DNA of 64,000 bases from NCBI GenBank assembly GCA_024398875.1, contig JAKSIJ010000009.1, positions 1-64,000 of the forward strand, read 5' to 3'. Every line of letters starts with the position of its first letter. The stretch's first letter is position 1. This DNA is from Fibrobacter sp. (GTDB taxonomy: Bacteria; Fibrobacterota; Fibrobacteria; Fibrobacterales; Fibrobacteraceae). Below, one piece after another: positions 1-64,000 of the stretch. The notes under the pieces were generated by a model. The model was not told the origin of the DNA and did not search any database. It saw only the letters and a list, made by a program, of their open reading frames with translations. The translations under genes were made by a program, and so were the position numbers.

Positions 1-257
1 GCCAATTATAGCATTTGCGGGAACTTTTGCAAGGCCTATTGGCAAACTTTTTTCATTTTTTTTGCTGTTTTTTCAAAACAACGGGATTTATTCCACGTTT
101 TATACAATTTATCAACAATCTATAAACATAAATTTTAAGCGGTCGCGCGTTTTTTCTTTGAAAGTGTATCTCTTTGATGTAAAAAAAGATACCTCTCAAA
201 AATCACGCTATATGCATTTGTTTTTGGGCGTTTACACACAAACGAATGCAGACAAAC

Positions 258-1958
258 TCAACGTTTGTATTCATTCAAGCGGAATAGAACGCAAGCCACG
301 TCAATGGGACGGGGCAGGCTCATCTCTCGGCTTAGGCCCTGAGGCAGATTGCGAAAGCCCACATTTTTGATTTTTTCCACAAGACTCAGCGCACTTTCAA
401 TGATAGATGCAGAATCACTTTGCCCACCATTGCTAGCCGCATTCTGACAGAGATTGAGAAGTAGATAGCCCGCGCCTAAACGCTGGTATTTATCTACGAG
501 TAATCCTGCCTTTGAAGTATCCGAAAGCAAGAAGCCTATCTGCAACAAAGCATCGCCATTCAATTTCACCTTGACCTGCCTCTCCACTGATGATGTAGGC
601 CTAAGAGAGGGAAGACAAGGCTGAATGTAATCCTGCAAAGAACGGCATTTCGGCATAGAGAAGGCCGGAAGCAATTCGCTACTATTTGCAACGGAATCCT
701 TCGACGGCTTCCAGTCCAAAACCGATTCTGCCTTATAGTTTGACATGACAATTATGTTGTCTGCAATATCTAAAAAATCACCGCAGGCCCCAGCAACTAG
801 AATAAAGCTGCAGCCACACTTTGCAAATTCCTGGATGCGGTCTGTTAAAGGTATCAAAGGCTCATTACCTTCGCCCAGAAGTTCGCGGACGCGCTTCCCT
901 CGAATGAGAAAATTTACTGCGGAAGAATCTTCATCGATAAAGAAGGTCCGCGCTCCAACCTCCATAGCTTCGAGCAGGTTTGCGACTTCGCTGGTAGAGC
1001 CGGAAGCGCTCTGCGTGCAGAAATTTTTGGTACTGACATTTCCAGGAAGATTGCGAACGAGCGGAGAGAGATTTGTTCCACGAATAAAGCGGCCTTCTTC
1101 TACACAGACGCGTACTGCGGATTCATCCACCACAATACCTTCGCGACCATCGCCTGGAACATGCGGATAGACGGACTGGACCAAAGCGGAAAGCAGAGTC
1201 GACTTGCCATGGAACGCGCCGCCAGAAATAACAGTGATACCTTGAGGGATGCCCATGCCCGTTATTTCATGCCCATTGACATTGAAGGTCACGGACAATG
1301 CAGCAGGAGAGGCAAAGGGAACCGCACTGGCAAGAGGCGCTTGAGAAAGCCCCGATGCACGAGGAAGTACTGCGCCATTAGGAACAAAAGCCACCAATCC
1401 GCGCGCTTTTAACTCGTCCAAAATTGCTTTTCGATTTGCTAGAACCTGACAATGCTCTTCCAAAGCCGGCATTCTTTCTGGCTTGCAATATAAGCTAGAG
1501 GCGAGTACATCTGGAAGAGTCATCGTAAGAATTTCTGCAGCCACATCGGACTGGATTTTGCGGCCTTCGCCTGGAAGACGCACCTGCAAACATACGCGAA
1601 GTTCCCCATTATCCACCCACAGAGAATTTCGCACTAGCATTTCCGGTCCCGGCATGGGAAGGGCAATAATTGGATCCTTTTCCGGAAACTGCTGCTGCAC
1701 ATTCTTAGCAAGTTCCCGAAGCAAAAAATCAGAAAGTGCTAGACAACGCTCAAGGGATCCGCTCCATTCCGAACCAAACCCCAGAGTGGAAAGACTCGCC
1801 TTCACCATCACGCGGGAAGCAGGCGCAAATGGATCTCCTTGAATATGCAGAAAATCCAGCGAAAAATCCCCATATTGCCAAGAATTGGCCGACAAAGTCT
1901 TGTAATTGCCATAGGGTTTACCTTGAAGGGAACGGATTTTCTGATATAGGGCTTTCAT
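258..1958 (-). CDS. ABC-class P-loop ATPase (COG3044 / PF09818 family)
   Basis: A 566-residue protein of the family annotated as predicted ATPase of the ABC class. The Walker A loop is at about residues 246-254 (GGAFHGKST), followed by the family-typical run VYPHVPGDGRE. A Walker-B-like FFIDED stretch lies in the middle of the protein, and the N-terminal half holds the conserved family-specific domain. There is no membrane segment or signal peptide, so it is probably cytosolic. The substrate and partners of this family are not established, and I infer no pathway. Length is normal for the family. It is divergent from the PEGA gene, with about 130 bp of shared upstream DNA. The family call is firm; the role is unknown. 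Confidence 0.85.
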   Translation of the reverse strand: MKALYQKIRSLQGKPYGNYKTLSANSWQYGDFSLDFLHIQGDPFAPASRVMVKASLSTLGFGSEWSGSLERCLALSDFLLRELAKNVQQQFPEKDPIIALPMPGPEMLVRNSLWVDNGELRVCLQVRLPGEGRKIQSDVAAEILTMTLPDVLASSLYCKPERMPALEEHCQVLANRKAILDELKARGLVAFVPNGAVLPRASGLSQAPLASAVPFASPAALSVTFNVNGHEITGMGIPQGITVISGGAFHGKSTLLSALVQSVYPHVPGDGREGIVVDESAVRVCVEEGRFIRGTNLSPLVRNLPGNVSTKNFCTQSASGSTSEVANLLEAMEVGARTFFIDEDSSAVNFLIRGKRVRELLGEGNEPLIPLTDRIQEFAKCGCSFILVAGACGDFLDIADNIIVMSNYKAESVLDWKPSKDSVANSSELLPAFSMPKCRSLQDYIQPCLPSLRPTSSVERQVKVKLNGDALLQIGFLLSDTSKAGLLVDKYQRLGAGYLLLNLCQNAASNGGQSDSASIIESALSLVEKIKNVGFRNLPQGLSREMSLPRPIDVACVLFRLNEYKR

Positions 1959-2085
1959 AGCAAATTCTTTTTATTTTGAACTTTCATTGGAAAAATTAAG
2001 TTTTTATGGAGGTAAAAAAGAGTTTACCCCCTACTCTAAACGAAAAACTTTATATTTTAGGGGTATTAAACATAGGAGTTTATCT

Positions 2086-2619
2086 ATGAAGCATATTTAT
2101 CTCGTTGCCTTAATGGTTGCATTCCTCGCTATGTCTGCCTTTGCAGATGACGATCCACCTCCGCGTGACAAAGCCGCAAAGGTGACCATCATTACCGATC
2201 CTCCTAACAGCGACGTATACCTGGGTGGCGAACTCTTGGGCAAGAGCCCCATTGAAAAGATGGACGTGAAGTCTGGCCGTCAGACTTTGGTGGTGATTGA
2301 CCAGGGCTTTGAACTGGTGAACCAGCGCGTGAATGTTTGGCCGGGCGATGACAAGCGTAACGAATTCAACTTCGGTACAAAAATTCCCAAGGGCCACATC
2401 AAGGTGACGACCATTCCGGGCAAGTGCATTATCTTTGTTGATGGCGACCAGGCCGACAAGACCGATGGTGCTCCGCTCACCGTTCACAACTTGGATGCTG
2501 GCGACCACGTGGTTCGTGCAGAATGCTCTAACGGCAAGGCCGCTGAAGAGCTCGTGACCGTCCGTGGCGAAGAAACCGCCGAAGTGACTGTTGACGCTTC
2601 CAAGGGCAAGAGAAAGTAA
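2086..2619 (+). CDS. Secreted PEGA-domain protein
   Basis: A 177-residue protein with an N-terminal signal peptide (hydrophobic LVALMVAFLAMSAFA, cleavage likely after AFA). Two PEGA-type beta repeats follow, recognisable from VTIITDPPNSDVYLGGELLG and then VTTIPGKCIIFVDGDQ. PEGA domains are thought to be surface or periplasmic carbohydrate- or protein-binding modules. The start at 2086 is chosen because TAGGAG sits eight bases upstream and the signal peptide follows directly; a longer reading frame begins at 1987 but lacks a signal sequence. A terminator follows at 2643, so the gene is probably monocistronic. Confidence 0.85.
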   Translation: MKHIYLVALMVAFLAMSAFADDDPPPRDKAAKVTIITDPPNSDVYLGGELLGKSPIEKMDVKSGRQTLVVIDQGFELVNQRVNVWPGDDKRNEFNFGTKIPKGHIKVTTIPGKCIIFVDGDQADKTDGAPLTVHNLDAGDHVVRAECSNGKAAEELVTVRGEETAEVTVDASKGKRK

Positions 2620-2642
2620 TCTTATTTTCGATGCCGTTTAAG

Positions 2643-2672
2643 AGGGCTTCCCGACAAGGGGGCCCTTTTTTG
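2643..2672 (+). terminator. Rho-independent terminator after the PEGA gene
   Basis: AGGGC (2643-2647) pairs with GCCCT (2662-2666) and is followed by a run of T. Confidence 0.6.
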
Positions 2673-2707
2673 TTAATATTGATGAAAACAAAAAATAGGA
2701 GAATATT

Positions 2708-3316
2708 ATGTCTAAAATTTGGACCCTGAGCCTTTGCGCATGTCTCGCCTTCCTCGTTGGTTGCAGCAGCGGAGGTACAAAAGTTTCCCGTATTGACAGC
2801 AATTCCGTTACAGACCTTTCTGGTGCATGGAACGATACTGATTCCCGCCTTGTGGCCGACGAAATGATTATGGACTGTTTGAATCGCCCCTGGTATCAGA
2901 ATATGATCCAACAGAAGAATGGTCAACTTCCCACAGTTGTGATTGGCAAGGTTCGCAACAAGAGCCACGAACACATCAACGTGGAAACCTTCATCAAGGA
3001 TATGGAGCGCGCCCTCATCAATTCTGGAAAGGCCGACTTTGTGGCTAATGCAGAAGAGCGCAGCGAGCTTCGCGATGAATTGGCAAGTCAGGCTGGCAAT
3101 GCTACGGAAGAAACCCGCAAGGATGCCGGTCAGGAAATCGGCGCTGATTTGATGCTTACGGGAACCTTGAATTCCATTGTTGACCAGGAAGGTGGCGAAC
3201 AAGTCATCTATTATCAAGTGGACATGGAACTCACCGACATTCAGACTCATAAGAAAGTTTGGTTGGGAGACAAGAAGATCAAGAAGTACGTCTCCAGATC
3301 CAGCGTGAAGATGTAA
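2708..3316 (+). CDS. lpoB: LpoB-like penicillin-binding-protein activator lipoprotein
   Basis: A 202-residue lipoprotein: signal peptide ending in the lipobox LVGC (Cys19), then a domain matching the LpoB/PF13036 family (LPTVVIGKVRNKSHEHI, GADLMLTGTLNSIVD, the YYQVDMELTDIQTHKKVW strand region). LpoB proteins are outer-membrane lipoproteins; in Enterobacteria they activate PBP1b. In many bacteria, as here, the family sits next to a COG3014 lipoprotein. The partner penicillin-binding protein is not in the window, so the peptidoglycan role is inferred from the family. It has its own terminator at 3324. Confidence 0.8.
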   Translation: MSKIWTLSLCACLAFLVGCSSGGTKVSRIDSNSVTDLSGAWNDTDSRLVADEMIMDCLNRPWYQNMIQQKNGQLPTVVIGKVRNKSHEHINVETFIKDMERALINSGKADFVANAEERSELRDELASQAGNATEETRKDAGQEIGADLMLTGTLNSIVDQEGGEQVIYYQVDMELTDIQTHKKVWLGDKKIKKYVSRSSVKM

Positions 3317-3323
3317 TTGAACT

Positions 3324-3357
3324 GGGTTCCGAAAGTTGATTTTGGAACCCCTTTTTA
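3324..3357 (+). terminator. Rho-independent terminator after lpoB
   Basis: GGGTTCC (3324-3330) pairs with GGAACCC (3344-3350), followed by CTTTTT. Confidence 0.7.
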
Positions 3358-3390
3358 TGTTTATCCGAAACCTGATATCATCGGACTATT

Positions 3391-4788
3391 ATGAAAAAAA
3401 TCTGCCTGCTTTTGTTCAGCACTCTCGTTCTCTGTTCTTGCGCCAACAAGTCCATGACTCGCTATGAAGAATTGGCTCCGACTCTTGAAAAGAAAGGGTA
3501 TGAGGCCACCATCGCGAAAGTCAAAGAAGATCAAAAAGACTTGTATGGTTCCAACAGCGAATTTCTCTACTTCTACGACCTAGGGGTGCTTTACCACTAC
3601 AATCGCAACTTTGATGAAAGTATCAAAAACTTTGAAAAAGCAGAGCAAGTCTATAGCGACCTCTACACCAAGTCCATCACAAACGAGGCCGCTGCCATCG
3701 TCACGAACGACAACATTCGTCCCTATCGTGCACGGCCTTTTGAACTTTTGACCATGTATGAATTCCAGATTTTGAACTATCTGGCCAAGATGGATATAGA
3801 TGGCGCTTTAGTGGAAGTGAAGCGGGCTCAGATTGCCATGAACGCTTTATATCAGAAGGACCAAGACAAAGTCAATGACAATGGATTCCTGCGGTATCTT
3901 TCGGCGTTGGTGTATGAGTTGAGCGACGAAAAAGACGATGCTGCTATTTCTTATTACAAGGCTATCAAGGCTTATGACGAAAGCAAGATGGGCGTTCCAA
4001 ATGAAGTCTTTGAGTTTGTCACAGAAAGCCTACGCCGCATGGACCGGGAAGACGACATTCGCGCTTTGAAAAAACAAGAACTGGCGCAGACTCCGAAAGC
4101 CACTGCCGTTCAGGAGATGGGCCAGGAAATCATCGTCATCGGCTATGCAGGACACAGCCCCATTCTTGGAGAAATGTACCTCTCCGGAACCTTCGTCAGT
4201 GGTGGCGTAATGAACCTCTATTACAAAGATGGCGAGACTGGAAATAAAGTGAACTTTACGTTGATTGCTCCGCCAGTTGCTGGAGCCGGCAGCGGCACGT
4301 TCCACATAGGATTTGCGTTGCCTGAAGTTCGCAACCACAAGAGCCGCGTACATCATTTTGAAGTTGGGTTGGATGGAAAAACTCGCATCAAGCCCGAGAA
4401 GGTCATGGCCGTGGATGAAGAACTCAAACGCAACATGGAAGATGAGAAGAACTCTACCATAACCCGTACCGCAGTTCGCGTCATTCTTCGCACTATTGCC
4501 GCACAAAAGGCAAAGTCTGCAACCAACACAGGAAATGGACTATTTGACTTGGTCAAAAACATCGGTGTGGACGTGGCCCAAGGCCAGTTGGAACAAGCCG
4601 ACCTCCGCGTGGGATTATTCCTGCCCAATTCATTCTACATGACGCGTATGCCGGTTGAGCCGGGTTCTCATGATGTTACTGTGGCAGCCCAAAGTGCAGA
4701 CGGCGGAACCGTTGGCGTTTACAGCTTTGACAAGATTCCCGTGAAAAAAGGCCAGAAAGTGTTCCTCTTTGTGCCCGCAATCAAGTAA
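3391..4788 (+). CDS. COG3014-family TPR lipoprotein
   Basis: A 465-residue lipoprotein with lipobox LCSC (Cys16). The N-terminal half is helical and TPR-like (FYDLGVLYHYNRNFDESIKN is a clear TPR-type motif), with the conserved family stretch RARPFELLTMYEFQILNYL. The C-terminal half is beta-rich. COG3014 proteins have no established function. They are often encoded beside LpoB-like lipoproteins, which is the arrangement here, so a role with the cell-wall synthesis lipoproteins is a reasonable inference. A terminator follows at 4810. Confidence 0.75.
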   Translation: MKKICLLLFSTLVLCSCANKSMTRYEELAPTLEKKGYEATIAKVKEDQKDLYGSNSEFLYFYDLGVLYHYNRNFDESIKNFEKAEQVYSDLYTKSITNEAAAIVTNDNIRPYRARPFELLTMYEFQILNYLAKMDIDGALVEVKRAQIAMNALYQKDQDKVNDNGFLRYLSALVYELSDEKDDAAISYYKAIKAYDESKMGVPNEVFEFVTESLRRMDREDDIRALKKQELAQTPKATAVQEMGQEIIVIGYAGHSPILGEMYLSGTFVSGGVMNLYYKDGETGNKVNFTLIAPPVAGAGSGTFHIGFALPEVRNHKSRVHHFEVGLDGKTRIKPEKVMAVDEELKRNMEDEKNSTITRTAVRVILRTIAAQKAKSATNTGNGLFDLVKNIGVDVAQGQLEQADLRVGLFLPNSFYMTRMPVEPGSHDVTVAAQSADGGTVGVYSFDKIPVKKGQKVFLFVPAIK

Positions 4789-4809
4789 AACTGGTAAAAT
4801 CTGCAAAAA

Positions 4810-4847
4810 ATCGGGAAAGGACACCTATCTTTTCCCGATAATTTTTT
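4810..4847 (+). terminator. Rho-independent terminator
   Basis: TCGGGAAA (4811-4818) pairs with TTTCCCGA (4831-4838), followed by a T-rich run ending at 4847. Confidence 0.75.
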
Positions 4848-4882
4848 AGTTTCAACAATGAACCAATTTCATTAGGGTTTTT

Positions 4883-5689
4883 ATGAATTGTAAAATTGCA
4901 CTGGCCACAGCCGCATTGCTTGTTTCTCAATCTTTCGCCATTATCGGCATCGGTGGCCACTGGGCTCCTGGCTTTGGCAGCAAATTGGATGCCGCATCAA
5001 AAGAAGCCGTTACCGCGGACAAAATGATTTCTTTCAGTCATGATGGCTTTGACGGGACAATGCAAGGCTTTGGTTTTAAACTGTGGATTGATATCCTCCC
5101 CATTTTTGACATCGAAGCAACCTACAATATCCAATTTGGCTCTTATGATGCCAACCTCTACGTTGATGGCGTAACCGACCCCATCCCGCTGGAAATTGAA
5201 TTGGGCGGCACACCCTTCGGTAAAGCAACCCCAAAATTTGTGGCATCTAACCTCGACGTCTCCATCACTTATCCCATTACATTCATCCCCATTATCCGGC
5301 CCTACATTGGTGGTGGTTTCACCTACTACCTGAACACCTTTGTGCTGAATAAGGATTTTGTTCAAAACATCATTGACAATGACGAAGTCAAGGCTATGAT
5401 TACATCCATTGCCACAATGAGCGATTTGGATGAAGAAATGCTCCAGAAAAAAGCTGCTGATTTGGAAAAACTGGGTGAAACCTTAAAGGAAAAAGTCCAG
5501 GATGCTGCTATGGATGAGGGCTTGAACACCAGCATTGGTGGGCATGTTCTTGTGGGTATGAGGGCAAAACTCCCTGTCATTCCCATTGCTGCATACGCAA
5601 ACTTTAAATATTACTTTGGTGGCGATTATCCCGAAGAATTCAGTTCGGGAAATATGGCCGTTGAAATTGGCGGCGGATTCGCACTGTAA
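4883..5689 (+). CDS. Putative outer-membrane beta-barrel protein
   Basis: A 268-residue protein with an N-terminal signal peptide (ALATAALLVSQSFA). Alternating hydrophobic and aromatic strands follow (GFKLWIDILPIFDIEATYNI, RPYIGGGFTYYLNTF, YANFKYYFGGDY), and the chain ends in a strand-like AVEIGGGFAL, typical of barrel proteins. Residues of roughly 160-210 form a charged helical segment (DEEMLQKKAADLEKLGETLK) that would be a large loop or plug. No specific family is recognised. It ends 23 bp before the response-regulator gene and could share its transcript. Confidence 0.6.
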   Translation: MNCKIALATAALLVSQSFAIIGIGGHWAPGFGSKLDAASKEAVTADKMISFSHDGFDGTMQGFGFKLWIDILPIFDIEATYNIQFGSYDANLYVDGVTDPIPLEIELGGTPFGKATPKFVASNLDVSITYPITFIPIIRPYIGGGFTYYLNTFVLNKDFVQNIIDNDEVKAMITSIATMSDLDEEMLQKKAADLEKLGETLKEKVQDAAMDEGLNTSIGGHVLVGMRAKLPVIPIAAYANFKYYFGGDYPEEFSSGNMAVEIGGGFAL

Positions 5690-5712
5690 TTATAACACGA
5701 AAGGAAAATCAA

Positions 5713-6441
5713 ATGAATTTTAATCCTGCAGATACAAACATTCTCATTATTGAAGATGAAATCGCCATTGCCGAAGGACTGGTGGATCTCTGCGAATTGA
5801 ACGGCTATAAAGTGAAGCATGCCGCCGATGGCGAAACAGGCCTTGCCGAAGCACTGACTGGAGCCTATGGTTTGATTCTTTTGGATTTGATGCTTCCGGG
5901 CATTGATGGCTTTACAGTTTGCGACAAAATTCGTGAACAAGATAAGTCCGTCCCCATCATTATTCTTTCTGCAAAGAACTCTGACGAAGACATCATTAAT
6001 GGTTTGAAGTATGGTGCAGACGACTATATCTCCAAACCTTTCTCTGTCCCCATGCTCCTTGCCCGCATTGAAGCGGTGTTACGCCGCAGCACACAAATGA
6101 TGGAAAGCGAGGGCCGCATGGTTGCTGGCCATCTCAAAGTTAACTTCCGCGAATACGCAGGCACTCGTGGAAAGGAAGAACTCTCCTTCACTCGTAAGGA
6201 AATCGAAATTCTGGAATACCTCTGGAACAACCGCGACCGCGCCGTTCCTCGTGCTGAACTATTGAAAAAAGTTTGGGGTTACGAAAACGTGGAATCTGTG
6301 GATACTCGTACCGTGGATATCCATATCACAAAGCTCCGCAAGAAGATTGAAGACGAGCCCTCCCACCCGAAGCTCTTGGTGACCTTCCGTGGCGAAGGGT
6401 ATCAGATGCGTTCTAGTCCTGAATGCGAAAAGTCCACCTAA
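5713..6441 (+). CDS. OmpR/PhoB-type response regulator
   Basis: A 242-residue protein with an N-terminal receiver domain and a C-terminal winged-helix DNA-binding domain. The phospho-acceptor is Asp58 in LILLDLMLPG, the acidic pair is IIEDE, and the conserved Lys lies in DDYISKPF. The output domain shows the typical RVDIHITKLRKKI-like run (DTRTVDIHITKLRKKIEDE) and the RGEGYQM ending. The next gene, a histidine kinase, overlaps its 3' end by 19 bp, so the two are translationally coupled and form a cognate pair. The signal and regulon cannot be told from the sequence. Confidence 0.93.
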   Translation: MNFNPADTNILIIEDEIAIAEGLVDLCELNGYKVKHAADGETGLAEALTGAYGLILLDLMLPGIDGFTVCDKIREQDKSVPIIILSAKNSDEDIINGLKYGADDYISKPFSVPMLLARIEAVLRRSTQMMESEGRMVAGHLKVNFREYAGTRGKEELSFTRKEIEILEYLWNNRDRAVPRAELLKKVWGYENVESVDTRTVDIHITKLRKKIEDEPSHPKLLVTFRGEGYQMRSSPECEKST

Positions 6442-8204
6442 TATTTGCAACCATTTTCGTTGTAATTGCGGTTCCTCTGGTTCTTTTATTGTACCAGGCG
6501 TTTTTGCAGTTGCAGTTAGGTACTCATTCCCTTTATACGGGACACGCCATGTTTGTGGCAAACACCTTGAACCAGCGGGTGGCAAAAGACTTGGCTGTTG
6601 AAGACAAGCGCTCCTATTCTGAATATGGATTCATCCGTACAGTTCAAGTGTTAGGCGGTGAAGAGAACACTTTGTCTGAATTGGTGGACTACCCTATCAC
6701 AAGCCAATTTACGGGCCTATTGGGGCACTTCCAATTGGCGCCGGATAATACCCTCCGCACTCCATTTTTGCCCGAAGGTAGATTCGGAGAGATTCTCCTG
6801 GAACAGATTCCCAAGGCGGAACGCTTAAAGCGTGAAGAAGTTCGAAACAAAATCAAGCAAATCCTGGATGATTTGAACATTGAGAATCACGGCCAACAGA
6901 TTCCTGCAGCACCTAAGGATTCCATTGCCAATATCATTAACGAACTTTATAAAAAAGATGCTGCCCAAAAGAAACAGCAAAAATCGAACAAGCGATTTGA
7001 ACAATCCTCCGAAAAAGAATCCATCGCCTTCAATGCGGAATCTCTTGACGATAGCCTGGCAAACCTCCTAGAATTGAGCCGCGCCTGGGAAGTGGAAATC
7101 GAGCCTTTCCAAGCGAACTTCAACGACGAATACATTGTATTCCACAGAAATGTCATTCGCGGTAGCAAACTTTTTGTGCAAGGCTTTGTTGTGGAACTGA
7201 AACCCTACTTAAATAGCCTTGTTAAAACAGAGACGCAATTCTATTCTCTAGAAAAAAATCTGGTGCTAAGCTTCACTACAAATGATAAAGAATTGATGTC
7301 CTTTGGTACTGCTAACAACGCCACCAAAATTCTCTCTATTCCGCTGATTGCGCCCTTGAACAACATTTCGCTGACCATGTACATGTTAGAGCAAAATGAT
7401 GCGCAGACGGGTTCCTTCATGGTATTCCTGGGCCTCATCGCCATTCTTGTGTTAGGTGGCGGATTGATTTCCATTTACCGTTTTACCCAAAGCGAGCTGA
7501 ATCTCGCCAAGAAACGCCAGGATTTTATTTCTGCGGTAAGTCATGAACTGAAGACTCCCTTGACCGCTATCAAGATGTATGCGGAAATTCTCCAGACGCC
7601 GAAGCCCATTCCCGATGAAAAGCGAAAGAAGTATTACGGACAAATTGCCAGCGAATCCGACCGACTGACGCGCCTTATCCAAAATGTGCTGAACCTTTCC
7701 AAGCTGGATGGAAACCGTTGGACGGTGAACCTGAAGAAAGACAGCCCGCGGATGGTGCTGGACGATTTTGTCACCATGTACACGAAAAACATTGAAGACC
7801 ATGGTTTTGAATTGACGGTTTCCTGCGACACGGAAGTCAACGATGTGCAGCTCATGATGGATAGAGATGCTGTGATGCAAATCCTCACTAACCTAGTGGA
7901 CAACTCTCTGAAATTCTCTGCAAGAGCAGATTACAAAATGATTACAATCGAACTCCGGTTGGATAACGATCATGTGTATCTTGCTGTCCGTGATTATGGC
8001 CCCGGCATTCCCCAATCGGAATTTAAGAAGGTATTCCAGGAATTTTACCGTGTGGAAAATGAAATGACCCGCACCACCAAAGGAACGGGCATTGGACTTT
8101 CCATGGTACAAAAACTTTGCACACTCTCAAAAATGGAAATCGAGCTGGAAAATGCTGAACCTGGTTTAAGAACCAAAATTCACTTTCCACCCTTATCCAT
8201 TTAG
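6423..8204 (+). CDS. Membrane sensor histidine kinase
   Basis: A 593-residue kinase. A transmembrane helix is near residues 7-27, a long extracytoplasmic region follows with a charged low-complexity stretch (about 180-200), and a second helix is near 325-345 (MVFLGLIAILVLGGGLISIY). The HisKA box is SHELKTPLTAIK with the phospho-acceptor at about His374. The ATPase domain has the N box (LVDNSLKFS), G1 (DYGPGIP) and G2 (GTGIGLS). It pairs with the overlapping response regulator. The sensor region is not a domain I recognise. Confidence 0.92.
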   Translation: MRKVHLIFATIFVVIAVPLVLLLYQAFLQLQLGTHSLYTGHAMFVANTLNQRVAKDLAVEDKRSYSEYGFIRTVQVLGGEENTLSELVDYPITSQFTGLLGHFQLAPDNTLRTPFLPEGRFGEILLEQIPKAERLKREEVRNKIKQILDDLNIENHGQQIPAAPKDSIANIINELYKKDAAQKKQQKSNKRFEQSSEKESIAFNAESLDDSLANLLELSRAWEVEIEPFQANFNDEYIVFHRNVIRGSKLFVQGFVVELKPYLNSLVKTETQFYSLEKNLVLSFTTNDKELMSFGTANNATKILSIPLIAPLNNISLTMYMLEQNDAQTGSFMVFLGLIAILVLGGGLISIYRFTQSELNLAKKRQDFISAVSHELKTPLTAIKMYAEILQTPKPIPDEKRKKYYGQIASESDRLTRLIQNVLNLSKLDGNRWTVNLKKDSPRMVLDDFVTMYTKNIEDHGFELTVSCDTEVNDVQLMMDRDAVMQILTNLVDNSLKFSARADYKMITIELRLDNDHVYLAVRDYGPGIPQSEFKKVFQEFYRVENEMTRTTKGTGIGLSMVQKLCTLSKMEIELENAEPGLRTKIHFPPLSI

Positions 8205-8266
8205 TAATGATTTATGTATCTTAGGTGGTGTAAATTCATGTCCAATATTAGGACGAGGTTGGGACT

Positions 8267-9604
8267 ATGACGCAGGAAGACATTTTACAGAATCCAGGAC
8301 AATACGATTTGTCCATCGAAACGGTGGGAGCAAGCACTCTAAAATCCCCCATGAAGGGTGTTCAGTTCGTCTCTGAAGAAGACCGCATTAGCCTTACCAC
8401 TGATGTAAAACGCATTCAGGAATTCAATCAGAATGGAATTAACATTCCTTCTTTGGAAGCTGCTGGCCCGCGTGAGATGATTTTTCACGACCCGGCGTGG
8501 ACAAGAGCGGGCATTGTCACCTGTGGCGGCCTCTGCCCTGGCCTCAACAATGTGATCAAGGGCCTTGTGCAGGTACTTTGGTTTGACTACGGCGTGCGGA
8601 ATATCTTCGGCATCCCATACGGATATCGCGGATTGAATCCAAAATACAGTTACCCGCCAAAAGTTTTGAACCCGGATGTTGTTGATGCAATCCAGGATGA
8701 CGGCGGAACCATTCTTGGCAGTTCCCGTGGCGAGCAGGACCCATCCATTATGGTGGACACATTAATGCGCCTCAACATCAACGTGCTGTTCTGCATCGGC
8801 GGTGACGGCACTCTCCGCGGTGCTCACGCTATTGCTGAAGAAGTCAAGAAGCGCAGACAACCGATTTCTGTCATTGGCATCCCGAAAACCATCGATAATG
8901 ACTTGAACCTCATCGATAGAACTTTCGGTTTTGAAACCGCTGTTTTGAGTGCTACTGATGTTATTACAAGCGCCCACAATGAAGCCAATGGCGCTTTCAA
9001 CGGACTTGGTTTGGTGAAACTCATGGGCCGCGATTCCGGCTTTATTGCCGCATACGCAGCCCTTGCCACAACCGTGGTGAATTTCTGCCTGATTCCTGAA
9101 GTTCCATTCACGCTGGATGGACTTTTCAAGGCTCTGGAAAGCCGCTATAGCAGCGGCAAAACTCACGCGGTTATCGCTGTTGCAGAAGGCGCCGGGCAAG
9201 AACTGTTCAACGGTCAAGAACAACGCCGTGATGCCAGTGGAAACATTTTGAAAAATGATATTGGTGAATTCCTCACTCGAAAAATCAAGGAACATTTTGA
9301 TAGCGTGGGCAAGGAAGTCAACATCAAATACTTTGACCCCAGCTACATGGTGCGGAGCATTCCTGCAAAGGGTACAGACGCCATTTTCTGCTTCCAGTTG
9401 GCAGAAAGTGCCGTACACGCAGGCATGGCGGGCAAGACCGATATGGTGGTAGGCAGCATGAATGGCGAATTTACCCATGTGCCTATAGAATATGCTGTCA
9501 ACGAACGCAAGAAAATCAACCCCAACGGAACTCTCTGGCACGCTGTTTTAGGGGCTACCCGTCAACAAGACTACTTCTCTGGTAAAGGCAAAGGGCATAA
9601 ATAA
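8267..9604 (+). CDS. pfkA: 6-phosphofructokinase, long (TP0108/plant-like) clade
   Basis: A 445-residue phosphofructokinase that phosphorylates fructose 6-phosphate in glycolysis. Visible motifs are GIVTCGGLCPGLNNVI (nucleotide loop), CIGGDGTLRGA, PKTIDNDL (catalytic Asp) and GRDSGFIAAYAA. The GGDGT loop has Gly at the position where pyrophosphate-dependent enzymes have Asp, which favours ATP as donor. The PKTIDND loop has Lys where E. coli PfkA has Gly. This mix is typical of ATP-dependent long-clade enzymes of trypanosomes and spirochaetes. It is longer than the 320-residue PfkA because of N- and C-terminal extensions. Donor specificity is inferred. The start is preceded by GAGG. Confidence 0.88.
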   Translation: MTQEDILQNPGQYDLSIETVGASTLKSPMKGVQFVSEEDRISLTTDVKRIQEFNQNGINIPSLEAAGPREMIFHDPAWTRAGIVTCGGLCPGLNNVIKGLVQVLWFDYGVRNIFGIPYGYRGLNPKYSYPPKVLNPDVVDAIQDDGGTILGSSRGEQDPSIMVDTLMRLNINVLFCIGGDGTLRGAHAIAEEVKKRRQPISVIGIPKTIDNDLNLIDRTFGFETAVLSATDVITSAHNEANGAFNGLGLVKLMGRDSGFIAAYAALATTVVNFCLIPEVPFTLDGLFKALESRYSSGKTHAVIAVAEGAGQELFNGQEQRRDASGNILKNDIGEFLTRKIKEHFDSVGKEVNIKYFDPSYMVRSIPAKGTDAIFCFQLAESAVHAGMAGKTDMVVGSMNGEFTHVPIEYAVNERKKINPNGTLWHAVLGATRQQDYFSGKGKGHK

Positions 9605-9747
9605 TGTTAGGAAAACAAGATCGCGTAATGATTCGCACAGCATTAATGGAATATCGGAATTTGCTTTTTAAGGCATTCCACGGTACTGATGAAGAAAAAA
9701 GTCGAATCGCCCAACTGAACAAACTCCTCCAGAACTGGAAGGTATAA
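9604..9747 (+). CDS. Small 47-residue protein overlapping the pfk stop
   Basis: A short open frame whose ATG overlaps the pfk TAA by one base (TAATG), the usual signature of translational coupling. The predicted product begins MLGKQDRVMIRTALMEYRNL and ends KLLQNWKV; it looks like a soluble helical hairpin with no signal peptide. I do not recognise a family. It lies between pfk and a TPR gene on the same strand. Reality is uncertain because of its length, but the coupling and helical amino-acid pattern support it. Confidence 0.45.
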   Translation: MLGKQDRVMIRTALMEYRNLLFKAFHGTDEEKSRIAQLNKLLQNWKV

Positions 9748-9761
9748 ACTGGATTTAAGGG

Positions 9762-10523
9762 ATGGGGACCTTCGGTAAAATCATCGGCAGTATTCTCCTA
9801 TGCTGCTGCGCTATTTTTGCAAACGACAATCTTCATTTTGCAGATTCGTGTTATAGCGTACGTGCATTAAAAGCCAACGGAGACAAGGCTGACGCCAAGA
9901 ATGCAAAACTGATGATTAATGCTTATCGGAAGGCAATGGCCGACACTTCCGTTTTGGAAAAAGCAACCACGGGATACATCAAGAGCTTGTATTTCTCGCT
10001 TCGATTCGTTCCCTTTGAAAAAAAGAATCGAATGGGAAAATTGGACACCCTGAAAAACGAAAGCGAAAAAGCCTTCAACAAATTTCCGACAAACAAGGAA
10101 ATAGCCCACATCTATGCAGCAGCAATGTCCATGTGGGGCGCTGAGAAGAATCCGTTAGCCGCAGTAAAAGATGGAGTAGCCCTGAAGGTTCGAGACGTTG
10201 CTTACGCCACAAAGAATTACCAGGTGCTGGGTCGAGCCCATCAATTGCTGCCTTATATCCCCCTAATACTGCCATGGCCTGACAAAGATTCTGCAGACAA
10301 ATACCTCGGCCTCGCTCTGCAAAATGACCCTAAGGATTTATACAACTACTACTTCCTGGCGGAATTCCGCATGGACCAGAAGCGATATGATGAAGCCTTG
10401 GAGATTATTCACCAGGGACTGGCCCGAGGTGTGCGGACAGAAGAATTTCTGGAAGACCGTCGCGGAAGATGGCACTTAAAAGAGATTGAAAAAAAGATTA
10501 ACGCCAAGACCCGCAAAAAATGA
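9762..10523 (+). CDS. Secreted TPR-like protein
   Basis: A 253-residue protein with a hydrophobic N-terminus (IIGSILLCCCAIFA) that looks like a signal peptide. A helical body follows with TPR-like repeats, clearest at LYNYYFLAEFRMDQKRYDEA. The C-terminus is basic (KKINAKTRKK). No conserved enzyme motif is visible and the function is unknown. Its stop overlaps the next start by four bases (ATGA), so the two genes are translated together. Confidence 0.65.
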   Translation: MGTFGKIIGSILLCCCAIFANDNLHFADSCYSVRALKANGDKADAKNAKLMINAYRKAMADTSVLEKATTGYIKSLYFSLRFVPFEKKNRMGKLDTLKNESEKAFNKFPTNKEIAHIYAAAMSMWGAEKNPLAAVKDGVALKVRDVAYATKNYQVLGRAHQLLPYIPLILPWPDKDSADKYLGLALQNDPKDLYNYYFLAEFRMDQKRYDEALEIIHQGLARGVRTEEFLEDRRGRWHLKEIEKKINAKTRKK

Positions 10524-11008
10524 ATGGCAAGTATCGCAGCATCATTAATTTGCCCTATCCCAATTACGATTGGGATTTTTTGCAAAAACACCCGCGAATG
10601 GCTATCAAAGATAGAGCCAAAATTTTTAGCCCCTTTGCCGCATTGAGCGGTCACGAAGATTCCATCAACGAACGGCAGAAAATTACTGAAGAAAAAGAAG
10701 AGCTTTTGGAAGATTCCAGAACTGAATTGAACGGCGTACTTCAACAAGTGGGTGCGATACTAGCCGCAGGCGAAAAGCCTTCTGTAACCGCCACCTATTT
10801 TGTGGAAGATATAAAGGAACAGAACCTGCACCTCACGCCAGCCACCATCCGAAGAATGATTGCAAACCCAATCAATAAAAATAAGCGGCAAGGAAAATAC
10901 CTGCAAATCAAAGGCGTCGTCACCAAACTGGATTTAAATACCAACACCCTCCAAATTCTGGAAGAAAAAATCCCTTTGGAGAACATCCGGGCTTTGGCTC
11001 TGGACTAA
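10520..11008 (+). CDS. Protein with a YolD-like domain
   Basis: A 162-residue cytosolic protein. Residues 30-75 (RAKIFSPFAALSGHEDSI, then EELLEDSRTELNGVLQQV) resemble the YolD-like domain, which is often encoded next to Y-family DNA polymerases in Firmicutes and has a beta-barrel fold. The C-terminal part ends in a short beta strand pattern (GVVTKLDLNTNTLQILEEKIPLENI) consistent with that family. No polymerase gene is adjacent here. It overlaps the preceding TPR gene by four bases. The assignment is by eye and could be wrong. Confidence 0.5.
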   Translation: MNGKYRSIINLPYPNYDWDFLQKHPRMAIKDRAKIFSPFAALSGHEDSINERQKITEEKEELLEDSRTELNGVLQQVGAILAAGEKPSVTATYFVEDIKEQNLHLTPATIRRMIANPINKNKRQGKYLQIKGVVTKLDLNTNTLQILEEKIPLENIRALALD

Positions 11009-11062
11009 CATTATTTATATTTGTGCCAACCAAAATTCAACCCTCAAATCAAGGCAATCAAA

Positions 11063-12229
11063 ATGTCAGATCGTTTTATCGTGACCGGAAACTTTACCGA
11101 TGATCCGTTTGCCATCGACATGGCCCAGTACATCGGCCTCCGCGAAGACATCTCCGACGTAGTCTCTCTGAAGACTTTCGCCAACTCCGAATTCTGCCCC
11201 CGCTATATGCTGGACCCAGATGATATGGAACATATCGGCAAGCGCTTGGAAGGCAAGATTGTTTTGATTTGCTCTGTTTCTAACCATGAACGCAGCCGCA
11301 ACGACTATGCCATGCGCAACTGTATTCTGGCTCGTGCTGCTAAGGATAACGGCGCCGAACAAGTGGTTCTCGTGGAACCGGATTTGTTCTATAGCGCACA
11401 GGACCGCGGCCCGCACCGCATTGGCGAACTGGAAAAAGACCGCTCCGACGTAGACCTCAAGAAGTTCGATGGACAGGCCTTCACTAGCCTCCTTTACGCA
11501 GAGCTCCTGAAGAAGTCCGGCGTGGATGCCGTCGTGACATGCCACAACCACAGCGTCAAGGTCCAGAACCTCTTCAGCGAAATTTTCGAAGGTCACTTCC
11601 ACAACCTGATTCCGACCGACGTCTACGCCCACTACATCAAGTCCTCCAACTTCGTGCAGACCGGCAAGGACGGCAACAACCTGGTGATTGTCTCTCCGGA
11701 CAAGGGCGCCCGCCCCTTCATGAACGCCGTCTACGACGCTCTCCAACTCCCGGAATGCAAGCGCGTGGTGATGGACAAGGTCCGTACCGGCGAACGTGAA
11801 ATCAGCATGACCTTCAACCCGGAACTCAGCGACATCAGCATCGAGGAAATCGAAGGCAAGGACGTAATCGTGTTCGACGATATGGTCCGCACCGGTACGA
11901 CAATTGTGCAGTGCTGCGAGCACATCAAGAAGGGTAACCCGAACCGCGTATGCTTCGGTGTCACCCACTTCCACACTAGTGCGGAAGCTCGCGAGAAGCT
12001 GAACAGCCACGCCATCGACGAAATCCTCACGACCTCGACCCTCCCGGACATCATGAACCGCGACTGCCAGGGCCGCCTCCGCAAGAAACTCACCGTCTTG
12101 AAGCTCGGCAAGTGGATTGCCCGCCACGTGATGCAGATGTACGGCATGGACGATGGCCGCTTCGAGAAGGACTTCTACAAGATCGACATGAGTTCCAAGA
12201 ACCCGCGTTGGCCGCCAGTGTTCTTCTAA
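11063..12229 (+). CDS. prs: Ribose-phosphate pyrophosphokinase (PRPP synthetase)
   Basis: A 388-residue protein made of two phosphoribosyltransferase-like folds. The PRPP-binding loop is VIVFDDMVRTGTTIVQCCEH. The N-terminal half holds the FANSEFCPRY and RNDYAMRNCILARAAKDNGA segments, and VVTCHNHSVKVQNLF matches the catalytic flexible-loop region. It makes PRPP from ribose 5-phosphate and ATP for nucleotide, His and Trp synthesis. It is longer than classical class I enzymes (about 315) and belongs to a divergent clade. The start at 11063 is preferred over an upstream in-frame ATG at 11021 because the protein alignment begins with SDRFIVTGNF. Confidence 0.82.
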   Translation: MSDRFIVTGNFTDDPFAIDMAQYIGLREDISDVVSLKTFANSEFCPRYMLDPDDMEHIGKRLEGKIVLICSVSNHERSRNDYAMRNCILARAAKDNGAEQVVLVEPDLFYSAQDRGPHRIGELEKDRSDVDLKKFDGQAFTSLLYAELLKKSGVDAVVTCHNHSVKVQNLFSEIFEGHFHNLIPTDVYAHYIKSSNFVQTGKDGNNLVIVSPDKGARPFMNAVYDALQLPECKRVVMDKVRTGEREISMTFNPELSDISIEEIEGKDVIVFDDMVRTGTTIVQCCEHIKKGNPNRVCFGVTHFHTSAEAREKLNSHAIDEILTTSTLPDIMNRDCQGRLRKKLTVLKLGKWIARHVMQMYGMDDGRFEKDFYKIDMSSKNPRWPPVFF

Positions 12230-12286
12230 TCAGGCGTGACCGCGGAGATTTAGCAACCGCGGCCAAGACTGCTTAAGCTTAAAATT

Positions 12287-12317
12287 GCCTCGGACAGAAA
12301 AAATCCGGGGCATTTTT
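12287..12317 (+). terminator. Rho-independent terminator after prs
   Basis: GCCTCGG (12287-12293) pairs with CCGGGGC (12305-12311), followed by ATTTTTA. Confidence 0.7.
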
Positions 12318-12335
12318 ATTTATATTTCTCCCCGT

Positions 12336-13685
12336 ATGTCCGCAAGAGTTACAAGTAGCGATAAAGTTGAGGAATTGTTTCCGGATACCCCGGTACGTAA
12401 GATTGTCACGCCTATTGAACGCCTGATGAAGGTGGAAACAACAGGTGGTATCGTCCTCATCATCATGACAGTGGCCGCCCTCATCTGGGCGAACCTTTCC
12501 CCTGCAACCTACGAAAGCTTCTGGCATACTCCTCTTGCACTAACCATCGGCGCCTGGACCGGCGGTGCAGACCTGCACTGGCTCATCAACGACGCCCTGA
12601 TGACCATCTTCTTCTTCAACATCGGGCTTGAAGTCAAGGGCGAAATGACCTACGGCGAGCTCCACGACCCGAAGGCCGCCAGCCTCCCGATTATTGCAGC
12701 TGCCGGCGGTATGCTGTTCCCCGCCCTGATTTACTTGGCACTTTGCCCCCATGGAGAAATGGGCGCCACCCGCGGTTGGGGTATTCCTACCGCAACAGAT
12801 ATTGCTTTTGTTGTGGGCTGCATGGCCATTCTCGGCCACCGCGTTCCCCACGCCCTCCGCGTCATGATCTTGACGCTCGCCATTGCCGATGACATTGGCG
12901 CCATCCTGGTCATCGCTATCGGTTACCCCAGCGGTGACGGCATCTGTTTCTGGGCCCTCGGTTTGGCCGCAGCCCTTCTGGTGCTCATCAACGTGATGTT
13001 CCGCATCGGCATCCGCAACTTCTACCTCCACGGAATTGTGGGCATCGCCATCTGGGCGCTATTCGTGAAGAGCGGCGTACACCCCACTATCGCAGGCGTA
13101 CTCCTGGGCCTCTCTGTTCCGGCAAAGCCCGTCATCTCTACCGGAAAACTGGGCCGCTTCGCCAACAGTGTGGAAAACGTTTTGGCCGGCGACGCCACCG
13201 TCTCTGGCGACGAGAAGTATCGCGTGTTCAGCCTCCTCAAGCGTGGCGCCCGCGAAAGCATCTCCATGCAGGAACGCTACTACAAGCCGCTGGTCCCCTG
13301 GGTCAACTTCGCCATTATGCCCCTCTTCGCCCTCAGCAACGCCGGTGTGGAAATCAAGCTGGGCGGTCTAGAAGTCCCCGTCATGAGCGCAGTGGCCCTC
13401 GCCCTCATCTTCGGTAAGCCCATCGGCATCTTCATTTTCAGTTTGCTCTCCGTGAAAATCGGCATTTCCAAAAAGCCCAGCTACCCCTGGAAAATCCTCT
13501 GGGGCGGCGGCATGCTGGCCGGCATCGGCTTCACCATGGCATTATTTGTGGCAGGACTTGCATTCGATGTAGGCGCTCGCCAAGATTCAGCTAAGCTCGG
13601 CATTCTGCTCGGAAGCTTCAGCGCCGCAATCCTCGGAACCATCTACATGTGCATCGTCTCTCACCCGAAGAAAGACGAACACTAA
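12336..13685 (+). CDS. nhaA: Na+/H+ antiporter NhaA
   Basis: A 449-residue inner-membrane antiporter with about 12 hydrophobic helices. Family signatures are FFFNIGLEVKGEM, GWGIPTATDIAFVVG, the transport site LAIADDIGAILVIA with its Asp pair, and GGMLAGIGFTMALFVAGLAF near the C-terminus. It exports Na+ in exchange for H+ and supports pH and salt homeostasis. The start at 12336 is chosen because the longer frame runs through the prs terminator; no good Shine-Dalgarno is visible. Its stop overlaps the aroD start by one base. Confidence 0.93.
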   Translation: MSARVTSSDKVEELFPDTPVRKIVTPIERLMKVETTGGIVLIIMTVAALIWANLSPATYESFWHTPLALTIGAWTGGADLHWLINDALMTIFFFNIGLEVKGEMTYGELHDPKAASLPIIAAAGGMLFPALIYLALCPHGEMGATRGWGIPTATDIAFVVGCMAILGHRVPHALRVMILTLAIADDIGAILVIAIGYPSGDGICFWALGLAAALLVLINVMFRIGIRNFYLHGIVGIAIWALFVKSGVHPTIAGVLLGLSVPAKPVISTGKLGRFANSVENVLAGDATVSGDEKYRVFSLLKRGARESISMQERYYKPLVPWVNFAIMPLFALSNAGVEIKLGGLEVPVMSAVALALIFGKPIGIFIFSLLSVKIGISKKPSYPWKILWGGGMLAGIGFTMALFVAGLAFDVGARQDSAKLGILLGSFSAAILGTIYMCIVSHPKKDEH

Positions 13686-14443
13686 TGGCCAAAAAATCCC
13701 ATCTTGTTGGACTGGTTAGCCCCCAAGTGCTGGAGGCCGTGGAAGCGGATTCCCTGCATGCTGTGGCTATGGATTTGGAAGCCTGCGACATCCTGGAAAT
13801 CCGCTACGATTTTTTTGAACGGAAGGACTGGGCTAAACTCTCCGGCAGAGTCCGCCACATCGCGCCCAAAGCGCCCCAAATCGGGACCGTCCGTCTTAAG
13901 CGGGACGGAGGCGTTTTCCCCAATCGGGAGGCGAACCACCGCTTCGATTTGTGGAACGAAATCCTCAAAGCCGCGGAAGTTCCCGAATGGCTGGACCTGG
14001 AGCAGGACTGCCTCTACGACTTCCAGAACCTCAAAAATCTGGCCGATATCCGCGGCACCAAAATCCTCATATCGCAGCATAACTTTCTCCGGATTCCTGC
14101 CGCACAAGAGCTGGAGGACTTCGCTCAGGACTGCCTTCGGGTTGGTGCCGCGGGCCTGAAAATTGCCGCCATGAGCAACAGCGAGACGGACTCGGACCGC
14201 CTGTACACCTTCAGCAAGAAGTTCGCCAAAAGCTTCGAGCTGTTCGCCGCCTTCGGCATGGGCGAAACCGGAAAGGCGAGCCGCCTCTGGTCCCTCAAGG
14301 AAGGCGCAAACCTCACCTATGGCGCTATTGAAAATTCCGCCGCACCAGGGCAAATCGACGTCCTGAAAATGCGCCGTGCCCTCGAAAACTTCGAAGAAAT
14401 CCGTTCCCCCTTCGAATTGTCGGCTTTTTTTGCGAAATTTTAG
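13685..14443 (+). CDS. aroD: Type I 3-dehydroquinate dehydratase
   Basis: A 252-residue class I dehydroquinase, converting 3-dehydroquinate to 3-dehydroshikimate in the shikimate pathway. Active-site residues are visible: EIRYD (Glu39, Arg40), SQHNF (His132 of the catalytic pair), LKIA (Schiff-base Lys159) and the substrate-binding Arg200 in GMGETGKASR. The ATG overlaps the nhaA stop (TAATG), so the two genes are coupled despite unrelated functions. Length is normal. Confidence 0.9.
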   Translation: MAKKSHLVGLVSPQVLEAVEADSLHAVAMDLEACDILEIRYDFFERKDWAKLSGRVRHIAPKAPQIGTVRLKRDGGVFPNREANHRFDLWNEILKAAEVPEWLDLEQDCLYDFQNLKNLADIRGTKILISQHNFLRIPAAQELEDFAQDCLRVGAAGLKIAAMSNSETDSDRLYTFSKKFAKSFELFAAFGMGETGKASRLWSLKEGANLTYGAIENSAAPGQIDVLKMRRALENFEEIRSPFELSAFFAKF

Positions 14444-14527
14444 CAGTTTTAAGGATTTTACCCCTAAAATTCGGTTTTCCATCAAATTTTTTGCTAAATA
14501 TCTACTTGTAATATCAAAGAGGAATTT

Positions 14528-14992
14528 ATGCGTCTTTCTGAACGTTTTGTAGACAACTGCATTTTGATCAATTCTGCCAGCACGACCAAGGAAGGCATCC
14601 TGAACGAGCTGGTGGATACCCTCTGCAGTGCATACAAGCTAGAGCATAGGGACGAGATTTTCGAAGCCGTCTGGAACCGGGAACAGAGCCGTTCCACCGG
14701 TATTGGATGCGGACTGGCCGTGCCCCACGCCAAGATTGACTACGTGGACCGGATGTGCATGGTAGCTGCCACTATTGAAAAGGGGTTGGATTTCGCGTCT
14801 TTTGATGGCGAGCCCGTCTACCTCATCATCCTCATCGTGAGCCCCGGAAACACCGTTGGCCCCCACCTGAAGGCCCTCTCCTCCGTAAGCCGCCTTTTGG
14901 CCGATGGCAACGTCCGCAAAGACCTCATTGCCGCCAAGACCCCGGCTGAATTCCTCACCATCCTCCGTGGAGCCGAGGACAAATACCTGTAA
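14528..14992 (+). CDS. PTS EIIA type-2 domain protein (PtsN/FruA-like)
   Basis: A single-domain EIIA of the fructose/nitrogen class, 154 residues. The phospho-accepting histidine is His67 in GCGLAVPHAK. The family pattern REQSRSTGIG precedes it and SVSRLLADGNVRKDLIAAKT follows. In many Gram-negatives a stand-alone protein of this type (PtsN) regulates rather than transports, and is encoded near rpoN. Here it is about 32 kb from rpoN, so the name is not certain. The start has AGAGGAA upstream. Confidence 0.85.
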   Translation: MRLSERFVDNCILINSASTTKEGILNELVDTLCSAYKLEHRDEIFEAVWNREQSRSTGIGCGLAVPHAKIDYVDRMCMVAATIEKGLDFASFDGEPVYLIILIVSPGNTVGPHLKALSSVSRLLADGNVRKDLIAAKTPAEFLTILRGAEDKYL

Positions 14993-15021
14993 ATAGGCGT
15001 TTTGGGGCCGAACCCTAGCAC

Positions 15022-15050
15022 TTGACACCCCAAACCCATTTTTATATATT
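15022..15050 (+). promoter_or_regulatory. Sigma-70-type promoter of tRNA-Val
   Basis: A consensus -35 TTGACA (15022-15027), a 17-bp spacer and -10 TATATT (15045-15050) end 12 bases before the tRNA. Confidence 0.65.
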
Positions 15051-15062
15051 TGCACCGCGTTT

Positions 15063-15137
15063 GGACGGTTAGCTCAGTTGGTTTAGAGCGCTGCTTTCAC
15101 ACGGCAGAGGTCACAAGTTCAAATCTTGTACCGTCCA
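15063..15137 (+). tRNA. tRNA-Val (anticodon CAC)
   Basis: A full cloverleaf of 75 nt can be folded by hand. The acceptor stem is GGACGGT/ACCGTCC, the D stem GCTC/GAGC, and the anticodon stem CTGCT/GGCAG with loop TTCACAC, giving anticodon CAC at positions 34-36. The variable loop is AGGTC, the T stem ACAAG/CTTGT with loop TTCAAAT, and the discriminator base is A. CCA is not encoded. It reads GUG codons. A strong promoter lies just upstream and a perfect terminator just downstream. Confidence 0.93.
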
Positions 15138-15140
15138 CTT

Positions 15141-15170
15141 AAAGGTTAGACTTCGGTCTAACCTTTTTTT
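15141..15170 (+). terminator. Strong terminator after tRNA-Val
   Basis: AAAGGTTAGAC (15141-15151) pairs perfectly with GTCTAACCTTT (15156-15166) around a TTCG tetraloop, then T run. Confidence 0.9.
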
Positions 15171-15261
15171 GATTAGGCTGAAACCTGGCTTTTTTGTACT
15201 CCCCCATTTTTTGTTATTTTATGGGCCGCAACGGATTAACCCGTTAAAGCATCTAAAAGGT

Positions 15262-16554
15262 ATGAACTCGAAAAAGGCAATACTTCTCGGAATACTCCTC
15301 ACGGCTCCCCTCTATGCGGGCGGATCGTGGACGCTTGAAGCGTGCCTCAAGCAGGCCAAGGAGAAGAGCCTGCAGTTGGAATCTGCAAAGCTTCGGGAGC
15401 AGTCTGCCGACATCAGCATCAAGCAGGCTAAAATCGGAAATAGGCCCTCTGTTTCCGCCAGCATCCAGAATTCCCTCTTCGACCATCCCTTTGTAGATAA
15501 TGAGGACCACTACCGCCTGAGCCTCGGCATTTCTGGATCCTACACTTTGTGGGACGGCGGTTCCACCAGCCTGAATGTGGAAGCCAGCAAGCTCAATAAG
15601 GAAGCGGCAGCCCTCCAGACCAAGCAGACGGAACGCTCCATTCAAGAAAGCGTGCTCAACGCCTACATGAGCCTTCTCGCAGCATCCGAAAACCTCCGGA
15701 CCGCCGACGCCTCCGTAGAGCTTTCTCAGGCGGAATTCGACCACTATAGTAAACTTTTTGAGGCAGGCTCCATCACCAAGAAGGATTTGACTCAAAGCCA
15801 ATCCAACGTGATGCAAAAGCAGGTTTCCCAACTTACAGCCCAGCTGAACGTGAATACCTCCAAGACCACCCTCCGGCAGTTGCTGGAACTGGATGACAGC
15901 GAGAATTTCGAGGTCTCCGCTCCGGAAGCCGGCATGACAAGCCCCGACTCCTTGGAAGCGCTTCCCTCTCTGGAGGAACTCCAGAAGAACATCCGGGCGG
16001 CGCACCCCGGCCTTAAATCCGACAGCATCTCTGTCAAGGCCGCGCAGAAGAATACCGAAGTGGCGGGCAAGGGCAGCTCCATCTCCGTCTCCCTAGGCGC
16101 CAACAGCAGCACAGGGCTCTCTGCTTGGGAATCCAAGGAATATGGCGACCAGCTGAAATACGGCTGGCAGAACTCCATCTCCCTCAGCATCAACATCCCC
16201 ATCATTGATGGTGGCGCCACCACAAACAAAGTATTGCAAGCCCAGGTAAGCGAAGCGGAAACGCAGGTAGGCATGCAGGAGACTGCAAAGACCTTGGAGA
16301 ACAACATCGAGAAGCTCTACCTCAACGCCCTCAGTGCCGATATGCAGTGGAAGGCGGCCATATTGCAGGTAGAAGCGGAAACAGAAGCCTTGGCCGTCGC
16401 AGAAGAACAGCGCAACGCAGGCGCCCTCACCTACACGGATTACCTGAGCCAGAAAAATGCTTTGGAAAATGCACAAGTGACTTTGACAAACGCCAAGTAT
16501 ACTTGCCTCCTGGCGCGGAAACTTTTGGATTTATACCAAGGGAAATTGGATTAA
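15262..16554 (+). CDS. TolC-family outer-membrane efflux protein
   Basis: A 430-residue outer-membrane protein. Signal peptide KAILLGILLTAPLYAGG is followed by two OEP repeats, each with long alpha-helical heptad segments (TLEACLKQAKEKSLQLESAK; TEALAVAEEQRNAGALTYTDYL) and a barrel strand region (SLGISGSYTLWDGG; ISLSINIPIIDGG). It would form the trimeric exit duct of a tripartite efflux or type I secretion system, but no inner-membrane or adaptor gene is adjacent. The start at 15262 is chosen because the signal peptide begins there. Confidence 0.87.
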   Translation: MNSKKAILLGILLTAPLYAGGSWTLEACLKQAKEKSLQLESAKLREQSADISIKQAKIGNRPSVSASIQNSLFDHPFVDNEDHYRLSLGISGSYTLWDGGSTSLNVEASKLNKEAAALQTKQTERSIQESVLNAYMSLLAASENLRTADASVELSQAEFDHYSKLFEAGSITKKDLTQSQSNVMQKQVSQLTAQLNVNTSKTTLRQLLELDDSENFEVSAPEAGMTSPDSLEALPSLEELQKNIRAAHPGLKSDSISVKAAQKNTEVAGKGSSISVSLGANSSTGLSAWESKEYGDQLKYGWQNSISLSINIPIIDGGATTNKVLQAQVSEAETQVGMQETAKTLENNIEKLYLNALSADMQWKAAILQVEAETEALAVAEEQRNAGALTYTDYLSQKNALENAQVTLTNAKYTCLLARKLLDLYQGKLD

Positions 16555-16607
16555 TTTCCGAAAAACGCACCACGCAAAAACGTCTTTTTTTGATATCAAA
16601 AATGTTT

Positions 16608-16633
16608 CGGCTGTGAACAACGGCCGTTTTTTT
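16608..16633 (+). terminator. Rho-independent terminator after the TolC gene
   Basis: CGGCTGT (16608-16614) pairs with ACGGCCG (16620-16626) and is followed by seven T. Confidence 0.8.
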
Positions 16634-16657
16634 GTGAAATAACATGGGCCGCGGGCA

Positions 16658-16671
16658 AATTGCGCGCAATT
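16658..16671. promoter_or_regulatory. Palindrome upstream of the sigma-54 promoter (candidate enhancer site)
   Basis: AATTGCGCGCAATT is a perfect 14-bp palindrome about 85 bp upstream of the -24/-12 element, the distance range used by sigma-54 activators. It is flanked by ATGGG (16644-16648) and CCCAT (16672-16676). Its role as an activator site is inferred. Confidence 0.35.
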
Positions 16672-16757
16672 CCCATGCCAACTAAAATTGCCGTTTTCGG
16701 CCCAAATTTCACGATTTTCAATTTGTCAGAGGCGCACCGCAATGCCAACCCCTTTTT

Positions 16758-16773
16758 TGGCACACCTGTTGCT
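16758..16773 (+). promoter_or_regulatory. Sigma-54 (RpoN) -24/-12 promoter of the Hsp20 gene
   Basis: TGGCAC-N5-TTGCT matches the sigma-54 consensus, with GG at 16759-16760 and GC at 16771-16772 separated by the required ten bases. A start site near 16785 would give an about 60-nt leader before the Hsp20 ATG. The window also encodes RpoN (46739-48448). Confidence 0.65.
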
Positions 16774-16847
16774 CTAATGGGTGTGAAAACAAAAACAAAG
16801 GGCCTAAAGGCGAATGCCGCAAAGCCCGCAACCAAAGAGGTAAAATT

Positions 16848-17222
16848 ATGATGAACGCACAAATTCTCCCCACTGCTTTCTACGGCATCAAGGACATTTT
16901 CGATAGCCTGAGTGCTGCCACTCAGAGCGAGTGCTGCTTCACGCCAAAGGCAGACTACTACGAAGTCGAAAACGGCTTCAACCTTGAAGTGGAACTGCCC
17001 GGTGTGAAAAAGGAAGACCTGGATGTGCAGGTGGAAAAGAACATCATCACCGTCAAGGCCACCCGCGCTAGGAAAGACGAGAAGTTCACCTACCAGCGCA
17101 GCTTCCGCCTGGCCGATGACATCGATACCGAGAACATCAAGGTCTCCCTGGAAAACGGCATCCTGAGTTTCGCCCTTGCGAAGAAACAGCAGGCCGCCGC
17201 ACGCAAACTGGAAATCCAGTAA
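16848..17222 (+). CDS. Small heat-shock protein, Hsp20 family
   Basis: A 124-residue ATP-independent chaperone. The alpha-crystallin domain spans roughly residues 38-124, with FNLEVELPGVKKEDLDVQVE, the beta-core ITVKATR, FRLADDIDTENIKVSLENGI (Hsp20 signature GILS instead of the common GVLT) and a short tail. The tail lacks a clear I-x-I motif (ARKLEIQ). It holds unfolding proteins in the cytoplasm under stress. It is single between two terminators, preceded by a sigma-54-type promoter. Confidence 0.88.
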   Translation: MMNAQILPTAFYGIKDIFDSLSAATQSECCFTPKADYYEVENGFNLEVELPGVKKEDLDVQVEKNIITVKATRARKDEKFTYQRSFRLADDIDTENIKVSLENGILSFALAKKQQAAARKLEIQ

Positions 17223-17281
17223 CCGGCGCAAAATTCCAGTCCTGCGCAAAACATTCTTTTCATTGTCCTCCTTATAGAACC

Positions 17282-17316
17282 AAAGGGGGCTCCTGCAAAG
17301 GGGCCCCTTTTCTTTT
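17282..17316 (+). terminator. Rho-independent terminator after hsp20
   Basis: AAAGGGG (17282-17288) pairs with CCCCTTT (17304-17310), then TCTTTT. Confidence 0.7.
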
Positions 17317-17338
17317 GGGCTGCAAATGTTCTATCTTA

Positions 17339-18808
17339 ATGAATATGAATTCCACATTGAAAAAAACTGCGGCGGCGATTGCTGTACTGGCATGCTTTGC
17401 CGCGGCAGCCGTGAACTTAAACGTCCACAGGGAAGTCCTGGATAACGGGCTTACAGTGCTTTTGCACCCAAACAAGCAGGCGCCTACTGTAAGCTGCAGG
17501 CTTTTCTACGTTACGGGCTCTGTTCATGAAGTTCCCGGGAAATCCGGCCTCGCCCACATTCTTGAACATGAACTTTTCAAAGGCACCAAAAAGGTTGGCG
17601 TTACTGATAGCATTGCCGACATGGAATTCATGGCGAAGGAAGACAGCCTGCAGGCTCTCATCCGCCCGGCAAAAATTGCCGGCGATACCGCCACCGTCAA
17701 AAAACTTTCCGCAGAACACGATTCTCTGGTGAATGAACAGCGGAAGCTTTTCGTGAAAGATGAACTGTGGAACGCCTACCAAGCAGTAGGCGGCACAGGC
17801 CTCAACGCCTTCACCTCGGACCTGATGACCGCCTACATCGTGACGCTCCCGAAAGACAAGATTGAACTCTTCATGTGGCTGGAAGCGGACCGCATGCAGA
17901 ATGCAGTACTTCGCGAGTTTTATTCCGAGCGGGACGTGGTGCGGGAGGAACGCCGCATGCGTTATGACGACAAGCCCACAGGCCGTTATTACGAAACACT
18001 CAACTCCATGATTTACGAAGCCTTCCCCTACCGCGTTCCCACCATCGGCTGGCCCAGCGATATCGCAAACTTGACGCGGGAAATGGCGGACGAACACTAC
18101 CGCAAATACTACAAGCCCCGCAACGCCATTCTGGTACTGGCCGGAGACTTGGATACTACCAGCACCATGGAGATGATCAAGAAGTATTTCGGGAACATCC
18201 CTACCGGCGAAGCCTTCGCGCCCCTCACCGTCCGCGACCCGGAACCTGCTGGCGAAAAACGCTTTACCGTCTATCGGGACGACGCTCCCGACCTCTACAA
18301 TCTGGTTTTCAAGACGCCGGAAGTGGGCGATAGCATCCTCTATGCGCTGGACATTGCCGAGGGCGTTTTGAATGGTCGCTCTGGCAGGCTCTACAAACGC
18401 TTGGTGGAAGAAGAAAAGCTAGCCGTTGCAGCTGGAGCAGGCAACAGCCCGAACAAATACGTCTCTGAATTCAGCGTCTCTGTGCGGCTTCGTCCCGGTG
18501 CCGATGTAGCGAAAGTGGAAAAAATTGTCTGGGAAGAACTGGAAAAGCTGAAAAAGGAGCCTGTAAGCCAGCGCGAATTCGAAAAGGTGAAAAACAGTTC
18601 CTATGCGGGAACCATCCGCAGCCTTACGGACATGGAAAATGTGGCCACCATGCTGGCGTGGTATGAAATGTACGGCGACTACAAAATCTTCCTCAACTGG
18701 GCTGACCAAATCAGCGCTGTCACGCCGGAACAGGTGCAGGCCGCCGCCAAAAAGACCTTCGTAAAGAGCAAATCCGTCGCAGGATTCCTGCTGAAGGAAG
18801 CGAAGTAA
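17339..18808 (+). CDS. M16-family zinc metallopeptidase
   Basis: A protein of 489 residues with a signal peptide (TAAAIAVLACFAAAA). The inverted zinc motif HxxEH is seen in LAHILEHELFKGT, with a distal Glu in the WLEADRM region. An M16 active N-terminal domain is followed by the inactive C-terminal domain (YYKPRNAILVLAGDLD, then IRSLTDMENVATMLAW). A lysine/aspartate-rich insert separates HxxEH from the rest. It is probably periplasmic or membrane-associated and degrades peptides. Start alternatives are 17315 or 17345; 17339 gives a clean signal peptide. Confidence 0.88.
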   Translation: MNMNSTLKKTAAAIAVLACFAAAAVNLNVHREVLDNGLTVLLHPNKQAPTVSCRLFYVTGSVHEVPGKSGLAHILEHELFKGTKKVGVTDSIADMEFMAKEDSLQALIRPAKIAGDTATVKKLSAEHDSLVNEQRKLFVKDELWNAYQAVGGTGLNAFTSDLMTAYIVTLPKDKIELFMWLEADRMQNAVLREFYSERDVVREERRMRYDDKPTGRYYETLNSMIYEAFPYRVPTIGWPSDIANLTREMADEHYRKYYKPRNAILVLAGDLDTTSTMEMIKKYFGNIPTGEAFAPLTVRDPEPAGEKRFTVYRDDAPDLYNLVFKTPEVGDSILYALDIAEGVLNGRSGRLYKRLVEEEKLAVAAGAGNSPNKYVSEFSVSVRLRPGADVAKVEKIVWEELEKLKKEPVSQREFEKVKNSSYAGTIRSLTDMENVATMLAWYEMYGDYKIFLNWADQISAVTPEQVQAAAKKTFVKSKSVAGFLLKEAK

Positions 18809-18819
18809 GAGATTCGAAA

Positions 18820-19779
18820 ATGACTACGGTGCGAAAAAAAGATGACAGCCCTGAAATCCGCCGAGTGACCTGGGTGGGTTTGGGTTGGAATGTGGTGCTC
18901 ACCATCGGGAAGTTCGTGGGTGGCCTTGTGGGCGGTTCCAGCGCCCTCGTTGCCGATGCCGTCCATAGCGCATCTGATTTCGTCACCGACATCGCCATTT
19001 TGATTGGCTCAAAGTTCTGGAACTTGCCGCCTGACGCAGAACACCCTTACGGGCATCGCCGCTTCGAGACGCTTATTTCCATCGGCATTGGGCTTGCGGT
19101 TTGTGCGGTGGGCGTTGGCATCGGCTACGAAGCCATCATGGCTCTCTGGAATAAAGAAGCCAACCATCCGGAATGGATTGCTGCCGCATTCGCATTGGCA
19201 TCCATCGTCTTGAAAGAAGTGCTTTTCCGCTACACGCGAAAGGCCGCCCGAAAAATCCGGAGCCAGGCGCTGGAGGCAAATGCCTGGCACCACAGAAGCG
19301 ACGCCTACAGTTCCATCCCGGTGCTTATCGCCGTTGTGGTGGCTATCGCGTTCCCGCAATTTTGGTTTGTGGATTCCGTAGGCGCTGTGATTGTGGCCCT
19401 CTTCATTCTCCATTCCGGCTATGAAATCGCCTGGCCCTGCATTCACCAGGTTGCAGACAGAGGCGCAAGCTTTGAGACTTGGGAGCGATTGAAGAAAATC
19501 GCCCTCAGCCACCCAAAAGTCATCTGGATTCACAAGTTCCGCACCCGCTACATCGGGAGCGACCTGAGCGTAGATTTGCATGTGGTGGTAGATGCAGACA
19601 TGCCTCTCCGCGAAGCCCACGATGTGTCTGAAGAAGTGGAGCAGATGCTCATTGACGCCGGCGAAAACATTGTGGATGCCCTAGTGCATGTGGACCCCTA
19701 CGAAGAGCGCAAGGCCAACGATTACGCCAAAGCCACCAAGGCCCGGCTAGACAAAGAGAAGGAACAAAAGAAACCGTGA
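18820..19779 (+). CDS. Cation diffusion facilitator transporter
   Basis: A 319-residue CDF-family metal efflux protein. It has six hydrophobic helices and a cytoplasmic C-terminal domain (SDLSVDLHVVVDADMPLREAHDVSEEVE). Metal-site motifs HSASD (helix II) and HHRSD (helix V) are present. It exports divalent metals such as Zn, Mn or Fe; which one is not readable. The C-terminus is charged. It starts 11 bp after the peptidase stop and overlaps the next gene by four bases. Confidence 0.9.
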   Translation: MTTVRKKDDSPEIRRVTWVGLGWNVVLTIGKFVGGLVGGSSALVADAVHSASDFVTDIAILIGSKFWNLPPDAEHPYGHRRFETLISIGIGLAVCAVGVGIGYEAIMALWNKEANHPEWIAAAFALASIVLKEVLFRYTRKAARKIRSQALEANAWHHRSDAYSSIPVLIAVVVAIAFPQFWFVDSVGAVIVALFILHSGYEIAWPCIHQVADRGASFETWERLKKIALSHPKVIWIHKFRTRYIGSDLSVDLHVVVDADMPLREAHDVSEEVEQMLIDAGENIVDALVHVDPYEERKANDYAKATKARLDKEKEQKKP

Positions 19780-20348
19780 AATCATTAGCCTACCTCTTCC
19801 TCCTCTCTTTCTTTTTCATCGCCTGTAGCCAAAGTGCAACAGGCCCAAGCATCAACGACAACGAGAAATCCTCAAATTCAGGAGCGTCTTCCAGCTCTGA
19901 CGATTCTGATTTTTCCTCAAGTTCAATTGCTTCTAGTGCCGACTCTGACGATATATTGGCGCAAATCTACGAGGCCGTCAATGAAGATGGAAAATACACC
20001 TCGCGAGATTCTGTAGCCGCATACCTATGCAAATTCAACAACCTTCCCTCAAACTATGTAAGCAAGAATGACGGAATTTCTCTTTACGAGGCTGCAGGGA
20101 ATTCCTTCAGCAAATGGAATTTCAATCCTTGGAAAGTCATCGGCGTAATGATTGGCGGCGACAAATTCAATAACTTTGCAAGCGACCCCGACTATTACCA
20201 TCCCAATCTTCCAGAAGGGAAGTACCTTGAGGCTGACGTAGATTACAATGGCGATAATCGAGGAACAAAACGATTAGTATACCAGGACGATTGCGTCATC
20301 TACTACACTGCCGACCATTATGATACTTTTTCATTGATGGAATTCTAA
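19776..20348 (+). CDS. Lipoprotein with serine-rich linker
   Basis: A 190-residue lipoprotein starting with GTG that overlaps the transporter stop (GTGA). The lipobox is FIAC (Cys17), followed by a Ser/Asp-rich linker (residues 30-60), a style common in Fibrobacter surface lipoproteins. The globular part (about 65-190) has no recognised domain; it is rich in Tyr and Asp and may be surface exposed. Confidence 0.6.
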   Translation: MKSLAYLFLLSFFFIACSQSATGPSINDNEKSSNSGASSSSDDSDFSSSSIASSADSDDILAQIYEAVNEDGKYTSRDSVAAYLCKFNNLPSNYVSKNDGISLYEAAGNSFSKWNFNPWKVIGVMIGGDKFNNFASDPDYYHPNLPEGKYLEADVDYNGDNRGTKRLVYQDDCVIYYTADHYDTFSLMEF

Positions 20349-20371
20349 AATCACAAGTTTTCATAGAGTAG

Positions 20372-21220
20372 ATGAGGTCCCTTTTCGCAAAAATCTTTGC
20401 AGCGATTGCATTCAAAATCCTCTTTTTGAAAAAGTGGAAATGGAATGTGGTGCAAGCGAATGCAGATTTTGTTAAAGGGGTTGGCATGGGAGGCTATGAA
20501 ATCCGGCCCGAGGTACTCTACCCGAAGCTGCTGAGAAATTTAGCGCGACATGCAGGCGAGCTGCTTTTCTCCTTCGGAACCTTCAAGAAGCTCCCGAAAA
20601 ATTTGAGCGAATATCCTTCTGAAATTGCGGGGCGAAAATTCTCCATCGCAGAAGATTCCATGCCCGTGCTAGAGAAAATGAAGCAGGGCGGAATCTTCCT
20701 CACCGCCCACTACGGGAATTATGAGGCCATGGGACCCTGGCTTTGCCGACTGGGAATCCCGCTGGTAGCAAGCTACATACCCGTAAAGCCCAAATGGCTG
20801 AACCGCATTCTCGAAGGCCGCATTCGTGCAGTGGATGGCAAGAGCTACTCCATCAACGCGCAAAGCCCGCGGGAATTTTTGCGATTGCTGGACGAAAGAA
20901 AACTCTTCTGCCTGCTGGACGATCAGGATAGCAGAATCGAGAGCGCCACCGCAGAGAAGTTCCTCGGCCGAGATGTTCACAACAATCCTCTGCCGGAATT
21001 TCTGCTGAAGCACAGACCTGAAACGCCTGTATTTATCTGCTGGATTGCGGAATCCGCAAGCAACACGGAACTTCACGCCATAGAACTGCACCGCAATGCC
21101 AACCCCATCTCCAACCAATTCAACTGCTGGCTAGAAGCCCGCATAAAAGAAAATCCAGCCCTTTGGTACGGCTGGACTCACAGGCGTTTTTACAGCGTCA
21201 ACCCGGATATCTATCGCTGA
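20372..21220 (+). CDS. LpxL/LpxM-type lipid A acyltransferase
   Basis: A 282-residue inner-membrane-associated acyltransferase. The catalytic HX4E motif is FLTAHYGNYEAMGPW, preceded by the FSFGTFKKLP region and followed by substrate segment LLDDQDSR. It transfers a secondary acyl chain to lipid A, or a related lipid, from acyl-ACP. The N-terminal hydrophobic stretch (FAKIFAAIAFKILFL) would anchor it. It runs slightly past the end of the convergent DUF4328-like gene (10-bp overlap of 3' ends). Acceptor specificity is not readable. Confidence 0.8.
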   Translation: MRSLFAKIFAAIAFKILFLKKWKWNVVQANADFVKGVGMGGYEIRPEVLYPKLLRNLARHAGELLFSFGTFKKLPKNLSEYPSEIAGRKFSIAEDSMPVLEKMKQGGIFLTAHYGNYEAMGPWLCRLGIPLVASYIPVKPKWLNRILEGRIRAVDGKSYSINAQSPREFLRLLDERKLFCLLDDQDSRIESATAEKFLGRDVHNNPLPEFLLKHRPETPVFICWIAESASNTELHAIELHRNANPISNQFNCWLEARIKENPALWYGWTHRRFYSVNPDIYR

Positions 21221-21855
21221 GCCTCAAATTCCCGGACGCGGTCTTCTTCGTAGCGGGCAAAGAGCATACGCTCCTGCACAATGTAGGGCTTGAAAGCCTG
21301 AATGAAGAGGAAGAATCCGAGCAAAGCGAAAGCGATGGAAAGCCCGAGAATCATCGTGGAATCGCCGAAAATCTGGACGACCCCACTGAGGACAGAAAGC
21401 AGGAACCAGCCGTTGACAAGAGCCATATTCACTGGCGGAAAATCCACACCAATGCTTCTCAGGTAGCACTGCTGTTTTTTGGCCAAATCCCGGAAAATGA
21501 TGAAGTCCAAAAGATAGCCCAGATAGGGAATGCATGTGCAAATCACCGCGGCCCAAGGGGAGAATTTGGTCGTGGTCACTTTCCGCAAATTTTTAGTGGT
21601 GCGGAACAGCCAGAAGAGCCAGAAAATTCCGGCAACGGCAGCGCCAATTCCAAACACCAAGCATCCAATGGCGATGGCGACAATCAGAACCATGGCGCCT
21701 GTGGGGACGGGAGCCTCTGGCGCTGCATTCATAAGCGCGTGCACATCGTTGGTGAGAACGAGGATTAGCCCCAGAACCGCACTGATGAGGGCCCAAATGA
21801 AGGCGGCCTTCATCCAAAACAGCGTCCGCTTGCCTAATTTGGTATTGTCTTGCAT
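21211..21855 (-). CDS. Multipass membrane protein (DUF4328-like)
   Basis: A 214-residue protein with about five hydrophobic helices (near 13-36, 52-82, 103-120, 140-165, 170-195). The pattern FWLFRTTKNLRK, then KFSPWAAVICTCIPYLGY resembles DUF4328 proteins. Function is unknown. It is a single gene on the minus strand, divergent from the phosphatase gene. Confidence 0.6.
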   Translation of the reverse strand: MQDNTKLGKRTLFWMKAAFIWALISAVLGLILVLTNDVHALMNAAPEAPVPTGAMVLIVAIAIGCLVFGIGAAVAGIFWLFWLFRTTKNLRKVTTTKFSPWAAVICTCIPYLGYLLDFIIFRDLAKKQQCYLRSIGVDFPPVNMALVNGWFLLSVLSGVVQIFGDSTMILGLSIAFALLGFFLFIQAFKPYIVQERMLFARYEEDRVREFEAQR

Positions 21856-21934
21856 AAGATTCTCCTTTTTATGCCACTAATCTACAAAAACCTTTTACGA
21901 CCGCAAAGAGGGAAATAATATTAGATTTGTGAAT

Positions 21935-23272
21935 ATGAAAATCAAACTTTCCATCATCGCCATTATCGCCGGGCTCGGAGCGTTTTGCGCACAGGCTCAA
22001 ACCACCGACCAGGAACTTTCCCAGAACATTTCCCTTGCCACAAGCAACTACGCCTTGTATCCGGAGCCGACACAGAAACTTTCCAAGGCACCGGCAGGCT
22101 ATAAGGCATTTTACATGAGCCATTACGGCCGTCATGGAAGCCGCTATCACTATGATGCCAAGGACTACGCCAACCTCTACAATATTTTCGCGAAAGCGGA
22201 TTCTGCAAAAGTGCTGACACCTCTTGGCAAAAGTGTTCTAGAGCGCTTTAAGCAATTGAACGACCGTGCCGCTAAAAAGGCGGGCGACTTGACTCAGAAG
22301 GGAGTGGCGCAACACCAGGGCATCGCAAACCGCATGTACAAAAATTTCCCCGAAATTTTCAAGGGCGATGCCTATGTGGAAGCCATGGCCAGCACTTCCG
22401 TGCGCTGCGTGGTGAGCATGGCCTCTGCATTGGAAGAACTCCGCGCTTTGAATCCGAAAATGAGAATTCATCAGGAAGCCAGTAAGAGTACCGTGCATTT
22501 TTTGAACCCCTATAACTTCGAATCCGCCAATGAATATGCCAATACCAAAGAATGGCAAGCAGAAAGTGCGAAGATGTACAAGGACATCAATCCTTACACC
22601 ATGATGAAGAAGCTCTTTACGGATTCCACATGGGTGGACAAGTTCATGGATGTGGGGACCTTCTACGGAAAGTTCTATGAAATCCAGAGCAGCATGCAGA
22701 ATCTGGATGACTTCGATTTTGACTTTAGAGATGTGTGGACCGATGCAGATCTCATCGCCCGCTGGAAAGCTCAGAATGCATGGTGGTACAGCGTCCTCGG
22801 CAATTGTCCGCTTACCGGAAACAAGGGCATCACTTTTGCAAAACCCTTGCTGAAGAATTTCCTGGATGAAGCTGACCGCGTTCTTGCCATGGATTCCAGC
22901 GCCGACAAGAATGCAAAGAAGAATCTGCCCAAGGCAACGCTCCGCTATGGTCACGACACGGGCCTTTTGCCGTTGGCTGGCCTTATGGGGCTTGATGTAG
23001 CAAAGGCAAATACCAGCGATATTGAAAATCTCCACAAAGTGTGGACGGATTTCAGAATCGTCCCCATGGCGGCTAACGTCCAGTGGATTTTCTACAAGTC
23101 CGCGAAAAAAGGCGCGCCCATTCTCGTGAAGGTTTTGTATAACGAAAATGAGGCGACACTGCCTGTGGCTTGCGGCATTACAGATGAGGCAAAAGCCAAG
23201 AAGGAATGCCCTGCAGCTCCCTACTACCGCTGGGAAGATGTGCGCAGCACTTATCTGAAAATTGCGGAATAA
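21935..23272 (+). CDS. Histidine-acid-phosphatase family protein (phytase/MINPP-like)
   Basis: A 445-residue secreted protein: signal peptide through CAQAQ, then the histidine phosphatase branch 2 signature YGRHGSRY (phospho-acceptor His67) and the proton-donor motif RYGHDTGLLPL (His-Asp). These enzymes hydrolyse phosphomonoesters, including inositol phosphates, in the periplasm or outside the cell. Phytase activity would suit a plant-fibre-associated bacterium but is an inference. A GTG six bases upstream is an alternative start. Confidence 0.85.
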   Translation: MKIKLSIIAIIAGLGAFCAQAQTTDQELSQNISLATSNYALYPEPTQKLSKAPAGYKAFYMSHYGRHGSRYHYDAKDYANLYNIFAKADSAKVLTPLGKSVLERFKQLNDRAAKKAGDLTQKGVAQHQGIANRMYKNFPEIFKGDAYVEAMASTSVRCVVSMASALEELRALNPKMRIHQEASKSTVHFLNPYNFESANEYANTKEWQAESAKMYKDINPYTMMKKLFTDSTWVDKFMDVGTFYGKFYEIQSSMQNLDDFDFDFRDVWTDADLIARWKAQNAWWYSVLGNCPLTGNKGITFAKPLLKNFLDEADRVLAMDSSADKNAKKNLPKATLRYGHDTGLLPLAGLMGLDVAKANTSDIENLHKVWTDFRIVPMAANVQWIFYKSAKKGAPILVKVLYNENEATLPVACGITDEAKAKKECPAAPYYRWEDVRSTYLKIAE

Positions 23273-23324
23273 GTAGTCTTAAGTACATCGCGCGGCTTGC
23301 GTCGCGCACTATGCATCGCGAGTT

Positions 23325-24317
23325 TTAGAACTGCTCCAGAAGGCGGATGCGTTCTTCCGTATCGGGATGTGTACTGAACAACCCGTTGAATATATTCAAC
23401 AACTTGTTCGCCGTCTCACGCGGGTGAATGATGTAAAGTTGTGCGATGTCCTCACGATTCACGCTGCGCAGGCCCGGAGAATCGGAAACCTTCCGGAGGG
23501 CGGAGGCTAGGGCGAGAGAATCGCCGCAGAGTTCCACACCGCCGGCATCTGCCACATACTCGCGACTGCGGGAAATTGCAAACCGCGTGAGAGACGCAAA
23601 CAGATAAGCGATGGAAGAACAAATCACTGCCACCAACAGTACAATGAGAATCGCTCCGCCACCACCCTTCTTGCTGCGACGGCGACCAGAACCTCTCAAA
23701 ATTCCGCCAACCATCTTCAAAGATACGGTGGCAATGGTCGCCAGAATTCCCACAAAGATGATGCTGATGATAAGGAGCCGCGTGTCCCGATTCTTGATGT
23801 GGGTGAGTTCGTGGGCAATCACTGCGGAAAGTTCCGCATCATTCAGTTTTTCAATAATTCCCGTGGTAAGCGTCACCGTGTACGTCTGGATGTTGATGCC
23901 ACTAGCAAAAGCATTCAGACCAGGATCATCCACGATATTGATTTTTGGCATTTCAATGCCACCCGCAATGCAGAGATTTTCCACAATGTTGTAGACCCGC
24001 AAATTGTCCTTACGTTCCACCGACTTTGCACCTGTAGCATAACGGATGATGGCAGTATTTGAAAAATAGGCGATAGTGAACCACAACGCCACCCCGCCAA
24101 TCACATAAGGCAAGCACGCCGTATAATACTCCCAAATCACATCCCAATTGATGACAATTTGACTCGCCGGGTCGCCACCACAAAATTGCAACGCCAATTG
24201 GCAAAGCACCAAAAACGCAAACACCGTCACAAGGATGATTACAGGGAACAAAATCAGCAGCATCGCCGTTTTACGGTTATTACTGCTGATCTGGTGCTGT
24301 AAGCCTACATATTTCAT
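23325..24317 (-). CDS. htpX: HtpX-like M48 membrane zinc metalloprotease
   Basis: A 330-residue inner-membrane protease. Two N-terminal transmembrane helices are present, the zinc motif is AVIAHELTHIKNRD, and a further helix pair with poly-Gly/Lys linker lies after it. The third metal ligand lies in SREYVADAGGVELCGD. It is thought to act in membrane-protein quality control. It is second in an operon with LemA (18-bp gap), a known association. A hairpin between the convergent genes (about 23291-23313) may terminate transcription. Confidence 0.9.
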   Translation of the reverse strand: MKYVGLQHQISSNNRKTAMLLILFPVIILVTVFAFLVLCQLALQFCGGDPASQIVINWDVIWEYYTACLPYVIGGVALWFTIAYFSNTAIIRYATGAKSVERKDNLRVYNIVENLCIAGGIEMPKINIVDDPGLNAFASGINIQTYTVTLTTGIIEKLNDAELSAVIAHELTHIKNRDTRLLIISIIFVGILATIATVSLKMVGGILRGSGRRRSKKGGGGAILIVLLVAVICSSIAYLFASLTRFAISRSREYVADAGGVELCGDSLALASALRKVSDSPGLRSVNREDIAQLYIIHPRETANKLLNIFNGLFSTHPDTEERIRLLEQF

Positions 24318-24335
24318 AAGTAGGTTAAACTAGGG

Positions 24336-24896
24336 CTAGAATTTTACTTCGGGAGCCTTGTTCAAGGTAGCGCGATCTTCCGTAGCCTCGTACATAGCCG
24401 CACGCTTGAAACCGAACATTCCAGCCACAATGTTGCTGGGGAAAGTTTCCACCGCGTTGTTGAGTTCCTTCGTAGAAGAATTGAAGAAGCGGCGAGCAGC
24501 AGCAAGCTTGTTCTCGATATCGGAAAGTTCATTCTGCAACTGCAGGAAGTTCTCGTTGGCCTTGAGTTCCGGATACGCTTCCAGAGAAACGCGCAAGCCC
24601 GAAAGAGCGCCGGACAGAGCCTTGTCGGCAGCAACCTTCTCATCGATGGTCTGGGCGTTCATGGCAGCAGCACGAGCAGCCGTCACCTTTTCCAAAACCT
24701 CTTTTTCGTGACTGGCGTAGCCCTTCACCGTAGACACAATCTGCGGCACCAAATCAAAACGCTGCTTCAACTGCACGTCGATATTGGCGAAGGCGTTTTC
24801 ACGATTGTTGCGGAGCTTGATAAGGCCGTTGTAGGTCGTAGCAAACCAAATCACAGCGACGATGACGATAACGAGAATGACGATAATTGGGGTCAT
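24336..24896 (-). CDS. lemA: LemA family protein
   Basis: A 186-residue protein with one N-terminal transmembrane helix (IVILVIVIVAVIWFATT) and a long helical bundle. Family marks are YNGLIKLRNNRENAFANIDVQLKQR-like sequence, LVPQIVSTVKGYASHE, and the C-terminal SNIVAGMFGF. The function is not firmly known. Its adjacency to a HtpX-like protease is widespread. Confidence 0.92.
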   Translation of the reverse strand: MTPIIVILVIVIVAVIWFATTYNGLIKLRNNRENAFANIDVQLKQRFDLVPQIVSTVKGYASHEKEVLEKVTAARAAAMNAQTIDEKVAADKALSGALSGLRVSLEAYPELKANENFLQLQNELSDIENKLAAARRFFNSSTKELNNAVETFPSNIVAGMFGFKRAAMYEATEDRATLNKAPEVKF

Positions 24897-25032
24897 GGAA
24901 GATTCCTCCTTTTTTATAAAATATATTAATTATTGTAAATCGGCAAAACTATTTCACCATTTCCAGCAGTTGTTGCATTGTCACAAAATTCAGCACAGAA
25001 AATGCGGTCAACTTTTCCCGCGTTCGTTTTTG

Positions 25033-26328
25033 TTATAGGAACATTGACATATACTGCGGAAGGTATAGGACGTCATCCTTGGCGACGTTGCCTTTGCAAA
25101 GAACGATCGCTCTCTCGATTTCGCTTTTGTGTTCCCTGATGGCGGCATCCATCGAGGCGTGCCTCTTGTAATCATCGCCGGACTTGACTTCTATAATCGA
25201 AATCTTTCCGTTTTCAGGAAATACAAAGTCTAATTCCTGTCGGCTTTTCTTATCGTAATAGTGCAATGGAATCTGCTTTGCCGAAAGGGTTGCCGCAACG
25301 AAATTTTCGGTAAGCGCGCCTTCGTTGATGCTTATGTCTCCGTTCATTACCTGGAACTGCATATTTTTCAGAAGGTTGCTGCACAGTAGGCCCGTATCCA
25401 CCATGTAAAGCTTGAAAAGTCTTCTATTCTCAACCGCTTCAAAGGGTAGTTCGAAAGACCTTGTATTGATGGAGTAGTAGGCGATACCCGCATCTACAAG
25501 CCACTGGGTCGGATCCTCGTACTTTCGGAGGCTGGCGCCCTTTTCAAGGTTTGCAAGAACGAAGCGCTTATCCTCTTTACCCAGCTCCGACGGCATTGCG
25601 TCAAAAATGCGCTTTACCAGAACCTGCTGGTTGCCTGCGTAGTTGGTGATGTCGGAACGGTATGTCGTCAGAATGTTTTTTTGCAACTTCAGCGTCTTTT
25701 GAAAATCGGGGTCGGTCACGAACTTCTGAACGACTTCGGGCATCCCGCCCACAACTAGGTATTCGCGGTAAAACTTGCTAATCTGCTGATGGATGAAGTC
25801 TGGAATGGGCTGCAAATTTTGATAGGAGTCACGCAGCCGCCCGATAACCTCGTCGCCAATGTTTCGGGCCCACAGGAATTCCTCAAAGTCAAGGGGGAAG
25901 ACCTTCACCTCCTCCTCAAAACCCACAGGGTAGGAGGCGACCGGCTTGTAGTTGATGCCCAATAGGGAACCAGACTCGATGATGTCGAAAAGACCCTCTT
26001 CTACCAGGAACTTTATGGCTGTGCGGGCGTTGGGGCACTCCTGAATTTCATCCAGAAATATCAGCGTCTCGCCCTTGTTGAAGGGGCCGTAACCCATGGC
26101 GGAAAGGTTCATGACGATTTCCGCAGTGGACAGTCCGCCGTCGAAAGCCCGCTTTGCAATGGGATTCTTTACGAAGTTCACCTCCACGAAATGCTTGTAG
26201 AACTTGCCTGCGAATTCGCGGACAGCCGTAGTTTTGCCGACCTGGCGAGCGCCTGTAAGCAGCAGGGCCTTTTCATGGCCCGACTTTAGCCAGTTTTCTA
26301 GAACCTTCGTTAGCTTTCTTTTTAACAT
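25033..26328 (-). CDS. AAA-family ATP-binding protein with DUF4143
   Basis: A 431-residue protein: N-terminal AAA ATPase with Walker A TGARQVGKTT (about 26-35) and Walker B TLIFLDEIQECP, and a C-terminal DUF4143 nuclease-like domain with the restriction-enzyme-like strand QELDFVFPENGKISIIEVKS. These genes are very common, often multicopy, and horizontally mobile in rumen and gut bacteria; the biological role is not settled. No Shine-Dalgarno is present, and a 33-bp tandem repeat directly abuts the start codon. Confidence 0.85.
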   Translation of the reverse strand: MLKRKLTKVLENWLKSGHEKALLLTGARQVGKTTAVREFAGKFYKHFVEVNFVKNPIAKRAFDGGLSTAEIVMNLSAMGYGPFNKGETLIFLDEIQECPNARTAIKFLVEEGLFDIIESGSLLGINYKPVASYPVGFEEEVKVFPLDFEEFLWARNIGDEVIGRLRDSYQNLQPIPDFIHQQISKFYREYLVVGGMPEVVQKFVTDPDFQKTLKLQKNILTTYRSDITNYAGNQQVLVKRIFDAMPSELGKEDKRFVLANLEKGASLRKYEDPTQWLVDAGIAYYSINTRSFELPFEAVENRRLFKLYMVDTGLLCSNLLKNMQFQVMNGDISINEGALTENFVAATLSAKQIPLHYYDKKSRQELDFVFPENGKISIIEVKSGDDYKRHASMDAAIREHKSEIERAIVLCKGNVAKDDVLYLPQYMSMFL

Positions 26329-26331
26329 TTT

Positions 26332-26425
26332 ACAACTTTTTTCAACTATTTCTAATTATAATTTACAACTTTTTGCAACATTTTTCAATGATATATTGCA
26401 ACTTTTTTCGTTAAATATACAATGA
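26332..26425 (-). repeat. 33-bp tandem repeat at the start of the DUF4143 ATPase gene
   Basis: On the plus strand, CAAC occurs at 26333, 26343, 26366, 26376 and 26399: the spacing alternates 10 and 23, a 33-bp period, with about 2.7 units. Units begin CAACTTTTT. It sits in the leader/promoter of the ATPase gene. Confidence 0.6.
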
Positions 26426-26511
26426 AACTGGTGCAGCGGCCTGGTTAGTGGAAATTTTGTTGCTGATGTGACGAAATTTCTGCTTATATTACCGGCTTTT
26501 TTGGCTTTTCT

Positions 26512-27324
26512 TTATTTCAACAATTTGCTTTGTCCGATACCTTCTAATACCGTCATCTGCGAGATGGCAATCTGGTTCAGCTTGACAAGGCGTTCGCTTT
26601 GAGGAAGGCCTTCGTTAATCAATACGGAGTTCAACGATTCCATATTGCTGAGGCAAATCAACTGGTTGACGGAAGCATAGTCGCGAACATTCCCAGGCAA
26701 CGTAGGATTTGATTCGCGCCACTCCGCCGCAGTAAAGCCGAACAGAGCCATGTTCAAAACGTCGGCCTCGTTTGCGTACACGATGGACGTCTCGCGCGAA
26801 GTAAGTGTCGCTGGAATCAAGTTCTGCTTGATGGCGTCCGTGTGGATGCGATAGTTTATTTTGCTTAATTCCCGCTTGACGGACCAACCGAGTTCAGCCT
26901 GTTCAGCCGACTTGAGACGCTGAAATTCGCGTGTCACGTAAAGCTCAAATTCTACGGAAATCCAGTTAGCAAAGTGGAATGCAATGTCATGGTGAGCGTA
27001 AGTGCCTCCATACCGCCCAGATTTACAAATAATGCCGACAGCGTTTGTTGTACTAACCCATCTTTGCGGGGATAGGGTAAACGCGTGCAACCCCGCCTCT
27101 TTTTTAAACCCCTCGAATTCGAGGGGTTTAAAACCCGGATTATACAATTTTTCCCAAAGACCGAGATATTCAAGAACATTTCTATTTCGCATCCAATTCG
27201 CAATAACCCCATTTGCATCGGGATTTTTCCATTTAGCTATATCCGTAATACAGATATAATCCTCACCATCACGTTGAGTGATGCGTATATCTTGGTTCAT
27301 TACAATCATTGTTCTTGCCTTCAT
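26512..27324 (-). CDS. KilA-N domain protein
   Basis: A 270-residue protein with a KilA-N DNA-binding domain in the N-terminal half (YICITDIAKW, NWMRNRNVLEYLGLWEKL, EGFKKEAGLHAFTLSP, GGTYAHHDIAFHFANWIS). KilA-N domains derive from phage and large-virus antirepressors. The C-terminal half is the typical helical extension (ETSIVYANEADVLNMALFG). It is a stand-alone gene with AAAGGAG before the ATG; the upstream leader is shared with the ORF6N gene. It is probably phage-derived and the target is unknown. Confidence 0.85.
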   Translation of the reverse strand: MKARTMIVMNQDIRITQRDGEDYICITDIAKWKNPDANGVIANWMRNRNVLEYLGLWEKLYNPGFKPLEFEGFKKEAGLHAFTLSPQRWVSTTNAVGIICKSGRYGGTYAHHDIAFHFANWISVEFELYVTREFQRLKSAEQAELGWSVKRELSKINYRIHTDAIKQNLIPATLTSRETSIVYANEADVLNMALFGFTAAEWRESNPTLPGNVRDYASVNQLICLSNMESLNSVLINEGLPQSERLVKLNQIAISQMTVLEGIGQSKLLK

Positions 27325-27337
27325 TCTTTACTCCTTT

Positions 27338-27364
27338 GTGTTACAAGCTGAAAAACACAAAATT
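27338..27364 (-). promoter_or_regulatory. Leader hairpin of the KilA-N gene (shared with ORF6N gene)
   Basis: On the minus strand a TGTGTT / AACACA inverted repeat encloses TTTCAGCTTGT, just before AAAGGAG. The same motif precedes the ORF6N gene. Confidence 0.5.
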
Positions 27365-27477
27365 GACACTGTATACCCACAATGTTTAAGTCCTACCCAA
27401 ATTTGCCCCAAGTTTGCGTTTAGGCTGTTTTGGGAAAATTTGTGCTCCGACGATAAAACAGTCCTCGGCAAATACGC

Positions 27478-28485
27478 TCAAGGCAAAGCCAACACCTCCG
27501 CTATCAGTTCGTGATAGACTTCAGGATGTTCGATACTGTTTATCGAAGTCACGCGCCTTCCTGCATCCTTGCTAGAAGCTCCACAATGGAACATCTTTTC
27601 ATGCTCAGTTTTGTAGTCCAACACAATATAACGATCGTGAAAAATGCCGCCTGCGGGCTTCCGCTCAAAAACAACATCTGGGCGGGCCGCATTGAAGTCT
27701 GAAATCATTGCAGGGGTCAAAGCGCAGCTGTTCCGCTGGTCACTGAAAATCGTAACCTTAACATTCTGTGAAACACCTCGTAACAAATCCAAAGTCTTTA
27801 CGCCAACATAGTCGTCAAACACGAAAATCGACTCCTGTGCCATGCCGTAAATTTGCGTGTAGGTGACATCGGCCTCCAGCTTTTGGCCGTTCAAAATCAA
27901 GTGGTGTTTGTAGGTAGATGGATCGTGAAAAAATTCCATGACCTTGCCCAGGGATTCCTGAGTTCTCAGGGACTCAGCCTCCAAATGAGCAATATCCGTG
28001 CGAATCTCTGCAATTTCGTGGGAATGCTGCGCAGTCAAAGTCGCAATTTGAGTACAATTGGCACACCCCAGCAGTTGCTGATTTTCAGAGGCGATGTAAT
28101 CCTTCATGTCCTTGAACAAAAGCATTATGGCAATACTTTGCTTAATGGCAAGTTCCCCCTTAAGAACTGTCATGAGCATGTAAATGCCCTGCTCGGTAAA
28201 AGCGAAAGGCAAATATCTTTGTCCGCCCCAACTTGAGGTGCAATTTTTGCACCTCAAGTTTTCGAATTCTACCTTTGTCAGCTGAAATCGGAAAATCTCG
28301 GGAAAACGCTCTATATTATTCTTAACTTGCCTATTGAAATCCTTGGTACTATACCCATATATTTCCGCCAGATCGGCATCGAGCATCACCTTTACACCAC
28401 GGATAGTGTAAACCTTGCTCTTCAGCAAATTCTCATCAATGAGGGCGATTTCACTCCCCGCAACAGCGGTTTCTATCTTCTTCAT
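27478..28485 (-). CDS. ORF6N domain protein with PLD-like C-terminal domain
   Basis: A 335-residue protein. The N-terminal ORF6N domain (VYTIRGVKVMLDADLAEIYG, NRQVKNNIERFPEIFRFQLT, LPFAFTEQGIYMLMTVLKGE) is a phage-type DNA-binding module. A coiled linker follows (about 150-210). The C-terminal part ends with IFHDRYIVLD (about 282-290), which resembles a phospholipase-D-like H-x-[KR]-x4-D motif, then FHCGASSKDAG. The start at 28485 is chosen because GGAAAGGAA precedes it; the frame is open further upstream through noncoding repeats. The domain fusion is common in Bacteroidota, but its role is unknown. Confidence 0.8.
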   Translation of the reverse strand: MKKIETAVAGSEIALIDENLLKSKVYTIRGVKVMLDADLAEIYGYSTKDFNRQVKNNIERFPEIFRFQLTKVEFENLRCKNCTSSWGGQRYLPFAFTEQGIYMLMTVLKGELAIKQSIAIMLLFKDMKDYIASENQQLLGCANCTQIATLTAQHSHEIAEIRTDIAHLEAESLRTQESLGKVMEFFHDPSTYKHHLILNGQKLEADVTYTQIYGMAQESIFVFDDYVGVKTLDLLRGVSQNVKVTIFSDQRNSCALTPAMISDFNAARPDVVFERKPAGGIFHDRYIVLDYKTEHEKMFHCGASSKDAGRRVTSINSIEHPEVYHELIAEVLALP

Positions 28486-28498
28486 AACATTCCTTTCC

Positions 28499-28525
28499 GT
28501 GTTACAAGCTGAAAAAACACAAAAT
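28499..28525 (-). promoter_or_regulatory. Leader hairpin of the ORF6N gene
   Basis: On the minus strand TTTTGTGTTTTTTCAGCTTG continues into TAACAC, matching the KilA-N leader (27338-27364) with one extra T. GTGTT pairs with AACAC. Confidence 0.5.
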
Positions 28526-28682
28526 AAATGCACAAATGTGCTGGTGAACAAAATATAACTAAAATTTCCAGGAATTGCAACAGATTGAGCAATTTTTGGA
28601 AAAAACTTTTTCGGCTCAAAATTTTGCGTTTTTGACATCCACTGACATGCAGGATTATCTATATTCCTTGCGTACATAAAGA

Positions 28683-28721
28683 GTTTTGCTCTTGTCCACG
28701 CTTGAAACTTAGACACTTTCA
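28683..28721. repeat. Direct repeat, copy 1 of 2
   Basis: A 39-bp sequence ending ACTTAGACACTTTCA. Copy 2 (28996-29034) matches at 34 of 39 positions. They lie 313 bp apart in a 700-bp gap between the ORF6N and methylase genes. In the rest of the gap I see a TGCCGG/CCGGCA inverted repeat near 28848 and no convincing gene; a minus-strand frame at 28781-29035 looks spurious. Confidence 0.55.
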
Positions 28722-28995
28722 GACCCGGGACATGGCGACGCTCACGCTTGCTGCTAGGCTTGCCTGGCGGCATCGTTTTGCTATAAGCTTATTGAATAGA
28801 TTTGCCTGTACGCAAACGACCCTTTGGGTGCCTTTGGCGCCTGCTGCCGGATTTCCGGCACGCTTATGGGGCGTGGGTTGTTTGCGTTTATTTGGGTCAG
28901 GCAGTCTAAGGCCTCAAGCGAGTAAGCGTATTCAACTCCACGCCTTTTTTCATGAAATTCGTGTAGAAGTTTCGCGACAAGAACGACTCTTGCCG

Positions 28996-29034
28996 GGTTT
29001 GCTCTTGTTGTCGCTTGGAACTTAGACACTTTCA
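28996..29034. repeat. Direct repeat, copy 2 of 2
   Basis: Second copy of the 39-bp repeat starting at 28683; it also ends ACTTAGACACTTTCA. Confidence 0.55.
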
Positions 29035-29157
29035 CGATTCAACAATAAGACAAACGTTCGTTGATCTATGGTTGCATAGGCCATGCTGTACGTATTCACG
29101 CGCGCATGCGAGCGTTTTCTTTGCTTGTTTTGACATCGCGGTTTCTTGCTCCCGACT

Positions 29158-29179
29158 AAGGGTGAACTCGTTCACCTTT
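29158..29179. promoter_or_regulatory. Inverted repeat before the type IIS methylase gene
   Basis: GGTGAAC (29161-29167) and GTTCACC (29170-29176) are perfect arms around TC, extended with one mismatch on each side; the ATG is 17 bases after the right arm. It could be an operator, or a terminator since T follows. Confidence 0.45.
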
Positions 29180-29192
29180 TCAGGGGCAAATC

Positions 29193-31148
29193 ATGCCGAA
29201 AGAAAAAACGTTTTCGATAAACAACAGACGTTATTTAGGAAACAAGTATAAGTTACTGCCATTTATAAAAACGATTGTTGAAAATGAGTGCGGCAATGTT
29301 AAAACCGTGGCGGATATTTTTGCAGGGACCGGATCCGTAGCTTCGGCTTTTTTAGATAAAGATCTTATTGTAAACGACATCCTTTATAGTAATCATATTT
29401 GCCACGTTGCCTGGTTTAGTCCACAAAAGTTTTCAAAGAAAAAAGTAAGGGACTTTATTCAGAAATACAACAAGTTGTCTGTTTCAACAGACAATTACAT
29501 GAGTCATAATTTCGGAAATACTTTTTTTTCCATAGAGGATTGTCGTAAAATCGGATTCATACGCGAAGATATTGAGATTCAATTTCGCGAAAGGCGAATT
29601 AATGAAAAAGAACGCGCTTTGCTTATAACATCATTGCTTTATGCGATGGATAAAATCGCCAATACCTGTGGTCATTACGATGCCTATCGTAAGGGAAATC
29701 TGTACGAAAAACACTTAGAGATGTTGGTCCCTGCATTTACACGAAATTTAAGTAAACAAAATGCATGTTACAATACAGATACAAACGAACTTATAAAAAG
29801 AATAGAGGCTGATTTAGTTTATATTGACCCACCTTATAATTCTCGTCAATATTGCGATGCATATCACGTATTAGAAAATGTCGCACGATGGGAGAAGCCT
29901 AAAGTTTCTGGTGTCGCAAGAAAAATGAATCGCTCAAATTTGAAAAGCGATTATTGTACAAAAAAAGCGACAGCCGCATTTGAGAAATTGATCGAGGGTA
30001 TACATGCGAAATATATCCTCCTTTCATATAACAATATGGCGGAAAAAGGTAATGATCGTTCAAACGCCAAAATATCCGATAACGACATATTAAGAATTTT
30101 AAGCAAGAAAGGCGAGGTAAAGGTTTTCTCAGAGGAATATAAGGCGTTCTGCGCTGGAAAATCTGACATTAGTGATAATGAAGAACGTTTATTTCTTTGC
30201 ATCTGCCATCCTTCTAAAGAGCTTATTCCATCCGCATTAAATTATACCGGAGGTAAATTTAAACTACTCTCTCAATTACTTCCGCTTTTTCCTCAGAAAA
30301 TTGATGTTGCCCTAGATTTGTTTTGCGGTGGGTGCAATGTTGGAATAAACATAAACTGTAAGAAAGTGATTTTCAACGACAAATGTGAATTACTTGTTGG
30401 ATTGTTAAAAACATTGGGGGAAAATTCAATCGATGTTGTATTTGAACAAATTTTCAAAATAATTGACTGTCATAACCTTTCATTAGTATCAAAATATGGC
30501 TATGATTTTTACGCATGTAATAGTCAACAGGGTTTGGCAAAGTACAATCGTTCTGGTTTTAATGATTTAAAGAAATCTTTCAATAACAATAAAAAAAGAG
30601 ATGCCTACTTCTTTTTGCAACTATTTGTTTTAATTGTTTACGCATTCAATAACCAAGTTCGTTTTAATGCAAAGGGAGAGTTTAATCTTCCTGTTGGTAA
30701 GAGGGATTTCAATAAAAAAATGCAAATGAAATTGAAGTCTTTCATGGAAAGACTTCAATCCGGAAATTACGAATTTCGAAGTGTTGATTTTTCATCTGTG
30801 CCTTTAGATGAACTGACAGAAGACTCTTTTGTTTATGCAGATCCTCCGTACTTGATTACTTGTGCTTCTTACAACGAACAAGATGGATGGAATGAAACCC
30901 AAGAAAAAAAACTTCTTGAATTGTTGGATAAAATTCATCAAAAGGACATAAAATTTGCATTGTCAAATGTTCTTGAACATAAAGGATTGCGAAATACCAT
31001 TCTTGAAAAATGGCTACGTAGACATTCAGAGTATTCGGTAATTGATTTGAATAAAGATTATTCAAACTCAAATTATCATACGAAAAATAAGGATAAAAAA
31101 ACGCGAGAAGTTCTTGTCGTCAATTATAAATTGCAGGAGAAATTATGA
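29193..31148 (+). CDS. Type IIS DNA adenine methyltransferase with two fused D12 domains
   Basis: A 651-residue protein with two complete class-alpha (D12/Dam-like) N6-adenine methylase domains. Domain 1: SAM-binding DIFAGTGSVASAF (about 41-53) and catalytic DPPY at 212-215. Domain 2: YTGGKFKLLSQLL (about 349), SAM loop DLFCGGCN (about 375) and DPPY at 550-553. The duplicated layout and length match M.FokI-type enzymes, where each domain methylates one strand of an asymmetric site. It protects against the endonuclease encoded immediately downstream (ATGA overlap). The AT-rich codon use contrasts with the core genes, indicating acquisition by transfer. Confidence 0.88.
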   Translation: MPKEKTFSINNRRYLGNKYKLLPFIKTIVENECGNVKTVADIFAGTGSVASAFLDKDLIVNDILYSNHICHVAWFSPQKFSKKKVRDFIQKYNKLSVSTDNYMSHNFGNTFFSIEDCRKIGFIREDIEIQFRERRINEKERALLITSLLYAMDKIANTCGHYDAYRKGNLYEKHLEMLVPAFTRNLSKQNACYNTDTNELIKRIEADLVYIDPPYNSRQYCDAYHVLENVARWEKPKVSGVARKMNRSNLKSDYCTKKATAAFEKLIEGIHAKYILLSYNNMAEKGNDRSNAKISDNDILRILSKKGEVKVFSEEYKAFCAGKSDISDNEERLFLCICHPSKELIPSALNYTGGKFKLLSQLLPLFPQKIDVALDLFCGGCNVGININCKKVIFNDKCELLVGLLKTLGENSIDVVFEQIFKIIDCHNLSLVSKYGYDFYACNSQQGLAKYNRSGFNDLKKSFNNNKKRDAYFFLQLFVLIVYAFNNQVRFNAKGEFNLPVGKRDFNKKMQMKLKSFMERLQSGNYEFRSVDFSSVPLDELTEDSFVYADPPYLITCASYNEQDGWNETQEKKLLELLDKIHQKDIKFALSNVLEHKGLRNTILEKWLRRHSEYSVIDLNKDYSNSNYHTKNKDKKTREVLVVNYKLQEKL

Positions 31149-33259
31149 AAGTTAGCGAAGGTCAAATATATAATTTGATGGATACAAATGGTAGAAGAAA
31201 TGATGTTGTTGAAGCATTGCAAGGATATCTTGCAATTTTGGATGATGTTTTTAATGGGAAAGGGCTGGTATGGGATTGTATGCCTAGATCAACGTGTCAG
31301 TTTGAATTTTACCGGCAAGCGATAAGTCTTTCTCCGGATGTTTTTAAGAAACATGATAAGTTTGACGCGTTGTTGAAAAAATTAGATAAATTTCCTGAAC
31401 TCAAAAATGCGGTGCTGTCAAATGACATTGAATGGCTGCGAAAAAAATCTAGTGGCTATGAAAAGAAAATGTTTAAAGAATTATTTGACAAAGGTATTGA
31501 GGATAGAGCTCGCCACTATACGAGTAATTTGGTTAAGCTTGGATTTGTTGGTGGTGAAAGAAATATTTCCGATGTGGGAAAAATTTTGCTGGGCAAATCA
31601 AATTTACATAAAGACGTAATGGAAAAGCTTTTACCTTTGAGTGGTACAAATATAGTCTATTTGCGTCAGCTTATTAAATTAAAGATTTTTACAGATGATG
31701 GGGATTACTTTTATTCGCCATTTTGTTTGGCTTTATATTTGTTGCTGAAATATGAGCGGGTGTCTTGGAAAAAATTTAGTGAAATTATTCAGGGATTGAC
31801 TCCATATCATTCAATTAACGATATTGATGCTTTTGAGAATAGTTATAGTATAGATGGAATTCTTGGCGAAATAAAAGTGCCCAATGCAGTGAAAACAGAA
31901 ACAATGATGGATGAAAATCTTTTTTGTTCTGTATTTAGAAATGGTAAAAGTAAAAATGTTGTAAACGACTACTATTGCTTTTATAAGGCCCTTTATAAAT
32001 ATAATTCCAGTAGAAGCGATAAAGATTACAAGTCTTTAGTGACATGCTATGGCAATTTAAAAGAAATAATTAAGAAAGCTTTTAATTTTGGCGAGGACAT
32101 GTTCAGTACTTCTGATGGTAGAAGGTGTTTGAGTAGACAAGAATTCGAGAAAAAAGAAAGGATTTTATTGGGAGAAAAACTAAATGAAAACCTTTTCATT
32201 CGTTTTGCAAAATCCAAGAAAGTAGATTCAATTTATGAGTATTCGGATACGACTCGGCGAATTTTTAATGCCACGGGATTGATTAAATTTGATAAAGGGT
32301 ATGTTGAACTGGCATATAGAGAATTATGTGCGAAATTATTTGATTTTGCTAAGATTCGTGATCGTATATTTGGCCAAATTGATGAAGAAAATAATGATGA
32401 GTATGAATGTTATGATGATTATGAATGTGGGGTTAATTCGTATTTTTGTTCTGTGAATTCATTGACGGAAATATTAGATGTACATGAAGATGAATTACAA
32501 AATAAAGAAAAACAACTCGTTGATGAATTTGATGTTCAAAATGTTGATGAGATACCGCAACTGATAGAAAATCAAAAGAAAATTTGTTTCGAAAATTTTG
32601 TTAGAACTGAATATCCAAGGGAAACCGTAAAAGAAATTTTGAGTTTGTTCTCGGATAGGTCTAACGATGAAAGAATCAAAGAAAGGGTTTGTCCTGATGC
32701 AACCGTTCCTACGATTTATGAATATATGGTTGGTTTGGCGTGGTATTATTTTTCGGGAGAAAAAATAGATTTGTTGAGTAGTTTTAATCTGACTTTGTCT
32801 GCTAATTTTGAACCTCTGAGCCATGCGGGAGGAGGAATGGGGGATATTGTGATTTATGAAGATGATAAGGTTGTTATGCTAGAAGCTACTCTCATGGATT
32901 CTAACAGCCAGAAAAGAGGCGAATGGGAACCTGTTTTGCGACATGCGGTTAATTTGAAAATTGAAGAAGAGGAAAATAAAAATCGTGATGTGACAACTTT
33001 TTTTATTGCAGAAACATTTGATGCGAATACGATCAATATTTGGAAGGCTGTGTCTACAGTTCCTTTGCAGTCGTCGGCTGATAGAACGAAGTTTACAAAC
33101 AATGTGATTATTATGCCAATTAGCAGTTGCGAGTTGCTTCATTTAATGGATAAATATGAATCGTATGATCAATGCATAAGTGAAATTAGGGGGCATTTTG
33201 AATCGGAAGGGCAAAACTTTGATATGGAATGGCGCGATAAAATAGTTGCAAATTTGTAG
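31145..33259 (+). CDS. AlwI/BstNBI-family type IIS restriction endonuclease
   Basis: A 704-residue protein. The N-terminal half carries a winged-helix-like recognition region (RARHYTSNLVKLGFVGGERNI, DVGKILLG) as in BstNBI relatives. The C-terminal cleavage domain has PLSHAGGGMGDIVIYEDDKV followed by MLEATLMD and EPVLRHAVNLK, closely paralleling the BstNBI/AlwI domain (THAAG..D..IYEDF..LGEVT, EPVTRHYLNKK). Catalytic acids are Asp in GDI and Glu in LEAT. It cuts outside an asymmetric site; the site cannot be predicted here. It is about 100 residues longer than known relatives because of a central insertion. It overlaps the methylase stop by four bases. Confidence 0.85.
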   Translation: MKVSEGQIYNLMDTNGRRNDVVEALQGYLAILDDVFNGKGLVWDCMPRSTCQFEFYRQAISLSPDVFKKHDKFDALLKKLDKFPELKNAVLSNDIEWLRKKSSGYEKKMFKELFDKGIEDRARHYTSNLVKLGFVGGERNISDVGKILLGKSNLHKDVMEKLLPLSGTNIVYLRQLIKLKIFTDDGDYFYSPFCLALYLLLKYERVSWKKFSEIIQGLTPYHSINDIDAFENSYSIDGILGEIKVPNAVKTETMMDENLFCSVFRNGKSKNVVNDYYCFYKALYKYNSSRSDKDYKSLVTCYGNLKEIIKKAFNFGEDMFSTSDGRRCLSRQEFEKKERILLGEKLNENLFIRFAKSKKVDSIYEYSDTTRRIFNATGLIKFDKGYVELAYRELCAKLFDFAKIRDRIFGQIDEENNDEYECYDDYECGVNSYFCSVNSLTEILDVHEDELQNKEKQLVDEFDVQNVDEIPQLIENQKKICFENFVRTEYPRETVKEILSLFSDRSNDERIKERVCPDATVPTIYEYMVGLAWYYFSGEKIDLLSSFNLTLSANFEPLSHAGGGMGDIVIYEDDKVVMLEATLMDSNSQKRGEWEPVLRHAVNLKIEEEENKNRDVTTFFIAETFDANTINIWKAVSTVPLQSSADRTKFTNNVIIMPISSCELLHLMDKYESYDQCISEIRGHFESEGQNFDMEWRDKIVANL

Positions 33260-33395
33260 GTTTGGAGAAAAAAGTCTGTATTTGTTGCAAAAATATGTTT
33301 TTTTTCATTTGAGTTTGTTGGCTAAACTTTGAAAAATTCATGTATTTTTGCAAAATTGAGCAGTAAAAAGAAATTTTTTGTTGATTTTTAACGAC

Positions 33396-33438
33396 ATACG
33401 TTACAAAATTTGAGAAAATTATTTATATTGTAACGTAT
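33396..33438 (+). promoter_or_regulatory. Promoter embedded in an 11-bp inverted repeat
   Basis: ATACGTTACAA (33396-33406) and TTGTAACGTAT (33428-33438) are perfect inverted arms 21 bp apart. A promoter, TTACAA (33401-33406), 17 bp, TATATT (33424-33429), is contained within them. A regulator bound to both arms would cover the -35 and -10. The XRE protein at 34308 is a candidate. The rest of 33260-33395 is AT-rich and holds nothing I recognise. Confidence 0.6.
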
Positions 33439-33440
33439 AA

Positions 33441-33546
33441 AGCGGGTGCGCTGTCCAAACAAGGCGTCAGGAACCTTTGAGACAGAGCATTCGTAAAATG
33501 TTCCACCGGACCTCCTCGTGGAGTCCAATTCTTAAAGGAGTCAGAA
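33441..33546 (+). ncRNA. Candidate structured RNA element, copy A (5' leader)
   Basis: It begins a few bases after the expected transcription start. The main stem GCGCTGTC (33448-33455) pairs with GACAGAGC (33481-33488), seven of eight pairs, around a 25-nt loop (33456-33480) containing AAGGCGTCAGGAACCTT. Downstream a second hairpin forms between GGACCTCC and GGAGTCC (about 33509-33527). It ends at the ribosome-binding site of the 33547 gene. Copy B at 35909-35967 has the same loop with a different, compensating stem. Confidence 0.55.
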
Positions 33547-33918
33547 ATGGCGAATGCAAAAGAGATATACTCCGAGGCTTCGAAGTATTATTGCGAAACA
33601 ACAGTTCCAGCAAATCCCTGGGATCAAGAACGTTATAACCGAAGTAAATCAAGAGAAGCAAAGTTTAATGAAAACTGGAAGAAAGAAAAAGTCAATATAA
33701 TCGATATTGTAAATCAGTATGCACCTAATGCAGAAGCTTTTGAGGTTGGTTATAAATTTTATTTCGAAGGTGAGGATAACATTGTGATGTGCGACATGGT
33801 TGCTGGATACCTGCGAATAAAAAATAAAGAGACTGGGCTTTTTTACAAGTTAGATGGAACATTGACGGATTCAAACGAAGGAACTCATTTCAAAATCAAA
33901 CGCAAGGAGGAAATGTAA
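33547..33918 (+). CDS. Uncharacterised toxin-like small protein
   Basis: A 123-residue protein with no signal peptide. The N-terminus is charged and helical (REAKFNENWKKEKVN). The C-terminal half (VAGYLRIKNKETGLFYKLDG, then THFKIKRKEEM) has the compact style of C-terminal domains in polymorphic secreted toxins, but I do not recognise a named family and no delivery domain is present. AAAGGAG precedes the start. The next gene starts on its stop codon (TAATG), consistent with a toxin/immunity pair. The function is inferred from context only. Confidence 0.6.
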   Translation: MANAKEIYSEASKYYCETTVPANPWDQERYNRSKSREAKFNENWKKEKVNIIDIVNQYAPNAEAFEVGYKFYFEGEDNIVMCDMVAGYLRIKNKETGLFYKLDGTLTDSNEGTHFKIKRKEEM

Positions 33919-34274
33919 TGTGGATAGCTTTATTTAAAACGCTAGAAGGGCTTCCCCGTTATGGCGATGGGCCTGATATTCCAGAGCCGCTCCCAGATCC
34001 AAGAGTTGAAATGTATAACTTTGATATTTCAAGAGAGCATTGGGATTATGTTGAACAGGATTTCATTAGCCCCGTTTATCATCTATGCAACGCTTTGTTT
34101 GATTTTTGTGATGTTGATTATCTAAATGCAGAACAATGTGCCAAACTAAAAAGCTGGCTCGAGGGACGTCTAGCTAGAGATGTTCCGGATTATTTGGCGC
34201 CTATCTACGGAAAATTACTTGAATATACAATTCAAGCTGTTGAACTAAAAACCGGCATCATGGTTGAACTTTAG
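33918..34274 (+). CDS. Small acidic protein, candidate immunity protein
   Basis: A 118-residue acidic protein, coupled to the preceding gene (one-base overlap, GGAGG before the ATG). Features are a short proline-rich N-terminus (PDIPEPLPDPR) and a helical rest with NAEQCAKLKSWLEGRL and a terminal YTIQAVELKTGIMVEL. The acidic, all-helical build and coupling to a small toxin-like protein fit an immunity protein. No family is recognised. Confidence 0.55.
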   Translation: MWIALFKTLEGLPRYGDGPDIPEPLPDPRVEMYNFDISREHWDYVEQDFISPVYHLCNALFDFCDVDYLNAEQCAKLKSWLEGRLARDVPDYLAPIYGKLLEYTIQAVELKTGIMVEL

Positions 34275-34307
34275 TATTGAACGGTTTTCGTTGCGAGGAA
34301 AACTTTT

Positions 34308-35360
34308 ATGTCGTCTCTATCTGATTTCGCCACAAGGCTAAAAAATGCTCGTCAAACTAAGGGATGGTCCATGGATAAACTATGTGAAAACATGGATCCG
34401 CCCGTTTCTAAGATGACAATTTCTCGATATGAAAAAGGCGAGATTTGGCCAAGCAGTACTCACCTAATTGCTCTTGCAAATGCGTTGAGCAAATCGTATG
34501 ACTATTTTATGCGGCCAATAACTTTTCAACTGGAAACAGTGCATTTTCGAAAGAAGAGTAATGTCACGGTAAAAGAAACAAAACGAATAGAGCAAGAAAC
34601 TGCGGATAGGCTTGAAAACTATATCGAACTTGAAGAAATCTGCGGAGAACCTTCATGTGAAAAATTACCTGTCTATGAAGTTTCTTCGATTAACGATGTT
34701 ACAGCTGCGGCAGAGGATCTTCGGACAAAATGGGGCATTGGTAAAAATGGAATAACGAATGTTATTGACCTTCTTGAAAGTCATGGCGTAAAAGTTATCG
34801 AAATTGATGCTCCGGAATCTTTTGATGGTTTGAGTTCAATGGTTTGCGGCGAAATGCCCATTATAGTCCTCGCTTATCAAAAGAAATTTTCTGAACGAAA
34901 GCGATTGACCGCGGTGCATGAACTCGGACATCTTGTCTTGAAATTTGACGATAAGATAGTCGAAAAAGAGCAAGAATCCCTATGCAATCGTTTTGCGACT
35001 GAAATGCTTCTGCCCGAAAAAGAACTGAAAGAAATTTTGGGCAAAAAACTTTCGAATTATGTCTTTAGCGAAGTGCGCGCTGTGCAAAAACGATACGGAA
35101 TATCGTTTGATGCTGTTATGTATAAAATGAAGGAATGCGGCATAATTCCTGAAAAGAGATATGTTGGTTACAGAATTTACAAGAGTAAAAATCATGAATA
35201 TAAAGTGAATGTTGAAACTAACTATTGGCACGAAGAATGTTCAGACAAATTATTGAGACTTGCGGGAAAAGCTTATGACAAGGGCTTGATAACGCTTTCA
35301 AAAGCGGCTTGCTTGCTTAACAAAAATGTCACAGAGGTGCAGAAGGAACTAGTTCTATAA
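34308..35360 (+). CDS. XRE regulator fused to an ImmA/IrrE-type metallopeptidase
   Basis: A 350-residue protein. Residues 5-65 form a Cro/C1-type helix-turn-helix (SDFATRLKNARQTKGWSMDKL, KMTISRYEKGE). Residues of about 130-250 form a COG2856 domain with the zinc motif HELGH at 204-208 followed by NRFATEMLLPEKEL. Such proteins repress mobile-element genes and inactivate repressors by cleavage on stress signals; they also serve as antitoxins beside PIN-type toxins. It is coupled to the PIN-like gene by a one-base overlap. It may repress the promoter at 33396. Confidence 0.85.
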   Translation: MSSLSDFATRLKNARQTKGWSMDKLCENMDPPVSKMTISRYEKGEIWPSSTHLIALANALSKSYDYFMRPITFQLETVHFRKKSNVTVKETKRIEQETADRLENYIELEEICGEPSCEKLPVYEVSSINDVTAAAEDLRTKWGIGKNGITNVIDLLESHGVKVIEIDAPESFDGLSSMVCGEMPIIVLAYQKKFSERKRLTAVHELGHLVLKFDDKIVEKEQESLCNRFATEMLLPEKELKEILGKKLSNYVFSEVRAVQKRYGISFDAVMYKMKECGIIPEKRYVGYRIYKSKNHEYKVNVETNYWHEECSDKLLRLAGKAYDKGLITLSKAACLLNKNVTEVQKELVL

Positions 35361-35866
35361 TGACTCAAGCGCCGCTAATATTAGATGCTAGCATCATTCT
35401 TAATATGCTCTCCGTAAATTCATTGGAGACGTTATTGGCGGTGGATCGGGAATTCTGTACAACTGATTTTGTATTGAACACTATAAGAAATTCCATTTGT
35501 GAGAGCTCTTTTGCAAAGCTAGAGAAGTCCAAAAAACTGAAAATCTACAGCACGAACAAGCAGGCTGAAAAATTATTTGAGTTCTATTCATCCTTACGAG
35601 ATGTACTTTCTCTTGAGGGATGTTCCGTGCTATTTCATGCAAAAAGATTGAATGCGACATTGTTGTCGTCTGATTTGAATTTGCTCGATATGGCGAAGAA
35701 AAAAGGTATTCGCTCATTCAATCTGCTAGATGTATTGGAATGCATGATTAAAAGAAAAATTCTCTCAAAAATAGAGGCTATAGATTGCCTAACAACTTTA
35801 ATGGATGAAAATCAAACGTTGCAAAAGGAGGAATGTGAAAAGAAAATTATCCGTTGGGGAAAATAA
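35360..35866 (+). CDS. PIN-like domain protein, candidate toxin
   Basis: A 168-residue protein with a PIN-like fold: the first Asp is in PLILDASIIL (Asp9), conserved acidic positions are in LSLEGCSVLFHAKRL, and the third is in LLSSDLNLLDMAKKKGI. PIN proteins are Mg-dependent ribonucleases. The C-terminal segment MIKRKILSKIEAIDCLTTLM is the usual helix pair after the PIN core. The pairing with an XRE-COG2856 protein suggests a toxin-antitoxin unit. It may alternatively be a regulated nuclease of the cassette. Confidence 0.65.
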   Translation: MTQAPLILDASIILNMLSVNSLETLLAVDREFCTTDFVLNTIRNSICESSFAKLEKSKKLKIYSTNKQAEKLFEFYSSLRDVLSLEGCSVLFHAKRLNATLLSSDLNLLDMAKKKGIRSFNLLDVLECMIKRKILSKIEAIDCLTTLMDENQTLQKEECEKKIIRWGK

Positions 35867-35871
35867 AAATG

Positions 35872-35900
35872 CCGGAGGGCGGTGTAAACCGTCCCCGGCA
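35872..35900 (+). other. GC-rich hairpin after the PIN-like gene
   Basis: GCCGG with GGGCGGT pairs with ACCGTCC and CCGGC (about 35871-35899), around GTAA. No T run follows, so it is not a standard terminator. It begins the structured 5' region of the next gene. Confidence 0.4.
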
Positions 35901-35908
35901 AGTCGCTT

Positions 35909-35967
35909 GCTGAGATATTGCTATCCAAACAAGGCGTCAGGAACCTTTAAGATAGCAATATCTTGGC
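35909..35967 (+). ncRNA. Candidate structured RNA element, copy B
   Basis: A 17-bp stem, 35909-35925 with 35951-35967 (two G-T wobbles, no mismatch), encloses the same 25-nt loop as copy A with one difference (35926-35950). The stem position CT-G-TC/GA-C-AG of copy A is CT-A-TC/GA-T-AG here, a compensating change. A further 8-bp hairpin (GGAATTCG/CGAGTTCC, about 35982-36004) lies between it and the DUF4417 start. Confidence 0.6.
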
Positions 35968-36025
35968 TGAAAAGTCAACTAGGAATTCGGTGTTTTCGAG
36001 TTCCGCATCTTAGAGGTATGCCAAA

Positions 36026-36697
36026 ATGGTCAAAAATCTGATTGATTTGGTGAAAATCATTGAAGAATACATCCGGTATTTGAAACTCAAGGGAGTAAAA
36101 TTTAATAGCAAGGGGTTCCCTTTGCTAAAAAAGGAGGCGTTCTTGGATGAATATCCGGAACTCGTTCTTCCATACGATTTCCGAAATAGCGGCCTTGTAA
36201 CGGATCCTAAAAAGACGCTGCTCTGCTTTTATTGTGGGGATAAGCGCATTTACCCCAGACTTAGTCGAGTTCTTAAAGATATTCCTGAATATAATCGATT
36301 TTTGGGAGTAGTCACCATTGATATAACCGTTACCAGCGATATGGATGAAGAATGGCAAGACGCAATAATGTTGTTACAGCAGTTGTTTATGGCGGTTCTT
36401 GCTGTAAATGGAGTGAAGGTTGTGGCGAATCTTCGGACCGGCGATGCACGTTCAGCAGAAAACTTGAACGATGTTCCAAAGGGTGTTATGTGGGCTGCAG
36501 GATTCCTAGGATGTGCGGAAGAAGACCCGCTAGATTTTCGTTTTGTCTCAAACACTTTGCGCGTAATGCCTTCTAAATTTGTTGTTTATGGCCCGGAGGA
36601 TGAAACCGCTTTAGAAAAACTTAATATGATGGGTATTGATTACCGCGTATACGACGATTATCACAAACTAAGCAAGAAATATAAGCGGAGCGCATAG
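36026..36697 (+). CDS. DUF4417 protein
   Basis: A 223-residue protein of the DUF4417 type, found in phages and mobile elements: LVLPYDFRNSG, LLCFYCGDKRIYPRLSRVL, GVVTIDITVTSDMDEEWQ, VKVVANLRTGDARSAENL, VPKGVMWAAGFLGC. Function is unknown. The start at 36026 has AGAGGT upstream; an out-of-frame ATG at 36018 opens a seven-codon frame only. It forms a unit with the next gene (1-bp gap). Confidence 0.75.
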   Translation: MVKNLIDLVKIIEEYIRYLKLKGVKFNSKGFPLLKKEAFLDEYPELVLPYDFRNSGLVTDPKKTLLCFYCGDKRIYPRLSRVLKDIPEYNRFLGVVTIDITVTSDMDEEWQDAIMLLQQLFMAVLAVNGVKVVANLRTGDARSAENLNDVPKGVMWAAGFLGCAEEDPLDFRFVSNTLRVMPSKFVVYGPEDETALEKLNMMGIDYRVYDDYHKLSKKYKRSA

Positions 36698-36698
36698 A

Positions 36699-37070
36699 AT
36701 GAAAAGTACATACAAACTATTAGGTGTATTTTGGGATAGGAAAGAAATCGTTGATACCAATTTTACTGTTGTCAGGAAATGTCGGGATATTCTTGATTAT
36801 CGTTATATACGAGAATTATTTGATGTTGACAGCTGTGTTCGAAAAATTAAGATAAGTGAACTTCTTAAAGCAAATTTTGAGAGCGAAGCCAAGGCTCTTG
36901 TTAAACAATTGCGACATTGCAATAAAATCGTCGGAGTAATAGATTGTTTTCCACGATTCAAAAATGCTGTCTTACGAAGCTTTGTTCGGAAACGAATATT
37001 ACAGATACTGAATTATTTGCGTAAAGAATTACCGAATGCGAAAATTTGCGTGAATCGAAAATTTTGGTGA
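36699..37070 (+). CDS. Hypothetical basic protein
   Basis: A 123-residue basic protein of unknown family, 1 bp after the DUF4417 stop. It is rich in Arg, Lys and Phe (RFKNAVLRSFVRKRILQILN). No signal peptide or membrane helix is visible. The AT-rich codon use matches the surrounding island. It is probably cotranscribed with DUF4417 and may bind nucleic acid; that is a guess from charge. Confidence 0.5.
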   Translation: MKSTYKLLGVFWDRKEIVDTNFTVVRKCRDILDYRYIRELFDVDSCVRKIKISELLKANFESEAKALVKQLRHCNKIVGVIDCFPRFKNAVLRSFVRKRILQILNYLRKELPNAKICVNRKFW

Positions 37071-37084
37071 GGATCTTTTTCGTT

Positions 37085-37160
37085 GAGTCCGCGTTAGGAA
37101 TTCCACAAAGTGGATAAGAACACTAAAGGGAGTAAACTCCCAAGTGTTCTATAAGTGACC
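37085..37160 (+). other. Structured intergenic region with nested hairpins
   Basis: TCCAC-AAA-GTGGA (37102-37114) is followed by AGAACACT (37117-37124) pairing with AGTGTTCT (37143-37150), which encloses GGGAGT/ACTCCC (37128-37141). Upstream GTCC and GCGTTAGGAA faintly echo the loop of copies A and B (GTCC..GCGTCAGGAA). No T run is present. Confidence 0.45.
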
Positions 37161-37190
37161 CTGTGAGCCGAAACCGTCAAACGTAAACTG

Positions 37191-37412
37191 ATGCGTTTCC
37201 TCGGGACCGCTTCCGGCGACTGGCTGGACGGCTCTAAGCCCTATCACAAAATTTTCGGCATCCAACTCGACATGAAATCCGTCATGCGCAATTACCGCTG
37301 GAATGAAATCGCGCAATTCAAGTTGGCAGAAGTTGTAAAATTTGTGGAAAAGAACGTGCGTAAAAACGCTTTAGGAAGATTAGAGGCAATTATTAAACCA
37401 CACATTTTTTAA
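37191..37412 (+). pseudogene. Possible gene remnant
   Basis: A 73-residue frame with protein-like composition (WLDGSKPYHKIFGIQLDMKS, FKLAEVVKFVEKNVRKNAL), no ribosome-binding site, and higher GC than its neighbours. The frame is open for nine codons before its ATG. I read it as the 3' end of a truncated core-type gene, but cannot name the parent. It could also be a real small gene. Confidence 0.3.
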
Positions 37413-37492
37413 TAACATATCGAAAAAATAGTGCCGAATTTAATGATTTTCACAAATTAAACACAAAATCAAAGAAAAATGTATTTAATATA

Positions 37493-37519
37493 TTGACAAA
37501 AAGAACTTTTTGATATACA
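37493..37519 (+). promoter_or_regulatory. Promoter of the 37638 gene pair
   Basis: TTGACA (37493-37498) and TATACA (37514-37519) with a 15-bp spacer. The leader that follows can fold TTGGAGA/TCTCCAA and GGGCC/GGCCC stems. Confidence 0.4.
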
Positions 37520-37637
37520 TTTAGGTTGGAGAAGGAGTTCTTCTCTCCAAGAAAAAGGGCCGACCTATTCGCAGGCCCGTTACCTAGCGATACCTGAAAA
37601 ACCGGTATTTGATCAGTACCTGCAATCTATTCAGGAT

Positions 37638-38225
37638 ATGGAAAAACTTCCCTGTGTGAATCCATGGGAAAAAGACTGGCAACGTAAGAAAGACTTGGAA
37701 TTGTTCAAGGTTCTTCGTGATTACGGTGGCTATAATGGTTTAAGCTGGATGCTTACTTCAGGGATTGCCAACAGAATGTTGAATTACCATATACAGTTCA
37801 AACATTCGACTTATCCCAAGCACTTTGCTAGAGGCGGTAAATTCAGTAATCGCCACGATATTCCATTGGATAGCGCCAAGTATATAGCGAACAATTTCAT
37901 TGGCGGAAATGATAGCGCCTTGAGTTATTCATTTAACTCAAAAGATTTCTACGCTGACATTGACGCCCGCAATATCGCCCATCTTATAAAACGGGGCCGT
38001 TCGCCATACGAAGCGATGAACGACTACTACCGAAATCAAAAATTTGGTAGATTTAACTTGTTCGTTCATTCCTATGGTAGCTGGAAAAATTTTGTGGACA
38101 AGGTGAATTCGCATTATTTCTTCCCCATAACTCCGAGCGTGAACCCTATATTTGTTAATATGGTAAAGTCTGCTTTTATACAAAGGATTCAGAAGGAACT
38201 TCTTCATGAAATGGGGCTGGATTAA
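37638..38225 (+). CDS. Uncharacterised protein, possible orphan toxin domain
   Basis: A 195-residue protein of unknown family. The conserved-looking core has FSNRHDIPLDSAKYIANNFI, DFYADIDARNIAHLIKRG, a YYRNQKFGRFNLFVHSYGSW segment and FFPITPS. The frame is open and protein-like for about 45 codons upstream of the ATG, so this may be the surviving C-terminus of a longer protein such as a polymorphic toxin. The next gene overlaps by 20 bp and encodes a membrane-anchored protein, as in toxin/immunity pairs. This is inference only. Confidence 0.5.
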   Translation: MEKLPCVNPWEKDWQRKKDLELFKVLRDYGGYNGLSWMLTSGIANRMLNYHIQFKHSTYPKHFARGGKFSNRHDIPLDSAKYIANNFIGGNDSALSYSFNSKDFYADIDARNIAHLIKRGRSPYEAMNDYYRNQKFGRFNLFVHSYGSWKNFVDKVNSHYFFPITPSVNPIFVNMVKSAFIQRIQKELLHEMGLD

Positions 38226-38865
38226 ATATGTCATCCTTCCGGTTCTAGTAATCGGAGCGTTTGTTTCGTACGAGACGGTGGTCTGGAGAAATCTGGCTCT
38301 GGACCACTTTTTCTCCAAACGAGTTTCCGTGCATGAATATGGCGAGTTGAAAATTGTTGAGAACGTTAATGAAGTTGGGCTCCATAAAAAGGTAGTCACT
38401 GATCTTTTTTACAAGTATGATGGCGAAAGTAATTTCAAATACCTTGATACGCCTAGAGGAGAAAAGGCGGACATGACTCTCCTGCAATTTTCAGGATACG
38501 ATTATCTTTTGGTTAGAAAAGTTCCAATGACCATATCGGGGGACCCGAGCCTTTATGTGTATCCAAAGATTTTTATACTGGAACCTGGAAATCAAGAGCA
38601 TTTAACATTATTGATTCTGAATAATGATCCTGCTGCAGAATTTTCCAGAGAGGATGGCGATAAAAGCCCACACATCGTTCATTGTTATTTTAAATTGCGA
38701 GCCGATCGGATTTCGGAACCATCGCGAAAGCGTCAGGAAAAGCTTCGACAGGAGCAGTGGCAGGCGTATTTAGATAAAAAGATGGAGGAGCCTGCTTTTG
38801 TAGAGGGGCTATCCTCTGTTTTTGATTACCTGAATGTGGATAAATCCTGTCTTGATGGAAAGTAG
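38206..38865 (+). CDS. Membrane-anchored hypothetical protein
   Basis: A 219-residue protein with one N-terminal transmembrane anchor (WIKYVILPVLVIGAFVSYETV) and a charged soluble domain facing the periplasm or cytosol. The C-terminus is helical (SRKRQEKLRQEQWQAYLDKK). No family is recognised. Translation is coupled to the preceding gene by a 20-bp overlap. A single anchored partner of this size fits an immunity role, but nothing in the sequence proves it. Confidence 0.5.
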   Translation: MKWGWIKYVILPVLVIGAFVSYETVVWRNLALDHFFSKRVSVHEYGELKIVENVNEVGLHKKVVTDLFYKYDGESNFKYLDTPRGEKADMTLLQFSGYDYLLVRKVPMTISGDPSLYVYPKIFILEPGNQEHLTLLILNNDPAAEFSREDGDKSPHIVHCYFKLRADRISEPSRKRQEKLRQEQWQAYLDKKMEEPAFVEGLSSVFDYLNVDKSCLDGK

Positions 38866-38898
38866 CTGTTGAAAAATTAATGCTAACTGCTTAATCCG

Positions 38899-39978
38899 CT
38901 ATATCAAATCCATCAATTCATAGAATACGTACAAAGTATTGCGTTTTTGATGATTGCTAAATACGAGGTTGAATTCAACAAGTTTGTCCAAAGCTCGGTT
39001 GATTGCCGTGTTCGAAAGGCCGGTTTCCTTTGCGATGGATTTGCTGGTTTGCATGGGCATCTTGAAAAAACAATCAAAAACTTGCTTTGCAATTTTCGAG
39101 GAACATTTTTCGTCTATCACCTGGACGCTACGTTCGTATAGTTTTTCAATTTTGATTATGTTTTCACTATACTTGATACTTTGTTTGTTTACGATGCCTA
39201 GAAAAAACTTGACCCACTCGTTCCAGGCTCCATTGCAACGGATGTCGTTCAACAACTTGTAATATCTGTATTTCTCTTTTTCGATGGCTTCACTTAGAAA
39301 TAGGTACAAACGGTCGATTTCGCGTGTGAAAAACAGGAACAGAACGATAATCATCCTACCAATTCGTCCGTTGCCGTCTTCAAACGGGTGGATTGTTTCG
39401 AATTGGGCGTGAATCAATGCGGCATTTACAAGATTGCGCTGCTTTGTGGAAGGATTGTTCATGTAACTGATGAGATTATCCATCAGTTTTTTGACATTCG
39501 TCGGCGCAGGCGGTGTGAACGAAATGTCTTTGGAAATCTCGTCCTTGATATAATTTTGCTTTGTTCTGTACTTGCCGGTGTTGTCCGAAGTTTTATGCAC
39601 GTCGCCGCTAAGCAAAATGCGATGCATCTCTAGAAACATTTCTTCGCTGAATCTTCCTTCGCGAATCAAATAAGAAAGTCCACAATTCAATGCATTTTTG
39701 TAATTGTCCAAATCCCTGTTATTCGTGCTTGTTTCGTTTGTAGCCTTGCTTTCTAGGGATTCTTCGAGGCTTGTGCAGGTGCCTTCCATGCTTGTGGAGT
39801 GAAAGTTTTCTTTCCAGAGCATCGAGCGGGTGCAAGAGTCTTCTGCGATTGATCTTTTTAAAGCTGTCAGGTAAATGCCCATGTGGGACGTGGCGTCGAT
39901 GAGTTCATCGAAATATTCGCGCTTGTCCAACTTTTCCAATGAGGATTCAATAAACTCGGCTTTAAAAGGTTCTTTCAT
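38899..39978 (-). CDS. Fic-family AMPylase-type protein
   Basis: A 359-residue protein with the Fic active-site loop HPFEDGNGRIGR at 197-208 (catalytic His197). Upstream, the inhibitory helix motif (S/T)xxxE(G/N) is seen as STSMEG (61-66). This makes it a class II Fic with intramolecular autoinhibition. The C-terminal region is a winged-helix-like domain (IAKQVFDCFFKMPMQTSKS, LSNTAINRALDKLVE). Fic proteins transfer AMP, or other nucleotide groups, to target proteins. The target is unknown. It is convergent with the 38206 gene and has no antitoxin gene beside it. Confidence 0.9.
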   Translation of the reverse strand: MKEPFKAEFIESSLEKLDKREYFDELIDATSHMGIYLTALKRSIAEDSCTRSMLWKENFHSTSMEGTCTSLEESLESKATNETSTNNRDLDNYKNALNCGLSYLIREGRFSEEMFLEMHRILLSGDVHKTSDNTGKYRTKQNYIKDEISKDISFTPPAPTNVKKLMDNLISYMNNPSTKQRNLVNAALIHAQFETIHPFEDGNGRIGRMIIVLFLFFTREIDRLYLFLSEAIEKEKYRYYKLLNDIRCNGAWNEWVKFFLGIVNKQSIKYSENIIKIEKLYERSVQVIDEKCSSKIAKQVFDCFFKMPMQTSKSIAKETGLSNTAINRALDKLVEFNLVFSNHQKRNTLYVFYELMDLI

Positions 39979-40093
39979 AGTAAATACAAAAATACAAAAA
40001 AATGTATTTTAAGAAAAGTGCACATGCGTTTAGGGAACCTAAGACGAAAGTGAGCGTGTCGCCTGCCCCGCCAACTAAATTTGGTCGTATATA

Positions 40094-40122
40094 TTGACAC
40101 TTTCGAAAAAGTATGGCATATT
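40094..40122 (+). promoter_or_regulatory. Promoter of the LMW phosphatase gene
   Basis: TTGACA (40094-40099), a 17-bp spacer and CATATT (40117-40122). It is flanked by CGAAAGTG (40045-40052) and its complement CACTTTCG (40098-40105). It places the start site near 40130, so upstream ATGs cannot be used. Confidence 0.55.
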
Positions 40123-40135
40123 TTTCGGAGGTTTT

Positions 40136-40168
40136 ATGGAATCGGGCCTTTCTATCTATGACTATTAA
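40136..40168 (+). CDS. Ten-codon leader ORF overlapping the phosphatase start
   Basis: GGAGG at 40127-40131 is followed four bases later by ATG at 40136. The frame reads MESGLSIYDY and stops at TAA 40166-40168, eight bases inside the phosphatase gene in another frame. No in-frame start for the phosphatase lies near this ribosome-binding site, so coupling by reinitiation is plausible. Confidence 0.4.
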   Translation: MESGLSIYDY

Positions 40169-40679
40169 AATCTTGTTCGTCTGCCACGGAAACATTTGCC
40201 GGAGCCCCATGGCTGAATTTGTGATGAAAAAAATGGTGGGTGAATCCGAGGAAATGAAGGCGGCGGGCCTCTCTGCAGCAGATTTTGAAATCGCTAGTGC
40301 CGCCACCAGCACAGAAGAGATTGGAAACCCGGTGTATCCGCCGGCGAAAAGAATGCTTGCAGCCCACGGCATCGACTGCAGCGGGAAAACGGCAAGGCAG
40401 ATGACTGCCCGCGACTACGAACATTACGATTACATCATTCTGATGGATGAAAACAATCGCAGGAACTTGCGATGGATTTTACCTGAAACTGCGCCCGGTA
40501 AGACCGCGCGGAACTCAAACAAAATCAGCCTGCTGATGGACTACACCAGCCACCCGCGGGATGTAGCGGACCCGTGGTACACCGGAGATTTTACCGCCAC
40601 CTGGAATGATGTGAACGAAGGCTGTCGCGGCCTTCTCTGCGAAATCATCGCACAACGGCTCGATGGAAGGCCGCGTTAG
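40158..40679 (+). CDS. Low-molecular-weight protein-tyrosine phosphatase
   Basis: A 173-residue phosphatase. The P-loop CHGNICRS begins at Cys9, the catalytic nucleophile, and the general-acid Asp is in VADPWYTGDF. It dephosphorylates tyrosine, or in some bacteria arginine or lipid-linked phosphates, often in exopolysaccharide control. The start at 40158 is inferred from the P-loop position and the promoter. It ends four bases into the convergent PAP2 gene. Confidence 0.88.
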   Translation: MTIKILFVCHGNICRSPMAEFVMKKMVGESEEMKAAGLSAADFEIASAATSTEEIGNPVYPPAKRMLAAHGIDCSGKTARQMTARDYEHYDYIILMDENNRRNLRWILPETAPGKTARNSNKISLLMDYTSHPRDVADPWYTGDFTATWNDVNEGCRGLLCEIIAQRLDGRPR

Positions 40680-41545
40680 AAGTTGACAGTCATGCCGAGG
40701 CCACCTGGGTATGCGTAGAAGGCGACTTTATCCTGCTGGAAGTTGCCGTCGCGATAGTCGCGGAAGTTCTTACCTACGGTGCGACCGATGACATAGCCCG
40801 TAATGGCGCCTGCGAAGATATCACTTGCCCAATGGGCCACAAAAGACATGCTCACCCCGATAATCGCGGAATAGGCGATGGCGCCGGCAAAGATGTAGTT
40901 GTTGTCCGGATAAAGCGTGGCAAGCGTTACCGCCATCGCCGTTGCAGTTGCCGTGTGCCCGCTAGGCCAGCCATTGAAAACTCCACCACGCATAAACCCG
41001 AAACGGAATCCATCGCTGTAGTCATCCTGAAAATCTGCATCCCCATCGGCAGCATCGTGAACATGGGGAGGAATGCGGCCCGTAAAAGCTTTAATGACTG
41101 TGGTGTAGCTAAAAGCCAGAAATGCCGCCTGCCCCATGGCAAGACCTGTCAACTGCATTTCAGGATTGTCGCTGCCGTAATACATGGCAAGCGGAACCAC
41201 AAAAGGCGCAAATGTGCCTACAAGTCCGCCGGGAAGTGCACCAATCATGGAAGCCGTTTCGTGCCGAACGCAAAAGCGGTTCCACTTCCAGTCCGCACCA
41301 CTTTCAATAATACCATAAGTTCCGCCGGCGGCTAGGGCCCAAGGGACGCCAAAGCCGTATGTAAAAGAGCCTAATGTGTTCCAGCCAATATCGTGAAATA
41401 AAGTGGCGAAGAGAGGGATGCGGGTCGGCGCGACGTACCCTGGCGCAGTATTTGCGATTTGCTCCGACGCAGTTTCCGCATCATTTGCAAAAACAGCAGA
41501 AACGCAAAACGCCACCGCAACAATGATTCGCAATCCCAACTTCAT
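40676..41545 (-). CDS. PAP2-superfamily membrane phosphatase
   Basis: A 289-residue protein with a signal peptide (IIVAVAFCVSAVFA) and several transmembrane helices. The PAP2 motifs are KAFTGRIPPH, NGWPSGHTATATAMA and VAHWASDIFAGAITG. Enzymes of this family remove phosphate from lipids such as undecaprenyl diphosphate, phosphatidate or lipid A. The substrate cannot be read. It ends beside the nitroreductase gene on the same strand. Confidence 0.85.
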   Translation of the reverse strand: MKLGLRIIVAVAFCVSAVFANDAETASEQIANTAPGYVAPTRIPLFATLFHDIGWNTLGSFTYGFGVPWALAAGGTYGIIESGADWKWNRFCVRHETASMIGALPGGLVGTFAPFVVPLAMYYGSDNPEMQLTGLAMGQAAFLAFSYTTVIKAFTGRIPPHVHDAADGDADFQDDYSDGFRFGFMRGGVFNGWPSGHTATATAMAVTLATLYPDNNYIFAGAIAYSAIIGVSMSFVAHWASDIFAGAITGYVIGRTVGKNFRDYRDGNFQQDKVAFYAYPGGLGMTVNF

Positions 41546-41560
41546 CCGGATACCGGGAAA

Positions 41561-42076
41561 CTATTTCACGAAAACTATCGCTTCCTTGTGTACGATTTCT
41601 TTTGGAGCAGAAGCCGCATAACCGAGAGCGGCAAGACCGTAGACGATGTGGTTGTCGGGAATGCCCAGATCCTGAAGCAGCGGGCGAATCTTCGGGTTAT
41701 CGCAAATATCCCGCAACTGGTTAATCCATACGGAACCGATGCCGAGGGAGTGCGCCGCCAAAAAAATATTCTGGAGTGCACAGGCGTTGTCGTCACGCCC
41801 CCACGCACTATCCGCTACATTGGATGGAATAATCAGCGCATCGGGAGTGTAGAAGTTATAACCGGAACGGCCGAGGACTTCGGCAATAGCAGCCGCCAGG
41901 GCCTTAATCTTCTCTTGATTGTGGACCACCGTGAACTGCCATGTCTGGCGGTTCATTCCCGAGGGGGCAAACATGCCGGCCTCTGCAATTTCACGAAGAT
42001 CTTCGTCAGAAATGCGTTTGTCTGTAAAAGATCGCACACTCCTGCGCGTCTTGATGTTCTGAATTACTTCATTCAT
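41561..42076 (-). CDS. Nitroreductase-family flavoprotein
   Basis: A 171-residue FMN-dependent oxidoreductase. Family features are NIKTRRSVRSFTDKRI at the N-terminus (FMN phosphate contacts), APSGMNRQTWQFTVV, and AALGYAAS near the C-terminus. It reduces nitro compounds, quinones or flavins with NAD(P)H. It is a single domain of normal length, 15 bp upstream of the PAP2 gene. Confidence 0.88.
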   Translation of the reverse strand: MNEVIQNIKTRRSVRSFTDKRISDEDLREIAEAGMFAPSGMNRQTWQFTVVHNQEKIKALAAAIAEVLGRSGYNFYTPDALIIPSNVADSAWGRDDNACALQNIFLAAHSLGIGSVWINQLRDICDNPKIRPLLQDLGIPDNHIVYGLAALGYAASAPKEIVHKEAIVFVK

Positions 42077-42126
42077 AAAATCTCCCGAAAAAAATTTTCT
42101 GTAAATAATATAATATAATGAAACGA

Positions 42127-42172
42127 CTTATGACAATACCCTCAAAATATGGGGTTATTTATTCGTCATAAG
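42127..42172. promoter_or_regulatory. Inverted repeat in the divergent region
   Basis: CTTATGAC (42127-42134) and GTCATAAG (42165-42172) with an inner ACCC/GGGG pairing lie in the 247-bp gap between the nitroreductase and the 42324 gene. It may be an operator. The rest of the gap is AT-rich. Confidence 0.35.
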
Positions 42173-42323
42173 ACAAATAAATCGAACTTTTCTTTTTTGC
42201 AAATTTATTCGTAAAACTCCATTGTTTTTCCTTCAAGAAAAACCTAATTTTATGTTGTTCGAAGGATTGCAGAGTTCGCATCCACTGCTGAATGAAGGCA
42301 ATCCATAACAACGGGGTTATACA

Positions 42324-42587
42324 ATGAAGACTAAAATGATTGCAATCGCCCTAATGGGTATTTTTGCTTCTGCGGCATTCGCTCAGGATGGAGCCGCACC
42401 TTCTACAGACCAGCCCGCTATTTCCGAAGAAGCCGTCACGGACGCTTCCGAAGCAGCAGGCGAAAAGGCCGTAAAGGAAGACCCTCGAGCTGACCGCGCC
42501 AAGGAACGCTTTGAACGCAAGGAAGCCAAGAAAGCTGAAATTGCCGCCCACAAAGCCGAAAAAGAAGCCCGTAAAGCTAACAAGTAA
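42324..42587 (+). CDS. Small secreted Ala/Lys/Glu-rich protein
   Basis: An 87-residue protein with a signal peptide (MIAIALMGIFASAAFA). The mature part is a single charged helix (DPRADRAKERFERKEAKKAE), with no Cys and no membrane segment. Such small periplasmic helical proteins are often stress related or chaperone-like, but none is identified here. A terminator follows. Confidence 0.65.
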   Translation: MKTKMIAIALMGIFASAAFAQDGAAPSTDQPAISEEAVTDASEAAGEKAVKEDPRADRAKERFERKEAKKAEIAAHKAEKEARKANK

Positions 42588-42612
42588 GCACTTTCTTCTA
42601 TAGAATTCAGGG

Positions 42613-42639
42613 CCGCAGAATCACTTCTGCGGTCTTTTT
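42613..42639 (+). terminator. Bidirectional-type terminator hairpin
   Basis: CCGCAGAA (42613-42620) pairs with TTCTGCGG (42625-42632) and is followed by TCTTTTTA. Confidence 0.8.
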
Positions 42640-43588
42640 ATATATCCCACCGAACACCTGCACCGATATTTGTATATACAATATAATCTGGGTAAAGGTA
42701 CTTGCAAGAACTGGGTAGAATATATCGCCGATAGGATTGTCCAATACCTATGTAAACGCCCAGAACTCCTGGCTTCCATGAGGTTTCAAAATTCCAGTTC
42801 CCCTGCAACTTTTGGATTTTTTCATAATTAGCGTAAGGACCATCCACAATGAATCCGTAAAAAAGATTCCCTCTGGCTTCTAGAGAAATATCGTTACTGA
42901 ATTTGTATGTAATTCGTGATTTTAGAGAAGGTCCCATCCACTGCAACCAATATTTTGGAACAGCAATGGAATCTGTTTCAAAACGACCCCCGCCATACAC
43001 GGAACCACTCCAGCCATATACCGCATTCCGATGCCAAGAGGCGTACAGGGCAAGAGAAGAAAGTCCATCCAAATCTTCAAAAGCCCAGGAAGCGACACCT
43101 ACCTTTTGCCGACCGAAACAGACAAAATATTTCTCCGCCCAGATAAAGAAATCAGGATCCCAAGTCTCGCTCTCAGACGTATTCATATTTGCCCCGAAAT
43201 CAAGAAATAGAGTTTTACCGATAAGCGTATATTCCACGCCCAAAGATGCTTCCCAGGAGTTGGTATCCAGCGAAGGCATGTCCTCTTTATCCAGGAACCA
43301 GTCTCCCGAGACATTGAAGCCAAAGGAGTGCGTCCAATCCCGCGTGTCATAATCGGCACTTACATTCAAAGTCCCATACACCTCGCTTCCCGATTCCTTA
43401 GAAGTGATTACGTGCTTTTTTTGATAATGCAACCAACTGTAATCTATGTCACCAGAAGTATGAAATTCCCAAGCATTTTCTTCATCAGGGCTGTCAACCG
43501 GTACCACATTGCGCAAATGCATTTCTTCTTGATTTTCAGCCATCAAAAAGGAGAACAGCAAAAGAAATGTCATGACAAAGTAACGCAC
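42638..43588 (-). CDS. Putative outer-membrane beta-barrel protein
   Basis: A 316-residue protein with a signal peptide (VMTFLLLFSFLMA). It is rich in alternating aromatic strands (DWTHSFGFNVSGDWFLD, GKTLFLDFGANMNTS, YALYASWHRN-like) and ends with YIVYTNIGAGVRWDI, a terminal barrel strand ending in a hydrophobic residue. No family is recognised. It probably forms a 12-16 strand barrel in the outer membrane. It converges with the 42324 gene. Confidence 0.6.
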   Translation of the reverse strand: MRYFVMTFLLLFSFLMAENQEEMHLRNVVPVDSPDEENAWEFHTSGDIDYSWLHYQKKHVITSKESGSEVYGTLNVSADYDTRDWTHSFGFNVSGDWFLDKEDMPSLDTNSWEASLGVEYTLIGKTLFLDFGANMNTSESETWDPDFFIWAEKYFVCFGRQKVGVASWAFEDLDGLSSLALYASWHRNAVYGWSGSVYGGGRFETDSIAVPKYWLQWMGPSLKSRITYKFSNDISLEARGNLFYGFIVDGPYANYEKIQKLQGNWNFETSWKPGVLGVYIGIGQSYRRYILPSSCKYLYPDYIVYTNIGAGVRWDI

Positions 43589-43677
43589 CTTTCTAGATTA
43601 TAAATTTTTCATTCCCCTCTTGATTTTCTGAACAAATTAAGATATATTATGTAAGAAATTTGTAAGAAGGAGATTTT

Positions 43678-43851
43678 ATGAGAAAAACATTCACCATACT
43701 TATGGTGCTTGCCGCCATGGCCCTGTTCACGGGCTGCTCCGATGATTCCAGCAGTGCTGACCCGCTTTCGGACTGCATGGAAGGCTGCATCAATAACGGC
43801 AATACAGAAGCTCACTGCGAGCCTATCTGCGCTAATATTGACGGGAAATAA
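43678..43851 (+). CDS. Small lipoprotein with twin CX3C motif
   Basis: A 57-residue lipoprotein, too short for most gene callers. AAGGAG precedes the ATG. The lipobox is LFTGC (Cys20), followed by SDDSSSAD and then Cys33-MEG-Cys37 and Cys47-EPI-Cys51. The two CX3C pairs, nine residues apart, would form two disulfides in a helical hairpin. No family is recognised. It is the only gene between the divergent barrel gene and ahcY. Confidence 0.65.
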   Translation: MRKTFTILMVLAAMALFTGCSDDSSSADPLSDCMEGCINNGNTEAHCEPICANIDGK

Positions 43852-43882
43852 GTACTGCACCGACCTCTTTGGGTTGGACTGC

Positions 43883-43940
43883 ACCAGCCTTTTTATTAGA
43901 CCGTACCACCCTTTTTATTGTGCTGCGACGGTCCTTTCTA
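43883..43940 (+). repeat. Short imperfect tandem repeat and possible terminator before ahcY
   Basis: ACCAGCCTTTTTATTA and ACCACCCTTTTTATTG are adjacent, 22 bp apart. GACCGT (43899-43904) can pair with ACGGTC (43928-43933), followed by CTTT, and may end the lipoprotein transcript. The gap 43852-44059 holds no other feature I can support. Confidence 0.35.
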
Positions 43941-44059
43941 TGCATTTAATTATATTTACGCATAGATGTTTAAAGGGGTGCGCATAATTTGTGCCAAACC
44001 TGTGCTCTGTTTATGCCAGGTTTATGCAAACTTGTGCCGTCTGCACCAAAGAGGATAAA

Positions 44060-45520
44060 ATGGAATACAAAATCAAGGATATCAACCTTGCCGTGGAAGG
44101 CCGCAAGGAACTCGACCTCGCCGAAACTGAAATGCCGGGCCTCATGGCTCTCCGCAAGGAATACGAAGGCAAGAAGCCGCTCGCAGGCGCCCGCATCATG
44201 GGTAGCCTCCACATGACGGTGCAGACCGCCATCCTCATCGAAACGCTCGTGGACCTGGGCGCAGATGTGCGCTGGGTCAGTTGCAACATCTTCAGCACGC
44301 AGGACAACGCAGCAGCAGCAGTCGTCGTCGGTAAGAAGGGCACTGTGGAAAACCCGCAGGGCGTGCCCGTGTTCGCCTGGAAGGGCGAATCCCTCACGGA
44401 CTACTGGGAAAACACCGCGAAGGCCCTCGTGTGGCCCGACGGCAAGACCGCCGACCTCATCGTGGATGACGGTGGCGACGCCACCATGCTCGTGACCTGC
44501 GGTGCAGAATTCGAAGACGCAGGCAAGGTGCCCAAATTCAACCCGGAAAAAGACAGCGAAGAATGGGGCGTGTTCCTCGAAACCTGCCGCAAGATTTTCG
44601 CCCGCGACCCCAAGCAGTGGACCCGCGCCCGCGAAACCCTGAAGGGCGTTTCCGAAGAGACCACCACCGGCGTGCATCGTTTGTACCAGATGGCGAAGGA
44701 TGGCCGCCTCAAGTTCCCGGCCATCAACGTGAACGATTCCGTCACGAAGTCCAAGTTCGACAACCTCTACGGCTGCCGCCACTCCTTAATCGACGGCATC
44801 AACCGTGCGACCGACGTGATGATGGCTGGTAAAATCGCAGTCGTGTGCGGCTACGGCGACGTGGGCAAGGGCTGCGCCCAGAGCCTCCGCGGCCAGGGCG
44901 CCCGCGTGATCATCACCGAAATCGACCCGATTTGCGCACTCCAGGCCGTGATGGAAGGCTACGAAGTGAAGACATTGGACGAAGTCGTCGGCATGGCGGA
45001 TATCTTCGTCACGACGACCGGCAACACGATGATCATCAGCGCCGCCCAGATGGCAAAGATGAAGCACCGCGCCATCGTGGGTAACATCGGCCACTTCGAC
45101 AACGAAATCGACATGGCCGGCCTCAAGAAGATTCCGGGCATCGTCCGCAACGAAATCAAGCCGCAGTACGACGAATGGATCTTCCCGGATGGCCACAGCA
45201 TCCTTGTGCTGGCCGAAGGCCGCCTGCTGAATCTCGGCTGCGCCACTGGCCACCCGAGCTTCGTGATGAGTGCAAGCTTCACGAACCAGACCATCGCCCA
45301 GGTGGACTTGTGGCTCAGCGCAAACGGCAAGAAGACCGTTTCCGGCCTCAAGTACGAATCCGGCACCGTGTACACCCTCCCGAAAATCCTCGACGAGAAG
45401 GTCGCCCGCCTCCACCTGGAAAAGCTGGGCGTTCACCTGACCAAGCTCACCCAGGCCCAGGCCGACTACATCGGCGTGCCCGTGGAAGGCCCGTACAAGG
45501 TGGAGTTCTATAGATATTAA
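44060..45520 (+). CDS. ahcY: Adenosylhomocysteinase
   Basis: A 486-residue S-adenosylhomocysteine hydrolase that splits SAH into homocysteine and adenosine in the methyl cycle. Visible are [34 protein letters not shown], the NAD-binding loop [29 protein letters not shown], and the C-terminal [13 protein letters not shown]. Start at 44060 after GAGGAT is chosen over a frame opening at 43991. High GC and codon use are those of a highly expressed gene. Confidence 0.95.
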
Positions 45521-45532
45521 TCAGTACAAATT

Positions 45533-46612
45533 CTACCCCAACTCTTCTTGCAAGAACTTTTCCAAAGTTTCCTTGTGTGGAAGAGTCAGCATATAGGTAG
45601 ATACAAATAATTTGTTGTCCATACCTGCTAAGGCGTATTCTACCATCTTTCGCCCCTTCTTTGTACACAACAAAATCCCGACGGGAGGATTGTCCCCGTC
45701 GTTCATCTCATTTTCTCTATAATACGAAACATACGCATTCAGCTGTCCCATATCGCCATGGTTAAAAGAGTCATCCTTTAGTTCAACAATGACATTACAA
45801 TGCAGCAACCTGTTATAAAATACCAGGTCTATGAAATAATACTCTTCATCAATAACAATGCGCTTTTGTCGCGCTTCGAAGCAGAAGCCTTTCCCAAGTT
45901 CCAAAAGGAATTCTTGCAGGTGGTCCATCAAGGCACTTTCAAGTTCATTCTCATTAAACGGACGAGCAGGCAAATTCAGAAATTCAAAAGTAAACGGCTC
46001 CTTGATTCCGTAATTAGGACTAACGCCACTTATCGTCGGCTGGAGCAACTTTTTTGGATTATTGCTGATTCCCGCTCTAAAGAAAAGATTGGTCGCAATT
46101 TGCCTCCGAAGTTCCTTTACACTCCAACAGCATTTGATGCATTCCGTTTCATAAAAGAAGCGTGCAAAGGAATCGTCTACTGTCATGATTTCAACAATAT
46201 GCGAAAATGACATGCTAGATATGAGCTTCTCTGGCGAAGTTTCAAATTCGTCCGACGACGTCGGACTAATTCCGCTAACCAAATAATCCTTGATTTTCGG
46301 GTAAAGAATGTAAAACCGACGACAATTTTTAAACAAGGTTTCATTCATCCCCCTTGTATTCAGCCTTTTCTCGATATTTTTCAGCAGTTTTTCGCCATAT
46401 TTTGCACGATCCAAACCTTTCTGCTCGTATTCGACAATGTAGAACCCGATTAAATAATTGCGGACGGTGGCCAGTCTATTGACTGCCTTCACGGAGGCAG
46501 AATACGCATTCTTATGAATCTGTTCCAAAGAAGAGGCGAGGCTCTCAAAATTTTGAGGGACTGCATTTTCCCATCCGCTAGGTAATTTGAAATCTTGAAT
46601 TTGATTGGACAT
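45533..46612 (-). CDS. DUF1016 (YhcG-type) PD-(D/E)xK nuclease-like protein
   Basis: A 359-residue protein. The N-terminal DUF1016 domain (SVKAVNRLATVRNYLIGFYI, YGEKLLKNIEKRL, RFYILYP) is followed by the nuclease-like domain with FCFEARQKRIVIDEEYYFID and LHCNVIVELKDDSF; the acidic/Lys residues (ID, VELK) match a PD-(D/E)xK core. Members are common in mobile elements and defence islands. The substrate is unknown. A terminator separates it from the rpoN operon upstream on the same strand. Confidence 0.85.
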   Translation of the reverse strand: MSNQIQDFKLPSGWENAVPQNFESLASSLEQIHKNAYSASVKAVNRLATVRNYLIGFYIVEYEQKGLDRAKYGEKLLKNIEKRLNTRGMNETLFKNCRRFYILYPKIKDYLVSGISPTSSDEFETSPEKLISSMSFSHIVEIMTVDDSFARFFYETECIKCCWSVKELRRQIATNLFFRAGISNNPKKLLQPTISGVSPNYGIKEPFTFEFLNLPARPFNENELESALMDHLQEFLLELGKGFCFEARQKRIVIDEEYYFIDLVFYNRLLHCNVIVELKDDSFNHGDMGQLNAYVSYYRENEMNDGDNPPVGILLCTKKGRKMVEYALAGMDNKLFVSTYMLTLPHKETLEKFLQEELG

Positions 46613-46626
46613 AGTATCTCCTTATG

Positions 46627-46652
46627 AAAAAAACATCTGTTTTACAGATGCC
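46627..46652 (-). terminator. Terminator of the lptC-lptA-lptB-rpoN transcript
   Basis: On the minus strand CATCTGT and ACAGATG form a perfect stem around AAA and are followed by seven T. It lies between rpoN and the DUF1016 start. Confidence 0.75.
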
Positions 46653-46738
46653 TTGGGGATACTATTTCAAACCTCGAACTGAATAATAGTTAAACACAGA
46701 TTTCTGGCAAGGCTAGAATTGTAATTTGTTTGTAAAAT

Positions 46739-48448
46739 CTACCCGATGGCTTTGCGGGCACGAGCCGGCAAAATCTTCAGTTCTTCTTCGCGATACTTCG
46801 CCACCGTCCGGCGAGCGACCTTGATGCCTTGGGCTTCCAGGGCGTCGGCGATGGCTTGGTCTGAAAGCGGCTTCTTCTTGTCCTCTTCGTCCACCAGCTT
46901 TTTGATGGCGGCAAGAATCTGAGCGGAGCCCACAACTTCATCGTCTGCAGCACTTCCCTGCTTTACGCCAGAAGTGAAAAACTGCTTCAGCTCGAAAATT
47001 CCGTAAGGCGTGTCCACGAACTTTCCGTTTGTGACGCGGCTGATGGTAGAGAGGTCGCGACCTACTTCGTCTGCGATTTCCTGCAAAATCATGGGCTTCA
47101 AAAAAGCGGGACCCTTCTTGAAGAATTCCTTCTGGCGCTTCACAATGGCCTGCATCACCTTCTCCATAGTCGTGAAGCGATTATCGATGGCCTTGATGAA
47201 TTCCTGCGCTTTTACAAGATGGGTACGAATGTACTCCTTGTCTGCTTTTGAAGCGGAGGGACTATCCAAAAGGGAAGCGTATTCCCGATTGATGCGGAGG
47301 CGACGCTGCACCTGCTTTTTGAAGCACTCCACTTCGAAGCGGCCCTTCTTTTCTACCACACGCATATCGGCAACCTTGACGCCTGCGGGCGCGCTGGAAA
47401 TCTGCCGCCCGGGATGAGGCACCAGTTTTGAGAAGCACGCGACAGCCTGCTGTACCTCTGTGAGAGGGACGCCCAATTCCTTTGCGATTTTGGGGTAGCG
47501 GAGAGCCATCAAATCATCAAAGTGCTGCTGCAGAATCTGGAGGCCAAGTTCCGGAAAATCCGCCACGTAGCGCGCCTGAATCAGGAAGCATTCCTGCAGG
47601 TTTCGGGCGCCGATGCCCCGAGGAGAGAAGCTTTGCAGCACATGGATGGCTTCGGCCACAGGGAGGCTTGCGGATTCCAGAGGAACTTCGCCGCGGAGAA
47701 CTTTCTCCGACATCACAATGAGCGGGTCATTGTCCAGAAGCACCTTCATCATGGCGGAATCATCGGCGCCCTGGAGGTAGCCGTTTTCGTCCAGAGAGTT
47801 GATGAGGTATTCCACCAGCTGGCGGAACTTCTCCTCAGAACAGCCCGCGGTTTTCAGCTGGCTCAGAAGTTCGCGGGTGCCGTTCCATTCCCGCAACTGG
47901 TCCAGCAATTTTTCCTGAAGGCTTTTCTCGCGGTCTTTCTGCGGGCGATCCCACACATCGTCCTGGTCTTTCTCTTCCCGATTCAAATCCTTGAAAGGAG
48001 CGTCTGTATCAGAAGTTCCATCTTCCAGATATTTGGCCCAATCCAGTTCCGAAGGCGTAGAGCCATCCAGAATGCCGTAATCCATGTCGGCGCTGTCTTC
48101 CAGCGAACCGCTGGAGAAATCCATCTCCTGCATTCCGGAACCACCGACGTCATCGGCTAACCCATTACCAGAAACATCGTCAGTGTAATTGTCGTTTTCT
48201 CCGCGGCCCAATTCGCGCAAATCATCGACGGCGCCACCTTCACGGCCTTCTCCGGATTCAGACACCATGTTTTCAGGGAGACTTTCATCCAGTTCCAGCA
48301 GGGGATTGTTTTCCACCTCTTCCTTGATGGCGGTCTCCAATTCCAGCGCATTCTTCTGGAGAATGGTGACGGACTGAAGAAGCTGCGGCGTCAGGGTTTG
48401 TTCCAACCGCTGACTTTGCCCAAGATTGATTCCAAAATCCATAGGCAC
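46739..48448 (-). CDS. rpoN: RNA polymerase sigma-54 factor
   Basis: A 569-residue sigma-54. Region I is Gln/Leu-rich (LGQSQRLEQTLTPQLLQSVTI), region II is acidic (about 60-180), the core-binding domain has QECFLIQARYV and LVPHPGRQIS, and the DNA-binding C-terminus carries the RpoN box ARRTVAKYREE. It directs RNA polymerase to -24/-12 promoters and needs an enhancer-binding ATPase, none of which is encoded here. It is the last gene of the lpt operon, an arrangement conserved from Proteobacteria. Confidence 0.95.
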   Translation of the reverse strand: MPMDFGINLGQSQRLEQTLTPQLLQSVTILQKNALELETAIKEEVENNPLLELDESLPENMVSESGEGREGGAVDDLRELGRGENDNYTDDVSGNGLADDVGGSGMQEMDFSSGSLEDSADMDYGILDGSTPSELDWAKYLEDGTSDTDAPFKDLNREEKDQDDVWDRPQKDREKSLQEKLLDQLREWNGTRELLSQLKTAGCSEEKFRQLVEYLINSLDENGYLQGADDSAMMKVLLDNDPLIVMSEKVLRGEVPLESASLPVAEAIHVLQSFSPRGIGARNLQECFLIQARYVADFPELGLQILQQHFDDLMALRYPKIAKELGVPLTEVQQAVACFSKLVPHPGRQISSAPAGVKVADMRVVEKKGRFEVECFKKQVQRRLRINREYASLLDSPSASKADKEYIRTHLVKAQEFIKAIDNRFTTMEKVMQAIVKRQKEFFKKGPAFLKPMILQEIADEVGRDLSTISRVTNGKFVDTPYGIFELKQFFTSGVKQGSAADDEVVGSAQILAAIKKLVDEEDKKKPLSDQAIADALEAQGIKVARRTVAKYREEELKILPARARKAIG

Positions 48449-48450
48449 CT

Positions 48451-49188
48451 CTAATCCAGACGGAAACCTTCGCCCAGGTAGATGCGGCGGGCCTCCGGAT
48501 CGTTGGCCAGATATTCGGCGGAACCTTCCGTGAGCACTTGGCTCTTGTACATGATGTAGGCGCGGTCTGTGATGGAGAGGGTTTCGCGGACGTTGTGGTC
48601 CGTGATAAGAATGCCCATGCCCTTGTCTTTCAATTGAGAAATGATGGACTGGATGTCGGCAACAGCGATGGGGTCGATGCCTGCGAAAGGTTCATCCAGC
48701 AAAAGGAAGGAGGGGTCGCTGGCAAGTGCACGGGCGATTTCCAAGCGGCGCCGCTCACCGCCGGAGCAACTGTAGGATTTCGTTTTGCGGATGTGGGTAA
48801 TCTTGAATTCTTCCAGGAGTTCTTCCAGACGGCGCTTCCGTTCGGCGCGCTTCATATCTTGCGTTTCGAGGATGGCCATGATGTTGTCTTCCACACTGAG
48901 TTTGCGGAAGATGGAGGCCTCCTGCGGGAGGTAACCTACGCCCAGGCGAGCCCGCTTGTACATGGGCTTGTCCGTCATCTCGATATCATCCAGAAAGATG
49001 TGGCCTGCATCGGGGCGGACCATGCCCACAATCATATAAAAGCTGGTGGTCTTGCCGGCGCCATTGGGGCCAAGGAGCCCCACAATCTCGCCCTGAGACA
49101 CACTGATGGAAACATCGCTCACCACCTGGCGACCGCCGTAAATCTTACGGAGTTTATCTGTACGTATGGTACTGACTAAACTTTTCAT
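48451..49188 (-). CDS. lptB: LPS export ABC transporter ATPase LptB
   Basis: A 245-residue ABC ATPase. Walker A is GPNGAGKTT, the signature [15 protein letters not shown], Walker [14 protein letters not shown] and the H-loop [11 protein letters not shown]. It energises LptFG for lipopolysaccharide extraction from the inner membrane. It overlaps lptA by four bases and is followed 2 bp later by rpoN. Confidence 0.95.
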
Positions 49189-50675
49189 TTTCCATCCTTT
49201 TTCGCTTCGGATTTTGACTCTTCTACTATAGCATTTTTTTCGGCAGGTTTGGAAGGTTCACTTGCTTCCTTGCGGGCCTTTGACTCTCTAAACTTCTTTC
49301 CAAAACCTTTACGCGGCCCCTCGCTACCTTCGCGAGGCTCGACAGCCTTCCTCCGTTCTTCTCGACGACGTTCCATTTCTTCCCTACTATGTCTGTTCTC
49401 TTCTTTTATCGTCGGATTTTCGCCTTTTGTAAAGTCTTTGCCGCGCGGACCGACAGCCTGTTTCGTCTTCGCAGATGTGGTATCCGTCATCACAATGCCC
49501 AGAGCCTTCAAAGAATCCAGACGGGCTTTCTCCTTAGCTTCCTTGTTACGGCGTTCCTTTTCCAAATCCACGTAGCGCCCGCTGGCTAGCGTTGTATTGC
49601 CCAAGAGGCGGAGGGAACGGACCGCATTCTTTGCGGCATCGAACACGATATTGATGGTATCGCCGGCAGCCTCGTTCTTGCCCGAAACGGTGCGGTCGTT
49701 TTTGACATAGTAGTAGGTGCTCTGCGCCTTGCCCGAAACCACAGCGTGGTCCATCTTTCCCTTATTGAAATAGAGATCCAAACGGTTTCCATCCATCAGG
49801 TTGCGATAATCCGGCAAGTCCGTCTCGTAAAAGAATCCCTTGGCATTGAGGTTCACATAAAGGCGCTCAATCTTATCATCCTTAAACTCGCAATAAAGTG
49901 TGTCCCCAAAGGCCTCCGTCACAGAGCCCGGCGCATTACGCTTGGGTTCCTCTTTCTGCGTTCCATGAGCATTCCGAATCACCAGAGCAGACTTCAATGT
50001 TTTACCAGCGGAATCCAATTTGATGAAAATGGAATCCCCCGTCAGGTGATAATTATTCATATCGCAAGTGGGGTGGCCCTTCATGGAAAGCCAGTTGTCC
50101 TGCCGATTAAAAATTCCTGTATCACAAGTCACCACCATTTCCCGCTGCGTGATTTTTACGCTGTCAAAAGCCTGGGCAAAGGATTCACCCTTATTGTAGA
50201 TGATTTTTTTCGCCTGGATTTTCACGGTATCAATGTGGCCATCCTTCTGCTTTTCAAACTGGTAGAGCACGGGCTTGGACGGCATGGTGAGAATTTCTTT
50301 TTCCCTGTCATAGACAAGGTAATCACCTGTAAACATGTAAGTATTTGCAGAATCTGCTGCACGGACATCGCCCGCCGCAGACGCCATTCCCTGCTTCTTC
50401 TTGTAGTTTCCGCTGCGAGCCTGAACGTAACCGCTGGGGTGCGTCAGAAGAAAACCGCCATCACACTGAATCTCTTCATTATCCTTATGCCAAACCGCCC
50501 GCTCCGTGCGGAACGTGGCGCTATCATGAACGAAGTGGACCTTGCCTTGAAGCAGCAATGTGCCACGACCGCGGGACACATCCAGATTGTCCGCATGCTT
50601 CATAATGAGGGGGGACGTTTGCGCCAGGGCAAAGACCGCTAGGCCCAAAATGATGGCAGAAAGAAAGCGCAACAT
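49185..50675 (-). CDS. lptA: LptA/OstA-like periplasmic LPS-transport protein, enlarged
   Basis: A 496-residue protein with a signal peptide ([15 protein letters not shown]). Residues 20-350 contain several OstA/LptA beta-jellyroll repeats ([60 protein letters not shown]). Residues of about 370-496 are a Lys/Glu/Arg-rich low-complexity tail. Bacterial LptA proteins are usually about 180 residues. It would bridge LPS from LptC to LptD. It is in an operon with lptC and lptB, which supports the call. Confidence 0.82.
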
Positions 50676-51457
50676 TATGGCCTCTTCTTTGCCGAAGGGC
50701 GATTTCCGGGCATAGGCACATTCTTTGGCACGGGTTTTGCTGTACCTGCGGCTGATTTCGTTTTCAACGAATCCAACTTTACAAGCTTCACGTTTGCAGA
50801 ATCCGTACTTGCGGAATCCGCCTTCACCGGTTCCACTTTTGACGAATCCTTCTTCTCAATCTCCGCCGCCTGCTGCTTGTCCTCTTCCTTGATGCGTGTA
50901 GCCGCATCCTGGAAAATTCCCGTCACATCGGAAATGATTTTCCAGTTGTCCATCTTGGCGTCACTTTCAAAACCCTTCCCTTGCAGCACATCGCCATCTT
51001 CCGAAACCACCCGAACATAACTATCCGTTTTCACCAAGTTCGTCTTCTTGTTCCAAAGAAGCGAATCTGCACGGACAGAGGCGCCCTTGGGTGTAATGGC
51101 ATACACATGGCCGTAGGCGTAGACGTAGGTGAACTTCATATCGAGGCGGCCGGAATCCGCACGCAAAAATGCGACGCGTTCACCCGTGGAATCGTAAATA
51201 TCCACGAGAACTGGCCGCACATACACCACTTCCTTATCTGCCCACCGCTCCAGATAAGCGGTCTTCAGCTTCCAAGAAAGGGCGTCCTTGTCGTAACTAT
51301 CCAAGAGGGTGGTGTCGGTGAAGAGCATCTGCGGGCGTTCCACCTCTTCCCATTCCTTTTGTTCCTCTTCGATTTTTTCGCAGGCAGCAAGCACGAAAAA
51401 ACTCAGCCACAATAACAGGCCAAAAATACATACCCGTCTTGTACGGCTGAGTTCCAT
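50675..51457 (-). CDS. lptC: LptC-like LPS export protein
   Basis: A 260-residue protein with one N-terminal membrane anchor (VCIFGLLLWLSFFVLAAC), ending with a Cys in lipobox-like context. An LptC domain (residues 40-165: YVRPVLVDIYDSTGERVAFLRAD, VYAYGHVYAITPKGASVRADS) is followed by a Lys/Asp/Ser-rich disordered C-terminus. The stop overlaps the lptA start by one base. It hands LPS from the ABC transporter to LptA. Confidence 0.82.
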   Translation of the reverse strand: MELSRTRRVCIFGLLLWLSFFVLAACEKIEEEQKEWEEVERPQMLFTDTTLLDSYDKDALSWKLKTAYLERWADKEVVYVRPVLVDIYDSTGERVAFLRADSGRLDMKFTYVYAYGHVYAITPKGASVRADSLLWNKKTNLVKTDSYVRVVSEDGDVLQGKGFESDAKMDNWKIISDVTGIFQDAATRIKEEDKQQAAEIEKKDSSKVEPVKADSASTDSANVKLVKLDSLKTKSAAGTAKPVPKNVPMPGNRPSAKKRP

Positions 51458-51500
51458 TCTACTCCTGTGGAAAATTCCAACTAGGGGTTGGCGTTATCCG

Positions 51501-51974
51501 TTAGCCTTCGCGACCAAGCAAAAATGCCTTCTTGTTCCCTTCATGGAACTTTTCGGCAAACAGCTTGTTGAGGGCCACTTCCCACTGGTCCACGGTGAAG
51601 TCGAAGTGCTTGCTGAGTTTCCCAAGCATGGCCACATTCAACGCCTTCGCATTTTCCAGTTTGGAAACATCGATGTCGGCAGGTGTCAAGAGAATGCCGC
51701 CCTTCTTGAGGAAGGCTTCATTCACTACCACCTGGGTTTCATCCAATACCACCAGGTAATCGGCTTCGCCACATGGAATCATGGGGCTCTGCACTTCTTC
51801 ACCCTTGGCAAAACGCACATCGCTGGCGATAGAACCGCCACGCTGGCTCATGCCGTGAACCTCGGCCTTCTTTACATCGAAGCCCTGTTCAAACACAAGT
51901 TCTGCCATCACGTCGCTGGCCTTGAGGACACCAGCTCCGCCGAGGCCTGCAAATTTAACGTTCACTACGCTCAT
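51501..51974 (-). CDS. iorB: Indolepyruvate oxidoreductase subunit beta
   Basis: A 157-residue protein of the pyruvate-ferredoxin-oxidoreductase gamma fold: VKFAGLGGAGVLKASDVMAE, EVHGMSQRGGSIASDVRF, CGEADYLVVLD. Together with the alpha subunit it oxidatively decarboxylates aryl-pyruvates to acyl-CoA. It lies 17 bp after iorA. It is slightly shorter than usual (about 190). Confidence 0.88.
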   Translation of the reverse strand: MSVVNVKFAGLGGAGVLKASDVMAELVFEQGFDVKKAEVHGMSQRGGSIASDVRFAKGEEVQSPMIPCGEADYLVVLDETQVVVNEAFLKKGGILLTPADIDVSKLENAKALNVAMLGKLSKHFDFTVDQWEVALNKLFAEKFHEGNKKAFLLGREG

Positions 51975-51991
51975 AATTATTCAACCTCTTC

Positions 51992-53659
51992 TTAAAAGTT
52001 TCCGCTCTTCTTGGCAGCAGCTTCTGCTTCGGCCAAAGCCTTCTCGGCGCGTTCCTTGTTAGCCTTGTCCCAAGCGAGAATACTCTTGAGAGCAAGAATG
52101 CAGGGGCTCTTTGCCACGATCATGGTGAGTTCATCCTTTTCGAGGGCTTCCTTCACCACGCGCTTGAATTCCTCAGGTTCCTTCACCTGGTTCACTTCAA
52201 TCACGTTGTCGAAGCCTGCCATTCTGGCCACTTCCTTGTAGTCAATCTTGTAGGCCGGAGTGTGGTCCAAATGACGACCTGTACCCGGATGTTCCTGCTG
52301 ACCCGTCATGGCGGTGATGCTGTTGTCGAGAATAATGACCACATGGCCTGTATCCGGGCGGTTGTAGCCAGCCTGAACAAGACCCGTAATGCCACTGTGA
52401 ACAAACGTGGAATCGCCAATGACAGAGACCACACGCTTTGCCTGTTCGCGAGGAAGCACGTTACGAAGGCCAATGCCCATGCCAATGGAAGCACCCATGT
52501 CGATGGTGTAGTCCATAGCGGAAATTGGCGGGAGGGATGCCAATGTGTAGCAACCGATGTCGCCAGAAACGATGCAGTCCAGTTCCTTCAATACGGCAAA
52601 GGAACTGCGGTGCGGGCATCCCGGGCAGAGCATAGGCGGCTTGCCCTTGACCGGCACCGGGTCCGGACTTCTGTCGCCAGCAATGATGCGGCGCACGCGG
52701 TTCACGTCCAGTTCGCCAAAACGGAAAATCGGGTCGTACTTGCCTTCCACCTGAATGCCGGCGGCGCGGATGTTCTCCACAAGCCACGGGTCGTTTTCCT
52801 CAATAACCATGAGGCGCTTGCCTTCAAACTTGGAAGCAAAATCCTTGATGAGCTGCATAGGCAGCGGGTAGGTCATGCCGAGTTTCAAAATACTTGCCTC
52901 GGGTGCGGCCTCACGCACATGGTGATAGCTGATGCCGCTTACGATAATGCCCATATCGGCACTGCGCATTTCAACCTTGTTGGGGCCTTCCGTCGCATTC
53001 CAGGCAGCCATTTCGTCCATCTTGGCACGGAGTCTGCGACCTGCGGGCTTACTATAGCCAGGCACCATCACATGCATCGGGACGTTGCGTTCAAAATTCG
53101 GCACCATGGGAGCAAGAGGTTCCTTCGGAACGACGATACTCTTGGAATGGTCCACGCGGGTGGTCATGCGGAGAATTACAGGAATCTTGAACTTTTCGCT
53201 AGTCTGCATGGCAAGGCGGAAGAAGTCGTAGGCTTCCTGGGAATTGCTGGGCTCAAACATGGGGCACACAGCAGCCTTCGCATGATTGCGGGTATCCTGT
53301 TCATTCTGGGAACTTGCCTGGCCCGGATCATCGGCCACAATCCAAACCATGCCACCGTCGACACCGGAGTAGGTCGCCGTGTAGAGCACATCGCTTGCCA
53401 CATTGAGGCCCACCATCTTCATGGTCACCACACTGCGGGCATGTCCAAAAGCCGCACCGAGAGCAGTTTCGGCAGCAACCTTTTCATTAGGAGCCCACTG
53501 GGCATATCCGCCCAAATCAGAGTAATCTTCCAGAATTTCGGAAGAAGGTGTTCCCGGATAACCACAAGCCAGTTGCACGTTGCAGTGGCGCATGGACAAG
53601 GATATGGCCTCGTTACCGGAAATCAGCATCTTTTTCGCATTAGGGTCAAAAGCTGGCAT
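51992..53659 (-). CDS. iorA: Indolepyruvate oxidoreductase subunit alpha without C-terminal ferredoxin domain
   Basis: A 555-residue thiamine-diphosphate enzyme subunit. The N-terminal pyrimidine-binding domain (SGNEAISLSMRHCNVQLACG), middle domain and C-terminal pyrophosphate-binding domain (GDIGCYTLASLPPISAMDYT, VVIILDNSITAMTGQQEHPG) are present, with CPGCPHR. IorA of archaea and many bacteria ends with a 2x[4Fe-4S] domain; here the protein stops after an Ala/Lys/Glu helix with no CxxCxxC cluster. Electron acceptor is therefore uncertain. It is first of the iorA-iorB unit. Confidence 0.88.
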   Translation of the reverse strand: MPAFDPNAKKMLISGNEAISLSMRHCNVQLACGYPGTPSSEILEDYSDLGGYAQWAPNEKVAAETALGAAFGHARSVVTMKMVGLNVASDVLYTATYSGVDGGMVWIVADDPGQASSQNEQDTRNHAKAAVCPMFEPSNSQEAYDFFRLAMQTSEKFKIPVILRMTTRVDHSKSIVVPKEPLAPMVPNFERNVPMHVMVPGYSKPAGRRLRAKMDEMAAWNATEGPNKVEMRSADMGIIVSGISYHHVREAAPEASILKLGMTYPLPMQLIKDFASKFEGKRLMVIEENDPWLVENIRAAGIQVEGKYDPIFRFGELDVNRVRRIIAGDRSPDPVPVKGKPPMLCPGCPHRSSFAVLKELDCIVSGDIGCYTLASLPPISAMDYTIDMGASIGMGIGLRNVLPREQAKRVVSVIGDSTFVHSGITGLVQAGYNRPDTGHVVIILDNSITAMTGQQEHPGTGRHLDHTPAYKIDYKEVARMAGFDNVIEVNQVKEPEEFKRVVKEALEKDELTMIVAKSPCILALKSILAWDKANKERAEKALAEAEAAAKKSGNF

Positions 53660-53866
53660 AATGTTCCTTTTTGTTGATTAAAATCCAAAGGAAAAGTAGA
53701 AAAATTTGAATGAAATACACCTCCAAATGGCCGTGTTCCTCTTTCATAGATGCAGAAAAACGAAATATTCATTTTTTTTGGCAAAAATTCCCCTTGATAA
53801 ACGTTATATAGAGTAGGTCAAAGCATTTGGCCTCGGATATCGCAACGTTTGCGAAAAAAAACTTGA

Positions 53867-53886
53867 AGGATATAAAATTATATCCT
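53867..53886. promoter_or_regulatory. Inverted-repeat operator before the DUF4160 gene
   Basis: AGGATATAA (53867-53875) and TTATATCCT (53878-53886) are perfect arms around AA, 19 bp before the ATG. Confidence 0.55.
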
Positions 53887-53905
53887 ATATTATTCGGAGG
53901 AATAA

Positions 53906-54151
53906 ATGCCTACAATTCTGTCTGTATTTGGGCTTCGTTTTTTCTTTTATTCTGCAGAACACGAACCCGTGCACGTACATGTGCAAAATGGTGACGGCGA
54001 TGCAAAATTTGAAATAAAGAATGGAGAAGTTAAACTTGTTGAATATGAAGGATTAAAACCTAAAGATTTAAAATTGGCAGAATCTCTGGTAGAAGAAAAC
54101 AAGGAAATTTTTGAAAAAGAATGGGTGAAATACTTTGGAAAGTCAAAATGA
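53906..54151 (+). CDS. DUF4160 protein
   Basis: An 81-residue protein of the DUF4160 family: PTILSVFGLRFFFYSAEHEP, VHVHVQNGDGDAKFEIKNGE, LAESLVEENKEIFEKEW. The family is typical of small mobile modules paired with DUF2442 proteins, which is the case here, with a four-base overlap. The pair is thought to be toxin-antitoxin-like, but biochemical function is not established. CGGAGG precedes the start. Confidence 0.82.
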   Translation: MPTILSVFGLRFFFYSAEHEPVHVHVQNGDGDAKFEIKNGEVKLVEYEGLKPKDLKLAESLVEENKEIFEKEWVKYFGKSK

Positions 54152-54582
54152 ATCGAAAAGACATTATAAAAGCAACAAATCGTAGAGACGGTATTCTTTT
54201 AAAATGCCGAGATGGCCGCACTGCAAAACTGCGCTTTGTCGATTTTGAGCGACTGCGCTTTGCATCAAAAGAAGAACGGCGCAATTATGTAATGAGCCAA
54301 CGGGGGTTCCGGTGGGAAGGCCTTGACGAGGATATTTCCTATGATTCCGTTTTCAATCCAAAGGATTTTCCTTTAAAGATGAAATCCTGTGCAGAATATC
54401 TCAACATGTCTGCCGTTGCTCGCCGACTAAAAATACAGCAGTCCCTATTGGCGGCCTACATGTCTGGGAAAAAGACCCCTTCAGAAGCCAGGCGGAAGGA
54501 AATCTGCTCCACCATATTGGACATTGCAGAATACCTAAGAAAAAATTTTAGGGATGCGCCAAAAAAATTTACTGAGTTGTAA
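54148..54582 (+). CDS. DUF2442 protein with C-terminal extension
   Basis: A 144-residue protein beginning MNRKDIIKATNRRDG. The start overlaps the DUF4160 stop (ATGA), so I prefer it to an ATG at 54121. The N-terminal half is DUF2442-like (GILLKCRDGRTAKLRFVD, FERLRFASKEER); the C-terminal half has a helix-turn-helix-like stretch (AEYLNMSAVARRLKIQQSLL). It may bind the upstream operator and regulate the pair. Confidence 0.7.
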   Translation: MNRKDIIKATNRRDGILLKCRDGRTAKLRFVDFERLRFASKEERRNYVMSQRGFRWEGLDEDISYDSVFNPKDFPLKMKSCAEYLNMSAVARRLKIQQSLLAAYMSGKKTPSEARRKEICSTILDIAEYLRKNFRDAPKKFTEL

Positions 54583-54587
54583 ATTCA

Positions 54588-56189
54588 CTACTGCTTCAGC
54601 AGCAGCTTTTTATTGGGCTGTATTCCGTCGTTATCGAATCGCACTGTGGGATTCTTCCCTGCCTTGAAGGCTTCTTCGCTTTCGTAGAGGGAAAGCGCCA
54701 CAGAAACGCCGGGCAATTCCGCTACATTGGTCTGCTTCGCCGGCACGGAAGTGGCAAAGGAAAATTCCTTTACGTCGCCGTCTTTGAAGGTCGCCTTAGG
54801 AATCTTGATGGTTTCGCCAAGCTGCGCAAGTGCAGTCCCTGTGCTATCCACGATTTCCGCCACCATGTACACGTCAAAGAAGCAAGGGGCCACACCCGTG
54901 TTCTTTACGGTTATATTTAATTTGTTTGTAATCGCAGTGCCTTGTGAAATCGTCAGAAGTTCTGCATCCGTAATTTTGAAATTGTAGCCGATGACGTGCG
55001 TCATGGAATCGGCAAGTGCCTTGTTATCCTTGTAGAACTGGTAAGCGCATTCCTCGTCCTGATCCAACACATAGTAAGTCAAATGCGCGGTCTTGATGGC
55101 GTCCACCCAGCGGTCGGGCGTCCACTTCAAATAATCGCCGGGAATAACATCGGTGTACGTCAGCATGATGCTGTATTGCCCCATGTTTTCTGCAATCGTC
55201 GGAAGCCCCGCCTTGTAGGCCCGCACCAATGAATCGGCGGTGCCAGGAATTCCGATCATGCCGTCGTCACGCTTGGTGACGCCAAGGCTCAACGCGTAAG
55301 TGTAAATTTCACCATAGCCATCGGAAGGAATCACCAGTTGCGTTTTTTTGAACTCGGAGGCATAGTGTTTGACAATGTCCTTCTGGATTTCAAGCGATGG
55401 CATTTGACTCCCCTCCAAGTTGGAAACATGCCATTCACCCCACTCGCCAAAAGTGCGGATGTCGATATATTCTATGCGGGGGTCGCCATCGTATTTTGCA
55501 GCCAGAGCCGTAGCAAATTCCTTGGCGTACTTTAAATAAACAGCATCGTCCCAAACAGGAACCTGGGCCTGAGTCCCGCTTTCCAACAAGCTATTTCCCT
55601 TCACGGTAGCTTTTTTGTTTTTAGCACCCTTTTCATATACGAATTTTGGCGTCCAGTCGTAGTTTTCGGTAGGAGTATCGTTTGCCCTAATGAAGGATGT
55701 TGAGTATGGGAAAACACGCAGGGCGTATCCCATGTTATGCTCGGCAAGAGCCGCCAAGAGCTCATCCAGTTCGGTCCAGTCATAAACGCCTTCGCCCTTG
55801 TGCAGGTCGCTCCACTTTCGATAACCGGAGCCATAGGTGACCAAGTCCCAGGCACGGTTGTTCCAGGCGCCATAGGGGCCATACTCAACGGCAGGGTCAA
55901 AAATCCAGGGAGCATCGGTGACTACGGTGAAGCCCTTGTGTGGGTTGGCGAGAGGACCCTCAAAACCTTTGAGGGTATAGGAAATCTTTGCGGTGGTGTC
56001 GGCAGGGAGTTCCGTTTCGGAGGAGGAGGAACTTTCTGGAAATTCTTCTAACGATGAACTGGAAAAATCTTCCTCGACGATGGCGCTGCTTTCGCCTTCC
56101 ATGGGGTCTGCGCTACTGCTATCATCACCACAAGCGCTAAGCCCTAAAGCAATAGCGGAAAACACAAAAAAACGCATAAAATGCTTCAT
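54588..56189 (-). CDS. DUF4832/DUF4874 glycosidase-like lipoprotein
   Basis: A 533-residue lipoprotein with lipobox LSAC (Cys20) and a Ser/Glu-rich linker (residues 24-60). A DUF4874/DUF4832 catalytic-barrel-like region covers about 75-420 (LANPHKGFTVV, VFPYSTSFIRAN, IRTFGEWGEWHVSNLEG). The GEWGEWH stretch resembles a glycoside-hydrolase clan A acid/base region. A C-terminal beta domain follows (420-533). It is probably surface displayed and active on polysaccharide, but activity is unproven. It converges with the DUF2442 gene. Confidence 0.8.
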   Translation of the reverse strand: MKHFMRFFVFSAIALGLSACGDDSSSADPMEGESSAIVEEDFSSSSLEEFPESSSSSETELPADTTAKISYTLKGFEGPLANPHKGFTVVTDAPWIFDPAVEYGPYGAWNNRAWDLVTYGSGYRKWSDLHKGEGVYDWTELDELLAALAEHNMGYALRVFPYSTSFIRANDTPTENYDWTPKFVYEKGAKNKKATVKGNSLLESGTQAQVPVWDDAVYLKYAKEFATALAAKYDGDPRIEYIDIRTFGEWGEWHVSNLEGSQMPSLEIQKDIVKHYASEFKKTQLVIPSDGYGEIYTYALSLGVTKRDDGMIGIPGTADSLVRAYKAGLPTIAENMGQYSIMLTYTDVIPGDYLKWTPDRWVDAIKTAHLTYYVLDQDEECAYQFYKDNKALADSMTHVIGYNFKITDAELLTISQGTAITNKLNITVKNTGVAPCFFDVYMVAEIVDSTGTALAQLGETIKIPKATFKDGDVKEFSFATSVPAKQTNVAELPGVSVALSLYESEEAFKAGKNPTVRFDNDGIQPNKKLLLKQ

Positions 56190-56247
56190 TTTACTTCTCC
56201 AGCCACGCTATTAAAAGGCTCAAAAAGGCTACTCGCCTCACTTGGAA

Positions 56248-56601
56248 TTACTTTCCGCTCTTGGCTGCGGCAAGCTCCTCTTCCAGCTTCTTGTTGCAGT
56301 TGTTCTGAGCGTCGCAGATGTTCTTCAGATTGTCGATTTCGGCAGTCTGCTTGGTAACCTGGTCCTTCAGTTCTTCGCACTTGGCGGCAAAGGTCTGCTC
56401 GGATTCAATGCGGCTGTTCAACTGGGAGCGGAGGGAATCCACAGAATTGCGGAGGGTCTCCACAGCGCCCTCGGCTTCCTTCAAAGCCGGATTTTCTGCA
56501 CCATCGGCACACGGGCAGCCATTCTTGAAAAGCTTCTTGGACGCCACCACAGCAGCGGCTGCACCAAAAGCCAAACCTGCAATAAAACTACTTGCCTTCA
56601 T
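56248..56601 (-). CDS. Coiled-coil protein with N-terminal hydrophobic segment
   Basis: A 117-residue protein: an N-terminal hydrophobic anchor (FIAGLAFGAAAAVVA), a CPC motif near residue 29, and a long heptad coiled coil (EGAVETLRNSVDSLRSQLNS, then KQTAEIDNLKNICDAQ). It is likely an inner-membrane or periplasmic structural protein. No family is recognised. Confidence 0.55.
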   Translation of the reverse strand: MKASSFIAGLAFGAAAAVVASKKLFKNGCPCADGAENPALKEAEGAVETLRNSVDSLRSQLNSRIESEQTFAAKCEELKDQVTKQTAEIDNLKNICDAQNNCNKKLEEELAAAKSGK

Positions 56602-56745
56602 AATAAAAACTCCTGTTTATCTATTCCTAATATCGCAAAACATACCCGAATTGTCAAGAACGATTGTCAAAAATTGGGGAAAAATGAACAAATAACAGTT
56701 GAAACAAGTGCGTTTTTATCATTGAGGGTATACAAGGAGTACACT

Positions 56746-57441
56746 ATGTCTGAAAAACATAACAAAACACATCTTCCTCTCAATTTGGCGACAACCCAAA
56801 ATTTGGAGGAAAACAAAACCCCAGCTTTAACCCAAATCTTAAATCTGTATTATAAGGCAAAAGATATTGGGAAATCCCTCATAGAGCATAACCAAATAAC
56901 ATGCATGGGGGCGCTTGCCCTACAGCGACCCGAAATCATGTTAGATGTAGGCATTCCAGGCAAACTTTCGCCAAATTACAGTTCCTCCAATAGGGCAACA
57001 GCATTTGCATCTATTGCAAATCTTGCAGAACATAGTTCCGACGACCGAGGTTCCTTGAAAGGAGCTATTAGACATATATTCTGGCAATCTGACATATCCG
57101 ACAAGTTTTCTCAACATCTTGCACAAAAAATCGGAAACTGCCATGAAAGAAACTACCCGCTCAATCTGGCACGTAAAAGTTATACGACTTTAGATGAGGC
57201 AGACATGGTCACAGATCAGTCAAACAACATCATTGGGCGAGAACTAACAAAAATGTACCCTAATATGACCTCTAGGGAAAGAATGCAAAAAATTCTTGAT
57301 ATCGCCCGCAATGATGGATTGTACCGAATTATTAAAAACCCGTCTGGAGAATACGAAGTCATCAGAGCAAAAATAAATTTTGATGCTTATAAGAAAATGA
57401 AGGAAGAATTAGATAGTTTGGACGATAATGGCTTGAAATAA
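56746..57441 (+). CDS. DUF6973-like protein
   Basis: A 231-residue protein. The core (GSLKGAIRHIFWQSDISDKF, KIGNCHERNYP, EADMVTDQSNNIIGRELTKM) resembles the DUF6973 pattern with conserved His residues, found in secreted effector-like proteins. It lacks a signal peptide. The start at 56746 has AAGGAG seven bases upstream; a longer frame is not used. The next gene, 16 bp downstream, is a four-helix membrane protein, suggesting an effector/immunity pair. Confidence 0.6.
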   Translation: MSEKHNKTHLPLNLATTQNLEENKTPALTQILNLYYKAKDIGKSLIEHNQITCMGALALQRPEIMLDVGIPGKLSPNYSSSNRATAFASIANLAEHSSDDRGSLKGAIRHIFWQSDISDKFSQHLAQKIGNCHERNYPLNLARKSYTTLDEADMVTDQSNNIIGRELTKMYPNMTSRERMQKILDIARNDGLYRIIKNPSGEYEVIRAKINFDAYKKMKEELDSLDDNGLK

Positions 57442-57457
57442 ATTATATTCTTTCTCA

Positions 57458-57853
57458 ATGCATTCAAAAAAAGAAACCTCATTGATAACTCTACTTTCCA
57501 TTGGAGCAGTTTTTGTCCCTGCCGGCATATATTTCTGGTCTTTGGACACATACTATCTGATAATTTGGTACATCCTTTGGGTGCTCGCTCTCAATGGGTG
57601 GATTCTATTTGAAGGATTGCAGAAGAAAATGAATCTAGCGAAACTTTTTCGCAAAATGGAGTTCCCGCTAATTTGCTGGTTTGTTCTCTGTGTTATAAGA
57701 ATAATTCTCCAAACTTGTTTTTGGGTCCCTGCAGAAAGTTCTCTTGAAGAAAGTGGCGACATTTTTGCATTCTCTGTACTAGATTCCATTGCCTTGACCA
57801 TCTATTTTTTCCCTATCGCCTTATTATGGTGTAACCACATAAGCAAGAAATAA
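57458..57853 (+). CDS. Small integral membrane protein
   Basis: A 131-residue protein with four hydrophobic helices (near 8-27, 32-52, 69-87, 105-127). No family is recognised. It follows the DUF6973-like gene closely, likely in one transcript, and may protect against it. This is inference from order and topology. Confidence 0.55.
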   Translation: MHSKKETSLITLLSIGAVFVPAGIYFWSLDTYYLIIWYILWVLALNGWILFEGLQKKMNLAKLFRKMEFPLICWFVLCVIRIILQTCFWVPAESSLEESGDIFAFSVLDSIALTIYFFPIALLWCNHISKK

Positions 57854-57870
57854 TTCCTACCTTTTACCCT

Positions 57871-59199
57871 ATGCAGAACGAAAACGAAATTCAGGGCCGC
57901 CCGGCCGCCCTTCTCCCCATCGCCATCTTCCTAGTTCTCTACCTGGGTCTTGGCATCACCTTTGAATACGTGCTCCACATTCCCATGGGATTCTACAACA
58001 TTCCCATTGTGGCGGCCTTCATGGTGGGCATCCTTGTCGCCTGCCTCCAAAACCGCAAACTGGATTTCAACGGGAAGCTGGATGTGATGGCAAAATCCAT
58101 TGGCGACCGGAACATCCTCATCATGATTCTCATCTTCATTTGTGCGGGCATGTTCGCCGGGATTCTCGGCCGTAGCAGCGCTTCTTCCGCCGCCTACTTC
58201 CTCTTGGATTTCATTCCGGCCCAGTTCGCCGTCGTTGTGCTGTTCATCGTCGCGGCTTTCGTCTCCACCGCCATGGGCACTTCCGTCGGCACCATCGCCG
58301 TGGTGGCCCCCATCGCCATCGAGGTCGCAAACGCCACAGGCTTTGGCGTTCCCTTCTGCGTTGCTTCCGTGATTGGCGGTGCCATGTTCGGCGACAACCT
58401 GAGCTTTATTTCTGACACCACCATCGCGGCCTGCTCCACGCAGGGCTGCGAAATGAAGGACAAGTTCCGCACCAACTTCATGATTGCACTCCCCGCCGCA
58501 ATCCTTGCCACAGGCATCATCGCCGCGGTTTCCATGAGCACCGATGCAAAAGTAGTCACGGAAGGGACTTACAATTTGACCCAGCTCATCCCCTACGTTG
58601 TGGTGCTCGCCCTCGCCATTATCGGCATGAACGTGTTCCTGGTACTGCTGGTGGGCATCATTCTTGCCTCCATCATCATGGTATCCACAGGTGCTGTAGA
58701 TTTTGTGGGTTTGATTGGAAGTACGGGTGCAGGAATTTCCGGCATGTACGAAACCATCATGGTGACACTCCTCGTAAGCGCCATGTGCGGGCTCATCCGA
58801 GTCTATGGCGGTTTCACAGCACTCCTCAACTTCATCCACAAGATTTTCAAGGGCCATAGGGGCGGGCAGTTGGGCGTCGGCCTTTTGGTAACGGCCATGG
58901 ACATCGCCACGGCAAACAATACCGTCGCCATCGTGATGGCGGCTCCTATCGCAAAGCAGATGAGCGAGGAATACGGCATCTCTTCAAAGAAGACCGCCTC
59001 CATTCTGGATACCTTCAGCTGCGTCATCCAGGGAATCATTCCCTACGGCGCCCAGATGCTGGTAGCGCTTTCCGCCATCGCAGCAGCCAAGCTCGACGCA
59101 AACTACAGCGCTTTCGACATCATTCCATTGATGTTCTACCCCTTCCTCTTGCTGGCAAGTTCCATCGTCGCCATCGCAGTGAAGGGAAAGAAGGCTTAA
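57871..59199 (+). CDS. nhaC: NhaC-family Na+/H+ antiporter
   Basis: A 442-residue antiporter with about 12 helices. The signature GGAMFGDNLSFISDTTIAAC is clear, plus TAMGTSVGTIAVVAPIAIEV and IIPYGAQMLVALS. It exchanges Na+ for H+ or a related organic pair. It is preceded by 17 bp after the small membrane protein but is a core-like gene with higher GC. Confidence 0.92.
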   Translation: MQNENEIQGRPAALLPIAIFLVLYLGLGITFEYVLHIPMGFYNIPIVAAFMVGILVACLQNRKLDFNGKLDVMAKSIGDRNILIMILIFICAGMFAGILGRSSASSAAYFLLDFIPAQFAVVVLFIVAAFVSTAMGTSVGTIAVVAPIAIEVANATGFGVPFCVASVIGGAMFGDNLSFISDTTIAACSTQGCEMKDKFRTNFMIALPAAILATGIIAAVSMSTDAKVVTEGTYNLTQLIPYVVVLALAIIGMNVFLVLLVGIILASIIMVSTGAVDFVGLIGSTGAGISGMYETIMVTLLVSAMCGLIRVYGGFTALLNFIHKIFKGHRGGQLGVGLLVTAMDIATANNTVAIVMAAPIAKQMSEEYGISSKKTASILDTFSCVIQGIIPYGAQMLVALSAIAAAKLDANYSAFDIIPLMFYPFLLLASSIVAIAVKGKKA

Positions 59200-59240
59200 T
59201 CACCACACAGAAACATCGCGCTTTAAAACGCACAACGCAA

Positions 59241-59277
59241 AAACCGCGCGGCATTCGAAGTCGCGCGATTTCGTTTT
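59241..59277. terminator. Bidirectional hairpin terminator
   Basis: CGCGCG (about 59247-59252) pairs with CGCGCG (about 59264-59269) and T-rich sequence follows, between the nhaC gene and the convergent 59290 gene. Confidence 0.5.
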
Positions 59278-59289
59278 CTGCCGATTTTT

Positions 59290-59691
59290 TTACTTCACGA
59301 AAGCGGCGATAGCCTTGCAGGCTTCGGCGCCTTCTATAAAGCGGATTTCACTTACTGGCTTGTACACAAAATTGGAGTATTGTGCCAGTTGCAGAGCCAC
59401 AAAACTGCGGTCCTTGGAATAGCAGAGCGACAGACGGAAATTGCCATTATCGCAAGTGCAGGGGCAACCCTCTTTCGCCACCATCTTTTCCATTTCGCAG
59501 ATTGGAGCTCCCACCAACAATTTCACCTTCTGCCCCACCGCCGGGTCGTAATCCAGGCAAAGCCCCACCATGGGGGAATTTGTGGGTGTGTAGGTGACGT
59601 TTGTCTTCAGCCCAAAAAAGGCTTTTTCCACTTTGATGCATTCTTTTTCGAAGAGGGCGCTCGCCATCTCCATTTTGCAAATGTTTTCCAT
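59290..59691 (-). CDS. Hypothetical Cys-rich protein
   Basis: A 133-residue soluble protein of unknown family. It has a Cys cluster EGCPCTCDNGNF near residue 78 and further single Cys. No signal peptide is visible (the N-terminus is MENICKMEMASALFEKECIK). It could bind metal. It is a single gene between two convergent units. Confidence 0.55.
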   Translation of the reverse strand: MENICKMEMASALFEKECIKVEKAFFGLKTNVTYTPTNSPMVGLCLDYDPAVGQKVKLLVGAPICEMEKMVAKEGCPCTCDNGNFRLSLCYSKDRSFVALQLAQYSNFVYKPVSEIRFIEGAEACKAIAAFVK

Positions 59692-59854
59692 ATTCTTTCT
59701 CTTTGACCGCGCTAAAACGATGCGATTTTTCGCAAAAAATAGTGCGGGTTTTTGTTAAAGGTTTGTGATTGCCGGGGCTCTACGAGGAGCTGGCTTTTGT
59801 GTATCGGGTCGCGAACTGCCTAGCCGCGAACCGAGCGATTTAGAGAAGGAATGT

Positions 59855-60289
59855 TTAACAGAGCATGCGCTCTAAGGTATAGACGTAGTAGTCTTTGGAG
59901 AGTGAAAACCGAGAAGCCTGCGGAAAACCGCTTTGCTCGACTGCGAAAGCGGCAATCTTATGCAAGCTGCGGAATCCTACATCGCTAGTGATACTGCCGC
60001 TACGCCCGTGATAGCCCTGAATGGAGCCCGGACGATATGGCCGGAAGGATGCCTGCGGCTGTGGCCTGCGAGTGTTGAGGATTGCTGCCGGAGAATGACT
60101 GTAGGGGTCTGTGATGGACTCGCCCTGCGATGCGCCATCAAATTCCTGGGTCGCGGTGCATATACATGCCAACCCATCCCCATCAGATGCCACCGCATTA
60201 CAGACAAATGAAGAATCCCAGAAACTTGCGAACAAGGCTAGTGCCAAGCCCACAAACATCAGGAATGCATTTCGTCTTTTCCGGGTCAT
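59855..60289 (-). CDS. Hypothetical protein with signal peptide
   Basis: A 144-residue protein. The start at 60289 (MTRKRRNAFLMFVGLALALF) gives a basic N-terminus and hydrophobic signal or anchor; an alternative start at 60346 adds 19 residues. The remainder is Ser/Pro/Arg-rich with no domain. A plus-strand frame at 59933-60211 overlaps and is less protein-like. The 160 bp between 59692 and 59854 hold a few short GC hairpins only. Confidence 0.4.
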   Translation of the reverse strand: MTRKRRNAFLMFVGLALALFASFWDSSFVCNAVASDGDGLACICTATQEFDGASQGESITDPYSHSPAAILNTRRPQPQASFRPYRPGSIQGYHGRSGSITSDVGFRSLHKIAAFAVEQSGFPQASRFSLSKDYYVYTLERMLC

Positions 60290-60455
60290 ATCTTTTTCAA
60301 AAATAAAAAATTTCTGAAATTCCTCCGCCGTGGGGGAAATTTGCACGGGATTTGGGCCCGAACCGCGGGCAGGCCGCTCCGATTTTTGCTATTTTGGGCG
60401 TGTTAAATTTTTAATCAGTAGCTGCGGATTTCCACAGCTGTTATAAAGGAATACT

Positions 60456-63485
<3,030 letters not shown>

Positions 63486-63520
63486 CCTCAGGCCGCGACG
63501 GACGGCACCCTGCGACAGCG

Positions 63521-63552
63521 CGGGCCCGATTCACCATGCAATGCATTGGGCC
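63521..63552. other. GC-rich inverted repeat between secA and tmk
   Basis: GGGCCC occurs on both sides of a short AT-containing loop and can form a stem, without a T run. The 130-bp gap is GC-rich and holds no gene I can support. Confidence 0.35.
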
Positions 63553-63617
63553 CAAACGCACGGCAGGCAACACCCGCAGCAGCGCAGTCCTCACGGCAAC
63601 GCGAACAGAACAACACT

Positions 63618-64000
63618 ATGAAAACAGCGAAGCGTTTCTTTTGCTTGGAAGGCATCGACGGCTCGGGTAAAACCACCCAGCTGGACATGCTTGCCGCAGC
63701 CCTGGAAGCGGACGGCTACACCGTAGTCAAGTTCCGCGAACCCGGTGGCGCAAAAATCTCCGAACGCATTCGCGAGCTTTTGCTGGACCCGAGCTTCAAG
63801 GGCATCATGAGCGACAAAGCAGAACTCCTGCTCTACAACGCCGCCCGCGCCCAAGTCATCAAGGAAGTTATTCAACCCGCACTGGACGCGGGCAAAATCG
63901 TCATCGCCGACCGTTTCGCCTGGAGCACTTTCGCCTACCAAGGGTACGCCCGCGGTCTCGGGCCCGAGATGGTGCAGTGCCTCACCGAGATGACCTGCGG
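63618..64000 (+). CDS. tmk: Thymidylate kinase, partial at the window end
   Basis: The first 127 residues of dTMP kinase, which phosphorylates dTMP to dTDP. The P-loop FCLEGIDGSGKTTQL and the DR(Y/F/H) motif IVIADRFAWSTFAYQG are present, along with FREPGG. No stop codon is reached within the window, so the C-terminus is missing here. Confidence 0.93.
   Translation, partial: MKTAKRFFCLEGIDGSGKTTQLDMLAAALEADGYTVVKFREPGGAKISERIRELLLDPSFKGIMSDKAELLLYNAARAQVIKEVIQPALDAGKIVIADRFAWSTFAYQGYARGLGPEMVQCLTEMTC

Follow-up and report, generated by a model that had tools for sequence, protein, structure and literature searches.

The window, by which we mean the whole stretch of 64,000 nucleotides analysed here, comes from a member of Fibrobacter, a genus known for the breakdown of cellulose in the gut. 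It contains the following features around the gene for a small heat-shock protein (hsp20), together with the gene for sigma-54 (rpoN):

16603..16620, + strand: upstream dyad 1, TGTTTC-N6-GAACAA, a putative enhancer site, degenerate here (from the alignment of hsp20 loci; 0 two-sided changes in 198 cells)
16608..16626, + strand: terminator-like hairpin followed by seven T, overlapping the dyads (1 found, 1.0 expected in shuffles)
16625..16641, + strand: upstream dyad 2, CGTTTTTTTGTGAAATA, with 2 mismatches to the GTTTC/GAAAC core (from the alignment of hsp20 loci)
16658..16671, no strand: 14-bp palindrome AATTGCGCGCAATT, not conserved, 86 bp upstream of the promoter
16758..16773, + strand: predicted sigma-54 (-24/-12) promoter of hsp20, TGGCACACCTGTTGCT (pattern match; 35/35 hsp20 loci)
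16834..16840, + strand: likely ribosome-binding site AAAGAGG (read from the sequence)
16848..17222, + strand: hsp20, small heat-shock protein of 124 aa (PF00011, HSP20, E 7.7e-17)
46739..48442, - strand: rpoN (sigma-54), with a presumptive start codon (TIGR02395, 355.5 bits, cut-off 277.35, plus all three sigma-54 Pfam domains)

The product of hsp20 is a plain HSP20 protein, and 74 bp separate its ATG, at 16848, from TGGCAC-ACCTG-TTGCT on the + strand (16758-16773), which shows 0 mismatches to TGGCACNNNNNTTGC and from which transcription would be expected to start at ca. 16783-16785. Only the exact form of the pattern is informative, because with up to two mismatches there are 99 matches in the window against 70 expected; a second exact match, at 50726, falls within an ORF. 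We aligned 35 upstream regions, comprising that of the window and those of 34 hsp20 loci fetched through protein similarity. All of them keep GG-N10-GC, and 33 of the 35 match TGGCAY-N5-T(T/C)GC strictly, the remaining two (L038 and L042) being one base off. The original prediction of an RpoN promoter, TGGCAC-N5-TTGCT, at 16758 is thus borne out by an exact match to the consensus and by the retention of the site across related Fibrobacter, and the presence of rpoN in the same window, also predicted, is confirmed by a TIGR02395 score over cut-off. As judged from these sequences, control of hsp20 by RpoN is strongly supported.

A 14-bp palindrome upstream of the promoter had also been put forward as a feature of interest. 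It does exist, but a regulatory role for it was not supported: allowing up to two mismatches, AATTGCGCGCAATT is matched once in the window, where 0.62 are expected and 42 of 100 shuffles reach one, and it is absent from the 330 bp upstream of hsp20 in all of the relatives (0/34). We rejected it as an enhancer, and it looks like a chance occurrence. The conserved pair of dyads (16603-16641) ends 16 bp ahead of the palindrome start.

This pair is the second conserved block of the hsp20 upstream regions, a double dyad of the form TGTTTC-N6-GAAACA followed by GTTTC-N5-GAAA. Its distance to the promoter, measured in 34 of the 35 loci, varies between 92 and 222 bp across species, as expected for an enhancer; L043 has a second, closer dyad match. 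Dyads with no more than one core mismatch occur at 34/35 loci, with the window as the single exception, and the two core mismatches in each of its dyads argue against strong regulation of this particular hsp20 copy. When a profile of the double dyad was compared with the genome to which the window belongs (G000, 2.78 Mb in 90 contigs; hereafter the source genome), with 150 of 1386 candidates scored, it retrieved only its own site (E 3.7e-7), followed by two further places with E values of 0.3 and 1.1.

The exact form TGGCAC-N5-TTGC occurs at 19 sites in the source genome, against 4 for the reversed control, and the narrower pattern TTGGCAYNNNNTTYGCW, which excludes the hsp20 site of the window, at 12 against 0. 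Sites preceding genes are those of hsp20, groES-groEL, dnaK, grpE, clpB, a sigma factor of 270 aa and spoVG, and the others are mostly inside ORFs; one further exact site, C34:123649, falls within none of the ORFs found, but no gene was found downstream of it. The site associated with the 270-aa protein, a group-2-like sigma-70 factor, is exact and intergenic, 52 bp before the gene (C6:29060; L004, 1501-1516). This protein falls well short of the cut-offs for RpoH and RpoS, and a sigma cascade through it is possible. The site before spoVG, TTGGCATGGAGTTTGCA, lies 91 bp upstream of the gene (C1:53623, L096). These two sigma-54 sites are plausible, but we did not retain the two genes as members of a regulon, since no dyad with up to two mismatches was seen before spoVG and the sigma factor gene has one at two mismatches only. 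Two sigma-54-like sites, on opposite strands and 27 bp apart, precede clpB (C12:182306 and 182333, L113).

The original prediction had also regarded sigma-54 at hsp20 as an unusual, lone case; the site holds, but it is not alone, because groESL, grpE, dnaK, clpB and htpG share such promoters. A strict sigma-54 site is present within 330 bp upstream of the gene at 62/62 groES, 39/50 dnaK and 33/35 hsp20 loci, compared to 0.35% of 1136 background windows and ca. 0.1% of mononucleotide shuffles; the loci are related, so these counts are not independent. Dyads with at most one core mismatch were found at 59/62 groES loci and at all 39 dnaK loci with a sigma-54 site, as against 5 of the 11 without it; in the 1136 background windows, the frequency of such dyads is 3.9%, and that of exact dyads is 0/1136. 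The consensus of the 59 groES dyads is YGTTTCA-WWW-TGAAACR, including two inner bases that were not part of the search pattern, A7 (57 loci) and T11 (54 loci). The 11 dnaK loci with no sigma-54 site directly before the gene belong to genera g5, g6, g8 and g11, and in eight of them an exact dyad is found 617-703 bp ahead of dnaK, at a position that is probably immediately upstream of grpE. The sequence YGTTTCANNNTGAAACR appears in 47 of the 373 loci fetched, all of them chaperone loci, in a set that is rich in these and has some overlap.

The htpG gene of the source genome, reached through a genome scan for dyads, is preceded by TGGCATGGAACTTGCT, and an exact dyad separates this promoter from the ATG. 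For clpB, the promoter was found in the source genome and in seven of the 12 relatives fetched; with the other five regions the script returned no site plus ORF, and the fetched stretch may miss the start. No dyad of up to two mismatches occurs in the 300 bp before clpB of the source genome. HtpG, DnaK, GroES and GroEL of this genome score over their NCBIfam cut-offs and GrpE was assigned by Pfam, whereas the best NCBIfam match of the clpB gene is to ClpB but, at 1104.8 bits, falls short of the cut-off of 1232.1 bits. Genome-wide, the short dyad core shows no enrichment (56/53 versus 56/49 for the control; in this loose scan 100 of 109 matches were listed and 30 given as loci), so we discarded the loose pattern as a genome-wide marker, the full consensus alone being informative.

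It is highly likely, from the distribution of these sites, that the hsp20 promoter belongs to a sigma-54 network of chaperone genes in Fibrobacter and its relatives. Of the 19 exact matches in the genome, the majority fall within ORFs, which would suit an incidental match at hsp20, with transcription driven by a sigma-70, sigma-32 or ECF promoter; yet we consider this exceedingly unlikely, given that the site is kept at 35/35 loci, that a simple scan of 16500-16900 found no sigma-70-like site and that other chaperone genes are preceded by the same promoter. The conserved element further upstream could, in turn, be a terminator of the preceding gene instead of an enhancer. The hairpin and T-run at 16608-16626 may indeed terminate transcription of the efflux gene that lies upstream, and a GC hairpin with a T-run was seen by eye at L044, L045 and L047-L049. 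Nevertheless, it is letters and not pairs that are conserved, with two-sided changes in 0 of 198 cells where 0.9 are expected, and we discarded an RNA-hairpin reading of dyad 1 in view of this lack of covariation. Moreover, L034 and L037 show separate terminator-like hairpins farther upstream (by eye), and the same dyad recurs upstream of groES and of dnaK as well as at htpG, making a terminator alone an improbable explanation. Terminator and enhancer roles may coexist in the element at hsp20.

HrcA (PF01628) was detected above cut-off in none of the 61 genomes of the Fibrobacter family (f1), in a search where 7 of 14 control genomes were positive; a single sub-threshold match, in G015, did not recur in the phylum-wide search. 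Across the phylum, HrcA is present in 29 of 120 genomes, none of the 29 belonging to families f1 or f2; we took these 120 genomes, of which the positives are given in full but the negatives only in part, as the same set as in the genome listing, both tallies giving 83 good genomes and 37 genera. Likewise, CIRCE has at least 5 mismatches of 18 at 62/62 groES loci of the family. Outside the family we fetched 20 groES upstream regions and read 19, one copy per genome, dropping L314 because no groES start was found; several of these genomes contain a second groES copy, and the counts cover one copy each. CIRCE, with up to two mismatches, is present in all 14 HrcA-bearing genomes and the groES sigma-54 site in none of them (0/14). 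Where there is no HrcA match, the sigma-54 site precedes groES at 62/62 f1 loci and at four of five other loci (G109, G112, G066 and G063), with G065 having neither. Because the HrcA-bearing genomes have CIRCE and no groES sigma-54 site, sigma-54 seems to have replaced HrcA/CIRCE in the Fibrobacter lineage; HrcA/CIRCE would have been lost in the lineage that holds Fibrobacter, and sigma-54 would have taken over. The sites in L311 (G066) and L318 (G063), from other families, place groES sigma-54 promoters in two lineages with no HrcA match, and these are perhaps independent replacements.

The dyad also occurs in class-mates of family f3, where 5 of 8 groES regions (L301, L302, L304, L306 and L308; 3 exact) contain it alongside CIRCE and without a sigma-54 site, indicating that the dyad need not work solely through sigma-54. 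It is as if the enhancer had preceded the promoter switch, and either the activator, an enhancer-binding protein (EBP), acts at sigma-70 promoters too in f3, or another protein reads the dyad. In G061 (f5), an HrcA-bearing genome, an exact GTTTC-N5-GAAAC dyad lies near the grpE-dnaK junction (L353, at ca. 6077 in reverse-complement numbering).

The source genome has nine PF00158 matches, with four strong EBPs, and the activator at these dyads is probably an NtrC-like EBP whose gene (C1:62977-64440) is of a dnaJ-linked type. This protein contains a receiver-like domain (PF00072, 1.7e-07), an AAA+ domain and a Fis-type HTH (PF00158, 5e-71; PF02954, 4e-14), and shows GSYTGS where several other genera show GAFTGA; its gene is the last of an operon that also encodes a PAS histidine kinase and a single-domain receiver. 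Among 14 orthologues, the phospho-Asp position is occupied by E, D, N, H, G, S or C, with D only in two rows of genus g10; as this residue is mostly lost, ordinary phosphorylation of the receiver is unlikely outside g10. When 63 EBPs belonging to 14 family genomes were placed in a tree, a single group (support 100/100) included the candidate type and was present in 14/14, and a second tree, from which three long or duplicate rows were dropped beforehand, recovered the same group, with 31 rows and a support of 1.0, in 17 of the 18 genomes from outside the family.

The neighbourhood of the gene points in the same direction. In two sister genera (G006 and G011), the EBP gene closes a groES-groEL-grpE-dnaK-dnaJ cluster, a short ORF intervening in G011, and in f3 (G093, G077) and f5 (G061) it follows groES-groEL-hrcA-grpE-dnaK-dnaJ (gene names assigned by eye, that of HrcA by profile as well). 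DnaJ motifs flank the EBP at 8/8 f3, 2/2 f2 and 1/1 f5 loci, with L319 of f3 showing zinc motifs only, at a contig end, and at 0/7 loci from f6-f9, two of which (L335 and L336) fall outside the EBP group. From co-occurrence, synteny and dyad geometry, we infer that this EBP acts at the dyads. An exact GTTTCA-TAA-TGAAAC dyad is also found within the EBP coding sequence itself (C1:63266-63280), over the codons for the receiver motif SFIMKP, and may be a coding coincidence. In G030 (g5), the EBP gene (L260, 713-2149) follows that for a TPR-repeat protein, not a kinase, and a different signal input is possible for this EBP.

The main weakness of the assignment is the f3 dyad without a sigma-54 site. 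These groES regions (5/8) would fit a real sigma-54 regulon whose dyad is bound by another protein, either another EBP, for instance the PspF-like one of clade C, or a non-EBP regulator; besides, clade C is present in 13 of the 14 family genomes, and in G008 its gene (L229, 6961-7839) adjoins groEL. However, clade C adjoins lysC or pta in 8 of these 13 genomes (named by eye), f3 also has the dnaJ-linked EBP, and the 17-bp dyad shares the geometry of the NtrC enhancer, TGCACCA-NNN-TGGTGCA, so that we find a different dyad-binding protein rather unlikely. Clades B and D, which are missing in genera that keep the dyad, were rejected as the activator.

We therefore favour, with good confidence, the complete reading of a sigma-54 regulon, a dyad-binding EBP and a replaced HrcA/CIRCE system. 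Sigma-54 RNA polymerase would transcribe hsp20 from 16758, as part of a heat-shock regulon that would comprise hsp20, groES-groEL, grpE, dnaK(-dnaJ), clpB and htpG. The EBP would bind the YGTTTCA-WWW-TGAAACR dyads, reach the poised sigma-54 holoenzyme through a DNA loop whose length differs between species, and open the promoter through ATP hydrolysis. The signal would be heat or misfolded protein, and its presumed route to the EBP may be atypical: with a receiver mostly unable to take phosphate as usual, the EBP would sense protein-folding stress otherwise, for instance through its release from a chaperone or through the neighbouring kinase and receiver.

Accounts of heat-shock control in bacteria usually centre on alternative sigma-70-type factors or on repressors, and here enhancer-dependent, ATP-driven activation appears to control the main chaperone genes throughout a family. 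For the broadest interpretation, that sigma-54 activation took over the whole core heat-shock response from the HrcA repressor, driven by an EBP whose gene already closed the ancestral chaperone operon and with folding stress sensed by a non-phosphate route, we consider the chances to be even. The replaced HrcA/CIRCE is still visible elsewhere in the phylum, offering a testable case of regulatory replacement for which a likely activator and its DNA site are now available, and one of the few EBPs of Fibrobacter acquires a possible role.

HrcA/CIRCE, which controls groESL and dnaK, is a repressor system present in other families of the Fibrobacter phylum, in contrast to the Fibrobacter family, with HrcA over cut-off in 0/61 genomes and CIRCE at 0/62 groES loci. 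Another known regulator of heat-shock genes, HsfA, is NtrC-like. The HsfA-HsfB phosphorelay of Myxococcus xanthus is reported to activate lonD (Ueki and Inouye 2002, cited in PMC9548883), and it resembles Fibrobacter, by description alone, in being a two-component system for a heat-shock gene; it serves one protease gene, whereas Fibrobacter would have a chaperone regulon, a defined dyad and an EBP receiver mostly without phospho-Asp. Passages on ibpB in PMC4316790 and PMC4370416 report a sigma-54 promoter for this gene of E. coli, like Fibrobacter hsp20 a small heat-shock gene; in E. coli, sigma-32 also reads the operon and a single gene is concerned, unlike in Fibrobacter, where the main chaperone genes are involved and no HrcA was found. 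Sigma-54 at ibpB is, therefore, already known, as is the prediction of sigma-54 targets among the chaperone genes of other phyla. No sigma-54 heat-shock regulon of Fibrobacter was among the literature matches listed, in a coverage with subscription journals mostly outside it. In the relevant parts of Carrera-Reyna 2025 (PMC12316311), GroEL, GroES, GrpE, DnaK, DnaJ and IbpA are predicted sigma-54 targets in Bacteroidota and Planctomycetota, its statement on B. thetaiotaomicron citing a Blattabacterium paper, and none of the terms Fibrobacter, Fibrobacterota and HrcA is matched in its main text. For these chaperone targets, the parts consulted give no enhancer element or EBP, whereas Fibrobacter has a candidate for both.
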